A stretch of DNA of 47,764 nucleotides from Thermus brockianus (GTDB taxonomy: Bacteria; Deinococcota; Deinococci; Deinococcales; Thermaceae). Numbering within the stretch: position 1 is the stretch's first letter; each line of letters starts with the position of its first letter. The position numbers were made by a program, and so were the translations under genes. This document shows, in pieces, positions 1 through 47,764 of the stretch. Location of the stretch: assembly GCF_021462505.1 (NCBI RefSeq), contig NZ_JAKEDV010000006.1:124667-172430 (forward strand), given 5' to 3'. A model generated the notes under the pieces. It was not told the origin of the DNA, ran no database searches, and saw nothing but the letters and a program-made list of their open reading frames with translations.

Positions 1-827
1 TCGTGGCGGACGGCATGGGCGGGCACCGCACGGGAGAGGTGGCGGCCAGGCTGGCGGTGGAAACCATCCTGGAGCACCTGAAGGACAAGGAGCCCTCCCC
101 CAAGGCCCTCCTCGAGGCCTTTGAACGGGCGAACGAGCGCATCTTCCAGGAGGCCCAACGCCCCGAGAACCGGGGCATGGGCACCACCGCCACGTGTCTG
201 GTCCTAGACCTCCCCTACGCCCTCATCGCTCACGTGGGGGACTCCCGGGCCTACCTCCTGCGCAAGGGGGAGTTTTCCCTCCTCACGGAAGACCACTCCT
301 GGGTGGCGGAAAGGGTGCGCCAGGGCCTTCTCACCCCGGAGGAGGCCCGCACCCACCGCTGGCGCAACGTGATCACCAACGCCCTGGGCTCCTTCCCCCA
401 GGCCCGGGTGGACCTCCTGGGGCTCAAGCTGGAACCCGGGGATGCCTTTCTCCTTTGCACCGACGGGCTTTCCGGGGTGTTGGACGAGCGCACCCTGCAA
501 GAGGTCCTTAAAACCTTCCCCCCCGAGGAGGCGGCCAGGCGCCTAGTGGCCCTGGCCAACGAGTGGGGCGGGCCCGACAACGTGAGCGCCATCGTGGTGC
601 GGGTGCCGGAGGAGCTTCCCGTGGGCAACCGGCCCTACGCCCTCCCCCTCGAGGCCGCCCGGGGGGCCCCGGTGCGCCTGAAGCTGGGGGAGGAGCCCGA
701 CGCGCTCCCCACCCAGGTGCTGGAGCCCGAAAGGCGCCCCCGCATCGGCTGGCGGGACGTCCTCCTCATCGCCCTCTGGATCCTGGTGGTGGGCTACATC
801 CTCCTGGGCTACTTCAAGGGGCCCTAA
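1..827 (+). CDS. PP2C-type serine/threonine protein phosphatase, 5' truncated by window edge
   Basis: This is the C-terminal 275 or so residues of a PPM/PP2C metal-dependent phosphatase, which removes phosphate from Ser/Thr in bacterial kinase signalling. The reading frame is open to the first base, and the conserved DGMGGH metal motif comes at once, so only a few dozen N-terminal residues should be missing. Other PP2C hallmarks follow: GTT near the middle, HVGDSR, LTEDHS, CTDGL and GGPDNVSA near residue 195. After the catalytic domain comes a linker of about 45 residues, then one C-terminal transmembrane helix (LLIALWILVVGYILLGY) ending nearly at the stop. The enzyme should therefore be tail-anchored with a cytoplasmic catalytic domain. 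The partner kinase would lie upstream, outside the window. The family assignment is firm; the substrate is unknown. Confidence 0.93.
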   Translation, partial: VADGMGGHRTGEVAARLAVETILEHLKDKEPSPKALLEAFERANERIFQEAQRPENRGMGTTATCLVLDLPYALIAHVGDSRAYLLRKGEFSLLTEDHSWVAERVRQGLLTPEEARTHRWRNVITNALGSFPQARVDLLGLKLEPGDAFLLCTDGLSGVLDERTLQEVLKTFPPEEAARRLVALANEWGGPDNVSAIVVRVPEELPVGNRPYALPLEAARGAPVRLKLGEEPDALPTQVLEPERRPRIGWRDVLLIALWILVVGYILLGYFKGP

Positions 828-832
828 TCTGC

Positions 833-838
833 TAGACT
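833..838 (+). promoter_or_regulatory. Putative -10 box (TAGACT) of ndk
   Basis: TAGACT lies 9 nt before the ndk ATG, so a start about 7 nt downstream would leave a leader of only 2-3 nt. The same hexamer stands 6 nt before the starts at 4276 (acpS) and 45132. No convincing -35 box was seen. Confidence 0.45.
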
Positions 839-847
839 CCTAGGGGT

Positions 848-1261
848 ATGGAGCGCACCTTTGTCATGGTCAAACCCGACGGCTTCCGGCGCGGCCTGGT
901 GGGGGAGATCCTCGCCCGCTTTGAGCGCAAGGGCTTCCGCATCGTGGGGCTTAAGGCCCTGCGCATATCCCAGGAGCTCGCCGAGAAGCACTACGCCGAA
1001 CACCGGGAAAAGCCCTTCTTTCCCGGCCTGGTGAGCTTCATCACCTCGGGGCCGGTGGTGGCCATGGTCCTGGAAGGCCCCAACGCCATCGCCGAGGTGC
1101 GCAAGATGATGGGGGCCACCCACCCCAAAGACGCCCTCCCCGGCACCATCCGGGGGGACTACGCCACCACCATTGACGAGAACGTGATCCACGGCTCGGC
1201 CACTCCGGAGGACGCCCAAAGGGAGATCGCCCTCTTCTTCCGCCCCGAGGAGCTCCTCTAG
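848..1261 (+). CDS. ndk: Nucleoside diphosphate kinase
   Basis: Ndk transfers the gamma phosphate of ATP to nucleoside diphosphates and so balances the cytoplasmic NTP and dNTP pools. The protein is 137 aa, the usual length. It opens with [11 protein letters not shown], contains the Kpn-loop region and RxxMGxTxP-like segment ([19 protein letters not shown]), and has the phosphoacceptor histidine in NVIHGS at about residue 115. It starts with ATG 20 nt after the PP2C stop. Its stop overlaps the convergent NYN gene by 4 bases, so the two genes meet tail to tail with no room for a terminator outside coding DNA. Confidence 0.97.
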
Positions 1262-1806
1262 CCTTCCCCGCCCTCCGATGCCTGGGGGAGGCTTTGCGCC
1301 CTAAGCCTCTCCCAGGGAAAATCGTCCAGGGGGTAGAAGCGGTCCGCCTGCTGGGCCAAGCGGTGGGAGGAAAGGGCGTGGAAGGTGGTGTTCTCCACCT
1401 GCTTGCCCATGTCCTGCACCACCCGCACCACCTCGGCGAAGTCCCCGTCCCCGGACACCAGAACCGCCACATCGTAAGCGTCGGCGTAGGCCAGGCGCAG
1501 GATGTCAATGGCGATCTGGATGTCCACCCCCTTCTCCACGAAGCCATCCGCCCGGCGTTCCAGCCGCCCCAGGCGCACGGCCACGTAGGGCACGCGCTTC
1601 AGGTAGTTGAGGAAGCTCTGGTGGGCCTTAGCCGCAGGGTCCTCCGGGGGAAGAGGAGCGTTGTAGTAGTAGGCGCGCAGAAGCCGCCTCCCGGCGGTGA
1701 GAAGGGTGATGAACTCCACAAAGTTCAGCCGATAGTCCGAGCCCAGGTGTTGCACCAACCCCTTGTAGAGGTTGGAGCCGTCAATAAATATGGCCACCCT
1801 TTCCAT
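1258..1806 (-). CDS. NYN-domain (LabA/DUF88, PIN-like) putative ribonuclease
   Basis: This 182-aa protein belongs to the NYN family of PIN-like metal-dependent nucleases. The conserved acidic positions are all present: IFIDGSN near residue 9, [11 protein letters not shown] near the middle, and SGDGDF near residue 118. These would bind Mg2+ for RNA cleavage. Bacterial LabA/DUF88 proteins have broad and mostly untested roles in RNA turnover, so no specific substrate can be given. The C-terminal 30 residues are basic and then Glu/Gly-rich, probably disordered. The ATG at 1806 is preceded only by a weak purine-rich leader. The upstream DNA holds the end of a decayed IS element (1868-2085), so the current promoter may partly derive from it. 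Confidence 0.88.
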
Positions 1807-1867
1807 AATCGGCCCGCCCCTTTCCGGGCACCCTCAGTTTAGCCTGGGGGCGTGAGAAAGTTTATAG

Positions 1868-1890
1868 CCCACCGCTCCATGAGCGGTGGG
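1868..1890 (-). repeat. Perfect hairpin, candidate right end of an IS200/IS605-type element
   Basis: A 10-bp perfect inverted repeat (CCCACCGCTC / GAGCGGTGGG) encloses a 3-nt loop. It lies about 50 bp beyond the stop of the tnpB-like remnant on the same strand, which is where IS200/IS605 elements carry their subterminal hairpin. Two shorter hairpins lie between it and the remnant: GCCC/GGGC at 1914-1925 and GCCAT/ATGGC at 1929-1944. It could instead act as a factor-independent terminator, but no T-run follows on either strand. Confidence 0.5.
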
Positions 1891-1937
1891 GGAAGGATAC
1901 CAGCGTCAGCTTAGCCCTTTCGGGCGAGGCCATCCTA

Positions 1938-2085
1938 TCATGGCTTTCTCAAAATGTGCAAGATCGCCCTAGGCAACGTCCTCGGACTCTGGCTGGATGT
2001 CCCCACACCGCAGGGGCTATCCTTACATGAGCGCCTCCCACCGCTTCACAAGAGTCCCGCCGCATCAATGCTAAGCTCACCGGAA
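1938..2085 (-). pseudogene. Remnant of the 3' end of a tnpB (IS200/IS605/IS1341 type)
   Basis: Read on the minus strand, this stretch gives PSGELSIDAAGLL, then a stop and a local frame disturbance that also reads KRWEALM in another frame. It returns to KDSPCGVGTSSQSP and LPRAILHILRKP before a terminal stop. A (N/D)AAGL block followed by a Cys-Gly block and a short basic tail is the usual end of TnpB proteins. Only the last 45-50 codons remain, with an in-frame TGA, so the gene is dead. The 3' end of tnpB plus the element end is also the part that encodes the guide (omega) RNA in living elements. The family call rests on motif reading, not a database match. Confidence 0.5.
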
Positions 2086-2100
2086 GGGGTACAAAATAGG

Positions 2101-2129
2101 TTGACGCTTTTCGGGAAAAGGAATATCCT
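2101..2129 (+). promoter_or_regulatory. Sigma-A-type promoter for the nuclease-like gene
   Basis: TTGACG (2101-2106) and TATCCT (2124-2129) are separated by 17 bp, close to the consensus. Transcription would start near 2136-2141, making the mRNA for the gene at 2141 leaderless or nearly so. The promoter directly abuts the tnpB remnant. Confidence 0.65.
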
Positions 2130-2140
2130 TTATACAGGAA

Positions 2141-2842
2141 ATGAAAGCAATCCAGCATGACATCTGGAAGAAGATTGGTGAGCTTTGGGAAAATAAACAA
2201 CTCCCCTTTGATGGCCAAATAGAGGGAAGAAGGGTGCGGATCTTGTTAAACCAAACGCCATCCCCGGATGGCGCAAGGGGGGTCTTCTTGCTTTTGCCCC
2301 AGGACTGGGTGTGGGAAGAGCCTACCCAAAATCCAACCAACTTAGAGGAGCGCCTGCGCCGTCTGCTGTACCTTAAAAACCAAGACCTTACCGAGATCCT
2401 GGAAATAAAAAGAACGTTAGAAGAACTCGCAAGAAAAGGGGATATTTTGAGGCGCGAAGCCAACATCCAACATGCCTTTGAAAGGCACACGGAGCGATGG
2501 CTTGACAGACTGGATCTATTCTATACACGTCCGTCACGTGAAGAGATGAGCAATTTTGACTTTCTCATTCAAAGCGGCAACGAATCCCTGTGCCTGGAAG
2601 TAAAAAGCGATCGGCACAGGTATACCGGGAATATCTCCTTAGAACTCATCCGCGACTATAAAAGGGACTTCACCAGTCCCCTAAACGCGGGGTCTCTGGT
2701 AAAAACCCAGGCTAGCCTTTGGCAGGTATACTACTACGATTGCGAGCAGAGGCAATTTGACGCCAAGGTCTTCCGCGTCCCAAAGCTCCTAGAAAGGGCT
2801 TCACACGTCCTGAAACACATCTGGAAACAGAAATGCACCTAG
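2141..2842 (+). CDS. PD-(D/E)xK nuclease-like protein, unknown specificity
   Basis: This 233-aa protein is not one I recognise by name. The middle holds a PD-(D/E)xK-like core: NFDFLI (candidate Asp), then CLEVKSDRH (E-x-K) about 20 residues later, then TGNISLELI, a GN(I)xxE pattern common in restriction and phage-type nucleases. The N-terminal 110 residues are charged and helical (EERLRRLLYLKNQDLTEILEIKRTLEEL, split over two helices) and may form a coiled coil or specificity region. The DNA is visibly richer in A and T than its neighbours (many AAA, GAA, ATT and TAT codons), so recent transfer is likely. No methyltransferase or antitoxin lies next to it. A defence or DNA-processing role is possible but unproven. 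The ATG at 2141 fits the near-leaderless promoter. Confidence 0.7.
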   Translation: MKAIQHDIWKKIGELWENKQLPFDGQIEGRRVRILLNQTPSPDGARGVFLLLPQDWVWEEPTQNPTNLEERLRRLLYLKNQDLTEILEIKRTLEELARKGDILRREANIQHAFERHTERWLDRLDLFYTRPSREEMSNFDFLIQSGNESLCLEVKSDRHRYTGNISLELIRDYKRDFTSPLNAGSLVKTQASLWQVYYYDCEQRQFDAKVFRVPKLLERASHVLKHIWKQKCT

Positions 2843-2854
2843 GGGCCTGGCCTA

Positions 2855-4231
<1,377 letters not shown>

Positions 4232-4263
4232 CTAGCATGGGCAAGCCCCTCCCCTCAAGGCCG

Positions 4264-4269
4264 TAGACT
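4264..4269 (+). promoter_or_regulatory. Putative -10 box (TAGACT) of acpS
   Basis: TAGACT ends 6 nt before the GTG start of acpS, which fits a leaderless transcript. It is the same hexamer as in front of ndk and of the lipoprotein gene at 45132. Confidence 0.5.
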
Positions 4270-4275
4270 GGTCCC

Positions 4276-4653
4276 GTGATCCGGGCCGTGGGCGCCGACC
4301 TGGTGGAGATCGCGCGGGTGCGGAGGCTCCTTGACCGCCACGGGGAAAGGGCCCTGAAGCGGCTTTTCACCGAGGAGGAGCTCGCCTACGCCCTCGCCCG
4401 CCAAGACCCCACCCCAAGCCTCGCCGCCCGCTTGGCCGCCAAGGAGGCCTTTCAGAAGTGTTGGCCCAGGCCCCTTTCCTGGCGGGAGGTCTGGGTGGGC
4501 CTCGAGGGCAGGCGGCCCGTCCTCCGGTTTGCCCCGGGCCTCGAGGCCGAACTCCAAAAAGAAGGCCTCCGCGCCCACCTCACCCTAAGCCACGAGCGGG
4601 GCATGGCCTTGGCGGTGGTCATCCTGGAGCTCAAGGTACCAACCGCAGAATAA
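4276..4653 (+). CDS. acpS: Holo-[acyl-carrier-protein] synthase
   Basis: AcpS transfers 4'-phosphopantetheine from coenzyme A to a serine of apo-ACP and so activates fatty-acid synthesis. The 125-aa protein has both metal and CoA motifs of the family: GADLVEIARVRR at the N-terminus (the Asp binds Mg2+) and LAARLAAKEAFQK near residue 55. A C-terminal LTLSHERGMALAVVI strand follows. The start is GTG, chosen because the conserved IxxVGxDxVEI block begins at once. Its last 23 bp overlap the convergent DUF4870 gene. Confidence 0.95.
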   Translation: MIRAVGADLVEIARVRRLLDRHGERALKRLFTEEELAYALARQDPTPSLAARLAAKEAFQKCWPRPLSWREVWVGLEGRRPVLRFAPGLEAELQKEGLRAHLTLSHERGMALAVVILELKVPTAE

Positions 4654-4996
4654 GGGCATAGCGGTACATCTCTCCTCGTCCAGCCGCCAAGGCCCCCTGG
4701 ACCATGTTCCATAAGGCCACCACCACGAGCGCCAGGCCCAGCGGCACGGCCAAGATCAAGCCAACCACCGTAATGGCTAGCAGAACCAAGGCAACGCCAT
4801 ACAGGGTGTAGCTAATCTGGCCGTTTAAGGCCTCCTTGGCGTGGGCCTGCACAAAAGCGGTTTGGGGCCCCCAAAGGAGGATGGCCAAGGGTACCAAGAT
4901 CTGGCCGATGAGGACAAAGTACCCCACCAAAGGCGCCAGGTGAGCCACCGCCGCCCAAGTCCGCTCCGTATCCGAAACAGGGGTGGGTTGTTCCAT
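4631..4996 (-). CDS. DUF4870 family small membrane protein
   Basis: This 121-aa protein has the DUF4870 pattern: a short soluble start, ERTWAAVAHLAPLVGYF, a hydrophobic stretch with LVPLAILLWG, the motif FVQAHAKEALNGQISY, then two further hydrophobic helices (VALVLLAITVVGLILAVPLGLALVVV, about one hairpin) and a polar tail. Three or four membrane helices are likely. The family is found widely in bacteria and resembles Tic20, but its function is unknown. A TAGAAT -10 box at 5003-5008 ends 6 nt before the ATG, with TTGCTT 16 bp upstream of it, so the gene probably has its own leaderless promoter. Confidence 0.82.
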   Translation of the reverse strand: MEQPTPVSDTERTWAAVAHLAPLVGYFVLIGQILVPLAILLWGPQTAFVQAHAKEALNGQISYTLYGVALVLLAITVVGLILAVPLGLALVVVALWNMVQGALAAGRGEMYRYALILRLVP

Positions 4997-5037
4997 GCGC
5001 CCATTCTAAGGCCACCCCTATAGAAAGCAAGTCCCTG

Positions 5038-5598
5038 TTATTCCGCCTCTTCCCGGATACGGATGGGCCCCTGTTTCTCCGGCCTCAGGCCCACCTTGTC
5101 CTGGTAAAAAGCCCGGATCTCGGCGAAGTCCCGCTTTAAGTCCCCCGTGGGGTAAAGGTACCCACCGATCCCCACCTCCTTCTTGCGGAAATCGGCATAC
5201 CCAAGGGCAATGGGCACCCCCGCCTTCAGGGCCATGTAATAAAAGCCCGTGCGCCAGTAGGGGGCCTTCCCCCGGGTGCCCTCAGGAGTGATGAGAATGG
5301 CCAGGTTTTCCCGCTTTAGGATCTCCGCCACCTGGTCCACCAGGTTGCTCCGCCTAGAGCGGTCCACGGGTATCCCCCCTAGAAAACGCAAAAGCCATCC
5401 CAAGGGGGGCCGGAAAAGCTCCTTCTTGCCGAGCCACCGGGCCCGAATCCCCAAGGCCCAAAGGGCCAGGATTCCGATGAAGAAATCCCAGTTGGAGGTG
5501 TGCGGCGCCCCAATGAGCACGTAGCTCCCCCCTGGGGGCGGGGGCATGTGGTAACGCCATCCGAGAAGCCGGAGCACCCAACCTGCTAACCTTCGCAT
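5038..5598 (-). CDS. PlsC-type lysophospholipid acyltransferase family protein
   Basis: This 186-aa protein belongs to the 1-acyl-glycerol-3-phosphate acyltransferase superfamily. It has the HTSNWDF box (an H-x4-D variant) near residue 34, GGIPVDR (glycerophosphate-binding type block) near residue 74, and PEGTR near residue 103. The spacing fits the superfamily, but the protein is short and close to the compact acyltransferases whose acceptor is not established, so I do not assign plsC. The start is the ATG at 5598. A TATACT -10 box at 5606-5611 ends 7 nt before it, and upstream codons in the same frame run through the divergent der gene and are not real. Confidence 0.85.
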   Translation of the reverse strand: MRRLAGWVLRLLGWRYHMPPPPGGSYVLIGAPHTSNWDFFIGILALWALGIRARWLGKKELFRPPLGWLLRFLGGIPVDRSRRSNLVDQVAEILKRENLAILITPEGTRGKAPYWRTGFYYMALKAGVPIALGYADFRKKEVGIGGYLYPTGDLKRDFAEIRAFYQDKVGLRPEKQGPIRIREEAE

Positions 5599-5674
5599 CC
5601 CAAAGAGTATACCCCCTGTGGTAAACTGGAAGAAGGCGGGGTGGGGCTTCCCACCCTTCTTTCGTGGGGTAAAG

Positions 5675-6973
5675 ATGCACAAAGTCGTCATTGTAGGCCG
5701 GCCCAACGTGGGCAAATCCAGCCTTTTCAACCGCCTCCTGGGCAAGCGGAGTGCGGTGGTGGCCGATGTGCCCGGGGTCACCCGCGACCTGAAAGAAGGC
5801 GTGGTGGAAACGGAAAAGGGGCGCTTCCTCTTGGTGGACACCGGGGGGCTATGGTCGGGCGACCGGTGGGAGAAGAAAATTCAGGAAAAGGTGGACAAGG
5901 CCCTAGAGGACGCCGAGGTGGTCCTCTTCGCCGTGGACGGCCGCGCCGAGCTAACCTCGGCGGACCACGAGGTGGCGGAGTACCTGCGCAAGAAAGGCAA
6001 GCCCGTGATCCTGGTGGCCACCAAGGTGGACGACCCCAAGCACGAGGCCTACCTGGGCCCCCTTTACGCCCTGGGCTTCGGCGACCCCATCCCCACCTCC
6101 AGCGAACACGCCCGGGGCCTGGACGACCTCCTGGAGGCCATCTGGCAGAAACTCCCGGTCAAGCAGATAGACACCGAGCCCGAGGTGGCGGCCATCCGCT
6201 TGGCCATCGTGGGCCGCCCCAACGCCGGCAAAAGTAGCCTCCTCAACGCCATCCTCGGCGAGGAGCGGGTCATCGTTTCCGAGGAGCCCGGCACCACTCG
6301 GGACGCCATAGACGTGGAGTTCTTCTTTGGCGGCAACCGCTTCATCCTGGTGGACACCGCCGGCATCCGCAAGCGCCCGGAAAGCCTGGTGGAAGAACTG
6401 GCCATCAAGCGGAGCCTAAGGGCCATTGAGGAGGCGGACGTGGTCCTCCTGGTGATTGACCCCTTCCAGGTGGGGGACCGGGAACTAAAGCTCGCCAACC
6501 ACGCCATGGAAAAGGGGAAGCCCACCCTCCTGGTCATCACCAAGTGGGACCTGGTGACCAAGGAGGAAGCCCCCAAGGTCCGCCGGGAACTCAAGGAAAA
6601 GCTCGCCCACCTAGAGCACCTGCCCCGGGTTTTCACCTCCGCCTTCACCCGGCAAAACTTGGACAAGATCTTCCGGGAAGCGGTGCGCCTTTACGAGCTC
6701 AACCACACCCGCATCCCCACGGCGGAGCTTAACCGCTTCGTGGGCGTCTGGACCACCAAGGTGCAGATGCCCAACTTCAAAGGCAAACCCCTCAAGATCC
6801 TCTACGCCACCCAGCCGGAAGTGGCCCCGCCCACCTTCGTCTTCTTTGTGAACCACCCCGAGTTCGTCACCCGCGCCTTTGAGAACTACTTGAAAAACCG
6901 CATCGGCGAGGACCTGGGGCTTAAAGAAATCCCTTTCCGCCTCATCTTCCGCGGCCGGCGGGAAGAAACCTAG
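5675..6973 (+). CDS. der: Ribosome-assembly GTPase Der (EngA)
   Basis: Der is an essential GTPase with two G domains in tandem that helps the 50S subunit mature. The 432-aa protein shows the first P-loop GRPNVGKSS at about residue 8 with DTGG, and the second P-loop GRPNAGKSS near residue 181 with DTAGIRKR and TKWD. A KH-like RNA-binding domain fills the last 100 residues (LNRFVGVW, GKPLKILYATQ, FVFFVNHPE). I chose ATG 5675 because homology begins there; the in-frame codons before it lie in the promoter region. A TAAACT hexamer at 5622-5627 is a possible -10 box, leaving a leader of about 40 nt. Confidence 0.96.
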   Translation: MHKVVIVGRPNVGKSSLFNRLLGKRSAVVADVPGVTRDLKEGVVETEKGRFLLVDTGGLWSGDRWEKKIQEKVDKALEDAEVVLFAVDGRAELTSADHEVAEYLRKKGKPVILVATKVDDPKHEAYLGPLYALGFGDPIPTSSEHARGLDDLLEAIWQKLPVKQIDTEPEVAAIRLAIVGRPNAGKSSLLNAILGEERVIVSEEPGTTRDAIDVEFFFGGNRFILVDTAGIRKRPESLVEELAIKRSLRAIEEADVVLLVIDPFQVGDRELKLANHAMEKGKPTLLVITKWDLVTKEEAPKVRRELKEKLAHLEHLPRVFTSAFTRQNLDKIFREAVRLYELNHTRIPTAELNRFVGVWTTKVQMPNFKGKPLKILYATQPEVAPPTFVFFVNHPEFVTRAFENYLKNRIGEDLGLKEIPFRLIFRGRREET

Positions 6974-7016
6974 GCTCAATCCCTAAGCCTTCCACCCCAC
7001 GGTACCCATCTGGGCT

Positions 7017-8066
7017 TTAGCGCACCGGGGCGAGGAGGAGGGCCAGAACCGCCAGGCCCATCCCCACCCCCACCGCCAAGGGGAAGCTGTGGAGGAAAAA
7101 GGGGTAAAGGAGGCCCGCCAGGGTCCCCCCGAGGTAGAAGCTCGCCACGTAGGTCCCGCTCACCCCCGCTCCCCGCCGTCCCGCCGCCCCCGAGGCCAGG
7201 CTCTGGGCGGTGAAGAGGGCGGCCATCTGGAGGACGAAGCCCAGGACCAGAAGGGGCGGGGGCAGGAGGAGAAGGGCTAGCCCCAGGAGGACCAGGAGGA
7301 AGGCCAGGCGGAAGGTGGCCACCCCTCCAAACCGCCGGGCCAGGACCCCGGAAAGGGCGCTTCCGGGAATGCCGAAGAGGTAGGCCAGGTAGACCAGGCC
7401 CACCTGGCCAGGGCCAAAGCCCCACTCCAGGAGGCGGTAGGGGAGGAGGTTGGCGAGGAAGAGGTTCAGAAAGAGGAGGATGGCCCCCACGGCGTAGAGG
7501 GGAAGGGCTTTTAGGTCGTACCGGGGCTTTCCCAAGGGGGGAAGGCCGGCGGGGGCCCGGAGGACGAGGAGGCCGAGGAGGAGGGCGGGCAGGGAAAGGA
7601 GGAAAAGCGCCCCCCGCACCCCAAGCCCCTCCGCCAGAAGCCCCGCCAGGACCCGGCCAAGCCCTCCCCCAAGGACGTTCCCCGCCATGTAAAGCCCCGC
7701 CATCTCCAGGGCCCTCTTGGGGTAGAGCACGGGGACCAAAGCGATGGCCAAGGCGGGCACCAGGGCCGCTCCCACCCCCTGGAGGAGGCGGCAGAGGGTC
7801 CAGAGGGAAAGGCTTGGGCTAAGCGCCCCCAAGGCCCCACCCAGGCCCACCAAAAGGAGCCCTCCCCCCAGGAGCGCCCCCGCGGGCCACGGGAGGCGGG
7901 GCACCAGGGGGGAGAGGAGGACGAGGAGGAGGAGGGGAAGGCCCATCCCTGGTCCCGCCGCCCCTGGGGGGGCGCCGTGGAGCCTTTCCAAAAGGGGCAG
8001 AAGGGGGACCACGGCGTAGAGGGCGCTGTAGAGGGCCACGCCGGAGAGGAGGACGGCCAGGCGCAT
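7017..8066 (-). CDS. Major facilitator superfamily transporter, substrate unknown
   Basis: This 349-aa protein is almost wholly hydrophobic, with about 11-12 predicted helices rich in Leu, Gly and Ala. Its layout is that of compact MFS efflux or uptake permeases: a first half ending near residue 165, a short loop PLGKPRYDLKALPLY, and a similar second half. The loop between helices 2 and 3 (LSPLVPRLPWPAG) is a weak form of the MFS GxLaDrxGrr motif. No substrate can be inferred. The start is ATG 8066. A TAGCAT -10 box lies 7 nt upstream and shares its bases with the -10 box of divergent priA. Confidence 0.82.
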   Translation of the reverse strand: MRLAVLLSGVALYSALYAVVPLLPLLERLHGAPPGAAGPGMGLPLLLLVLLSPLVPRLPWPAGALLGGGLLLVGLGGALGALSPSLSLWTLCRLLQGVGAALVPALAIALVPVLYPKRALEMAGLYMAGNVLGGGLGRVLAGLLAEGLGVRGALFLLSLPALLLGLLVLRAPAGLPPLGKPRYDLKALPLYAVGAILLFLNLFLANLLPYRLLEWGFGPGQVGLVYLAYLFGIPGSALSGVLARRFGGVATFRLAFLLVLLGLALLLLPPPLLVLGFVLQMAALFTAQSLASGAAGRRGAGVSGTYVASFYLGGTLAGLLYPFFLHSFPLAVGVGMGLAVLALLLAPVR

Positions 8067-8072
8067 CCCCCT

Positions 8073-8079
8073 TATGCTA
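8073..8079. promoter_or_regulatory. Overlapping back-to-back -10 boxes of priA and the MFS gene
   Basis: Plus-strand TATGCT (8073-8078) stands 8 nt before the priA ATG, and minus-strand TAGCAT (8074-8079) stands 7 nt before the MFS ATG. The same 7 bp would serve as the -10 element of two divergent, nearly leaderless promoters within a 20-bp intergenic gap. Confidence 0.45.
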
Positions 8080-8086
8080 GGCCCAT

Positions 8087-10204
8087 ATGCGGGTCCTCGA
8101 GGTGGCCCTGCCCCTCCCCCTTCCCCCCATGAGCTACCTGCCCCCCTTGGGCGCCGAGGGGGAGGAGGCCTTGGGGCGGCGGGTGGCGGTGCCCTGGCGG
8201 GGGGAGGTGCGGCTTGGGGTGGTGGTGGGAGAAGGAGGAAGGCCCGCCCACACCCTGCGCCACGCCATCGCCTACCTGGACGAGGGTCCTTACCTGCGCC
8301 CGGAGGAGATCCTTTTCCTGGAGGAGGCCGCCCGCTACCTCTTCGCCCCTTTGGGCCAGGTGCTATCGGACTTCCTGCCCCCCTTCCCCGAGGTGCGCCA
8401 CCGGGTGCGGCTCTACCCGGGGGCGGACCCAAGCCGCTTGCCCAAGGGCCTCGAGGCCCTAACCTCCTGGCAAGACGCCAAGGGGTTTGACCCGAAGCTT
8501 CTGGACCCCTTGCGGGAGGCCGGGCTTTTGGAGGAGGAGGTGGCCTTCAAGGAGGGGAAGAGGGTCTTGAGGCCCCTTAAGGAGGCCCACCCCGACCCGG
8601 AGCTCAACCGGGTGCTCCAGGTGCTCTCCTCCCTCGGCCAGGCGGAAAGCCTCGCCGCCCTGGCCCGGGCAGCGGGGGTGGGGGTGGGGCGGGTGAGGCG
8701 GCTTCTGGCGGAGGGGTACATGGGCTACGCCCCCCCTTCTCCCCCGCCCCGGGAGGGGAGGCCCGTGGCGCCCCTTTTCCTCCCCGAGCGGCCTGGCCGG
8801 CTGAACGGGGGGCGGTTCGGCGAGCGGGTGCGCCTCCTCAAAGGGCTCCTCGCCGAGGGAGACCACCTGGTCCTTTTCCCCGAGGTGAGCCTTTTGGAGA
8901 GGTTTTTGGCGTATTTCCCCGAAGCCAGGCCCTACCACGGGGGGCTTCCCCTCTGGGAGCGGGAGGCCCTTTTCCGGGAGCCGAAGGGCCTCATCTTCGC
9001 CACCTACCCCGGCCTCCTCCTCCCCTTCACCCCGCGCTCCTTGGTGGTGGTGGAGGAGGGGAGCGAAAGCTACAAGCTCCCCTCGGGCACCCGGGCCTTC
9101 GTGCCCCCCTTGGCGGAGATGCGGGCGAGGCTTTTGGGCATACCCCTCACCTACCTCTCCCTGGTGCCCTCGGTGGAGGTCCTGGAGCGCCCGGGCCTCA
9201 CCTTCCCCGTGCCCAAGCCGCGGCTTCTCCTTTTGGACCTGCGGCGGGAGAAGGGTTTCCCCCTGGTGGGGCGGGCCTGGGCCCTCCTCAAACAGGTGGA
9301 GGAGAAGGGGCGGCAGGCCCTGGTCCTCGCCCCCCGCAAGGGGTATAGCGCCCTCCTCCTCTGCGCCGACTGCGGTTACAAGCCCACCTGCACGAACTGC
9401 GCCCTCCCCTTGCGCTACCACAAGGGGGGAAAGGGGAGGCTCTTGTGCCACCAGTGCGGCCACGAGGAGGCCCCGCCCGCCCTCTGCCCGGTTTGCGGCT
9501 CCACCCTCTTGGAGCCCAAGGGGCCGGGGTTGGAGTGGCTCCAGGAGACCTTGCGGGAGCGGCTTGGCCTACCGGTCTACCGCTACGCCAAGGAGGCCAA
9601 GGACGACCTCGCCCCCCTCCTCCAGGGGGCGCCGGGGGTGGTGGTGGGGACCACGGCCCTCCTCCGGGGCCCCGTGCTCCCCGAGCTCGCCCTGGTCCTC
9701 CTGCCCTACGCCGAAGGGTTCTTGCTGGAGGCGGACTTCCGGGCGGCGGAGCGGTACCACCGGCTCCTCTGGGCCCTCACCGAGCTCCGCCCCGGAAGGA
9801 GGCCCCTCCTGGTCCTCCAGACCTACCACCCGGACCACCCCGCCCACCAAGCCCTCCTGGAGGGGAGCGTGGAGGCCTTCCCCTGGGCGGAGAAGGCCCT
9901 GCGGGAGGCCCTGGGCTACCCGCCCAAGACGCGCATGGTGAAGCTGGAGGTGGCCCACCGCAAGGAGGAGCGGGCCTTGGAGGCCGCCTACGCCCTTTTG
10001 GAGGCCCTGAGGGGCGTGGCCCGGGAAGGGGAGGTCCTGGGCCCCGCCCCGGCCCCCGTGCCCCGGGTGAAGGGGCTTTACGTCTACCATCTCCTCTTGA
10101 AGGGGAGCACGGAAAGGCTCTCCGAGCTCCTCGCCCGCCTGGACCGCCGCCATTTTAAACTGGACCCTGACCCCCACCGCTTCGTGGGTCTTTTGGACGA
10201 CTAG
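8087..10204 (+). CDS. priA: Primosomal protein N' (PriA), helicase motifs degenerate
   Basis: PriA recognises stalled forks and reloads the replisome. This 705-aa protein keeps the N-terminal 3' DNA-binding region (residues 1-100) and the eight zinc-binding cysteines at about 426, 429, 435, 438, 454, 457, 467 and 470 (CADCG, CTNC, CHQCG, CPVCG). It also has the PriA C-terminal domain (AEKALREALGYPPK and YVYHLLLKG). The ATPase signatures are missing: no GxxGxGKT precedes LVLFPEVSL near residue 262, and the DEEH box is replaced by VVVEEGSES near 321. It should therefore bind DNA and loader proteins without unwinding. Deinococcus PriA is known to be such a pseudohelicase. The gene is followed one base later by alr. 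Confidence 0.93.
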   Translation: MRVLEVALPLPLPPMSYLPPLGAEGEEALGRRVAVPWRGEVRLGVVVGEGGRPAHTLRHAIAYLDEGPYLRPEEILFLEEAARYLFAPLGQVLSDFLPPFPEVRHRVRLYPGADPSRLPKGLEALTSWQDAKGFDPKLLDPLREAGLLEEEVAFKEGKRVLRPLKEAHPDPELNRVLQVLSSLGQAESLAALARAAGVGVGRVRRLLAEGYMGYAPPSPPPREGRPVAPLFLPERPGRLNGGRFGERVRLLKGLLAEGDHLVLFPEVSLLERFLAYFPEARPYHGGLPLWEREALFREPKGLIFATYPGLLLPFTPRSLVVVEEGSESYKLPSGTRAFVPPLAEMRARLLGIPLTYLSLVPSVEVLERPGLTFPVPKPRLLLLDLRREKGFPLVGRAWALLKQVEEKGRQALVLAPRKGYSALLLCADCGYKPTCTNCALPLRYHKGGKGRLLCHQCGHEEAPPALCPVCGSTLLEPKGPGLEWLQETLRERLGLPVYRYAKEAKDDLAPLLQGAPGVVVGTTALLRGPVLPELALVLLPYAEGFLLEADFRAAERYHRLLWALTELRPGRRPLLVLQTYHPDHPAHQALLEGSVEAFPWAEKALREALGYPPKTRMVKLEVAHRKEERALEAAYALLEALRGVAREGEVLGPAPAPVPRVKGLYVYHLLLKGSTERLSELLARLDRRHFKLDPDPHRFVGLLDD

Positions 10205-10205
10205 G

Positions 10206-11258
10206 ATGGAAAGGGCCTGGATAGAGGTGGACCTAAAGGCTCTTTGGGCCAACTGGCGCCTCCTTTCCGCAAGGGCCAAGGGGGAGGTGATCCCCGTCCT
10301 CAAGGCGGACGCCTACGGCCACGGGGCCTTGCCCGTCGCCCGCTTCCTCTTGGAAAGGGGGGCGAAGCGGGTGGCGGTGGCCACGGTGGCGGAGGGGCGG
10401 GCCTTGCGGGAAGGGGGGGTGGAGGGGGAGGTCCTCCTCCTGGGAAGCCTCCACCCCTTGGAGGCGGAGGAGGCCCTAAAGTGGGGCCTCACGCCCACCC
10501 TCTCCACCCTCGAGGCCGCGGAGGCCCTGGCGGGGCGGGCCAGGGCCTTGGGGCTTACCCCTAGGGCCCACCTCAAGGTGGACACGGGGATGAACCGGGT
10601 GGGCTTCCCCTTTGAGGAGGCCCTCCCTGCCCTAAGGGCGGTGGAGGCCTTGGGCATCCGGGTGGAGGGGGTCTACAGCCACCTGGCCACCGCCGGGGAG
10701 GATGCGGCCTTCGTGGAGGTGCAGCGCCGCCGCTTCCAGGAGGTGCGAAAGGCCCTTGGGGAGGGCTACTTCTACCACCTGGAGAACTCCTATGGCCTCC
10801 TCCTCCACGGGGGGGAGAACGTGCGGGTGGGGCTCGCCCTCTATGGCCTCGTTCCCGGCTTTGGGCTAAGGCCCATCCTCCGCCTCCTCGCCCGGCCCAC
10901 CCTGGTGAAGCGGCTCAAGGCAGGGGACCGGGTGGGGTACGGGGGGGAGTACGTGGCCCGGGGAGGGGAGTGGCTCGCCACCCTGCCCGTGGGCTACGCC
11001 GACGGGCTTCCCCGGGGGGCGGTGGCCTGGGTCAAGGGGCCCTCCGGGGCCCTCTGCCCCGTGGCGGGCCGGATCTCCATGGACCAGACCACGGTCCTCC
11101 TCCCCAGCCCCGTGGGCCTCGAGGCGGTCTTTGAGGTGCTCTCCGCCGACTTCGGCCCCACGGGGCTCCTGGCCTGGGCCGAGGCCCGGGGCACCATCCC
11201 CTACGAGGTGGCGGTCCACCTCTCCCGGAGGCTCCCCCGCGTTTACCTTTACGATTAG
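10206..11258 (+). CDS. alr: Alanine racemase
   Basis: Alr interconverts L- and D-alanine with pyridoxal phosphate and supplies D-Ala for peptidoglycan. The 350-aa protein has the PLP lysine in VLKADAYGHGA near residue 34, a DTGMNRVGF block near 126, YSHLATA near 156, and the second catalytic base tyrosine in VGYGGEY near 242. A substrate-site segment GRISMDQTTV follows near 282. The ATG lies one base after the priA stop, so the two genes are probably cotranscribed. Length and motif order are normal for the family. Confidence 0.97.
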   Translation: MERAWIEVDLKALWANWRLLSARAKGEVIPVLKADAYGHGALPVARFLLERGAKRVAVATVAEGRALREGGVEGEVLLLGSLHPLEAEEALKWGLTPTLSTLEAAEALAGRARALGLTPRAHLKVDTGMNRVGFPFEEALPALRAVEALGIRVEGVYSHLATAGEDAAFVEVQRRRFQEVRKALGEGYFYHLENSYGLLLHGGENVRVGLALYGLVPGFGLRPILRLLARPTLVKRLKAGDRVGYGGEYVARGGEWLATLPVGYADGLPRGAVAWVKGPSGALCPVAGRISMDQTTVLLPSPVGLEAVFEVLSADFGPTGLLAWAEARGTIPYEVAVHLSRRLPRVYLYD

Positions 11259-11261
11259 CCT

Positions 11262-11582
11262 GTGCAGGCGGTGCGGCTTTTCCAAGGGTACCTCTGGCAC
11301 CCCAAGGAGGCCTCCTGGGACCTGAAGGCCCTCCTCCCGGGGGAGGTCCTGGGAGCGAGACTCCTCCTGGACGAGGTTCCGCCCCCCACCCCTTTCTTTG
11401 AGGACGGCACCCCCACCCACACCCAGCGCTTCTACCAGCTCACCCTTCTCCTCCTCACGGAGGAACCCCCGGAGGCCCTGAAGCCTTTGGCGGAGGAGGC
11501 GGCCCAGGCCCTGGCGGCCCACCTGGAGGCCCTCCCCCCCGGGGTGGGGTGGCTCCTTCTGGAGGACCTCCGCCCCCTTTAG
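11262..11582 (+). CDS. Hypothetical protein
   Basis: This 106-aa reading frame starts with GTG 3 nt after the alr stop and has the same codon bias as its neighbours, so it is probably a real third gene of the priA-alr operon. I do not recognise it. It is soluble and acidic, with a proline-rich central turn (DEVPPPTPFFEDGTPTHTQ) and an alanine- and leucine-rich helical second half (LAEEAAQALAAHLEAL). There is no signal peptide or membrane helix. Its stop overlaps the convergent gene by 4 bp. Confidence 0.6.
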   Translation: MQAVRLFQGYLWHPKEASWDLKALLPGEVLGARLLLDEVPPPTPFFEDGTPTHTQRFYQLTLLLLTEEPPEALKPLAEEAAQALAAHLEALPPGVGWLLLEDLRPL

Positions 11583-12283
11583 CGCCGCCGGAGGAGAAAG
11601 GCGAGGAGGAGGGAAACCCCCCCGAGGCCGAAGGCGAGGAGGCTTTCCCGCCTTAGGGCGAGGCCCTGGGGCCGGAGGGGCTTGAGGAGACCCGTCTGGT
11701 AGGCCGCCACCTGCTCCAGGGGCCTTTCCGCCAGGAGGTCCACCACGGGGGGGCTTCCCGGGGGGGCCGCCAGGGTCCAGCCCCCCCCTTCCAGGCTTGT
11801 GGGCCGCAGGTACCAGGGCGCAAAGGGGTCAAAAAGCCCCACCGCCCCGTAAAGGCCGTACTTCCCCGGGGGAAGTCCCGCGCTCAAGGCCACCCACTCC
11901 CCTTCCCGCCAGGCCCGCACCCCTTCCCGCTCGCCTTTGGGCGTGCGCCTTTCCGCCCCGAAGCCCGTGAGGAGGTAGGCCACCTCCCACCCTTCCCCTT
12001 GGGGGGTGTTCAGGCCCGGGAGGAGGGTTTCCTCCCCCCCTTCTTCCGTATCCAGCCAGAGGACCACCGTGGCCAGGCTAAAGCCGAGGGGGCCCTCGAG
12101 GGGGTTGGGGTAGCGGGCGAGGCGCACCTTGAGGACGAGCTCCCCTTGCCTGTCCTCCCCCGCCACCGCCAGGAGGTCCGCATACCCTTCCCCCGCCTCC
12201 TGGAAGAGCGCCGCCCGGGGGTAGAGGTAGGCAAGGCCCCGGTCGTCGCCCAAGGGGTCTTGGTAGAGGAAAAGCACGCCCAC
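11579..12283 (-). CDS. DOMON-like (glucodextranase C-terminal type) surface protein with C-terminal anchor
   Basis: This 234-aa protein begins with DPLGDDRGLAYLYPRAALF, close to the DPxGDDxGxGxYxYP opening of the carbohydrate-binding-like domain at the C-terminus of glucodextranases and of many S-layer-associated proteins. Other family features are the later NP-x-G-x-GFS segment (NPLEGPLGFSLATVVLWLD). A single transmembrane helix with an Arg-rich tail (LLAFGLGGVSLLLAFLLRRR) closes the protein and would anchor it. There is no obvious N-terminal signal peptide from the GTG start at 12283, which lies 2 nt after yvcK stops. The export route is thus unclear, or a start further upstream is used. 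It is the last gene of the nine-gene operon. Confidence 0.65.
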   Translation of the reverse strand: MGVLFLYQDPLGDDRGLAYLYPRAALFQEAGEGYADLLAVAGEDRQGELVLKVRLARYPNPLEGPLGFSLATVVLWLDTEEGGEETLLPGLNTPQGEGWEVAYLLTGFGAERRTPKGEREGVRAWREGEWVALSAGLPPGKYGLYGAVGLFDPFAPWYLRPTSLEGGGWTLAAPPGSPPVVDLLAERPLEQVAAYQTGLLKPLRPQGLALRRESLLAFGLGGVSLLLAFLLRRR

Positions 12284-12285
12284 CT

Positions 12286-13500
12286 TTATACCAGGCTTAA
12301 GAGGGCCCGCACCACCTTTTTGGGGTCGTGTTGGGCCAAGGGGCCCTCTTCCCGGAAGTCCCCCGTGAGGACCCGCACCCCATCGGCGGCGAAGGGCCTC
12401 GGGTCAAAGGCCACGGGGTAGCGGCCCTCCGCAGCGTAGCGCCTTAGGACCTCCTCCGGGATGGGGGCGGTGTGCACCAGGACCACCTCGGGCCGCCGCC
12501 CCAGGTGGTAGGCCACCGCCTTGTAGTGCTCGTAGGCGGTGTAGCCGTCCGTTTCCCCGGGTTCGGTCATGAGGTTCACCACGTAGACGAGGGGGGCCTT
12601 GGCCTCCTGGACCGCCTTCTTTAGGGGCTTGGGGAGGAAGCTTGGGATGACGCTCGTGTACAGGCTTCCTGGGCCCAAAACTAAAAGCTCCGCCCGGGCG
12701 ATGGCCTCGAGGGCCTCCGGCATCGCCTCCTCCGGCTCGGGCTCCAGGAAGACCTCCCGGATCCGCCCCCGCCTTTCCCGGATGGCCACCTCCCCCACCA
12801 CCTCCGCCCCGTCCTGGAAGCGCGCCCTTAAGCGCACCGCCTCGGGGGTGGCGGGGAGGACCTGGCCCCTAAGGTTCAGGATGGCGTTGGCCTCCCGCAC
12901 CGCCTCGGCGAAGTCCCCCGCCACCTCAAAGAGGGTCACCAGGAAGAGGTTGCCGAAGGTGTGCCCCCTAAGCTCCCCCCGGTCAAACCGGTGGGCGAGG
13001 AGCTCGGGGAGGGCGGGGTGGTCGGAAAGGGCGGCGAGGCAGTCCACCAGGTCCCCCACCGCCGGCAGGCCATAGGAGAGGCGGAGCCGTCCCGTGGACC
13101 CCCCGTCGTCCGTCACCGCCACGAGGGCGGTGGTGCGGGCGGTGTGCTCCTTGAGGCCTCTTAGGATGCGGGATAGCCCCGTGCCCCCGCCAAAGGCCAC
13201 CACCTTGGGGCCCTGTTCCAGCCTGCGGCGCACGTAGACCCTTTCCGGCACCTCCTCGGGCTCGGTGAAGGCGGAGAGCATGCTCCGGTTCATGGCCCAA
13301 ACCCCCAGGACGCCGAGGAAGAGCCCCCCGAGGAGGAGGCCCCAGGGCCAGGGGCCCTCTAGGCCCCAGGAGGGCAGGAGCTCGGAAAGCCCAAGCCCGA
13401 AGAGGAAGACCCCGAGGAGGGCGAGGAGGGCGAAGCGCTTCACCCGCATCCCCGGGTAAAGCCAGCGCAGGGAGGGGGGGCTAAGCCTCCTTCTCCACAT
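12286..13500 (-). CDS. yvcK: YvcK/CofD-like UDP-sugar-binding protein (gluconeogenesis factor family)
   Basis: YvcK proteins bind UDP-GlcNAc-type nucleotides and are needed for cell-wall synthesis and growth on gluconeogenic carbon. The 404-aa protein has two N-terminal membrane helices (residues about 24-70) before the Rossmann-like CofD domain: VVAFGGGTGLSRILRGL near residue 96, VTDDGGSTGRLR near 128, and GPGSLYTSVIPSFLPK near 277. The ATG at 13500 is used because WLYPGM and the basic residues that follow resemble other membrane-anchored YvcK starts; ATG 13449 is the alternative. It overlaps the end of rapZ by 20 bp, the usual rapZ-yvcK pairing. Confidence 0.92.
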   Translation of the reverse strand: MWRRRLSPPSLRWLYPGMRVKRFALLALLGVFLFGLGLSELLPSWGLEGPWPWGLLLGGLFLGVLGVWAMNRSMLSAFTEPEEVPERVYVRRRLEQGPKVVAFGGGTGLSRILRGLKEHTARTTALVAVTDDGGSTGRLRLSYGLPAVGDLVDCLAALSDHPALPELLAHRFDRGELRGHTFGNLFLVTLFEVAGDFAEAVREANAILNLRGQVLPATPEAVRLRARFQDGAEVVGEVAIRERRGRIREVFLEPEPEEAMPEALEAIARAELLVLGPGSLYTSVIPSFLPKPLKKAVQEAKAPLVYVVNLMTEPGETDGYTAYEHYKAVAYHLGRRPEVVLVHTAPIPEEVLRRYAAEGRYPVAFDPRPFAADGVRVLTGDFREEGPLAQHDPKKVVRALLSLV

Positions 13501-14302
13501 CCCGGTGGGTCACCTCCACGCGAAAGCGGCCCGAAAGCTCCTCCGCTAGCCTCTCCGCCACCGCCACGCTCCGGTGCCGCCCCCCTGTGCACCCCACGGC
13601 CACGGTGTAAAAAGCCCGCCCCTCCGCCTTCGCCCCTTCCGCCGCCAGGCCTGCCACGGTGAGGAGGGCGCGGTAATAGGCCTCCAGGTCCTCCCGGAAG
13701 ACATAAGCCTTCACCTCGGGGTCCAGGCCGCTTTTGGGCTTGAGGATGGGGTCGTAGTGGGGGTTGGGGAAGGGGCGCACGTCCAGGACCAAATCCGCCT
13801 CCTGGGGCGGCCCCCATTTAAAGCCGAAGGAGAGGAGGCGCAGGGTAAAGCCCGCCTCCTCGCCCAAAAAGCGCACCAGGGCCTCCTTGAGCGCCCGGGG
13901 GGAGAACTCGGAGGTGTCCAGGACCAGGTGGGCCTGAGCCCTTAGGCTTCCTAGGGCCTTCCTTTCCTCCTCTATCTCCCGCATGAGGTTCCCCGCCCCC
14001 AAGGGGTGGAGGCGGCGGGTGAGGTTGTAGCGCCTCAGGAGCACCTCGGGGCGGGCCTCGAGGAAAACCACCACCGGCTTAAGCTCGGCCAAGGCCTCCT
14101 CCAACTCGGCGAAGAAGGGCAGGGCCCGGGCGTCCAGCACCACCCCGGCCCGTTCTATCCCCCTAGCGGCGAGCTCCTCTAGAAGGGGCTTCCAGAGGCT
14201 TGGGGGGAGGTTGTCCACCATGAAGTAGCCGAGGTCCTCCAAAAACCCCTTGGCCGTGGTCTTCCCCGCCCCAGAAAGCCCCGTGAGCACCAGGAAGCGC
14301 AT
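13481..14302 (-). CDS. rapZ: RNase adapter / nucleotide-binding protein RapZ (YvcJ)
   Basis: RapZ-family proteins bind nucleotides and, in enterobacteria, deliver a small RNA to RNase E to control glucosamine-6-phosphate synthase; elsewhere (YvcJ) the targets differ. This 273-aa protein starts with MRFLVLTGLSGAGKT, giving the Walker A motif directly at the N-terminus. It has a Walker B-like VVLDAR segment and the conserved C-terminal domain with SFGFKWG, DVRPFPNPHY and VGCTGGRHRSV. I set the start at ATG 14302, since the open frame beyond it runs antisense-like through the CPBP gene. The cell-wall precursor link matches its neighbour yvcK. Confidence 0.94.
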   Translation of the reverse strand: MRFLVLTGLSGAGKTTAKGFLEDLGYFMVDNLPPSLWKPLLEELAARGIERAGVVLDARALPFFAELEEALAELKPVVVFLEARPEVLLRRYNLTRRLHPLGAGNLMREIEEERKALGSLRAQAHLVLDTSEFSPRALKEALVRFLGEEAGFTLRLLSFGFKWGPPQEADLVLDVRPFPNPHYDPILKPKSGLDPEVKAYVFREDLEAYYRALLTVAGLAAEGAKAEGRAFYTVAVGCTGGRHRSVAVAERLAEELSGRFRVEVTHRDVEKEA

Positions 14303-14310
14303 CCCCCTGA

Positions 14311-15072
14311 CTATACCCGCCTCCGGAGCCAGAGGTTGAAGAGGGCCATGAGAAAGAACCCCGGGAGCCCCACCACCCCGATGAGGAGGTCGTGCGTCCT
14401 CTCCACCGCCACCAAGGAAAGCCCCGCCACGGCGTTGAGCGTGCCGTGGAGGAGGGCCGCCGCCAAGAGGCCCCCCTTTTCCCGCACCCAGAGGAGGGCG
14501 GGGGTGAGGAGGAGGGCGAAGAGGATCATGGCGGGCACGCCCAGGAGGGGCTCCTTGGGGTAGTTGTGCCCGGCGAGGACGAGGGGAGCGTGCCAAAGCC
14601 CCCAGTAGAAGCCGATTTCCAGCGTGGCCGGCCAAAAGCCCCGCTCCCGGAGCCTTTCCCAAAGGTAGCCCCGCCAAAAGAGCTCCTCCCCCAAGGCGGC
14701 GAGGAGGTTCACCGTGGCCCCGGCCAAGAGCCCTTGGAGGAGGGCCATGGCCCAGAGGGCCCCTTCGGGAAGCCCTGGGGCTAGGCTTCCCAGGCCCCGC
14801 CAGGCCCCGAAGGGAAGGCTTAGGGGGAGGGAGAGGAGGGTGAGGCCCACGGGGAAAAGCCAGGCGAAAAGCCAGTACCGGTTGGGCCTCAGGGAGAGGG
14901 GAAGCCTCAGGCCTTCCCTTCGGGCGAAGCAAAGGGCCACCAGTCCGGGGACCCACATATAGAGAAGGCCGAAGAGGGCCTTTTCCCAAGAAGGCCCCCA
15001 CCTACCCCCAAGGAGGTAGTAGGCGAGGAAAAGCCCCCAGGAAAGCCCGTAGGTCCAGTAGAGGGCCTTCAT
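14311..15072 (-). CDS. CPBP family intramembrane metalloprotease
   Basis: This 253-aa protein has about eight hydrophobic helices and the CPBP (Abi, Rce1-like) signatures: EELFWRGYLWERL, the EExxxR motif, in mid-protein; FYWGLWHAPL (F-x3-H) one helix later; and HGTLNAV near the end. These glutamates and histidines bind the catalytic metal in the membrane. Bacterial CPBP proteases process or protect against small membrane peptides, but the substrate here is unknown. The ATG at 15072 overlaps the stop of the preceding gene as ATGA, which supports both the start and translational coupling. Confidence 0.88.
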   Translation of the reverse strand: MKALYWTYGLSWGLFLAYYLLGGRWGPSWEKALFGLLYMWVPGLVALCFARREGLRLPLSLRPNRYWLFAWLFPVGLTLLSLPLSLPFGAWRGLGSLAPGLPEGALWAMALLQGLLAGATVNLLAALGEELFWRGYLWERLRERGFWPATLEIGFYWGLWHAPLVLAGHNYPKEPLLGVPAMILFALLLTPALLWVREKGGLLAAALLHGTLNAVAGLSLVAVERTHDLLIGVVGLPGFFLMALFNLWLRRRV

Positions 15073-15575
15073 GGCGCCTTCCAGGAAAGGAGGGGCGTGG
15101 GGTCCAAGGGGTTTAGCAAAAGCCCTTTCCCGTCCTTCAGGAGGAGGAGGACCCCTTCCCCCCGCCTCGCCCCCACCAGGGCCTCCACCGGGCGCCCCTC
15201 CAGGCGGAGCCTCCTCCGGTGGTAGCCGGGCATGGCCGCTTCTCCCTTCCAGGCCCACCAGGGGAGGGCGTAGGCCAAGGGGCGCACCGCCTCCACCTGG
15301 GCCCGGTGGACCACCCGCCGTCCAAAGGGGAGGTGCACCGTGAGCGTGTTCCCGTCTAGCTCGTAGTACAAGCGTTCCGGAAGGCGGGAAACCGCATAGA
15401 GGAGGGCCGCCGTCAGGGAAAACTCTAAAAGGAGGAGCGCCGCCAAAAGGGGCAGGCCCTCCGGGTCCTCTTGGGCCATGAGGAAGAGGGCCAGGGCGTG
15501 GAGGAGGAGGGCCAAGGCCAAAAGCCCGAGGAAAAACCGCCTAGGGTTCCCTTCCCGTTTCGGCTCCATCCTCAT
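15069..15575 (-). CDS. Membrane protein with PH-like C-terminal domain
   Basis: This 168-aa protein has a basic N-terminus, two transmembrane helices (about residues 15-35 and 42-62), then a beta-rich soluble part: [30 protein letters not shown], and a C-terminal [17 protein letters not shown]. That layout matches bacterial PH-domain membrane proteins (bPH type), which commonly accompany ABC exporters and proteases. The exact family cannot be settled by eye. It overlaps the RHH gene upstream by 35 bp and the CPBP gene downstream by 4 bp, so it is tightly coupled to both. Confidence 0.65.
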
Positions 15576-15726
15576 CCTTCCACCTGCCCGCCCGCCTGGC
15601 CGCCTCCTTCAGGAGATACTCTATCTGGGCGTTCACGCTCCTAAGCTCGTCCTGGGCCCACTTCTCCAGGACCCGGTAGAGCCTTGGGTCCAGGCGCAAC
15701 AAAAACCGCTTCTTCTCCTCCCTCAC
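15541..15726 (-). CDS. Small ribbon-helix-helix (Arc-type) DNA-binding protein
   Basis: This 61-aa protein reads [19 protein letters not shown], then [18 protein letters not shown] basic beta strand followed by two helices, with the SxNAxIExLL pattern, is typical of Arc-type ribbon-helix-helix proteins. It may repress its own operon or act as an antitoxin-like protein, though no toxin gene lies next to it. Its GTG start follows the SPFH gene by 9 nt. SPFH genes are often found next to such small RHH genes in other bacteria, so the pairing is probably functional. The C-terminal 18 residues are polar and charged. Confidence 0.8.
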
Positions 15727-15735
15727 CCCGCTCCT

Positions 15736-16599
15736 TCAAGCGTACAAGGTGCCCACGTTCACCACGGGCTGGGCCTGGGCCTCGGCCACCAGGGCCACCA
15801 TGAGGTTGTTGGCCATGGCCGCCCGCCTTTCCTCGTCCAGGGCGAGGCCCTGGGCCTCGAGGCCCGCCAAGGCCTCCTTGACCATCCCCACCGCCGCTTC
15901 CACGATGAGCTTCCGCGCCGCAACCACCGCCAGGGCCTGCTGCCGCCTCAGCATGGCCTGGGCCACCTCGGGGGCGTAGGCCAGGTGGGTGAGCCGGGCC
16001 TCCAAGACCTCTACCCCCGCCACCCTCAAGCGCTCCTCCACCTCGGCCTTGAGCTCCTCGGCCACCTCCTCGGGGTTACCCCTAAGGGAGCGGCCCTCGG
16101 CGTCGTAGGGGTAGCGGCTCGCCAGGGCCCGGATGGCCGCCTCGGCTTGGATGGCCACAAAGGCCTCGTAGTTCTCCACCTGGAAGAGGGCCTTGGCCGT
16201 GTCCACCACCCGCCAGACCACCACGGCGGCGATCTCAATGGGGTTGCCCTGGGCGTCGTTCACCTTGAGCCGGTCCGAGATGAAGTTGTGGACCCTTAGG
16301 GAAACCCGTTGCCGCTTGGCCAAGGGGTTGGCGAAGTGGAAGCCCTCTTCCCGCACGCTCCCCACGTAGCGGCCCAGGAAGACCAAGACCGCCCCCTCGT
16401 TGGGCTGGAGGGTGAAGAGGCCCATGGCGAGGAGGCCGCTGGCAAGAAGGGCGGGAAGGAGGTGCCAGAGGTAAGCGGGCTCCCTTTCGCTCACCCAGCC
16501 GTACCCCGCCCACCCGAGCCATAGAAGGGCCAAGAGGAGGAGGAAAAGGCCCAAGAAGCCGCTAACCCGCCACGCCGAAAACTCTTTCACCTCGCGCAT
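15736..16599 (-). CDS. SPFH/band 7 domain membrane protein
   Basis: This 287-aa protein starts with two transmembrane helices (about residues 13-35 and 43-62), followed by an SPFH domain: [25 protein letters not shown] split across two strands, [36 protein letters not shown] and [15 protein letters not shown] heptad-like helical region with RYPYDAEG and [22 protein letters not shown] completes the fold. SPFH proteins form membrane-bound oligomeric cages around proteases or membrane microdomains. Here the partner could be the CPBP protease in the same operon, which is inference. It starts with ATG 12 nt after the natB-like gene. Confidence 0.9.
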
Positions 16600-16611
16600 G
16601 CTTGCTCCTTT

Positions 16612-17790
16612 CTAGTTCCTGAACACCACCTCTTCCCGGGCGAAGACCCGCACGGAAAAGCCCAGGGCCAAGGCGGCGTAGGCCAAGGTGGAGGTCCAGG
16701 TGAGGGCGGCCTGCCCCCAGGTGGCCGTTCCCTTGAGGAGGGCGTCCATGAGGAGGGCCACGTTGAAAAGGGGAAGCAGGTGGTACCAGGTTTCCAGCTC
16801 CAAGAAGCCCCTAAACTGGAGGAAGAGAAGGGGTAAAAGGGCGATAAGCTGCAAGGGGGCCAGGTAGCTCTGCGCCTCCTTGTAGCTCCGGGCGTAAAGC
16901 CCCAGGCCCACCATCACCGCCCCCATGAAGAGGGCGAGGAGGAGGGCGGAAAGGAAGAGGGCCAAAAAGCTTGCCCCGTCCAAAGCCACCCGCCCCCCCA
17001 GGTCCACCACCTGGCCCGTTTCCGTGAGGACACCCCCGCCATAGCGGGCGGCCAGGGCCCCGCCCAAGGCCAGGCCCAAAAGCCCCGCCACCCCAGAGAG
17101 CAGGGCCATGACCACCGTGGCCAGGGTTTTGCCCAAGGCGATCTGCCAAAGGGGTGCGGGGGCCATGAGGAGGGCCTCGAGGGTGCCCTTCTCCTTCTCC
17201 CCGGCGGTGGCGTCCACCGCCACCACCTGCCCGCCGGAAAGGACGAAGACCACCAGGAAGAAGGGGAGGAGGAAGCCCAAAAGCCCCCCGGCCTTTTCCC
17301 GCTCGGGGGAGGCGTCCAGAAGCTCCACCCTAAAGGGTTGGAGAACCTCTAAGGGAACCCCCCGCCTCGCCAGGGCCTCGGCCACCTTGGCCTCCTTGAG
17401 GGCCGCTAGGGCGCTTTGCACCTTGCCCGCCACCACCTGCCCCTCCGTGAGCCCCCCGGATAGCCGGGCGTAGACCCGATAGACGCCCTCCCGGTAAAGG
17501 ACCCCGGCGGGGTACTTCCCCTCCCGCACCGCCCCTTCCGGGTCCGCCACGGCCACCGGGGCCAGGTTGGCCTGGCGGAGGGCCGAAAGCGCCTCTTCCG
17601 GAAGGCCGGCCACCGCTATCTCCTGCCGCTTTTCCGCCGCTCCCTTCATGAGGCGCTCTAGCACCAGGCTCGGCCCGAACATGAAGACGGGCATGAGGAG
17701 CACGGGCAGGACCAAGGTGGAAAAGACGAGCTTTCGGTCACGAAAGACCTGGACGAGCTCCTTCCAGAGAATGCGGTAAATCCCCTTCAT
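16612..17790 (-). CDS. ABC-2 type exporter permease, NatB-like
   Basis: This 392-aa protein has the ABC-2/NatB layout. It opens with KELVQVFRDRKLVFSTLVLPVLLMPVFMF, where the charged entry helix is followed by the first transmembrane helix. A large extracytoplasmic domain spans residues 45-185, and five or more membrane helices fill residues 190-385 (with VDATAGEKEKGTLEALLMAPAP between the first two). The ExxGTLE-type motif before helix 3 is the usual coupling region. In Bacillus, NatAB exports sodium, but NatB-like permeases also export other small molecules or peptides, so the substrate is open. Its ATG overlaps the stop of the ATPase gene as ATGA. Confidence 0.87.
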   Translation of the reverse strand: MKGIYRILWKELVQVFRDRKLVFSTLVLPVLLMPVFMFGPSLVLERLMKGAAEKRQEIAVAGLPEEALSALRQANLAPVAVADPEGAVREGKYPAGVLYREGVYRVYARLSGGLTEGQVVAGKVQSALAALKEAKVAEALARRGVPLEVLQPFRVELLDASPEREKAGGLLGFLLPFFLVVFVLSGGQVVAVDATAGEKEKGTLEALLMAPAPLWQIALGKTLATVVMALLSGVAGLLGLALGGALAARYGGGVLTETGQVVDLGGRVALDGASFLALFLSALLLALFMGAVMVGLGLYARSYKEAQSYLAPLQLIALLPLLFLQFRGFLELETWYHLLPLFNVALLMDALLKGTATWGQAALTWTSTLAYAALALGFSVRVFAREEVVFRN

Positions 17791-18506
17791 GCCGCCTCCT
17801 TCACCACCCGGATGAAGGCCCGCTCCAGGCTCCCCTCGCCCAGGGCCAGGGCCTCGGCCTTGGTGCCCTCATAGACCAGGCGGCCCCGGTGCAAGAAGCC
17901 CACCCGGTCCGCCACCTCTTCCGCCTCGGCCATCACGTGGGTGGAGTAGACCAAGGTGTTCCCCAGGTCCCGGTAGGCCTTGACGAAGTCCAAAAGGGCC
18001 CGCCGGGCGAAGATGTCTAGCCCCGCCGTGGCCTCGTCCAGGAGGAGGACCGGGGGGCGGTGCAGGATGGCCCGGGCGATCACCACCTTCTGCTGCATGC
18101 CCGTGGACATCTCCATCACCTTCTTGTCCAGGGCTTCCTCCATCCCCAAAAGCCCCGCCACCCAATCCAGGGCCTTGCGGAAGGCGGGGCCCTCGAGGCC
18201 GTAAAAACCGGCGAAAAAGGCCAGAACCTCCCGCCCAGTGAGGCGGTCATAGACGCGCATGCCCCCGTTCACAAGCCCAAGCCTTTGCCTCACGGCAAGG
18301 GGCTCCCGCCCCACGTCAAACCCCGCCACCCGGGCCGTGCCCGCCGTGGGCTTCACCAAGGTGGCCAAAACCCGCAGGGTGGTGGTCTTGCCCGCCCCGT
18401 TGGGGCCGAGGAGGGCGTAGACCTCCCCTGGGTTTACCCGGAAGGAGAGGTCCTCCACCGCCCGGTGGGCGCGGTAGGCCTTGGTCAACTGAAGGACTTC
18501 AATCAT
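17787..18506 (-). CDS. ABC transporter ATP-binding protein, NatA-like
   Basis: This 239-aa ATPase powers the NatB-like permease that follows. It has the Walker A motif GPNGAGKTT near residue 35, a Q-loop region (RQRLGLVNGGM, where the usual LxxTxxE is altered), the signature helix MSTGMQQKVVIARAIL (an LSGGQ variant), Walker B VLLLDEATAGLD, and the switch histidine in VYSTHVM. The STGMQQ signature is typical of NatA and similar ABC-2 exporters. I chose ATG 18506 because homology starts there and a strong promoter places the transcript start at or next to it. It is the first gene of the nine-gene minus-strand operon. Confidence 0.93.
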   Translation of the reverse strand: MIEVLQLTKAYRAHRAVEDLSFRVNPGEVYALLGPNGAGKTTTLRVLATLVKPTAGTARVAGFDVGREPLAVRQRLGLVNGGMRVYDRLTGREVLAFFAGFYGLEGPAFRKALDWVAGLLGMEEALDKKVMEMSTGMQQKVVIARAILHRPPVLLLDEATAGLDIFARRALLDFVKAYRDLGNTLVYSTHVMAEAEEVADRVGFLHRGRLVYEGTKAEALALGEGSLERAFIRVVKEAA

Positions 18507-18542
18507 ATAGCAAGATGATATCACACCTCCGCGCCCTGTCAA
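18504..18542 (-). promoter_or_regulatory. Strong leaderless promoter of the natA-led operon
   Basis: On the minus strand a perfect TTGACA (plus coordinates 18537-18542) is followed after 16 bp by TATCAT (18515-18520), then 8 nt and the ATG (18504-18506). This is the best -35/-10 pair seen in the window and predicts a leaderless mRNA for the whole operon. The -10 box overlaps the palindrome TGATATCA, a possible operator half. Confidence 0.75.
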
Positions 18543-18569
18543 CGCCATAATGGGAGGAGGATGAAGGCC

Positions 18570-18845
18570 ATGACCTTCTGGGTGAAGCCCCAGAGCTCCA
18601 TAGAGGCCTTGCCCGAGGCCAAGGACCTGGTCCAGGACCTCTTGGAGCTTTTCTATGAGTACTTCCCCGAGTACGAGGGCTGCCTGGGCTTCTCCCAGTC
18701 CCCCAGGCGCCCCCGTTACCTCTTCCTTTACATGGAGGGCCCTTGCGGAGGACTTCTGCCCTCCGCCGCCTCCTTCCTAAAAGAGCTTCTCCAGACCGCC
18801 TTCCCCGGGGCTGAGGTGCGGGTCTACGGCAAGCCCTGGCCCTAG
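18570..18845 (+). CDS. Hypothetical small soluble protein
   Basis: This 91-aa protein is unrecognised. It is soluble, with an acidic helical first half (EAKDLVQDLLELFYEYFPEY), a central Cys and aromatic segment (GCLGFSQSPRRPRYLFLYMEG) and a further helix (AASFLKELLQTAF). I prefer ATG 18570 because a purine-rich ribosome-binding site (GGGAGGAGG) ends 9 nt before it; the alternative ATG at 18561 directly abuts that site. It is divergent from the natA-like operon, and its stop overlaps the convergent adenosyltransferase gene by 4 bp. Codon use matches the core genome, so it is probably real. Confidence 0.6.
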   Translation: MTFWVKPQSSIEALPEAKDLVQDLLELFYEYFPEYEGCLGFSQSPRRPRYLFLYMEGPCGGLLPSAASFLKELLQTAFPGAEVRVYGKPWP

Positions 18846-19414
18846 CGCCGCCTCTTGACGAGCCAGGCCTCTTCCTGCACCCCCGTGCGGGCGTTCACCA
18901 CCCGGGCCAGGACAAAGAGGAGGTCGGAAAGCCGGTTCAGGTAGCGGATGGCCTCGGGGTTCACGGGCTCCTCCCGGCTCAAGGCCACCACCTTGCGCTC
19001 CGCCCGGCGCACCACGGTGCGGGCCAGGTGCAAGGCCGCCGCCGCCGGGTGCCCGCCGGGCAGGATGAAGCCCGTGAAGGGAGGGCTTTCCTCCATGTAG
19101 CGGTCAATGGCCTTTTCCAGGGCCTCCACGTCCTCTGCGTCCATGCGGGCGATGTTTTTTTCGTAGGGACTACCCATACGGGTGGCCAGGTCCGCCCCCA
19201 GATCAAAGAGGGCGTTTTGCACCTGTTCCAGAAGGTCCTGGAGGTCCAGGTGCTCCTTTGGGAGAAGGCTCCGGGCCAGGCCGATGGCGGAGTTGGCCTC
19301 GTCCACGGTGCCGTAGGCCTCCACCCGGGGGTGGGCCTTCACCACCCGTTCGGCCCCGTAGAGGCCAGTTTCCCCCGCATCCCCGGTTTTGGTGTAGATC
19401 TTCACGGATTCCAT
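18842..19414 (-). CDS. PduO-type ATP:cob(I)alamin adenosyltransferase
   Basis: The enzyme transfers the 5'-deoxyadenosyl group of ATP to cob(I)alamin, making coenzyme B12. The 190-aa protein carries the PduO family motifs: the ATP-binding N-terminus YTKTGDAGETGLYGAERV, EAYGTVDEANSAIG, the helix with RTVVRRAERKVV, and RYLNRLSDLLFVLARV. Length and order are normal. It starts at ATG 19414. I looked for a cobalamin riboswitch in the 300-bp leader and did not find a B12 box. Other corrinoid genes are not present in the window. Confidence 0.94.
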   Translation of the reverse strand: MESVKIYTKTGDAGETGLYGAERVVKAHPRVEAYGTVDEANSAIGLARSLLPKEHLDLQDLLEQVQNALFDLGADLATRMGSPYEKNIARMDAEDVEALEKAIDRYMEESPPFTGFILPGGHPAAAALHLARTVVRRAERKVVALSREEPVNPEAIRYLNRLSDLLFVLARVVNARTGVQEEAWLVKRRR

Positions 19415-19510
19415 TGTAGGGCTTCGGCTTCAAAAGAGGGGCGGGATCTCTCCTTGGGTGGAGGCTTGCGGCTTCGCCGCTCAGGTTCGGGCCTCACGGT
19501 ACCCAATCCT
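19408..19510 (-). pseudogene. Possible tnpB 3'-end remnant upstream of the adenosyltransferase gene
   Basis: On the minus strand, a frame following a stop reads GLGTVRPEPERRSRKPPP and then KERSRPSFEAEAL before a stop inside the adenosyltransferase start. A basic tail of the type VRPEPExRSRK resembles the C-terminus of some TnpB proteins, and a GCGGC/GCCGC hairpin (GCGGCGAAGCCGC) lies within it. The rest of the 19510-19685 stretch shows no convincing gene. The match is weak and the segment may be plain leader DNA. Confidence 0.25.
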
Positions 19511-19685
19511 TAGGGGCCGCGCGAAACCCGTGGCCCAACCCTACCCCTTTAGGGTGTTTGGAAGTTACGCGCAAGGCAACCTCATCAGAGGCGCTACAGC
19601 CGCTACCGCCGCTCCCTTCGGTACTTAAAAACCCCTATAGGCTCTTGGCAAAAATGTACCTGGAGGGATTGGCCCACAACAGGTC

Positions 19686-19714
19686 TTGAACCTCCAAGCC
19701 CCTTGCGCTATCCT
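19686..19714 (+). promoter_or_regulatory. Promoter of tRNA-Ile
   Basis: TTGAAC (19686-19691) and TATCCT (19709-19714) are 17 bp apart, ending 15 nt before the mature 5' end of the tRNA. This is a normal sigma-A-type promoter for a stable RNA. Confidence 0.7.
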
Positions 19715-19729
19715 AGAGCTTGCGTGCGG

Positions 19730-19806
19730 GGGCGATTAGCTCAGCTGGTCAGAGCGCACGCCTGATAAGCGTGAGGTCGGTGGTTCAAGTCCACCATCGC
19801 CCACCA
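19730..19806 (+). tRNA. tRNA-Ile (anticodon GAU)
   Basis: The 77-nt sequence folds as a full cloverleaf with encoded CCA. The acceptor stem GGGCGAT pairs with ATCGCCC, the D arm holds AGCTCAGCTGGTCAGAGC, the anticodon stem CACGC/GCGTG carries loop CTGATAA with anticodon GAT at 19764-19766, and the T arm has GGTTCAAGTCC. The discriminator base is A. It is a single-gene unit with its own promoter and terminator, not part of an rRNA operon in this window. Confidence 0.98.
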
Positions 19807-19819
19807 AGCTTGCAAGGGG

Positions 19820-19853
19820 AAGATACCCGGGCCCCTAAGGGTCCGGGTATCTT
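19820..19853 (+). terminator. Terminator hairpin of tRNA-Ile
   Basis: AAGATACCCGG pairs with CCGGGTATCTT around an inner GCCC-CTAA-GGGT stem-loop, and a short TTCTT follows. The stem is long and GC-rich and lies 13 nt after the tRNA, so it probably ends that transcript. The remaining DNA up to 20064 holds no gene I can see. Confidence 0.8.
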
Positions 19854-20064
19854 CTTAGCCCGCACCTTGAGGGCTATAGAAAGGCTTGCCTGGAGTCCTC
19901 CCCTTGGGAAGGGGGACATCTAGAGCCTCCATCCCCCCCGTTAAGCAGGGAACTCTCCTTTGTGGAAGCCAAAGGCCCTTTCTATTCCCACGCGTGACAC
20001 CCTCCTCCGTCACTTTTTCCTAGGACAACAGGGGCTTTCCCATCCGGAGAAGGGCAAGAGGTTA

Positions 20065-20070
20065 TATAGT
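20065..20070 (+). promoter_or_regulatory. Putative -10 box (TATAGT) of the polysaccharide locus
   Basis: TATAGT ends 6 nt before the ATG at 20077, consistent with a leaderless transcript. No clear -35 box lies 16-18 bp upstream, so the promoter may need an activator. Confidence 0.45.
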
Positions 20071-20076
20071 TAGGCC

Positions 20077-21465
20077 ATGCGCTCCATTTTGGTGATGGTA
20101 TTCGTGTTTTTTGGAGGGGTATCCCTAGCCCAAGAGTTGGTGGTGGCCCAGGCCTTGCCCCGGCCGAAAGGTCCCTGGGGGATGGGCATCTATCCGGGGC
20201 TTCCCACCTATTCCATACACCTCACCACCCTGTATCCCCCTAAAACTGCCCGGTTCTCCGGCACCTTCCAGGTTACCTACGATGACCAAGCCCTTTACTT
20301 GGTGGCCCGCCTCAGCCAAGAAACCCCTCCCAAGGCGGAGCGCCAGGCTAACGACCCCGAGTGGTGGCAGGACGATACCCTGGAGGTCTTCTTGCGCCCT
20401 AACCCTTTTGACGAGGACGCTCCCGACCTGCACCTAGCGGTCAATCCGAAGGGAGTGCGGTTTGAACGCTACACAGCTCCCCTTTTCTTTGAAGCCCAGA
20501 CCGGCAGCTTTCCTGGAGGCTGGTGGGCAGAGCTCCGTATCCCTTTTGGCGGGGTGCTTCCCCATCCCAGGTTGGGCGAAATCTGGCAGCTTAAGGTGGG
20601 CCGGGGAAATCCAGAGGCTAGGGAGTACACCCTCTGGCCCCTGGGAGGCGACTTTCACTCCCCCGGCAACTACGGCTACCTCGCCTTCGTGGATGCCCCA
20701 AAAGACCCCCAGGTCCTGGTAGCCCAGGTCCAGGCCCAGGAAGCGTTGCTCCCCCTTATACCTAGCCGCCTTCAGGGCATCCGGCGCTGGGCGCTTTACT
20801 ATGGGGGGGACCCGGGGGCGCTAGCCCGGCTCCAGGCCTACGAACTCGTGGTGCTGGCCCGGGAAGCCCCCTTGGGCCTGGTGCGGGGGCTCCGGGAAAA
20901 CGGGGTTAGGGTGGTGGCGTACCTTCCTTTAGGGGTCCTGCCTCGAGGGGAAGCGGAGAGCAAAGGACTCCGGGAAGCAGTCCTGGGTCCAAACCCCTAT
21001 GCTCCGGACACCCTTCTTATGGACCCTTCGTCCTCCCTTTGGCAAGCCCACGTGAGGGCTGAAGCGTTCCGGCTTCTCGCCTTGGGCTTTGAGGGGTTTT
21101 TCCTAGACGGACTGGACCTCGCCGATCTCCATCCGGAAAAGGTTCCCGAGCTTGCCGCCCTAGTACGAGGCTTGCGCGAAAGCCACCCACAAGCCCTGCT
21201 CCTGCAACACCGGGGCTTCCGAGTGCTACGGCGCACCGCGCGCTTTCTAGATGCTGTGGTCTATTCAGGCCTCTCCCTGGACGCCCAAGGCCAGATCATC
21301 CTGAACGACCCAAGCCCCGTATGGCCCTTTCGGAGGCGGGGCCTGCCTGCCCTCAGCCTGGACCAAGCCCCTAACGCCGAGGCCGCTAACTTCGCGTTTA
21401 GGCGGGCGTTGGAACTGGGCTTCCTTCCCTACGTGGCCCTTGGCAAATTCACGGAAGTTCCCTAA
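20077..21465 (+). CDS. Secreted CBM9-like plus GH114-like protein, catalytic Glu apparently replaced
   Basis: This 462-aa protein has a signal peptide (hydrophobic residues 4-17, likely cleaved after SLA). A CBM9/DOMON-like sugar-binding domain follows at about residues 25-210, with VTYDDQALYLVARL and WWQDDTLEVFLRPNP as the typical strands. Residues 236-460 form a TIM-barrel domain like the GH114/TM1410 endo-alpha-1,4-galactosaminidases: WALYYGG, VVAYLPLG, LLALGFEGFFLDGLD (Asp 344 and 347), LLLQHRG. Where the paralogue at 30791 has VFEGFS, this protein has VYSGLS (Ser 397), so the expected acid/base Glu is missing. It may bind rather than cut a galactosamine polymer. It opens the polysaccharide locus. 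Confidence 0.78.
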   Translation: MRSILVMVFVFFGGVSLAQELVVAQALPRPKGPWGMGIYPGLPTYSIHLTTLYPPKTARFSGTFQVTYDDQALYLVARLSQETPPKAERQANDPEWWQDDTLEVFLRPNPFDEDAPDLHLAVNPKGVRFERYTAPLFFEAQTGSFPGGWWAELRIPFGGVLPHPRLGEIWQLKVGRGNPEAREYTLWPLGGDFHSPGNYGYLAFVDAPKDPQVLVAQVQAQEALLPLIPSRLQGIRRWALYYGGDPGALARLQAYELVVLAREAPLGLVRGLRENGVRVVAYLPLGVLPRGEAESKGLREAVLGPNPYAPDTLLMDPSSSLWQAHVRAEAFRLLALGFEGFFLDGLDLADLHPEKVPELAALVRGLRESHPQALLLQHRGFRVLRRTARFLDAVVYSGLSLDAQGQIILNDPSPVWPFRRRGLPALSLDQAPNAEAANFAFRRALELGFLPYVALGKFTEVP

Positions 21466-21482
21466 AGGACCTAGGTCTTTAG
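21462..21482 (+). terminator. Hairpin at the end of the CBM9/GH114-like gene
   Basis: CTAAAGGACC and GGTCTTTAG form a stem with one bulged base and a two-base loop, beginning at the stop codon. There is no T-run after it, so termination would be weak. It may mark partial attenuation between the first and second genes of the locus. Confidence 0.35.
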
Positions 21483-21512
21483 ACATTCTAGACTTAGAAC
21501 TTCATCCCTCAA

Positions 21513-21562
21513 AAGCCTAGGCCGGAGGGCGGAAGACAAAACCCTTTGGGTTCTCTAGGCTT
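21513..21562 (+). promoter_or_regulatory. Structured leader element upstream of the first scaffold lipoprotein
   Basis: An 8-bp outer stem AAGCCTAG/CTAGGCTT (21513-21520 with 21555-21562) encloses an inner hairpin AACCC-TTT-GGGTT (21540-21552). Further short hairpins follow before the ribosome-binding site at 21691-21697, among them GATCT-ATGCAA-AGATC near 21585-21600. The 220-bp gap is long for this genome and holds no gene. It does not match the c-di-GMP riboswitch consensus as I know it. Confidence 0.35.
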
Positions 21563-21700
21563 GGGATAACGGGGTGGGAGCAGAGATCTATGCAAAGATC
21601 CCCCTTGTTTCTCCCAAGTGGCCTCTGTTTTTCTGCCTGAAAGGGAAGGAACACCTTCTGCACCACCCCGCACATTTGCGGGTCCGTATTGGGAGGTGTC

Positions 21701-23899
21701 ATGAAAGAACGCGGGCGTATTGCTAGAGTATTCGTGCTGTCCTTGCTTTTGGGCGCTTGCAGCCAACCGGCAAGCCGTGATCCAGCAACCTGGACCCTTG
21801 CCCTCCAGGGAGAGGGCGTGCGGGGGATTTTGGTGGAAGCCCACTTTGATCCCGCCGCCTTGCGCTACGTGGGGGCAGAGGGCGCATACGGGGCGGAAGC
21901 CTTCGCCGAAGGGGGGAGGGTTCGCGCGGTGGCCGTGGCCCCCAGCACACCTTCAGGGCCCCTCCTCACCCTGACCTTTGAGGTTCTCCGGCCCGGGGCA
22001 AGGCCCGAGGTACAGGTGGTGGAAACCTATCCTGAGGGACGAGCGATCAGGCAAATCTGGAAAGGGGGCGGTCTTCAACCGCAAGCCTTGGTCCTGCCCC
22101 AATCCGTGGTTCAGGGGATCGGGCAAAACGAAGCCGATCCCTCCTTCGTGCAAAACCCCTTGGGTGACCTGAATGGCAGTGGGGGCGTAAGCCTCACGGA
22201 TGGGGTTTTCTTAGCGGACATCCTGGCGGGTAATCTCCAAAACCCCAACGCCTACCAGCGTTACCAAGGGGACCTTAACTCCAGCGGAACCTTAACCGGT
22301 CAAGACCTCGCCCTCCTCTTGCGGAAGATCGTAAACCCGGGCTTGGAACCCAACCTGGAGCTTGCGCCCCAGGACTTGGCCCTGGGCCCCGGAGCCCACG
22401 CCTACCTTCTCCTCAATAACTCCGGAAACGGAGCCTTTCCCAGCGTGTCCTGTTCCCATCCCCAAGGGACCGCCCTAACGGACGTAACTCCCCAGGGAGC
22501 CTATGGCAAAGCCTACAGGGTGGAAGCCCAGGGGAATACCCTGGAGGGGAGCATCCAGTGCCAAGCGGTTAATGCTGGCACCCGCACCGCCCGGGTCCAC
22601 GCACCTTTCCCAAGCTTCGGCCTGGACCTAAGCGCCCCGAGCGCCACCACCACGCCCGGGGGAATGGCCAGCCTGGACTTCACCCTAACCCCGGAAAACG
22701 GCTTTACAGGCACCGTGACCCTAAGTCTGCTGGACGCTCCCTCAGGAATAAGCCTAGAAAGCCCCACCAGCGTGGTGCTATCCAGCCCCCTTACCGACAC
22801 CCTCACCCTCAGCGTGGCAAATAACGTACCTCCCAACACCTATACCCTTCGCCTTAGAGCGGTAAGCGGGACGATCGTTCGGGAAAAGGCCTTCGCCCTA
22901 GTGGTCCAAAAAGCCCCCGGGTTTGACTTTTACCTGGACCAAAACACCCTTACCTTGCCCGTGGGCGGTGCGGGGAGCCTACACGCTTTCTTTTCCACCT
23001 ACGGCGGCTTCAGCGGAAGTGTGAACCTTAGCCTCACCGATGCGGGAGGAAACTCTGTATCCTTCACGCTAACGCCCAATAGCGCCACCTTACCCGCAAG
23101 CGGCCCAGTAACCCTGAACGTGAGTGCAGGAAGCGCTGAGGCAGGCCTCTACGCCCTTCAGGTCCGGGCGAGCGGGGGTAGCCTCACCAGGACCCAGCCC
23201 CTTAGCCTCACCCTCTACGACTTCTCCGTGAGCGCAGCCAATCTCACCCTAAAGCAGGGAGCTTCGGGAACGGTGAACGTCAGCCTCGTCCGCACCCACT
23301 TCTCTGGTCCCATTACCTTCAGCCTGAACGGAAGCGTCCTCGGTAGCGGAAACGATAAGGTGTCCTACACCTTTGCGGAAAACCCCACCACCGGAAACAC
23401 CCTAGCGATTACCCTACGTGTGGGCCCTAATGTGGCCCCGGGCGACTACACCCTTACCCTCGAGGCGACGGGCGGTGGTCTTACCCATAGCCGTGCCTTT
23501 ACCCTTACCGTCGCCGAAGCGCCCAAGGCGCTCCAGCCCTCGCTCCTGGAACGCACAGGCAACACCTACACCGTGGGGGTGAACCTGGTGGGCACCACCC
23601 AGGCCTACCGCGCTGCCCAGTTCAGCGTGACGCTTCCTGCAGGCTTCACCCTGAGCGCAGGCGCAGGGGCCCTCACCCAAGGGTGCACCCTGGACTTCGC
23701 GCAGGTGTCTTCCAACCCGAACCGGTGGAACGTGGTCTTGGTGTGCAGCAGCACCTTTACCGGGCCTGGACAGCTCGCCCTTCTCTCCGTCACGGGAACA
23801 GGTGGCGGGACTTTGGAGGTGGGCGGCGTGGTACTCACCCAGGCGAACTACGTGGAGGACACCTCAGTAGGCGGAGGGAGCCTCGTTCTAGCGCCTTAA
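21701..23899 (+). CDS. Surface lipoprotein with cohesin-like region, paired dockerin-like repeats and Ig-like stalk
   Basis: This 732-aa protein has a lipoprotein signal with lipobox LLGAC (Cys 20). Residues 30-105 resemble a cohesin or carbohydrate-binding beta sandwich (VRGILVEAHFDPAALRYVG, then LLTLTFEVLRPGA). Two dockerin-like calcium loops follow: GDLNGSGGVSLTDGVFLADIL at 155-175 (Asp, Asn, Ser, Thr, Asp pattern) and GDLNSSGTLTGQDLALLL at 190-207. Residues 215-610 hold several repeated Ig-like domains of about 95 residues with SLT-rich strands and P(G)xYTLxL endings. A last cohesin-like beta domain (LPAGFTLSAGAG) closes it. I use ATG 21701, which has GGGAGGTG just upstream. The lipoprotein would sit on the outer surface; polymer or partner binding is inferred. 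Confidence 0.75.
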   Translation: MKERGRIARVFVLSLLLGACSQPASRDPATWTLALQGEGVRGILVEAHFDPAALRYVGAEGAYGAEAFAEGGRVRAVAVAPSTPSGPLLTLTFEVLRPGARPEVQVVETYPEGRAIRQIWKGGGLQPQALVLPQSVVQGIGQNEADPSFVQNPLGDLNGSGGVSLTDGVFLADILAGNLQNPNAYQRYQGDLNSSGTLTGQDLALLLRKIVNPGLEPNLELAPQDLALGPGAHAYLLLNNSGNGAFPSVSCSHPQGTALTDVTPQGAYGKAYRVEAQGNTLEGSIQCQAVNAGTRTARVHAPFPSFGLDLSAPSATTTPGGMASLDFTLTPENGFTGTVTLSLLDAPSGISLESPTSVVLSSPLTDTLTLSVANNVPPNTYTLRLRAVSGTIVREKAFALVVQKAPGFDFYLDQNTLTLPVGGAGSLHAFFSTYGGFSGSVNLSLTDAGGNSVSFTLTPNSATLPASGPVTLNVSAGSAEAGLYALQVRASGGSLTRTQPLSLTLYDFSVSAANLTLKQGASGTVNVSLVRTHFSGPITFSLNGSVLGSGNDKVSYTFAENPTTGNTLAITLRVGPNVAPGDYTLTLEATGGGLTHSRAFTLTVAEAPKALQPSLLERTGNTYTVGVNLVGTTQAYRAAQFSVTLPAGFTLSAGAGALTQGCTLDFAQVSSNPNRWNVVLVCSSTFTGPGQLALLSVTGTGGGTLEVGGVVLTQANYVEDTSVGGGSLVLAP

Positions 23900-24086
23900 G
23901 GGGAATGGGGATGCGGGGGTTTTTCCCTTTGTGCTTACCACCTATACCCTGCTCCCTAGGATGTCTGGCCCTGCCTTCGCCTCCCCCATCCCTCCTTTAT
24001 GAGCCTGGCCAGCTCCCTTCCCCATCCTAGGCTGCTTACGAAGCCGGAGCAGTGCGACAACCCCGGGTCCATAAACGGAGGTATAC

Positions 24087-26042
24087 GTGGGAAAAAATGC
24101 CCTAACCCTACTCGCCCTGCTGATCCTTGCAGCCTGTAGTAACCCTCAAAGCCTTGTGCGGAACCCTAGCGCAGGCGCCTGGGTCTTGCACGGGGAGAGC
24201 GTGCGGGGAGTTCTTTTGGAAATCACCTTTGACCCAAATGCCCTCCGCTACCTGGGCCCCGTAAGCCCCCTCCTCACGGAAACCCACCTCGAGGCCGGCC
24301 GGGTGCGTTTAGCGGGGGTTGCCTACCATGCCCTCTCGGGGGAAGTGCTCCGAGTCCGCTTCCAGGCCCTAAAGCCAGGAGCTAGGCCCGAGGCGCACCT
24401 CCTAGAAACGGAGGCTCTCCAGGCTACTCTCTCCTGGGAGGAAGCCGGCCTTACCCCTCAAGGCCACGTGGTCTCCCAAAGCTATACCCCTCTTCCCGGG
24501 GTGAGCCAGGGCGAGGTGGATCCCGCTTTCGCCCAAAACCCCCTGGGCGACCTCAACGCTAGCGGGAGCGTGGGCTTAACGGACGCCCTTCTCCTCGCCG
24601 ACCTCCTTACGGGGGCTGCTACCCCGAACCCCTACCGTCGCTACCACGCCGACCTGGACTCCAGCGGCTACGCCGACGAGCAAGACCTGGTGCGGCTTCT
24701 GCGCAAGGTGGTGAACCCGAACCTGGGGGCGGGCCTCGAGGTGGCGCCCCTGGCTCTAAGCCTGAACCCCGGGGAAAGCGCCCTTGTCCTCGTGGGAAAC
24801 TCGGGCAACGGCCCCCTGCCCGCGGTCACCTTCCAAGCGCCCAGCGGCTTGGCGGTCCAAGACGACACGCCCTCGGGCTACGCTGGGAAGGTCTACCGGG
24901 TGACGGCCAACCAAGGCGTGGACCAAGGGGCCATCCGCTTCAGCGCGGGAAGCGCCGGAAGCCGGGCGGTGGCCGTGAACAGCACCGCCCCAGACTTCCT
25001 CTTGTCCCTGGAAGGCACACCTTCCGCCCCCGTGGGCGGCCAGGCCCAAGCTGTCCTCCACCTAACTCCCCTCCTAGGCTTCAGCGGACCCGTGAACCTG
25101 AGCCTGGTAAACCCCCCTCCCGGGATTACCCTAAGCCCCACCACAATCACCCTGAACGGAAACCCCATCTCCGTCCCCCTAACCCTGGCCCTGGACCCGA
25201 ACCTCAGCCCCCAAGACTACCCCCTTACCCTCCGGGCGGAGGGGGGAAGCCGGGTGCGGGAGGTGGGCTTTACCCTCAAGGCCACGGACTTCTCCCTCGG
25301 GGGGGATACCGCCCTCACCCTGCCCTGGGAGGGCACGGGGAGCCTCCAAGTGGCGCTGACGCCCTTAAACGGCTTCAACACCCCTTTGCTCCTCACGCTG
25401 GAGCGTCAAGACGGCACCCCCCTTCCCCCTGGCCTTAGCCTGGCAAGCCCCTCCCTCCCCGCCAGCGGGGGACCCGTAGCCCTCCAGGTGGCCAACCCCC
25501 CACCGGGAACCTACCCCTTGCGCCTCAAGGCCACACCCCAAGGAGGTGGGGCCACCCGGTCTTGGGACTTCACCCTCACCGTCACCTATGCCGCCGACTG
25601 GCGGGTGGAGCTCTCCTGGACCGCAGGCGCCGATTTGGACCTCCACCTCTTCTATCCCGACACCCCGGCGGCCCAGCACATCTACTGGAACAACCCCGGC
25701 ACCTGCCCTCCCGCAGGAGCCGCCTGCTTGGAAGGGGACACCCCCCAAGGCCCCGGGCAGGAAACCCTCCGCTTCGTCTACCAAGGGGGAGCCTACCGCG
25801 TTTACGTCCACTGGTACTTCGGCGGAGGAAGTTGGAACACCTCTGGGGGCCAGGTAAAGGTCTACAATGCCAACCACCTGGTGGCGAGCTTTCCCGCGCC
25901 AACCATCAGCGATGGGTACAACACGTGGTGGCACGCTCTCACCGTGGACGGCACAGGGGTGCACCCAGGAAGCGGGGCAAGTAGCGTCCAGCCCCAGGGT
26001 CTAGGGCTAAGCCCCTTGAGCCTGCCGAGAAAGGGGAGGTAA
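24087..26042 (+). CDS. Paralogous scaffold lipoprotein ending in a YfaP/DUF2135-like domain
   Basis: This 651-aa protein repeats the plan of its neighbour: lipobox ILAAC (Cys 17), cohesin-like region at 30-105 (VRGVLLEITFDPNALRYLG), two dockerin-like loops at about 153-175 (GDLNASGSVGLTDALLLADLL) and 188-206 (ADLDSSGYADEQDLVRLL), then Ig-like repeats. The C-terminus differs: WRVELSWTAGADLDLHLFYPD, IYWNNPG and a cysteine pair match the LxWxxxxDLDLHV pattern of YfaP/DUF2135 domains, which bind calcium or act in surface adhesion. The GTG start at 24087 has GGAGG 5 nt before it. The 187-bp gap upstream shows no gene and no clear promoter. The pair probably arose by duplication within the locus. 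Confidence 0.75.
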   Translation: MGKNALTLLALLILAACSNPQSLVRNPSAGAWVLHGESVRGVLLEITFDPNALRYLGPVSPLLTETHLEAGRVRLAGVAYHALSGEVLRVRFQALKPGARPEAHLLETEALQATLSWEEAGLTPQGHVVSQSYTPLPGVSQGEVDPAFAQNPLGDLNASGSVGLTDALLLADLLTGAATPNPYRRYHADLDSSGYADEQDLVRLLRKVVNPNLGAGLEVAPLALSLNPGESALVLVGNSGNGPLPAVTFQAPSGLAVQDDTPSGYAGKVYRVTANQGVDQGAIRFSAGSAGSRAVAVNSTAPDFLLSLEGTPSAPVGGQAQAVLHLTPLLGFSGPVNLSLVNPPPGITLSPTTITLNGNPISVPLTLALDPNLSPQDYPLTLRAEGGSRVREVGFTLKATDFSLGGDTALTLPWEGTGSLQVALTPLNGFNTPLLLTLERQDGTPLPPGLSLASPSLPASGGPVALQVANPPPGTYPLRLKATPQGGGATRSWDFTLTVTYAADWRVELSWTAGADLDLHLFYPDTPAAQHIYWNNPGTCPPAGAACLEGDTPQGPGQETLRFVYQGGAYRVYVHWYFGGGSWNTSGGQVKVYNANHLVASFPAPTISDGYNTWWHALTVDGTGVHPGSGASSVQPQGLGLSPLSLPRKGR

Positions 26043-26046
26043 CGCT

Positions 26047-28149
26047 GTGCGCCGTCTCGCCCTCCTCGCCCTCCTCCTCGCCGCCTGCAACCTTACGGGG
26101 CAGACTCCTCCAAAGCCCAAGGTCCAGGTGACAGGCCCTCCCCTCGCCCCCCCGGCCCTGCCGGTGCTTCCGAGCCGCCCCCTGCCGGCCCTCGAGGGGC
26201 CCGTGCCCCTGAAGCTTCCCCTAAGGCCCCAGGCCCTTCCCGGGGCCCGGTACGAGGCGCGCATCCTCCTCCTCACCACCTCCACCAACCCCGAGGCGGC
26301 CCCCCACTTCGCCGCCGCCCGGGACATCCTGGAAACCTTCCTCATCCCCTACGAGGTGGTGGACCTGAGCCAAACCCCCTTCAGCCAGGTTTCCCTCACC
26401 CTTCCCGATGGCACGGGCCGCTTCCAAGGGGTGATCCTGGCGGAGGGCCAGCTCGCCGCCTGGCCCGGGCCCACCTTCTATATGACGGCCGAGGACTGGA
26501 ACCGCCTTTGGGCCTACGAGCGGGACTATGGGGTGCGGGAACTCATCCTCTACACCTACCCCGGGACTTACCCCGAGGACCGCTGCCTCACCCCGGTGGA
26601 AGGCTTCCTCACCCCAAGCCCTGCGGCCAATGACCCCGCCGGCATAGACCTCGCCCAGAGCTACCCCCTAACCCTCACCCCAGAAGGCCAGGCGGTCTTC
26701 CCCGACCTCACGGGAACCCTACCCGTGCGCCGCGCCTACGCCTACAAGGCAGCACCAAGCGGCACCTGCCCCGCCACCCCGCTCCTTACCGATGCGGAGG
26801 GCAACGTCTTCGGCATCGTGCGCACCACCGCCGACGGGCGGGAGCAACTCCTCCTCACCTTTGACCAAAGCCCCTACCTCCTCCACACCTGGCTCCTCGC
26901 CCCGGGGCTCATCGGCTGGGTCACCCGGGGGGTGTACCTAGGGGAGTATGGCCGCTACCTGCGGGCGGACGTGGACGACTGGTTCCTCTCCACCGAGGTC
27001 ATCGGCGACGCACCTGGGGTGGGCAACGCCACCCCCTACCGGCTAAGCGGCCTCGAGGCCCAAGCCGTGGCCCAAAAGCAGGCGGGCTTACGCTCCGCCT
27101 ACCCCGTGGCCCAGGGCTTCACCCTGGACATTGCCCTCAACGGCTGTGGGGCGGTTTCTGACCCCAACCCCAACGACAACCTGGTTCCCTGCAACCCCTC
27201 GGGCGCGGTGGCCGCTGAACCCATAAACCTGGCGGACGACCTCGTACAGGCCACCCAGGTCCTCAAGGACACCTTCCGCTTCTACAACCACTCCTACACC
27301 CACTGGGACATGGACTTCACCGACCTGGCCCAAGCCCGAAGGGAGATCGCCGAGAACAACCGGATCGCAAGCCTCCTCGGCCTTCGCTACGAGCACCGGG
27401 CCTTCAAAAGCGGGCAGTACTCGGGCTTTGGTTGGAAGGGCACGAACCCGTACGGCTTTCCCCGTCAGGACAACGGCCTAGGCGCATCTAACCCGTACTT
27501 TCTCCAAGCTCTAAGCGAACACAAGGTCCGCTTTGCCAAGGTCAACTGGTCCGTGGAGAGCCAAAAGCCCCCATGCCGAACCTGCGCCTTCCCCCATCCT
27601 CTGGCCCCTGGCCTTTACCTGACCGCAGACTGGCCCACCAATGTCTTCTACAACGTGACCACGGACCAAGAGGCCGTAAACGCTTACAACAGCGTGTACG
27701 CCCCAAACGGCACCGCCCCCTACTGGACGCGTGCCCTCAGCTACCAGGAGTACCTGGGCCAGGAAACCAACATAGCCCTGCACCACCTCCTCACCGACGG
27801 GGGAAGCCACTACTTCCACCAGGCGAACCTGCGGGAGTTCGCCCCGGGTAGGAACCTGGTCTTTGACTGGCTAGAAACACTTCTTCAGAAATACTCCACC
27901 TATAGCACCCTTCCCCTCCTCTCTCCCTCCTGGCTGGAATACGGCGAGCGCGCCCTAAAGCGCTACCTACACTATCAGGCAGTACATGCGGGAAGCGTGC
28001 GGGCGGTCATTGACCCCGCCGCCCAAACCGTCACCGTAAAGGGCAAGCCCGTCTGGGTAACGGGCATCCAAGCAAGCACGTGCGATGCGTATGCCGGTCG
28101 TAACCGCTGTTTTGTAGGGACGGGAACGTATGCGATCCAAGCGCCTTAG
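26047..28149 (+). CDS. Agd3/CE18-like polysaccharide deacetylase lipoprotein
   Basis: This 700-aa lipoprotein (lipobox LLAAC, Cys 14) has a proline-rich linker to residue 65 and an N-terminal domain at about 70-290 (ARILLLTTST, IPYEVVDLS, GVILAEGQL, YGVRELILYTYPGTYP). The catalytic region has RADVDDWF at about 306-313 and FYNHSYTHWDMDF at 412-424, giving the Asp-Asp and H-x3-H-x-D metal pattern of NodB-like deacetylases. The combination of an N-terminal helper domain and DVDDxF is close to fungal Agd3 (family CE18), which deacetylates galactosaminogalactan; PelA is the bacterial counterpart. It should remove N-acetyl groups outside the cell. The GTG start lies 5 nt after the preceding stop with GGGGAGGT in front. 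Confidence 0.75.
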   Translation: MRRLALLALLLAACNLTGQTPPKPKVQVTGPPLAPPALPVLPSRPLPALEGPVPLKLPLRPQALPGARYEARILLLTTSTNPEAAPHFAAARDILETFLIPYEVVDLSQTPFSQVSLTLPDGTGRFQGVILAEGQLAAWPGPTFYMTAEDWNRLWAYERDYGVRELILYTYPGTYPEDRCLTPVEGFLTPSPAANDPAGIDLAQSYPLTLTPEGQAVFPDLTGTLPVRRAYAYKAAPSGTCPATPLLTDAEGNVFGIVRTTADGREQLLLTFDQSPYLLHTWLLAPGLIGWVTRGVYLGEYGRYLRADVDDWFLSTEVIGDAPGVGNATPYRLSGLEAQAVAQKQAGLRSAYPVAQGFTLDIALNGCGAVSDPNPNDNLVPCNPSGAVAAEPINLADDLVQATQVLKDTFRFYNHSYTHWDMDFTDLAQARREIAENNRIASLLGLRYEHRAFKSGQYSGFGWKGTNPYGFPRQDNGLGASNPYFLQALSEHKVRFAKVNWSVESQKPPCRTCAFPHPLAPGLYLTADWPTNVFYNVTTDQEAVNAYNSVYAPNGTAPYWTRALSYQEYLGQETNIALHHLLTDGGSHYFHQANLREFAPGRNLVFDWLETLLQKYSTYSTLPLLSPSWLEYGERALKRYLHYQAVHAGSVRAVIDPAAQTVTVKGKPVWVTGIQASTCDAYAGRNRCFVGTGTYAIQAP

Positions 28150-29551
28150 GGTTCTTTTCGTCACAGAAGGCACGTATCCCTACGCCATGGGAGGAGTGAG
28201 CCGCTGGTGCGAGCAACTCCTCTTTGGCCTCGAGGCCCAGTTCACCGTCCTTGCCCTGTGGGGACCGCAAAAGGCTAAACCCGCCCTACCCATTCCCCCG
28301 GAAGCCTCCTTGAGAACCCTTCACCTCTACCGCCCCCCCCACGCATCCCCTTTTGCCCCCGCTCCCTTGCATGCCCTCCTGCCGGCCCTGAGCAAGCTCC
28401 TGGCTTTCCTAGACCTGGACCTAGCCACCTTTCAAGAAGGGCTTTGGGAAATCTTCCTTTTGCGCAAGCGCCACCTGTACAACCTCTTCTTCCACCCCAA
28501 AGTACAGGCGCTCCTGGCCGAAAGGCTCACGCTCCTTTTGGGCCGTCCGCCTACCCTGGGGGAGGGGCTTGCTGTCTTGCACTGGCTTCGCTCCACCCTC
28601 CTTCCCCTCCTGGCCCTAGATCCCATCCCCGAGGTGGACCTGATCCACGCCACAAGCGGCGGGCTTGCCGTCATCCCCGCTTGGCTGGTGTCCCGGCACC
28701 TGGGCGTACCCTTTCTTCTGACCGAGCACGGGGTTTTCCTGAGGGAGCGCTATCTGGCCTTTAGCGAAACCAACCCCTCCCCCGCGGAGCGCCTGGTCCA
28801 AGCCCGCTTTTACCACCTCGTAAGCCGCCTGGCCTACCGGGAGGCCCACTTTATCACCACGGTGAGCCGCTTCAACCGGCAGTGGGAGGTGGAGCTCGGC
28901 GCGGACCCCAAACGCATCCAGGTGGTGGCCAACGGCATTGACCCCGCACAGTTCCCAGAAGCTCCCGCGCGTCTGGAAAACCCACCCACCGCCGTATGGG
29001 TGGGCCGGATTGACCCGCTAAAGGACCTCCTCACCTTGGTGGACGCCTTCGGACGGGTACGCGAAACCCTTCCAGAGGCGCAACTCCTCCTTTTCGGTCC
29101 CGTTCCCCGGGGAAACGAAGCCTATGCGGAAAGCGTTCGCACCCGGGTAAAGGAACTAGGCCTCGAGGGCAACGTGCGCTTCATGGGCCCCGCAAGCCCC
29201 GTGTACCAGGCCTACCACCGAGGGTGGGTGGGGGTGCTCTCCAGCATCTCCGAGGGCTTCCCCTACACGGTGATCGAGAACATGGCCGTGGGGCGCACCC
29301 TGGTGGGCACCCGGGTGGGGAGCGTGGGCGAGGTCCTGGAGGGCGTGGGGGAGGTGGTGCCCGCCATGGACCCCGAGGCCTTAGGAGAGGCGCTCCTGGG
29401 GTTCCTCCAGGACCCCGAGCGGTGCTTGGCGAAGGGCAAGGAGGCACGGGAAAAGGTCCTGAGCCTGTACACGCTTAAACGTATGCTAGAGGAGTTCTCC
29501 AACATCTACGAGGCCTTGGCCCTTCAAGGCTCCCTGGAGGTACCCGAATGA
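28130..29551 (+). CDS. PelF-like GT4 glycosyltransferase
   Basis: This 473-aa cytoplasmic enzyme probably polymerises the sugar chain from UDP-sugars. It starts with VLFVTEGTYPYAMGGVSRWCEQLL, shown here in its parts: the TEGTYPY and GGVSRW blocks open PelF proteins, and FLLTEHGVFLRERYLAF in mid-protein is also typical of them. The GT4 donor half has VWVGRIDPLKD, LLLFGPVPRG, VRFMGP and EGFPYTVIENMAVG, the E-x7-E motif. PelF makes the N-acetylgalactosamine-rich Pel polymer in other bacteria, so GalNAc is the likely sugar, but this is inference. Its ATG overlaps the deacetylase gene by 20 bp, and its stop overlaps the next start as ATGA. Confidence 0.82.
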   Translation: MRSKRLRVLFVTEGTYPYAMGGVSRWCEQLLFGLEAQFTVLALWGPQKAKPALPIPPEASLRTLHLYRPPHASPFAPAPLHALLPALSKLLAFLDLDLATFQEGLWEIFLLRKRHLYNLFFHPKVQALLAERLTLLLGRPPTLGEGLAVLHWLRSTLLPLLALDPIPEVDLIHATSGGLAVIPAWLVSRHLGVPFLLTEHGVFLRERYLAFSETNPSPAERLVQARFYHLVSRLAYREAHFITTVSRFNRQWEVELGADPKRIQVVANGIDPAQFPEAPARLENPPTAVWVGRIDPLKDLLTLVDAFGRVRETLPEAQLLLFGPVPRGNEAYAESVRTRVKELGLEGNVRFMGPASPVYQAYHRGWVGVLSSISEGFPYTVIENMAVGRTLVGTRVGSVGEVLEGVGEVVPAMDPEALGEALLGFLQDPERCLAKGKEAREKVLSLYTLKRMLEEFSNIYEALALQGSLEVPE

Positions 29552-30810
29552 GCGCCCGGGGCGAGTACCGCCCTTCCGTCCCCCCTCCCAGAAATCCCCA
29601 AGGCCTTAGCGAGCTCGCGCACACCTTAAAGGACCTCCTAAGCCAAATAAGTGACCCCTACGAGCTTGCCGCCCACCTCGAGGTCCTCGGCTACAACCGC
29701 TACCGCGTGGAGCGCCTCTTTGGCCTGCCCAGCACCTTTGCCCTAGCCCAAGCTCTCTTCGCCCTGGCCCAGCGCGACTTCCAACCCAGACCCAAGCCGC
29801 CCAGGCCTCGAGGCACCTTGGGCCCTCGGCACCTGGCGGTGGCCCTCACCCTTGGAGGCACCCTGGTAACTTTTTGGAACTCCGGGTCTTTAGGGTGGCT
29901 AACAGCGCTCTTCCTCCTGGCCTGGAGTCAGCTGGCAGCCCGGGTGAGCTTTAGGGCAGCGGTGGAGCTGGAACCCCCGGAGGCCAAAGGGGTGCTGGGC
30001 CTTTTGGCCTGGGTAGGGGTCCTTGGGGTGAGCGTCACAGCCCCCCTGGACCTGGGGTTTGCGGCCACCTGGGGCACAGGCATGGCCTGGGTTGCCGTGG
30101 GGGTGCTAACCCTGAAGGGCCTCGAGGACAAGGCCGCCTGGGTAGCCTCGGGCTTCCTCCTCCTGGCCATTCTCCTCCGGGTTTCGGGGATGAGCCCCTT
30201 CTGGGTGGGTTCTTTCCCCCTGGTTCTCCTCCTTCAGCAGGCAAGTCCCCTCCGAAGGGATAGTTTTGCTTTCCTAGGCAAGGTCTTGGTGGGGGAGTGG
30301 GTGTATGGAGCCTATGGCTTGGGCCAGGGGTTTGTCCTCTGGAGGTTGGTGGACTTGGCCGGCGATAGGGCTCTCGTTGGGCTGGGGATCTACCTTTTGG
30401 CCTCCATTTTGGTGGAAATGCGGCTATCGGCCTTCGTTACAACCCTGGCCAAAATCCTCTGGCAGACGGCAAGCCCCGGAGCCCTTCTTCTTGCCCTTCA
30501 ACGCTCCCTTTGGTCCTACGCCCTTACCGCCTCCGTGCCCACCCTTCTCGTGCTCCTCAGCCTCCCCTGGTCCGGGGACTACCACGCCCCCCTTCTGGGC
30601 TTTGGCTTTCTCAGCTTCCTAAGCGCCATGGCCCTGGCCCTCAACGCCTTGGGCGCTATTCACGTTAGTGCCCTAGCCCTCCTAGCAGGGGCGATTCTCC
30701 TCCACCTGACCGCAAACCCCCTCATACTGGGGGCCGTCGCCCTTGGCCTTCTCCTCTACCTCCTAGAGCACCTCCGCCATCCGGAGCGCTATGGTCTATA
30801 CCTCCTTTAA
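29548..30810 (+). CDS. Polytopic membrane protein of the polysaccharide locus, unknown family
   Basis: This 420-aa protein has a soluble N-terminal part of about 90 residues (LKDLLSQISDPYELAAHLEVLG and RVERLFGLPSTFALAQALFAL), ending in basic, proline-rich PRPKPPRPRG. About ten hydrophobic helices follow to the C-terminus. The N-terminal DPYE-AAxLExLG pattern occurs in other membrane proteins of unknown function. Its place, directly after the PelF-like gene and translationally coupled to it, is where PelG (a flippase-like transporter) lies in pel operons, but I see no PelG signature. It is the best candidate for the export channel. Helix 7 onward is rich in Leu, Ala and Ser. Confidence 0.6.
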   Translation: MSARGEYRPSVPPPRNPQGLSELAHTLKDLLSQISDPYELAAHLEVLGYNRYRVERLFGLPSTFALAQALFALAQRDFQPRPKPPRPRGTLGPRHLAVALTLGGTLVTFWNSGSLGWLTALFLLAWSQLAARVSFRAAVELEPPEAKGVLGLLAWVGVLGVSVTAPLDLGFAATWGTGMAWVAVGVLTLKGLEDKAAWVASGFLLLAILLRVSGMSPFWVGSFPLVLLLQQASPLRRDSFAFLGKVLVGEWVYGAYGLGQGFVLWRLVDLAGDRALVGLGIYLLASILVEMRLSAFVTTLAKILWQTASPGALLLALQRSLWSYALTASVPTLLVLLSLPWSGDYHAPLLGFGFLSFLSAMALALNALGAIHVSALALLAGAILLHLTANPLILGAVALGLLLYLLEHLRHPERYGLYLL

Positions 30811-31495
30811 ACCCCTGGGCTTCTACTACGGCCAAGGAAGGCTTAGGGAGCTTCGGGCCTTTCGCCGGGTGGTGCTCCAGCCCTGGGCCTACACTCCAGA
30901 AGAGCTCCAGGCCCTTACCCCCACAGAACCCCTCGCCTATCTGAGCCTAGGGGAAGATCCAGGTCCCAAAGCCCCGTGGCAACTGGGCCCCGTCAACCCC
31001 CTTTGGGGCACTAAGATCGTGGACCCCGCCCACCCCGGATGGGTGACGCAGGTGGTGGAAAGCGCCTTGCTCTACCTAGCCCGGGGGTTCCAAGGCCTCT
31101 TCCTGGACACCCTGGACCAGGCGGCCACCGTAAGCCGGGAGGGTACCCTCCGGCTCCTCCTAGAGCTCCGGCGGGCCGTGGGATCCCACTTCCTCCTTGC
31201 CAACCGCGGCTTCGCCCTCCTACCCCACCTGGCAGACCTCGTGGACGGCATCGTCTTTGAGGGCTTCTCCACCACTTGGGAAGGGGGCGGACAACCGCTT
31301 CCGCGCTCCATCTTGCGAGCAAACGCCACATGGGCGCAAGTCTTGGCCCGGTTCCATTGGGAACGCTACAGCCTGGATTATGCTCCCCAGGCAAGGCTAG
31401 CCCGTTGGGCCCAAAGAAGAGCCCTACGCCACGGCCTCGTTCCCATCTTGGCGCAAGAAAAGCACCTCCTCCTCCCTACGGGCACAGGGGACTGA
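30791..31495 (+). CDS. GH114-like glycoside hydrolase without signal peptide
   Basis: This 234-aa protein is a single barrel domain of the GH114/TM1410 type: GFYYGQGRL near the start, PLAYLSLGE, KIVDPAHPGW, LARGFQGLFLDTLDQ (Asp 106 and 109), FLLANRGFALL, and VDGIVFEGFS (Glu 157). Both expected acidic residues are present, so it may cleave alpha-1,4-galactosamine-type chains. There is no signal peptide or lipobox from the ATG at 30791, which overlaps the membrane-protein gene by 20 bp, so it appears to be cytoplasmic or exported by an unusual route. The 3' end overlaps the convergent lipoprotein gene by 20 bp. Confidence 0.75.
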   Translation: MVYTSFKPLGFYYGQGRLRELRAFRRVVLQPWAYTPEELQALTPTEPLAYLSLGEDPGPKAPWQLGPVNPLWGTKIVDPAHPGWVTQVVESALLYLARGFQGLFLDTLDQAATVSREGTLRLLLELRRAVGSHFLLANRGFALLPHLADLVDGIVFEGFSTTWEGGGQPLPRSILRANATWAQVLARFHWERYSLDYAPQARLARWAQRRALRHGLVPILAQEKHLLLPTGTGD

Positions 31496-32417
31496 TCCGG
31501 TCCAGGTTCACCACCGTCACATACGGCACAAATCCCTCCGCCCGGGACTTTTGGCACGCTGTCTGGACGTTTTCCGGCTTGGTGGCGTAGTCCACGGTGA
31601 GCACCAGTTTCCCCGCATCGCGAATTGCCCGGGCGTGGTTCAGGCGCACTTGGCAGCCCGAGCCCGTGCAAGGACGATCGGTGGCGTAGAAGAAGAGCTC
31701 CTCCAGGCCAATGCCGTCCATAGCGGACAGGTATCCCGGCCGCATCCGGAGCTCCGGGGCATTCTGGGGAAACACCCAGAAATCCGGCCGCTTGGCCTTT
31801 ACGTAGGCACTAATCCGCACCAATAGCGCCACCATCTTGGTCGCCAGGGAATCGCGCGTTTCGCCGGGCACCAAGGGTAGGCTTATGCCCTCGTAGGCGT
31901 CCACCAAGTCCAGGTAAACCCCTTTAAACCCCGCTGCCAAGGCCTTATCCAGGCGGGGCTGAACCACCAGGGTCCACCAGTCTTCATCCCAGTACTTCAC
32001 GTACCATTCCCCGCTCCAGCCGGGCACAGGATTTAGCAGGAGATCGGGAGCGTTCTTCTGCACCACGGGATACTCTACCCGGTAGTCCTCTATTCCCCCG
32101 ATCTCCATGTAGGCCAGAACAGGCTTCCCCTTGAGGGGCGCCAGATCCGTGCTGGCCCAGGGCTTCTGGCCATCCTGGGTCAGGTCTATGACAAAGAGGT
32201 CCGCCGCCGTGGCACCCAAGGCGCTAAGCCCGGTGGCCGGATAGCCGGTGAGCTGGTAAACCCAGGTGCGTACGCTGAGCGAGGGTGGGGGTGGAGAGGG
32301 GTAAGGCCCAGAAGCCACCGCGCCTTCCCGGCAGGAAACCAGGGCGAACAGCAACACCCAACCAACCATCCAACCCGAAAAGCTGGGCGCCTTGCAGCCG
32401 CTAGAAGAATAGGGCAT
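31476..32417 (-). CDS. GH114-like (TM1410-type) glycoside hydrolase lipoprotein
   Basis: This 313-aa protein has an N-terminal hydrophobic segment ending in LFALVSC (lipobox, Cys 29), a proline-rich linker, and a full TM1410/GH114 domain: WVYQLTGYP, LFVIDLTQDG, KPVLAYMEIGGIEDYR, WYVKYWDEDWW, LAAGFKGVYLDLVDAYE (Asp 170 and 173), VFPQNAPEL and MDGIGLEELFF (Glu 239/240). Such proteins are sometimes misannotated as cysteinyl-tRNA synthetase-like. Endo-alpha-1,4-polygalactosaminidase activity is known for the family. The ATG at 32417 has AGAGGAG directly before it. It is transcribed against the rest of the locus, so it may trim or release the polymer under separate control. Confidence 0.85.
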   Translation of the reverse strand: MPYSSSGCKAPSFSGWMVGWVLLFALVSCREGAVASGPYPSPPPPSLSVRTWVYQLTGYPATGLSALGATAADLFVIDLTQDGQKPWASTDLAPLKGKPVLAYMEIGGIEDYRVEYPVVQKNAPDLLLNPVPGWSGEWYVKYWDEDWWTLVVQPRLDKALAAGFKGVYLDLVDAYEGISLPLVPGETRDSLATKMVALLVRISAYVKAKRPDFWVFPQNAPELRMRPGYLSAMDGIGLEELFFYATDRPCTGSGCQVRLNHARAIRDAGKLVLTVDYATKPENVQTACQKSRAEGFVPYVTVVNLDRISPLCP

Positions 32418-32676
32418 CTCCTCTTCACCTTAGCGCTGCCCTCTGAGAAGCGGGTACCCTTTCGGTGAGATACCCCCACCGCCCACAGGGCCGTGGCCTG
32501 ACGCCTTTTCCCAAGGCTCAAAGGGCGGCCACCCCGTGCGCTAGGAACGTACCTGAACCAGGGTCAGGCAAAACCCCTTCGCGCAACCCCAGCGGCCAAG
32601 ACCCCACCTTCTTCCCCCCACAGTCTGCACCAACCCTGCCCTACCCCGATGATCCAGGTACCGGAAAGGTTCGCAG

Positions 32677-32682
32677 TATTCT
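32677..32682 (+). promoter_or_regulatory. Putative -10 box (TATTCT) of rlmO
   Basis: TATTCT ends 6 nt before the GTG start of rlmO, again fitting a leaderless transcript. The gap from 32418 to here contains no gene; a weak GGGTA/TACCC inverted repeat near 32450-32475 is the only other structure noticed. Confidence 0.45.
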
Positions 32683-32688
32683 TAGGCC

Positions 32689-33834
32689 GTGCTGCGGGTG
32701 GTGGTCCGGCCAGGCAAGGAGCGGAAACTGAAGAACTTCTACCCCAACCTCTACCGGGACGAGATCCAGGAGGCCCCCCCCGAGGCGGGGGTAGCGGAGG
32801 CGGTGGCGGCGGATGGGGGTTTCCTGGCGGTGGGCTACTACGACCCCCGCTCCAAGGTGCCTTTCCGGGCCTTCCGCTTTGACCCGGGGCCCCTGGACCG
32901 CCGCTTTTTCCTCGGGCGCTTCCAGAAGGCTTTGCGGAAGCGGGAAGGGCTTGGGGTCTTCCATCGCCTGGTCCACGGGGAAGCGGACGGGCTTCCCGGG
33001 CTCGTGGTGGACCGCTTCGGGGAGGTTTTGGTCCTCCAGGTGCGTTCCCGGGGTATGGAGGCCCTAAGGGGGGTGTGGTTTCCCGCCCTCCTCGAGGCCA
33101 CCTCGCCGAAGGGCGTCTACGAGCGGAGCGATGTGGAGGCGAGAAGGCAAGAAGGCCTTCCTGAGCGGGTGGGGGTGGTCCAGGGGGAGGTACCCCCCGT
33201 CCTGGAGGTGGAGGAGGACGGCCTCCTTTTCCCCATCCCCTTGGCCCTGGCCCAGAAGACCGGGTTTTACCTGGACCAGCGGGAAAACCGCCGCCTCTTT
33301 GAGGCCATGGTCCGGCCCGGGGAGCGGGTTCTGGACGTGTTTAGCTACGTGGGGGGCTTCGCCTTGCGGGCCGCACGAAAAGGGGCTTACGCCCTGGCGG
33401 TGGACAAGGACCTCCAGGCCCTTTCCGTCTTGGACCAGGCGGCCCTGCGGGCGGGGCTTCGGGTGGATATCCGCCAAGGCGAAGCCCTGGAGGTGCTCAA
33501 GGCCTTGGAAGGCCCTTTCCACCACGTCCTCCTGGACCCGCCCACCCTAGTGAAGCGCCCGGAGGAGCTTCCCGCCATGAAGCGCCACCTGGTGGACCTG
33601 GTGCGGGAGGCCCTAAGGCTCCTCGCCCCAGAGGGGTACCTCTGGCTTTCCGCCTGCAGCTACTACCTCAAGGTGGAGGACCTCCTGGAGGTGGCCCGCC
33701 GCGCCGCCGCAGACCAAAGGATGCGCTTACGGGTGCACGCCGTCACCTACCAGCCCCGGGACCATCCCTGGAGCCTCCACGTGCCGGAAAGCCTCTACCT
33801 CAAGACGCTCATCCTGCAAGAGGATGCCCTCTAA
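32689..33834 (+). CDS. rlmO: 23S rRNA (cytosine-C5)-methyltransferase RlmO/RlmI family
   Basis: The Thermus enzyme of this family methylates C1942 of 23S rRNA. The 381-aa protein has an N-terminal PUA-type RNA-binding region (residues 1-70, [19 protein letters not shown]), a central EEHD-like linker domain ([23 protein letters not shown]), and a Rossmann methyltransferase domain: [29 protein letters not shown] (SAM binding), [10 protein letters not shown], and LSACSYYL with the catalytic cysteine. The length fits the Thermus RlmO. The start is GTG with its own -10 box. Confidence 0.92.
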
Positions 33835-33874
33835 GGGGGTATGATGGGAGGCGAAGCACCCTTGGGGTGCGTAA

Positions 33875-35017
<1,143 letters not shown>

Positions 35018-35032
35018 GGTTTTTGGGGGCTT

Positions 35033-35058
35033 GGGGCGCTAGGCCCTAGGCCCCTTTT
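35033..35058. terminator. Terminator between gltA and ttuC
   Basis: GGGGC-G-CTAG-GCC-CTAG-GCCCC forms a stem with one bulged G, followed by TTTT on the plus strand. It lies 16 bp after gltA and reaches the ttuC stop, so it could end transcription in both directions between the convergent genes. Confidence 0.65.
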
Positions 35059-35866
35059 ACAGGCCGCAAAAGGCCTCGTAGTCTATGAGCTCCCGTTGCG
35101 TGGGGTTGTCCCCGCACACGGGGCAGGCAGGGTTGCGGCGCACCTTGAGCTTGCGGAAGCCCGCCTCCAGGGCATCGTAAAGGAGAAGGTGGCCCGCCAA
35201 GGGCTTGCCCAGGCCCAAGAGGACCTTGAGGACCTCCGCCCCCATCAAGGCCCCCACCACGCCCGGGAGCACGCCGAAGACCCCGGCCTCGGCGCAGGAG
35301 GGCACGGAGCCGGGGGGCGGGGGCTTGGGGAAGAGGCACCGGTAACAAGGCCCCATCTCGCCTTCCTCCGTGGGGTGGTGGAAGACCGCCACCTGGCCGT
35401 CAAACTGGTAGATGGCCCCGAACACCAAGGGCTTGTTGAGGAGGACGGCGGCGTCGTTCACCAGGTAGCGGGTGGGGAAGTTGTCCGAAGCGTCCACCAG
35501 GACCTCGTACCCTTTCAGGATCTCCAAGGCGTTTTCCGAGGTGAGGCGGACGGGGTAGGCGTCAACCCGTACCAAGGGGTTTAGGGCCTGCAGGCGCTCC
35601 TTGGCCGCCAAGGCCTTGGACTTGCCCACGTCCTCCGTGGCGTAGAGCACCTGGCGGTGGAGGTTGGAAAGCTCCACCCGGTCCATCTCCACAATCCCCA
35701 CCCGCCCCACCCCCGCCGCCACCAGGTACTGGAGGACGGGCACCCCAAGCCCCCCGGCCCCCACCACGGCCACGGAGGCTTCCCGAAGCCGCGCCTGCCC
35801 CTCGGGCCCCACCTGGGGCAGGATCATCTGCCGGTGGTAGCGGTCCAGTTCCTCCTTGGTCCACAT
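35057..35866 (-). CDS. ttuC: E1-like adenylyltransferase TtuC (ThiF/MoeB/HesA family)
   Basis: In Thermus, TtuC activates the C-terminal glycine of ubiquitin-like sulfur carriers (TtuB, and also ThiS- and MoaD-type proteins) for tRNA 2-thiouridine, thiamine and molybdopterin synthesis. The 269-aa protein has the ATP-binding VVGAGGLGVP near residue 34, DRVELSNLHRQ near 62, LVDASDNFPTRY near 123, zinc cysteines in CYRC (174, 177) and CPVC near the end, and the conserved cysteine in SCAEAGVFG (191). No second E1-like gene or ubiquitin-like carrier is in the window. The start lies directly against the stop of the preceding acyltransferase gene. Confidence 0.87.
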   Translation of the reverse strand: MWTKEELDRYHRQMILPQVGPEGQARLREASVAVVGAGGLGVPVLQYLVAAGVGRVGIVEMDRVELSNLHRQVLYATEDVGKSKALAAKERLQALNPLVRVDAYPVRLTSENALEILKGYEVLVDASDNFPTRYLVNDAAVLLNKPLVFGAIYQFDGQVAVFHHPTEEGEMGPCYRCLFPKPPPPGSVPSCAEAGVFGVLPGVVGALMGAEVLKVLLGLGKPLAGHLLLYDALEAGFRKLKVRRNPACPVCGDNPTQRELIDYEAFCGL

Positions 35867-36748
35867 CTAAGCCTCCCGGGTGCCGAAGCCGGGGGGGAGG
35901 AAGTCGGGGTAGTCGGGGTTGCCCTTGCGGTCGGGAAGCTTGGGGATGAGGTCCGAAGGGTGAGCCTCCCCCTTGCGGCAGTAGGGGCATTCGTGGCGCA
36001 CCTTGTAGCGCACGGGGCGGGCGGGGATGCCTAGGGCGATGGCGTGGGGCGGGATGTCCCGGGTGACCACCGCTCCCGTCCCCACCATGGCGTCGTCCCC
36101 GATGCGCACCCCGGCCAAAATGGTGGCGTGGTAGGTGATGCGCACCCCGCTGCCGATGATGGTTTCCTTCAGGGTCACGTCGGGGGAGGCCAGGACGTGG
36201 TGGGTGTGGCTGTAGACGTTCACGTAGTCGGAAAGCGAGGTCCGGTCGCCAATCTTAATCCCCCCGATGTCGTCCAGGAAGACGTAGCGGTGGACCACCA
36301 CGTCGTCCCCTAGCTCCAGGTTGTAGCCCACGGAGAACTCCACGTTCTGGAAGAACTTGGGGTTTTTCCCCACCCGCTTGAAGATGAAGGGGGCGAGCGC
36401 CCGCCTTAGGGCTACCCCGGAATGGACAGACTGCCCGATGGGGGTGAGGTCCAACACCTTCCAGAACCAGAGGAGAGGCTTCACCTTTCGGAACTTCTCC
36501 AGGTCAGTGGCGGCGTAGTACTCCGCCTCAAAGGTGATCCCCTCGGGGTCCAGGGCCAGGGCCCCCAGGGGATTTACCTCCAAGAGCTCCTCGTAAGGCC
36601 GGCCATAGAGGAGGCGGGCAAGCTCCTCCCGCACCAGGGCGTTCCGGTCCACGCTGGGGTCGGAAAGCCTTTCCGTGAGGCTTCCCAGGTAGCGGTCCAG
36701 GGCCTTCTGGTGCAGGGGGGCGATTTCGCGGGGAAGGAGCCAGGGCAT
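35867..36748 (-). CDS. Left-handed beta-helix (hexapeptide) acyltransferase with zinc-ribbon-like tail
   Basis: This 293-aa protein is of the maltose/galactoside-acetyltransferase-like LbH group. Residues 1-130 form a helical region that I do not recognise (PREIAPLHQKALDRYLG, VREELARLLYGRPYEELL). Hexapeptide repeats fill about 135-240 (GYNLELGDDVVVHRYVFLDD, KIGDRTSLSDYVNVYSHTH, AGVRIGDDAMVGTGAVVTRDIPPHAIALGIPARPV), with the histidine pair expected for acyl transfer. After that comes HECPYCRKGE, a CxxC segment, and a proline-rich tail. The acceptor is unknown. TAGCAT at 36755-36760 ends 6 nt before the ATG. It is probably cotranscribed with ttuC. Confidence 0.82.
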   Translation of the reverse strand: MPWLLPREIAPLHQKALDRYLGSLTERLSDPSVDRNALVREELARLLYGRPYEELLEVNPLGALALDPEGITFEAEYYAATDLEKFRKVKPLLWFWKVLDLTPIGQSVHSGVALRRALAPFIFKRVGKNPKFFQNVEFSVGYNLELGDDVVVHRYVFLDDIGGIKIGDRTSLSDYVNVYSHTHHVLASPDVTLKETIIGSGVRITYHATILAGVRIGDDAMVGTGAVVTRDIPPHAIALGIPARPVRYKVRHECPYCRKGEAHPSDLIPKLPDRKGNPDYPDFLPPGFGTREA

Positions 36749-36792
36749 AGGGTTATGCTACCCTTCCCTTGCCCAAGGGAAAACCCCTGGGC

Positions 36793-37698
<906 letters not shown>

Positions 37699-37766
37699 GG
37701 CTTAGGTGATCCCGGCTTCTTGGGATTGGCCCAGAGGCCAGAAGCCGGACCTTCCAGGCTTTTCAG

Positions 37767-37772
37767 TATACT
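37767..37772 (+). promoter_or_regulatory. Putative -10 box (TATACT) of dprA
   Basis: TATACT ends 7 nt before the GTG start of dprA, predicting a leaderless mRNA. No good -35 box was found at the usual distance. Confidence 0.5.
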
Positions 37773-37779
37773 CCAGGCC

Positions 37780-38781
37780 GTGGACCCCTTGGCCCTGGCC
37801 TTCCTGCCTGGGATTGGCCCCAAGCGGCTCCTGGAGGCGCTTTCCTGGGAAGACCCCCTGGCCTTTTTAAGGGAGCGCTTTCCCGAGGCGGCAAGCCTTT
37901 ACCCGGAGGCGGAAAGGCGCGCCAAACGGGAACGGAGGCGGGCGGAGGCTTTGGGGGTGCGCATCCTTGGCCTCTGGGAGGAGGGCTTTCCCGAAAGCCT
38001 AAAAAGGCTTCCCCAGCCCCCCACGCACCTTTACCTTCGGGGAGAGCTCCCCGAGGAGGCGCAGGCGGTGGCCATCGTGGGTACCCGTAAGGCCTCCGCC
38101 TGGGCCCTAGGCTTCACCCGGAGGCTCGCCCGGGAGCTGGCGGAGGCGGGGCTTTGGGTGGTTTCGGGCCTCGCCCGGGGTATAGACCGGGAAGCCCACC
38201 TGGGCGCTTTGGAAGGGGGCGGGCGGAGCTTGGGCGTCTTGGGAAGCGCCCTGGACCGGGTCTACCCGCCGGAACACCGCCCTTTGGCGGAGCGCATGGA
38301 CCTGGTTTCCGAGTTTCCCTTGGGGACGGGGCCTAAGCCCGAGTTTTTCCCCAGGCGGAACCGCCTCATCGCAGGGCTTGCCCGGGCGGTTTTGGTGGTG
38401 GAGGCCCCCTTGGACTCCGGGGCCCTCATCACGGCCAAACACGCCTTGGAACTGGGAAAGGAGGTGCTGGCGGTCCCAGGCCGCCCCACGGACCCCGCTT
38501 CCTTGGGGACGAACCGCCTCATCCAGGACGGGGCGTACCCCGTCCTCGAGGCCGGGGACGTCCTTTCCTACCTGGGGTTTTCCCCTAAGCCCAAGGTTGC
38601 GCCGGAGCTTTCCCCGGAAGAGGCCACCCTTTACGCCCTCCTTTGCCAGGGGGAAGCCTTGCCGGAGGACCTGGCCCAGGCTACGGGGTTCGCCCCGGAA
38701 AGGGTGCTCTCCCTCCTCACCCTCCTGGAACTCAAGGGCCTGGCCCGGGCCCTTCCCGGAGGGCGCTACGGGCCAGGCTAG
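37780..38781 (+). CDS. dprA: DNA-processing protein DprA
   Basis: DprA binds incoming single-stranded DNA and loads RecA during natural transformation, for which Thermus is well known. The 333-aa protein has a SAM/HhH-like N-terminus (LALAFLPGIGPKRLLEAL), the Rossmann core IVGTRKAS, GLWVVSGLARGIDREAHLGAL, and PRRNRLIAGLARAVLVVEA, plus a C-terminal winged-helix-like part (EATLYALLCQGEALPEDLAQATG). I chose GTG 37780 for its promoter and because homology begins there; the open frame further upstream runs antisense through era. Other competence genes are not in the window. Confidence 0.93.
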   Translation: MDPLALAFLPGIGPKRLLEALSWEDPLAFLRERFPEAASLYPEAERRAKRERRRAEALGVRILGLWEEGFPESLKRLPQPPTHLYLRGELPEEAQAVAIVGTRKASAWALGFTRRLARELAEAGLWVVSGLARGIDREAHLGALEGGGRSLGVLGSALDRVYPPEHRPLAERMDLVSEFPLGTGPKPEFFPRRNRLIAGLARAVLVVEAPLDSGALITAKHALELGKEVLAVPGRPTDPASLGTNRLIQDGAYPVLEAGDVLSYLGFSPKPKVAPELSPEEATLYALLCQGEALPEDLAQATGFAPERVLSLLTLLELKGLARALPGGRYGPG

Positions 38782-38790
38782 AGAGAGGCG

Positions 38791-39699
38791 TTACTTGGCC
38801 TTGTCGTAGAGCTTCTTGGCGATCTCGTAGAGCTCGGCAGGGTGGAACTCGGGGGCGAACTCGGCGGCGTCGTGGCCGGCGTCAAACACCGGGCCGCCCG
38901 TGGGGGGGCCGTCCACCACCACCACCTCGCTCCCGTCCTCGGGGGAAGCCCCCTTCCAGATGAGGCCCAGGTCCTGGTAATCGGAGGGGCTAAAGCGGTA
39001 GAGGTTGCGGTGGAAGCCCAGGTCCATGTACTTCTTGGCCTCGGGGATCTTGCTGTTGTCAATCCGGGGGATGGGGAGCATCTTGGTCATCTCCACCCCG
39101 GTAAGGGTTTCCAGGGCCTTGCCGTAGGCGGCGGCGTGGACCCCACCCCGCACCAGGAGGTAACCGATCATCTCCCGGGCCACGGGGTTGTCCGTCATCT
39201 CGTAAACCCGCAGCTTGTGGGTACGGGCCGCCACCTCCAGGAAGAAGTTGTGGAGAAGGTCCAGGATGAGGTTGCCGCTGGTGAAGACGTACTCCCCGTT
39301 CCAGTACTCCCCCATGGCCCCCATCACCAGGGTGTTGGCACCCCCGGCGATGAAGTGGGCGGCGTTGCGGGCGTCCTTGGCGAAGCCCAGCGGGGCGCTC
39401 ACAGGGTCCACCCCTTCCTCCAGGTCCTTTCCGGGGTTCTTGGCCAGGAGGCTGTTGATGGTGGCGGAAACGAGCTCAATGTGCCCGAGCTCCTCCGTGG
39501 CGATGTTGGCGATGAGGTCGTAGTAGGGCTTGAGCGCCTTCTTCCCCCGGAAGTTGAAGGACTGGTACATGTAGTTCATCAGGGTGGACATCTCCCCGAA
39601 GCGCCCGCCAAGAAGCGCCTGCACCGCAGCGGCGGCGTTGGGGTCTTGCTCCTTGGGCATGGGCAGCTCAATCTGCAACCGGTCTATCCTCAGAAACAT
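38791..39699 (-). CDS. Manganese (non-heme) catalase
   Basis: The enzyme splits hydrogen peroxide at a dimanganese centre. At 302 aa it has the length of the known Thermus thermophilus manganese catalase. The ligands are in place: Glu 36 (RFGEMSTLMNY), Glu 70 and His 73 (NIATEELGHIEL), Glu near 150 (HNFFLEVAARTHKL region), and His near 188 (VRGGVHAAAYGKAL). I chose ATG 39699, which has AAAGGAGGTG a few bases upstream; the GTG six bases earlier lies inside that site. A GC-rich hairpin (39717-39734) lies in the leader. The gene is divergent from oxyR, with an OxyR-type operator between them. Confidence 0.96.
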   Translation of the reverse strand: MFLRIDRLQIELPMPKEQDPNAAAAVQALLGGRFGEMSTLMNYMYQSFNFRGKKALKPYYDLIANIATEELGHIELVSATINSLLAKNPGKDLEEGVDPVSAPLGFAKDARNAAHFIAGGANTLVMGAMGEYWNGEYVFTSGNLILDLLHNFFLEVAARTHKLRVYEMTDNPVAREMIGYLLVRGGVHAAAYGKALETLTGVEMTKMLPIPRIDNSKIPEAKKYMDLGFHRNLYRFSPSDYQDLGLIWKGASPEDGSEVVVVDGPPTGGPVFDAGHDAAEFAPEFHPAELYEIAKKLYDKAK

Positions 39700-39716
39700 A
39701 CCCACCTCCTTTGCCT

Positions 39717-39734
39717 GGGCGGGCTTTCCCGCCC
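39717..39734 (-). other. Hairpin in the leader of the manganese catalase mRNA
   Basis: GGGCGGG and CCCGCCC form a 7-bp perfect stem with a 4-base loop, 17 bases before the catalase start. A second stem, CCACCT/AGGTGG (39743-39759), lies further upstream. They may stabilise the mRNA or limit read-through; neither has a T-run. Confidence 0.45.
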
Positions 39735-39751
39735 GGCACCTTCCACCTTAG

Positions 39752-39779
39752 GCAGGTGGGATCTATAAGTCCAATAGAT
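39752..39779. promoter_or_regulatory. OxyR-type operator between the catalase gene and oxyR
   Basis: The core ATCTAT-AAGTCCA-ATAGAT (39761-39779) fits every fixed position of the central part of the E. coli OxyR consensus, ANCTAT-N7-ATAGNT. The left outer part (GCAGGT before GGG) also matches ATAGNT at three of five fixed positions; the right outer part matches poorly. It overlaps the likely promoter regions of both divergent genes. Confidence 0.7.
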
Positions 39780-39796
39780 TGTGCTTTCCCTTCCCA

Positions 39797-39802
39797 TAAA
39801 AT
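39797..39802 (+). promoter_or_regulatory. Putative -10 box (TAAAAT) of oxyR
   Basis: TAAAAT ends 6 nt before the oxyR ATG at 39809. Its -35 region would lie on the right half of the operator, which suggests self-regulation. Confidence 0.5.
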
Positions 39803-39808
39803 ATAGCT

Positions 39809-40765
39809 ATGAAGAAAGTCACCTTGGACCAGCTACGCTACCTCCTGGCCTTGGCCGAGGAGGGAAACTTCACCCGGGCAGCGGAGCGGGTGTACCTTAC
39901 CCAGCCCGCCCTGAGCGTCCAGATCCGCAAGCTGGAAGAAGCCTTGGGCGTGCGCCTCTTTGACCGCAGAAAGGGCAAGCCCACAGAGGTGGGACAAGCG
40001 GTGGTGGCCCAGGCGCGGCGGGTGCTAGAGGAGGTAGAGCGCCTAGAGGCCTTGGCCCGGGGGGAGGAAGGGGTATTCCAAGGACCCTTTCGTATCGGGG
40101 TCATCCCCACCCTGGCTCCCTACCTTCTCCCCCGCCTCCTCCCGCGGGTTATGGAAAAGCATCCGGCCCTCGAGGTGACGGTGCGGGAGGAGCTCACCCC
40201 GGGCATCCTTAGGGGCCTCGAGGAGGGCCATCTGGACGCCGGGCTTGTGGGCACAGAGGAAAGGGTACCGGGCCTCAAAGCCTACCCCCTCTTCACCGAG
40301 GCTTTCCTGGCCTACGTTTCCCCACGCCATCCCCTCTATGCCAAGGCGGCGCTCCATCCCCTGGAGATCCCGCTAGAGGACACCTGGGTGCTTTCCGAAG
40401 GCCACTGCTTCCGCGACCAGGTCCTTTCCGTCTGCCGGCCAAGCCTCCGGAAACGGGCCGTGGAGTTCCAAAGCGGGGACCTGGAAACCCTCATCCGCCT
40501 GGTGGAGGAGGTAGGGGGGCTTACCCTTCTGCCGGAGGTGGCCCTCTGGACCCTCCCTCCCGAGAAGCGGGCCCACCTAAGGCCCCTCCTTTTCCCCGGG
40601 GCCGGGCGCACCGTCTACCTCCTCCTCCGGGAGGGAAGCCTCAAGGCCCCGGTGGCCGAGGCCTTGGCGCGGGAAGCCCGGGAGGTCTTCACCGCCCTAC
40701 GCCTTTTTTCCACGGGGGAAGAAGGCGTTATGATGGGGGCGGAGGTTCGCCATGACCAAGCCTGA
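39809..40765 (+). CDS. oxyR: Peroxide-sensing LysR-type regulator OxyR
   Basis: OxyR is a LysR-type activator that senses H2O2 through a disulfide. The 318-aa protein has the N-terminal winged helix (LDQLRYLLALAEEGNFTRAAERVYLTQPALSVQI in its parts) and a C-terminal periplasmic-binding-like sensor. The decisive feature is EGHCFRDQVLSVC, with Cys 200 and Cys 209 at the same spacing and in the same context as the redox pair of E. coli OxyR. The ATG fits a leaderless promoter. The divergent manganese catalase is the obvious target. The gene overlaps ilvE by 14 bp, so the aminotransferase may be partly cotranscribed. Confidence 0.92.
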   Translation: MKKVTLDQLRYLLALAEEGNFTRAAERVYLTQPALSVQIRKLEEALGVRLFDRRKGKPTEVGQAVVAQARRVLEEVERLEALARGEEGVFQGPFRIGVIPTLAPYLLPRLLPRVMEKHPALEVTVREELTPGILRGLEEGHLDAGLVGTEERVPGLKAYPLFTEAFLAYVSPRHPLYAKAALHPLEIPLEDTWVLSEGHCFRDQVLSVCRPSLRKRAVEFQSGDLETLIRLVEEVGGLTLLPEVALWTLPPEKRAHLRPLLFPGAGRTVYLLLREGSLKAPVAEALAREAREVFTALRLFSTGEEGVMMGAEVRHDQA

Positions 40766-41705
40766 GGCCAAAGGCGGGGACGTGCACATCAAAGCGGGGC
40801 TTATCTGGATGAACGGGGCCTTGGTACCCCAGGAGGAGGCCAAGACCAGCGTTCTAAGCCACGCCCTGCACTATGGAACCAGCGTCTTTGAGGGCATCCG
40901 GGCCTACGAAACCCCCAAAGGCCCCGCCATCTTCCGCCTGAAGGAGCACGTGCGGCGCTTCTATAACTCCGCCAAGGTGCTCCGCATGGAAATCCCCTTC
41001 GCCCCCGAGGAGTTGGAGGAGGCCATCAAGGAGGTGGTGCGGCGAAACGGCTACAAAAGTTGCTACATCCGCCCCCTGGCCTGGATGGGGGCGAAGGCCT
41101 TGGGGGTAAACCCCCTGCCCAACAACCCGGCGGAGGTCATGGTGGCCGCCTGGGAGTGGGGAGCCTACTTGGGCGAGGAGGCGGTGCGGAAAGGGGCCAA
41201 GCTCATCACCAGCTCCTGGGCCCGTTTCCCCGCCAACGTGATGCCGGGCAAGGCCAAGGTGGGGGGGAACTACGTGAACTCCGCCCTGGCCAAGATGGAG
41301 GCGGTGGCCGCAGGGGCCGACGAGGCCCTCCTTCTGGACGAGGAGGGCTACGTGGCCGAGGGGAGCGGGGAGAACCTCTTCTTCGTGCGGGACGGGGTCA
41401 TCTACGCCCTGGAGCACTCGGTGAACCTCGAGGGCATCACCCGGGACACGGTGATCCGCCTCGCCAAGGACCTGGGCTACGAGGTCCAGGTGGTGCGGGC
41501 CACCCGCGACCAGCTCTACATGGCGGACGAGGTCTTCATGACGGGCACCGCCGCGGAGGTAACCCCCGTGTCCATGATTGACTGGCGCCCCATCGGCCAG
41601 GGCACCGCAGGGCCCATTGCCTTGCGCCTGCGGCAGGTCTATTTGGAGGTGGTGACGGGCAGGCGGCCCGAGTACGAGGGCTGGCTTACCTACGTCACTT
41701 CCTGA
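40752..41705 (+). CDS. ilvE: Branched-chain amino acid aminotransferase
   Basis: IlvE performs the last step of Ile, Leu and Val synthesis with pyridoxal phosphate. The 317-aa protein has the class IV aminotransferase marks: [15 protein letters not shown] near residue 40, [11 protein letters not shown] near 98, the PLP lysine in [16 protein letters not shown] near 167-181, and [11 protein letters not shown] near 208. The closing GYEGWLTYV region is normal. The known Thermus enzyme begins close to [11 protein letters not shown]; here ATG 40752 adds about ten residues and is supported by GGAGG just upstream, while GTG 40782 is the alternative. The 3' end overlaps convergent trmH by 11 bp. Confidence 0.96.
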
Positions 41706-42270
41706 GCCAGTCCGCCAGCACCCTCTCGTAAAGCTCGGGGTCCAGGCGGGGCCTTTCGTAGAGCCCCGCCTGTAGGCGTTGCCGTTGGGCCTCAAAGAGG
41801 ATGACCGCCGCCGCCACGCTCACGTTGAGGCTTTGCACCATCCCGAACATGGGGATCTTTATGGCCCCATCCGCCAGGGCCAAAGCTTCCTCGGAAACCC
41901 CCCACTTCTCCGCTCCCAGGAGGATGGCGGTGGGCTTGGTATAGTCCACCTCGCGGAAGTCCCGGGCGTCCTCCCGGAGGGCGGTGGCGTAGATGCGAAA
42001 GCCCTTTTCCCGGAGGAAGCGGAAGGCGGAGGGGGTGTCTGGGTGGACCCGGAGGTAGACCCACTTGTGGCTTCCCCCGCTCGTCTCGTTGAAGGTGGGC
42101 ACGCCCCCCGTGGGGTTTACGGCGTGGGCCTCGAGGACCCCCACGGCGTCGCAGGAGCGGAGGATGGCGGAGAGGTTGTGGGGCTTGTGCACGTTCTCCA
42201 GGAGCACCGTGAGGTCGGGCTGCCTTTTCCTTAGCACTTCCTCTATGCGCTTTCTACGGGCCTCGGTCAC
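41695..42270 (-). CDS. trmH: tRNA (guanosine-18-2'-O)-methyltransferase TrmH
   Basis: TrmH methylates the 2'-OH of G18 in the D loop of tRNAs; the Thermus enzyme is the classic SpoU-family (trefoil-knot) model. The 191-aa protein has the three SpoU motifs: [20 protein letters not shown] with the catalytic Arg in motif 1, [13 protein letters not shown] in motif 2, and [22 protein letters not shown] in motif 3 across the knot. The start is GTG 42270, overlapping the end of hisG by 17 bp. It is the last gene of the dcd-to-trmH operon. Confidence 0.95.
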
Positions 42271-42877
42271 GGTTCCTCAGCTTAGCGATGAGGGGCTTGA
42301 GGAGGGAGCGCTTGAGCTTCAGGGCCTGCCGGTTCACCACGAGCCGGGCGGTGGAGTGGGCGAGGACCTCCACCTCTATAAGCCCCGCCGCCCTTAGGGT
42401 GGCCCCGGTCTGCACCACGTCCACCACGGCGTCCGCCAGGCCCGTGACCGCGGCGAGCTCAATGTTGCCGGAAAGCTCCACCACGTCCGCCACCCAGCCC
42501 CGTTCCTTGAGGAAGCGGGCGGTGAAGTTGGGGTACTTGGTGGCGATGCGGCGGATGGGGGAGGTGTCCCCAGGGCGCCTTATAAGGGAAAGCCGGCAGG
42601 CGCCAAAGCCCAGGTCCACGGGCTCGTAGAGGTCCCGCCCCGAGTCCAGGAGGATGTCCTTCCCCACCACCCCGATCTCGGCGATGCCCAGGTCCACGTA
42701 GACCGGCACGTCCTTGTTGCGGAGCTCCAGGAGGGCCACGCCCCCTTCCTCCCCGTGGAGGAGGGCCCGGGGGTCTTGGATGGGGGGAAGGGGAAGGCCC
42801 GCCCGCAGGAGGGCCTCGTAGGCCTCCTGGAACATCCTTCCCTTGGGCAGGGCCACGGTGAGGGTGTAGCGCTTCAC
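42254..42877 (-). CDS. hisG: ATP phosphoribosyltransferase, short form
   Basis: HisG joins ATP and PRPP in the first step of histidine synthesis. At 207 aa it is the short form, which lacks the regulatory ACT domain and needs HisZ, encoded just upstream with a 4-bp overlap. Motifs include [18 protein letters not shown] at the N-terminus, [14 protein letters not shown] near residue 63, [13 protein letters not shown], and the PRPP-binding [18 protein letters not shown] near 155. Other his genes are elsewhere in the genome. Confidence 0.96.
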
Positions 42878-43953
42878 GAAACCCCCCAGATGCGCTCCCC
42901 TTCCGCCAGGTAGGGGATGCCCTTGGCCTTGGCGTAGGCCAGGGGGTCTTCCCCGTGGAAAAGCTCCACCCGCCTTTCCCGGGCGAAGCGGCGGAAGGCC
43001 TTTAGGTCCAGGGCCAAGACTTCTGGAGGCTCCTCCGCCTGGGGAAGCTTTAGGGCTTCCAGGGCCCGTTCCACCCCTAAGGCGAAGCCCGCCGCCTTAG
43101 GCAAAAGGGCCCCGTCGTACCGCCCGCCCCCCAGAAGGGGCAGGCCGAAGCCCGGGGTGTAGGCCCGGAAGAAGATGCCCGAGTAGTACTCGTACCGCCG
43201 GGCCATGCCCAGATCCAGGAGGACGGGCCTTTCCAGAAGCGCCAGGGTCCTCTCCAGGTCGGCCAGGGCCTTTTGGGCCTTGGGGGGAAGGGGGAGGGCC
43301 TTGGCCTCCTTTAGGACCTCCTGCCCCCCGTAGAGGTCGGGAAGGGCCAGGAGGGCCTTTTTCGCCCCCTCCGGCACGGGGTGGTGGGCAAGGAGGGCGG
43401 AAAGCTCGGGGAGGTTTTTGCGGTGGATGGCGGCCTGCGCCGCCCTTCTAGCCCCTTCCGGGAGGCCCGAGGCCTTGAGCACCTCCCCCACCAGGCTCGG
43501 CAGGCCCACCTCCACCACCCCTTCCACCCCCAGGGCCTCGAGGGCGGCGAAGGCCAGGTGGAGGACCTCCGCATCCGCCTTGGGCCCCGTGGCCCCGATG
43601 AGCTCTAGCCCCACCTGGGTGTACTCGCGAAGCCGCCCGAGCTCCGCATCCCCTTCCCTAAGCCAAAGGGCCCCGGCGTACTGGAAGCGGTGGACCCCCT
43701 CCTTCAGGTGGGGCCTTAGGAGCTTGGCCAGGAGGGTGGTGAACTCGCTCCTTAGGGCGAGCACCTCCCCCGTCTTGTCCACCAGTTTGAAGGCCCTTTC
43801 CGCCAGGGGATGGCCGGGGTCAAAGGCCTCGAGGGCGGGGAGCTCCACGGGCTCGTAGCCGTGTTGCCAGAAAAGCTTCTGGAGCCGCCCCTGGAGCTCG
43901 GCCTTGAGCCTAGCCTCGGGGGGGAGGAGGAAGCGGGTGCCTTCGGGGATCAT
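42874..43953 (-). CDS. hisZ: ATP phosphoribosyltransferase regulatory subunit HisZ
   Basis: HisZ is a catalytically dead histidyl-tRNA-synthetase relative that forms a complex with short HisG and gives histidine feedback. The 359-aa protein shows the class II synthetase fold: [38 protein letters not shown] in its parts, [13 protein letters not shown], and [20 protein letters not shown], then [15 protein letters not shown] and [11 protein letters not shown]. There is no anticodon-binding domain, as expected. ATG 43953 overlaps the cyclophilin stop by 4 bp (ATGA). Confidence 0.95.
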
Positions 43954-44552
43954 TCCTTCACGAGGATTTCCACGCTAAGGATGCGGTCCGGCACCGCCTT
44001 GGCCCCGAGGCCCTCCGTGGGGGCTAAGCGGCGCACCACCTCCATCCCCTCCACCACCTGGGCGAAGAGGGTGTACTGCCCCGTGAGGTGGGGGGTGGGG
44101 GCCAGGGTGATGAAGAACTGGCTCCCGTTGGAGTTGGGGTCCTGGGTGCGGGCCATGCCCACCAGGCCTTCCCGGTCAAAGGCCAGGCCCGGGACGATCT
44201 CCAGGCCGAAGGTGTAGCCGGGCCCGCCCCGGCCCGTGCCCGTGGGGTCCCCCGTCTGGGCCACGAAGCCGGGGATGACCCGGTGCCAGACCACCCCGTC
44301 AAAGTAGCGGTGAAGGGCCAGGAAGACGAAGGAGTTCACCGTGTTGGGGGTTTCCTTCTCCAGGAGGTCCAAGAGGATATCCCCTTGGGTGGTCTTGAGG
44401 CGGGCGTAGTAGTCCTTGCCCGCTTCCAGCACCGGCTCAGGGGCCTTGAAGGAGCGCACGGGCTTTTCCGAAAGGTAGGGAAGGGGCTTCATGCTCTCAC
44501 CCTTGCAGGCGCTAAGGAAAACGAGAAACAAGAGGAGGACGCGCACCCCCAT
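43950..44552 (-). CDS. Cyclophilin-type peptidyl-prolyl isomerase lipoprotein
   Basis: This 200-aa protein has a lipoprotein signal ([12 protein letters not shown], Cys 16) and a cyclophilin domain from about residue 50: [54 protein letters not shown] with the catalytic Arg in [15 protein letters not shown], and [14 protein letters not shown]. It should catalyse proline isomerisation in exported proteins at the cell surface. It is encoded between dcd and hisZ with a 3-bp gap and a 4-bp overlap, so it is cotranscribed, with no obvious functional link to histidine synthesis. Confidence 0.93.
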
Positions 44553-44555
44553 AGC

Positions 44556-45101
44556 CTACACCCGGGGCAGGGTGATGCCCCTTTGCCCCTGGTACTTGCC
44601 CTTGCGGTCCTTGTAGGTGGTTTCGGGCCTCGGGCCTTCCAGGAAGAGGATCTGCACGATGCCCTCCCCGGCGTAGACCTTGGCGGGGAGGGGGGTGGTG
44701 TTGGAGATCTCCAGGGTCACGTGCCCCTCCCAGCCCGGCTCCAAGGGGGTGACGTTGGCCACGATGCCGCACCGGGCATAGGTGCTCTTGCCCAGGGCGA
44801 TGGCGATCACGTTTTCCGGCATGCGGATGTACTCAATGCTCCGGGTGAGGGCGAAGGAGTTGGGGGGGATGATGACCTCCTCCCCCTCGTACTCCACGAA
44901 GCTCCGCGCGTCAAAGTTCTTGGGGTCCACCACGGTGGAGAAGACGTTGGTGAAGATCTTCCACTCCGGGGCGGCCCTTAGGTCATAGCCGAAGGAGGAA
45001 AGGCCATAGCTAATGACCCCTTCCCGCACGAGCCTCTCCTCAAAGGGCTCTATCATCCCCTTTTTGGCCATCTCCCGGATCCACCAGTCCGGCTTAACCA
45101 T
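44556..45101 (-). CDS. dcd: dCTP deaminase
   Basis: Dcd turns dCTP into dUTP for thymidylate synthesis. The 181-aa protein has the trimeric dUTPase-like fold motifs: [12 protein letters not shown] near residue 31, [25 protein letters not shown] near 104 (binding the triphosphate), and [12 protein letters not shown] near 126 with the catalytic Glu. Length is normal for a monofunctional deaminase; some archaeal relatives also hydrolyse the dUTP, which motifs do not settle. It is the first gene of a five-gene operon, with the start at ATG 45101 only about 20 bp from the divergent promoter at 45120. Confidence 0.94.
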
Positions 45102-45119
45102 GCCTTCAACTATAGCCGC

Positions 45120-45125
45120 TAGACT
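45120..45125 (+). promoter_or_regulatory. Putative -10 box (TAGACT) of the dockerin-bearing lipoprotein
   Basis: TAGACT ends 6 nt before the ATG at 45132, matching the arrangement at acpS. No firm -35 box was seen; TTAACC at 45094-45099 is too far away. Confidence 0.45.
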
Positions 45126-45131
45126 TTGCTT

Positions 45132-45989
45132 ATGCGCAAGGCCTGGCCCCTTTTTCTCCTCTTGGCCGCCTGCGGTACCCAGGACCCGGGTGGCACGGGC
45201 CTCGAGGCCCTCCGCCTCACCGCCACCACCCTCCCCCCCGCCTATCTGGGCGAGCCCTATAGCGCCGCCTTCAGCGCCGAGGGGGGGGTGAGGCCTTATA
45301 GCTTCAGCCTGGAGGGCAGGCTCCCCCAGGGCCTCGCCTTCCAGGGGGGGCGGCTTAGCGGGGTGCCCAAGGAAAAGGGCCAGTTCCCCCTCATCCTTAC
45401 CGTGGAGGACGGGGCCAAGAACAGCCGGGCCCAGAAGCTCACCCTCACCGTCTCCGACCCGCCCCCGCCCAGGCTTACCCTGGTGGCCCCCCAGGCCCAG
45501 GTGGAGGCCCCCTTCCTCCTCCTTGGGCGGGTGGAGGTAAGGGAGGCGGTGGGCTTCCAGCTAGAGCTACTCCTGAAGGACCTGACCCCTGCCCTGGAAA
45601 GCCTTAAGGCGCTAAGCCCCGCTTACCTCCTGGACTTTGACCCCGCCTCGGGGCTTTTGCGCCTGGACATGGCCTTCGCCAAGCCCATCAAGGACCAGGA
45701 GGCCTTCCGCCTCCTCCTCACCCCGGCGAAGCCCCTCACCCCCAGGCTTTCCCCCAAGGCGGTCCTCTACGACAAGGAGGGGAAGCCCCTAGGCCAGCCC
45801 TTGCCCCGGGGCAAACCCTTCGCCGCCCTTTGGGAGGTGGCGCAGAACCTGGGCAAGGAGGGCCAGGGGCTCAAGGGGGACCAGAACGGGGACGGGAAGG
45901 TGGACGGGGAGGACCTCAAAGCCCTGCAGGAAGGCTACTTCCCTAAGGCCGAGACCACCCCCCCTCCGCCCGCCGAAACGCCGCCCTAA
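45132..45989 (+). CDS. Lipoprotein with Ig-like domain and a single dockerin-like calcium loop
   Basis: This 285-aa protein has lipobox FLLLAAC (Cys 14). Residues about 25-115 are a putative-Ig (He_PIG/cadherin-like) domain: [29 protein letters not shown] in its parts, [22 protein letters not shown] and LTVEDG. A cohesin-like beta region follows at about 120-225 ([36 protein letters not shown]). Near the end [18 protein letters not shown] is an almost ideal calcium loop of dockerin/EF-hand type, then a proline tail. The plan is like a small version of the lipoproteins at 21701 and 24087. I use ATG 45132; the TTG six bases earlier has no ribosome-binding site. It converges on the macro-domain gene. 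Confidence 0.8.
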
Positions 45990-46465
45990 AGGGCCCGGCG
46001 GATGGCCTCGGCGTCCTCTTCCCGGTAGCCGTAGAGGGTTACCTCCAGGGTGTCCGGGGCCTTCTTGATCTCCTCCAGCATCACCCGGGCCACCTCCGCC
46101 ACGGGAAGCCCTCCCACCCCGGTGCCCAAAAGGGGGAAGGCCACGGTCTTTAGGCCGAGCTCCACCGCCTTCTCTAAGGCGCTCCGGGTGGCCTGGCGCA
46201 CGGTTTCCAGGCTAGCGGGCTCGTCCCCCAGGACGGCGGCGTGGATCACGTAACGCACGGGGAGGTTCCCTGCCCCCGTGACCGCCGCCTCCCCCACGCG
46301 GATTTTGCCGATGCGGTCGCACTCCTCCTGGATGGAGGGCCCCCCTTTGCGCAGGATGGCCCCCGCCACCCCTGCCCCCAGCTTCAGGTAGTTGTTGGCG
46401 GCGTTGACGATGGCGTCCCCTTGGAACCCGGTGATGTCCCCTTGGGCCACGCGGATTCGGGCCAT
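45986..46465 (-). CDS. Macro-domain protein (ADP-ribose/O-acetyl-ADP-ribose processing)
   Basis: Macro domains bind ADP-ribose and often remove it from proteins or deacetylate O-acetyl-ADP-ribose. The 159-aa protein is a single domain with [34 protein letters not shown] (shown in parts: GDIT, VNAANN and GAGVAGAI are the ligand loops), AVTGAGNLP, and [12 protein letters not shown]. The asparagine and glycine loops are intact, so it should be active. ATG 46465 is the first start that leaves the GDIT strand in place. It is divergent from the SDR-like gene by 28 bp. No ADP-ribosyltransferase gene is nearby. Confidence 0.9.
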
Positions 46466-46480
46466 GCCCTTATTTTCCCT

Positions 46481-46486
46481 TACAAT
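46481..46486 (+). promoter_or_regulatory. Putative -10 box (TACAAT) of the SDR-like gene and nrdR
   Basis: TACAAT ends 7 nt before the ATG at 46494 and overlaps an upstream ATG at 46485, which argues for the later start. It would drive both the SDR-like gene and nrdR as a leaderless message. Confidence 0.5.
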
Positions 46487-46493
46487 GGGCCTG

Positions 46494-47201
46494 ATGTCAC
46501 GGGACCTGTTGGGCCTCGAGGGGCGGATCGTCATGGTGACCGGGGCTGGCCGGGGCTTCGGGCGGGCCATCGCCCACGGCTACGGGCGGAACGGGGCCAC
46601 GGTCATCGCCGTGGACCCGGACGTGGAACTGGCCACCTCGGTGGCCTCCGAGGTGGAGGCCTTGGGGGCCACGGCCATACCCATCCGGGGGGACATGAGC
46701 GTGGTCTTGGACGTGACCAGCACCTTTGAGAAGGTGGAGGAGCTCTTCGGCCTTTTGGACGGCATCGTCCACGTGACCACCGCCGAGAGCAAGACCCCCT
46801 TCGTGGAGCTTTTGGAAGGGGAGTGGTACGACCTCATGAGCCAGGACGTGAAGAGCAGCCTTTACGTCCTGCAATACGGCCTGCGCCACCTGGCGGGGGG
46901 CGGGTTCGTCACCCTGGTCCTGCCCCCTTCCGCCCGCATGGAGCCCCACACCCTCTCCGTGCGCAAGGCGGTGGAAGGGCTCATTGAGGGAGCGAGCCGT
47001 ACCTTCCCCGGGGTGCGGGTGAACGGGGTGGTGCCTTCCCGCGACCCCGTGGGGGAGGCCTACGACCAGGCTTTGGTGCGGGCTGCCTTGGGCCTTGGGT
47101 CCATGGTTTCCGAGGGCATCCGGGGGGTGGTCCTGGAGGTGCAACTGCCCGAACCCCCCACCTCCCCCGAGGTCTACGAGCTCCTGCGGGAAGTCCCATG
47201 A
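46494..47201 (+). CDS. SDR-family Rossmann protein lacking the catalytic tyrosine
   Basis: This 235-aa protein has the short-chain dehydrogenase fold: [13 protein letters not shown] (the TGxxxGxG NAD(P) loop) at residues 15-27, VDPDV after the second strand, and RVNGVVPS near the expected VNxVxPG. The catalytic triad is not complete: where YxxxK is expected, the sequence is LSVRK, with Leu 154 in place of Tyr and Lys 158 kept, and the NAG loop reads TTAES. It probably binds a dinucleotide without doing the usual oxidoreduction. The stop overlaps the nrdR start as ATGA, so the two are translationally coupled. The function is unknown. Confidence 0.8.
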
Positions 47202-47668
47202 AATGCCCTTACTGCGCCCATCCCGACACGCGCGTGGTGGACTCCCGCCCCTCCGACGAGGGGACGGCCATCCGCCGCCGCCGGGAATGCCCGAGTTGCG
47301 GCCGCCGCTTCACCACCTACGAGCGCACGCAACTAGAACCCCTGATGGTGGTGAAGCGGGATGGGCGTAAAGAGCCCTTCAACCCGGACAAGCTCCTCCG
47401 GGGCCTCCTTTTGGCCTGCGAGAAGCGGCCCGTGGACCAGGAAACCTTGCGGCGCTTCGCCTACACCTTTGAGGACCAGGTGGCGGGCCCCGAGATTTCC
47501 TCCGAGGAGATCGGCCTTAAGGCCATGGCCTTCCTGCGCGACCTGGACCACGTGGCCTACATCCGCTTCGCCTCCGTCTACCGGGAGTTTGACTCCGTGG
47601 AGCGCTTCATTGAGGAGATCCGCCGGCTTTCTAGCGCAGGCCCTTCTTCAGGCGCAGAAGAGGGTTAA
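47198..47668 (+). CDS. nrdR: Ribonucleotide reductase repressor NrdR
   Basis: NrdR senses ATP and dATP and represses ribonucleotide reductase genes. The 156-aa protein has the zinc ribbon with CPYC at residues 3-6 and CPSC at about 31-34 (VVDSRPSDEGTAIRRRRECPSCGRRF in its parts), then the ATP-cone: VVKRDGRKEPFNPDKLLRGL, and VAYIRFASVYREF at the end. The C-terminal 20 residues are variable. The NrdR boxes it would bind are expected at nrd genes outside the window; I saw no paired NrdR box here. Confidence 0.97.
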   Translation: MKCPYCAHPDTRVVDSRPSDEGTAIRRRRECPSCGRRFTTYERTQLEPLMVVKRDGRKEPFNPDKLLRGLLLACEKRPVDQETLRRFAYTFEDQVAGPEISSEEIGLKAMAFLRDLDHVAYIRFASVYREFDSVERFIEEIRRLSSAGPSSGAEEG

Positions 47669-47764
47669 AAAGTCCTCAATTCCTCGTTTGTAAATACCTT
47701 CGTTTGCTACTTGATCTGCACCCCTTGGGAATGAGAAAAGGGGGATGCTATGCGACCCGATCGC

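Follow-up and report, generated by a model that had tools for sequence, protein, structure and literature searches.

We consider it rather probable that the 109-bp spacer between the manganese (Mn) catalase gene of Thermus brockianus and a divergently transcribed LysR-family gene holds a candidate operator for an OxyR-type, self-regulating catalase switch, in which a sliding dimer would act on a compact divergent promoter. The design is likely the familiar one of OxyR, here in a distant phylum and with a putative site that lies partly over the start codon of the sensor's own gene. Gene order, cysteines, conservation, registers, promoter spacing, co-occurrence of the genes and uniqueness of the operator in the genome are seen directly in the sequences of the window, by which we mean the whole 47,764-nucleotide stretch analysed, and of related genomes; OxyR binding, dimer sliding, activation and a leaderless start we infer.

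The catalase gene, the sole Mn catalase gene of this hot-spring bacterium, lies back-to-back with oxyR. Its reading frame (38791..39699, minus strand; ATG at 39699-39697) encodes a pseudocatalase that matches Pfam PF05067 with an E-value of 1.8e-75 and 254 bits, against a gathering score of 27, and its nearest solved chains are 2cwl and 2v8t, both from T. thermophilus; the reference DNA used in the family and structure searches lacked the first Met. The oxyR gene (39809..40765, plus strand) encodes a LysR helix-turn-helix domain (PF00126, 80 bits) and a LysR substrate-binding domain (PF03466, 139 bits). Its product contains two cysteines only, C200 and C209, which are nine residues apart in the motif GHCxRxQ and are kept in 16 of 16 aligned proteins, the exception being that of genome G017 (GHW). 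The solved structures nearest to the regulator are those of OxyR (4x6g, 6g1b, 6g4r and others). The two redox cysteines and the divergent Mn catalase, both part of the original prediction, are thereby confirmed. Although the NCBIfam OxyR equivalog NF008361 is the best-scoring family for the regulator, its 188 bits fall below the cut-off of 329, and we therefore call the protein OxyR-type rather than file it as an equivalog. It would be a putative DNA-binding redox sensor oxidised by H2O2. The last bases of oxyR (40752-40765) are shared with a branched-chain aminotransferase-like reading frame that begins there (40752-41705, named by eye). The C-terminal tail of the regulator reads through the ribosome-binding site of that gene, and its length differs among relatives.

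Both genes occur in 24 of the 27 genomes of the genus Thermus, always adjacent and divergent, and the other three, one of them only 65% complete, lack both. The ten Deinococcota genomes fetched from outside the genus all carry the divergent oxyR/Mn-catalase pair. Across 111 genomes of the phylum, an OxyR orthologue (E <= 1e-35) was found in 34 and the catalase (E <= 1e-60) in 35, including all 34 with the orthologue; the single mismatch, G109, has a catalase fragment only. Among 80 loci from the search of OxyR in other phyla, only the Meiothermus one has an Mn catalase beside it. A LysR neighbour was seen at one of the seven annotated loci of plasmid Mn catalases that were opened, and an eighth locus carries no gene annotation.

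The conserved feature of the spacer is a 15-bp island, ATAAGTCCAATAGAT (AT-N11-AT, 39765..39779), rather than a full dyad. It occupies positions p1-15, where p is the coordinate minus 39764, and is the proposed contact of the distal dimer in the reduced state. Over 32 sequences (34 without the distant G108 and without G011, whose sequence is that of the window), the information content is 1.2-2.0 bits per column within the island and below 0.4 in the eight bases directly to its left, and the island is asymmetric with sharp edges. When one mismatch is allowed, 22 of the 27 genus genomes have a single copy each, in every case the one in this spacer; the reversed-pattern control gave one match overall. 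Five genus genomes are without the island: G003 and G023, with two changes each, and the three in which neither gene occurs.

A candidate −35 element of the catalase promoter (TTGGAC, 39769..39774, minus strand) lies inside the island. In all 34 genomes, TTGGAC or a close variant is followed by TAnnnT, at a distance of 18 bp in 28 and 19 bp in six, and the corresponding −10 element in the window is TAAGGT (39745..39750, minus strand). By this spacing, transcription of the catalase gene is predicted to begin near p-26 (39738), where a conserved hairpin of the leader has its foot. Against this stands a plain sigma-70 scan, which at a level of 9 of 12 found no promoter; the core promoter of the catalase appears to be weak. 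For oxyR, the −10 element CATAAA (39795..39800, plus strand) holds a conserved position with the ATG at a fixed distance, and with xATAAA as close as eight bases to the ATG, oxyR is probably transcribed without a leader. The catalase leader contains a Shine-Dalgarno sequence (GGAGG, 39704..39711, minus strand) and, abutting it, a 5′-terminal stem-loop (39712..39738, minus strand) whose stem is recognisable, with different sequences, in 33 of 34 leaders. The stem is kept through two-sided base changes (GCCTGG/CCAGGC, GCCCGG/CCGGGC and GTCCGG/CCGGAC), with the caveats that the minimum-energy folds of G057 and G070 pair otherwise and that G108 differs. RNAalifold returned no consensus structure for the leader, which may possibly act as an mRNA stabiliser through its stem-loop.

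A second dyad, ATAA-N7-CTAT (39796..39810), spans the oxyR −10 element and start codon; it has the LysR form T-N11-A and, counted from the predicted start of the catalase transcript, lies at about −65, the usual recognition position of LysR regulators. T-N11-A is found in all 34 genomes, and the general form of the dyad is ATAA-N7-YTAT. YT precedes the oxyR ATG in 33 of 34 genomes; among the 24 ATAA-N9-ATG sites elsewhere in the genome, a hand count gave only three with YT. The inner pairs of the dyad are complementary in 8 of 34 genomes (positions 6-10) and 13 of 34 (positions 7-9). The second dyad alone is no proof of binding, since the −10 element and the ATG fix part of it and its innermost pairs are mostly non-complementary. 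Its centre is 31 bp from that of the island in 28 of 34 genomes and 30 bp in the other six. With the start site at its predicted position, the arrangement would fit the divergent LysR geometry, T-N11-A near −65 and a second site over the −35 element.

Read in the register of the E. coli consensus, the corrected candidate operator covers 39774..39810 with the half-sites ATAG, TTTC (degenerate), ATAA and CTAT. When the four E. coli half-sites were scored with 7-bp gaps (maximum 16), this register, which begins at p10, reached 12/16, the best in the window, with a mean of 9.7/16 over 34 genomes, and in 26 of them no register scored higher. In the other eight, either a slightly better register lies elsewhere (G003 and G023, 10 versus 9) or the second dyad is one base closer (six genomes). 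A second scoring, in which the middle gap could be 6 or 7, covered 10 of the 34 genomes with 1000 shuffles each; the p10 register was best in all ten, and its score was reached by 0 to 187 of the 1000 shuffles. The window's own genome (G000) scored 12/16 (11/1000 shuffles) and G021 13/16 (1/1000), and G108, the most distant member of the Deinococcota, whose OxyR is 44-46% identical, scored 14/16 (0/1000), whereas G063 (187/1000), G001 (101/1000) and G071 (90/1000) are non-significant alone. A full set of four ATAG-type half-sites in steps of about 10 bp was not found in the window, where three of the four are present; half-site 2 of the consensus is missing, with a 34-genome mean of 0.76 of 4, and only G108 is near-complete. 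At OxyR loci of other phyla, scored without shuffles over the 160 bases before the oxyR start or just past it, 14 of 79 reach at least 13/16 and one reaches 16/16.

The corrected operator exists as a single exact copy in the genome. Taken with the near-perfect co-occurrence of oxyR and catalase, this makes the system look like a one-promoter, self-regulating peroxide switch. A wider OxyR regulon is unsupported, as a search of the genome with up to two mismatches gave one other match, the same as the reversed control, and exact GTCCAATAG sites number seven in the genome (three of which look intergenic), fewer than the ten of the control.

In the mechanism that we propose, one OxyR dimer would sit on ATAA-N7-YTAT (39796-39810), across the −10 element and start codon of oxyR, and would therefore limit the expression of oxyR itself. 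The other dimer would be mobile. In the reduced state it would rest one turn of the helix further out, on the island (39765-39779), covering the catalase −35 element. Oxidation of C200 and C209 by H2O2 would shift it towards oxyR, to positions 39774-39779 (ATAGAT) and 39785-39788 (the degenerate half-site), which would free the −35 element and set OxyR beside RNA polymerase at the weak catalase promoter. Negative self-control and H2O2-induced catalase would be the predicted outcome. The distance to the second dyad is 22 (or 21) bp for the ATAG register at p10 and 31 or 30 bp for the AT-N11-AT of the island, so that the island could serve both dimer positions with the −35 element between them; that all 15 of its bases are kept would be explained by this dual use, which is our main inference.

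The main rival, which we regard as unlikely, is that OxyR is a repressor only: the reduced protein on the island would block the catalase −35 element, and oxidation would release it without any activation. Such a reading gains from the fact that conservation is strongest in an element with the catalase −35 hexamer at its centre, a repressing position, but it sits less easily with a core promoter as weak as that of the catalase (TTGGAC/TAnnnT at 18-19 bp, with no promoter from the scan at a level of 9 of 12), which suits activation, and with a second dyad near the usual LysR recognition position of −65. Also in favour of the repressor reading, the OxyR of Deinococcus radiodurans has been reported to act as a repressor too (PMC2225504). 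Less probable still is that there is no operator at all, the island being the catalase −35 element with its flanks and the second dyad simply the oxyR −10 element plus ATG. GTCCAATAG also occurs without variation (21 of 21 found) in the spacer between aceE and a different LysR gene divergent from it, and the core may thus be a promoter element. However, conservation in the catalase spacer reaches ATAA and TAGAT outside the hexamer, the bases YT precede the ATG far more consistently (33/34) than at other ATAA-N9-ATG sites (3/24), and both G108 and an alphaproteobacterial locus, described below, fit the E. coli register at the same place.

A further alternative concerns the register. The original prediction had placed the operator at 39752-39779, with ATCTAT-N7-ATAGAT as the central half-site pair. 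The dyad itself is genuine: ATCTATAAGTCCAATAGAT at 39761-39779 contains the sole exact ATCTAT-N7-ATAGAT in the window, and none of 100 dinucleotide shuffles has one. However, no more than 6 of 34 genomes (two of the six from the same species) have the left-arm CTAT, against 26 of 34 for the right-arm ATAG (p10-13), so that the left arm looks largely fortuitous; p-1 and p0, the bases that complete it, are not conserved. As an operator, 39752-39779 scores 11/16 in the window with a mean of 8.2/16 over the 34 genomes, compared with 12/16 and 9.7/16 for 39774-39810, and its outer half-sites are unconserved, averaging 1.0 and 0.8 of 4. A symmetric OxyR site there, centred on CTAT-N7-ATAG, is accordingly very improbable, exact as the dyad is in the window. 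The cross-genome comparison does support the remainder of that idea, namely a conserved element between the divergent genes and a promoter overlap that predicts self-regulation. By the sequence comparison, the first proposal is right in kind and wrong in register, placed about 22 bp too far towards catalase. Another perfect dyad, CCACCT-N5-AGGTGG (39743-39759), over the catalase −10 element, is unconserved in relatives and probably due to chance.

Several observations count against the proposed switch: the missing half-site 2, the genomes that are non-significant alone, the better fit of G003 and G023 elsewhere with 7-bp gaps, the share of the second dyad that the −10 element and the ATG account for, the negative sigma-70 scan, the regulator's score below the NCBIfam cut-off, and the persistence of the catalase where OxyR is broken (G008, G024) or lacks its first redox cysteine (G017). 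The oxyR gene of G008 carries a 1.2-kb insert at about codon 194, just before the redox loop, with a 374-codon reverse reading frame (L027/L033), that of G024 (L028) has frameshifts, and in G017 (L016) the first redox cysteine is replaced by Trp (GHW for GHC). Catalase and island are intact in all three despite these lesions. The OxyR of G016 has an altered C-terminus. An assembly error is possible behind any of the lesions in these four genomes.

The second LysR gene mentioned above (L002, G000:C19:177253-177300; orthologues L098-L117 and L029-L031) is divergent from a pyruvate-dehydrogenase-E1-like gene, identified by eye as aceE. The layout is the same: GTCCAATAG is followed by GATAAG-N5-CTTATC over the LysR gene's own −10 element and start. 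Of the 24 examined, three gave no match. The pair is present in G009 and G013, both of which lack oxyR. A more far-reaching reading of the whole, which we put forward only tentatively and hold to be somewhat doubtful, is that the two-cysteine OxyR of the Deinococcota is inherited only with Mn catalase and has two targets, the catalase promoter and that of its own gene, that the island encodes both dimer positions of the redox slide with the −35 element between them and the second site lies in the leaderless start codon of oxyR, and that the LysR/aceE pair of the same genomes uses this layout for another purpose.

An OxyR-catalase operator of Thermus was not found in the literature searched. 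In E. coli, reduced OxyR contacts two pairs of grooves one helical turn apart and the oxidised protein four adjacent grooves (PMC3953959). For LysR regulators in general, a fixed recognition site is described, next to which one dimer moves between two activation sites (PMC11739112). The Thermus system shares with E. coli OxyR the fold of the LysR family, a pair of cysteines nine residues apart, half-sites of the ATAG type that recur every 22 bp, the spacing of the redox shift and, as predicted, self-regulation, but differs in that half-site 2 is degenerate, the likely target is an Mn catalase, the operator is single-copy in this genome and the site runs into the start codon of a probably leaderless oxyR. 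The D. radiodurans OxyR (DR0615) is likewise a LysR-family peroxide sensor, from the same phylum, but has one redox cysteine, and for the genes that it represses the authors report no obvious E. coli-like sites (PMC2225504). The Mn catalase KatN of EHEC is also promoted by OxyR (together with RpoS); there, however, RpoS is essential and katN is not induced by H2O2 (PMC5363993). A related layout is that of the alphaproteobacterial plasmid p1 of Geminicoccaceae SCSIO 64248 (CP122394.1), where an OxyR-type gene and an Mn catalase gene are divergent and the operator, with a complete CTAT-N7-ATAG-N7-CTAT (13/16), ends in the regulator's start codon, although the regulator is 35% identical and the Thermus island is not seen there.

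In T. thermophilus HB27, Hg(II), which poisons thiols, raises the pseudocatalase (pcat) transcript 107-fold, and neither OxyR nor LysR occurs in the text searched (PMC6445937). The proposed OxyR switch suggests a candidate cause for this strong induction. The OxyR that has been studied in this phylum carries one cysteine and lacks a recognised site, and the spacer would supply a two-cysteine OxyR with a candidate operator ready for footprinting. In addition, the small thermostable system, with one likely target, may serve to follow the redox shift of OxyR on DNA.
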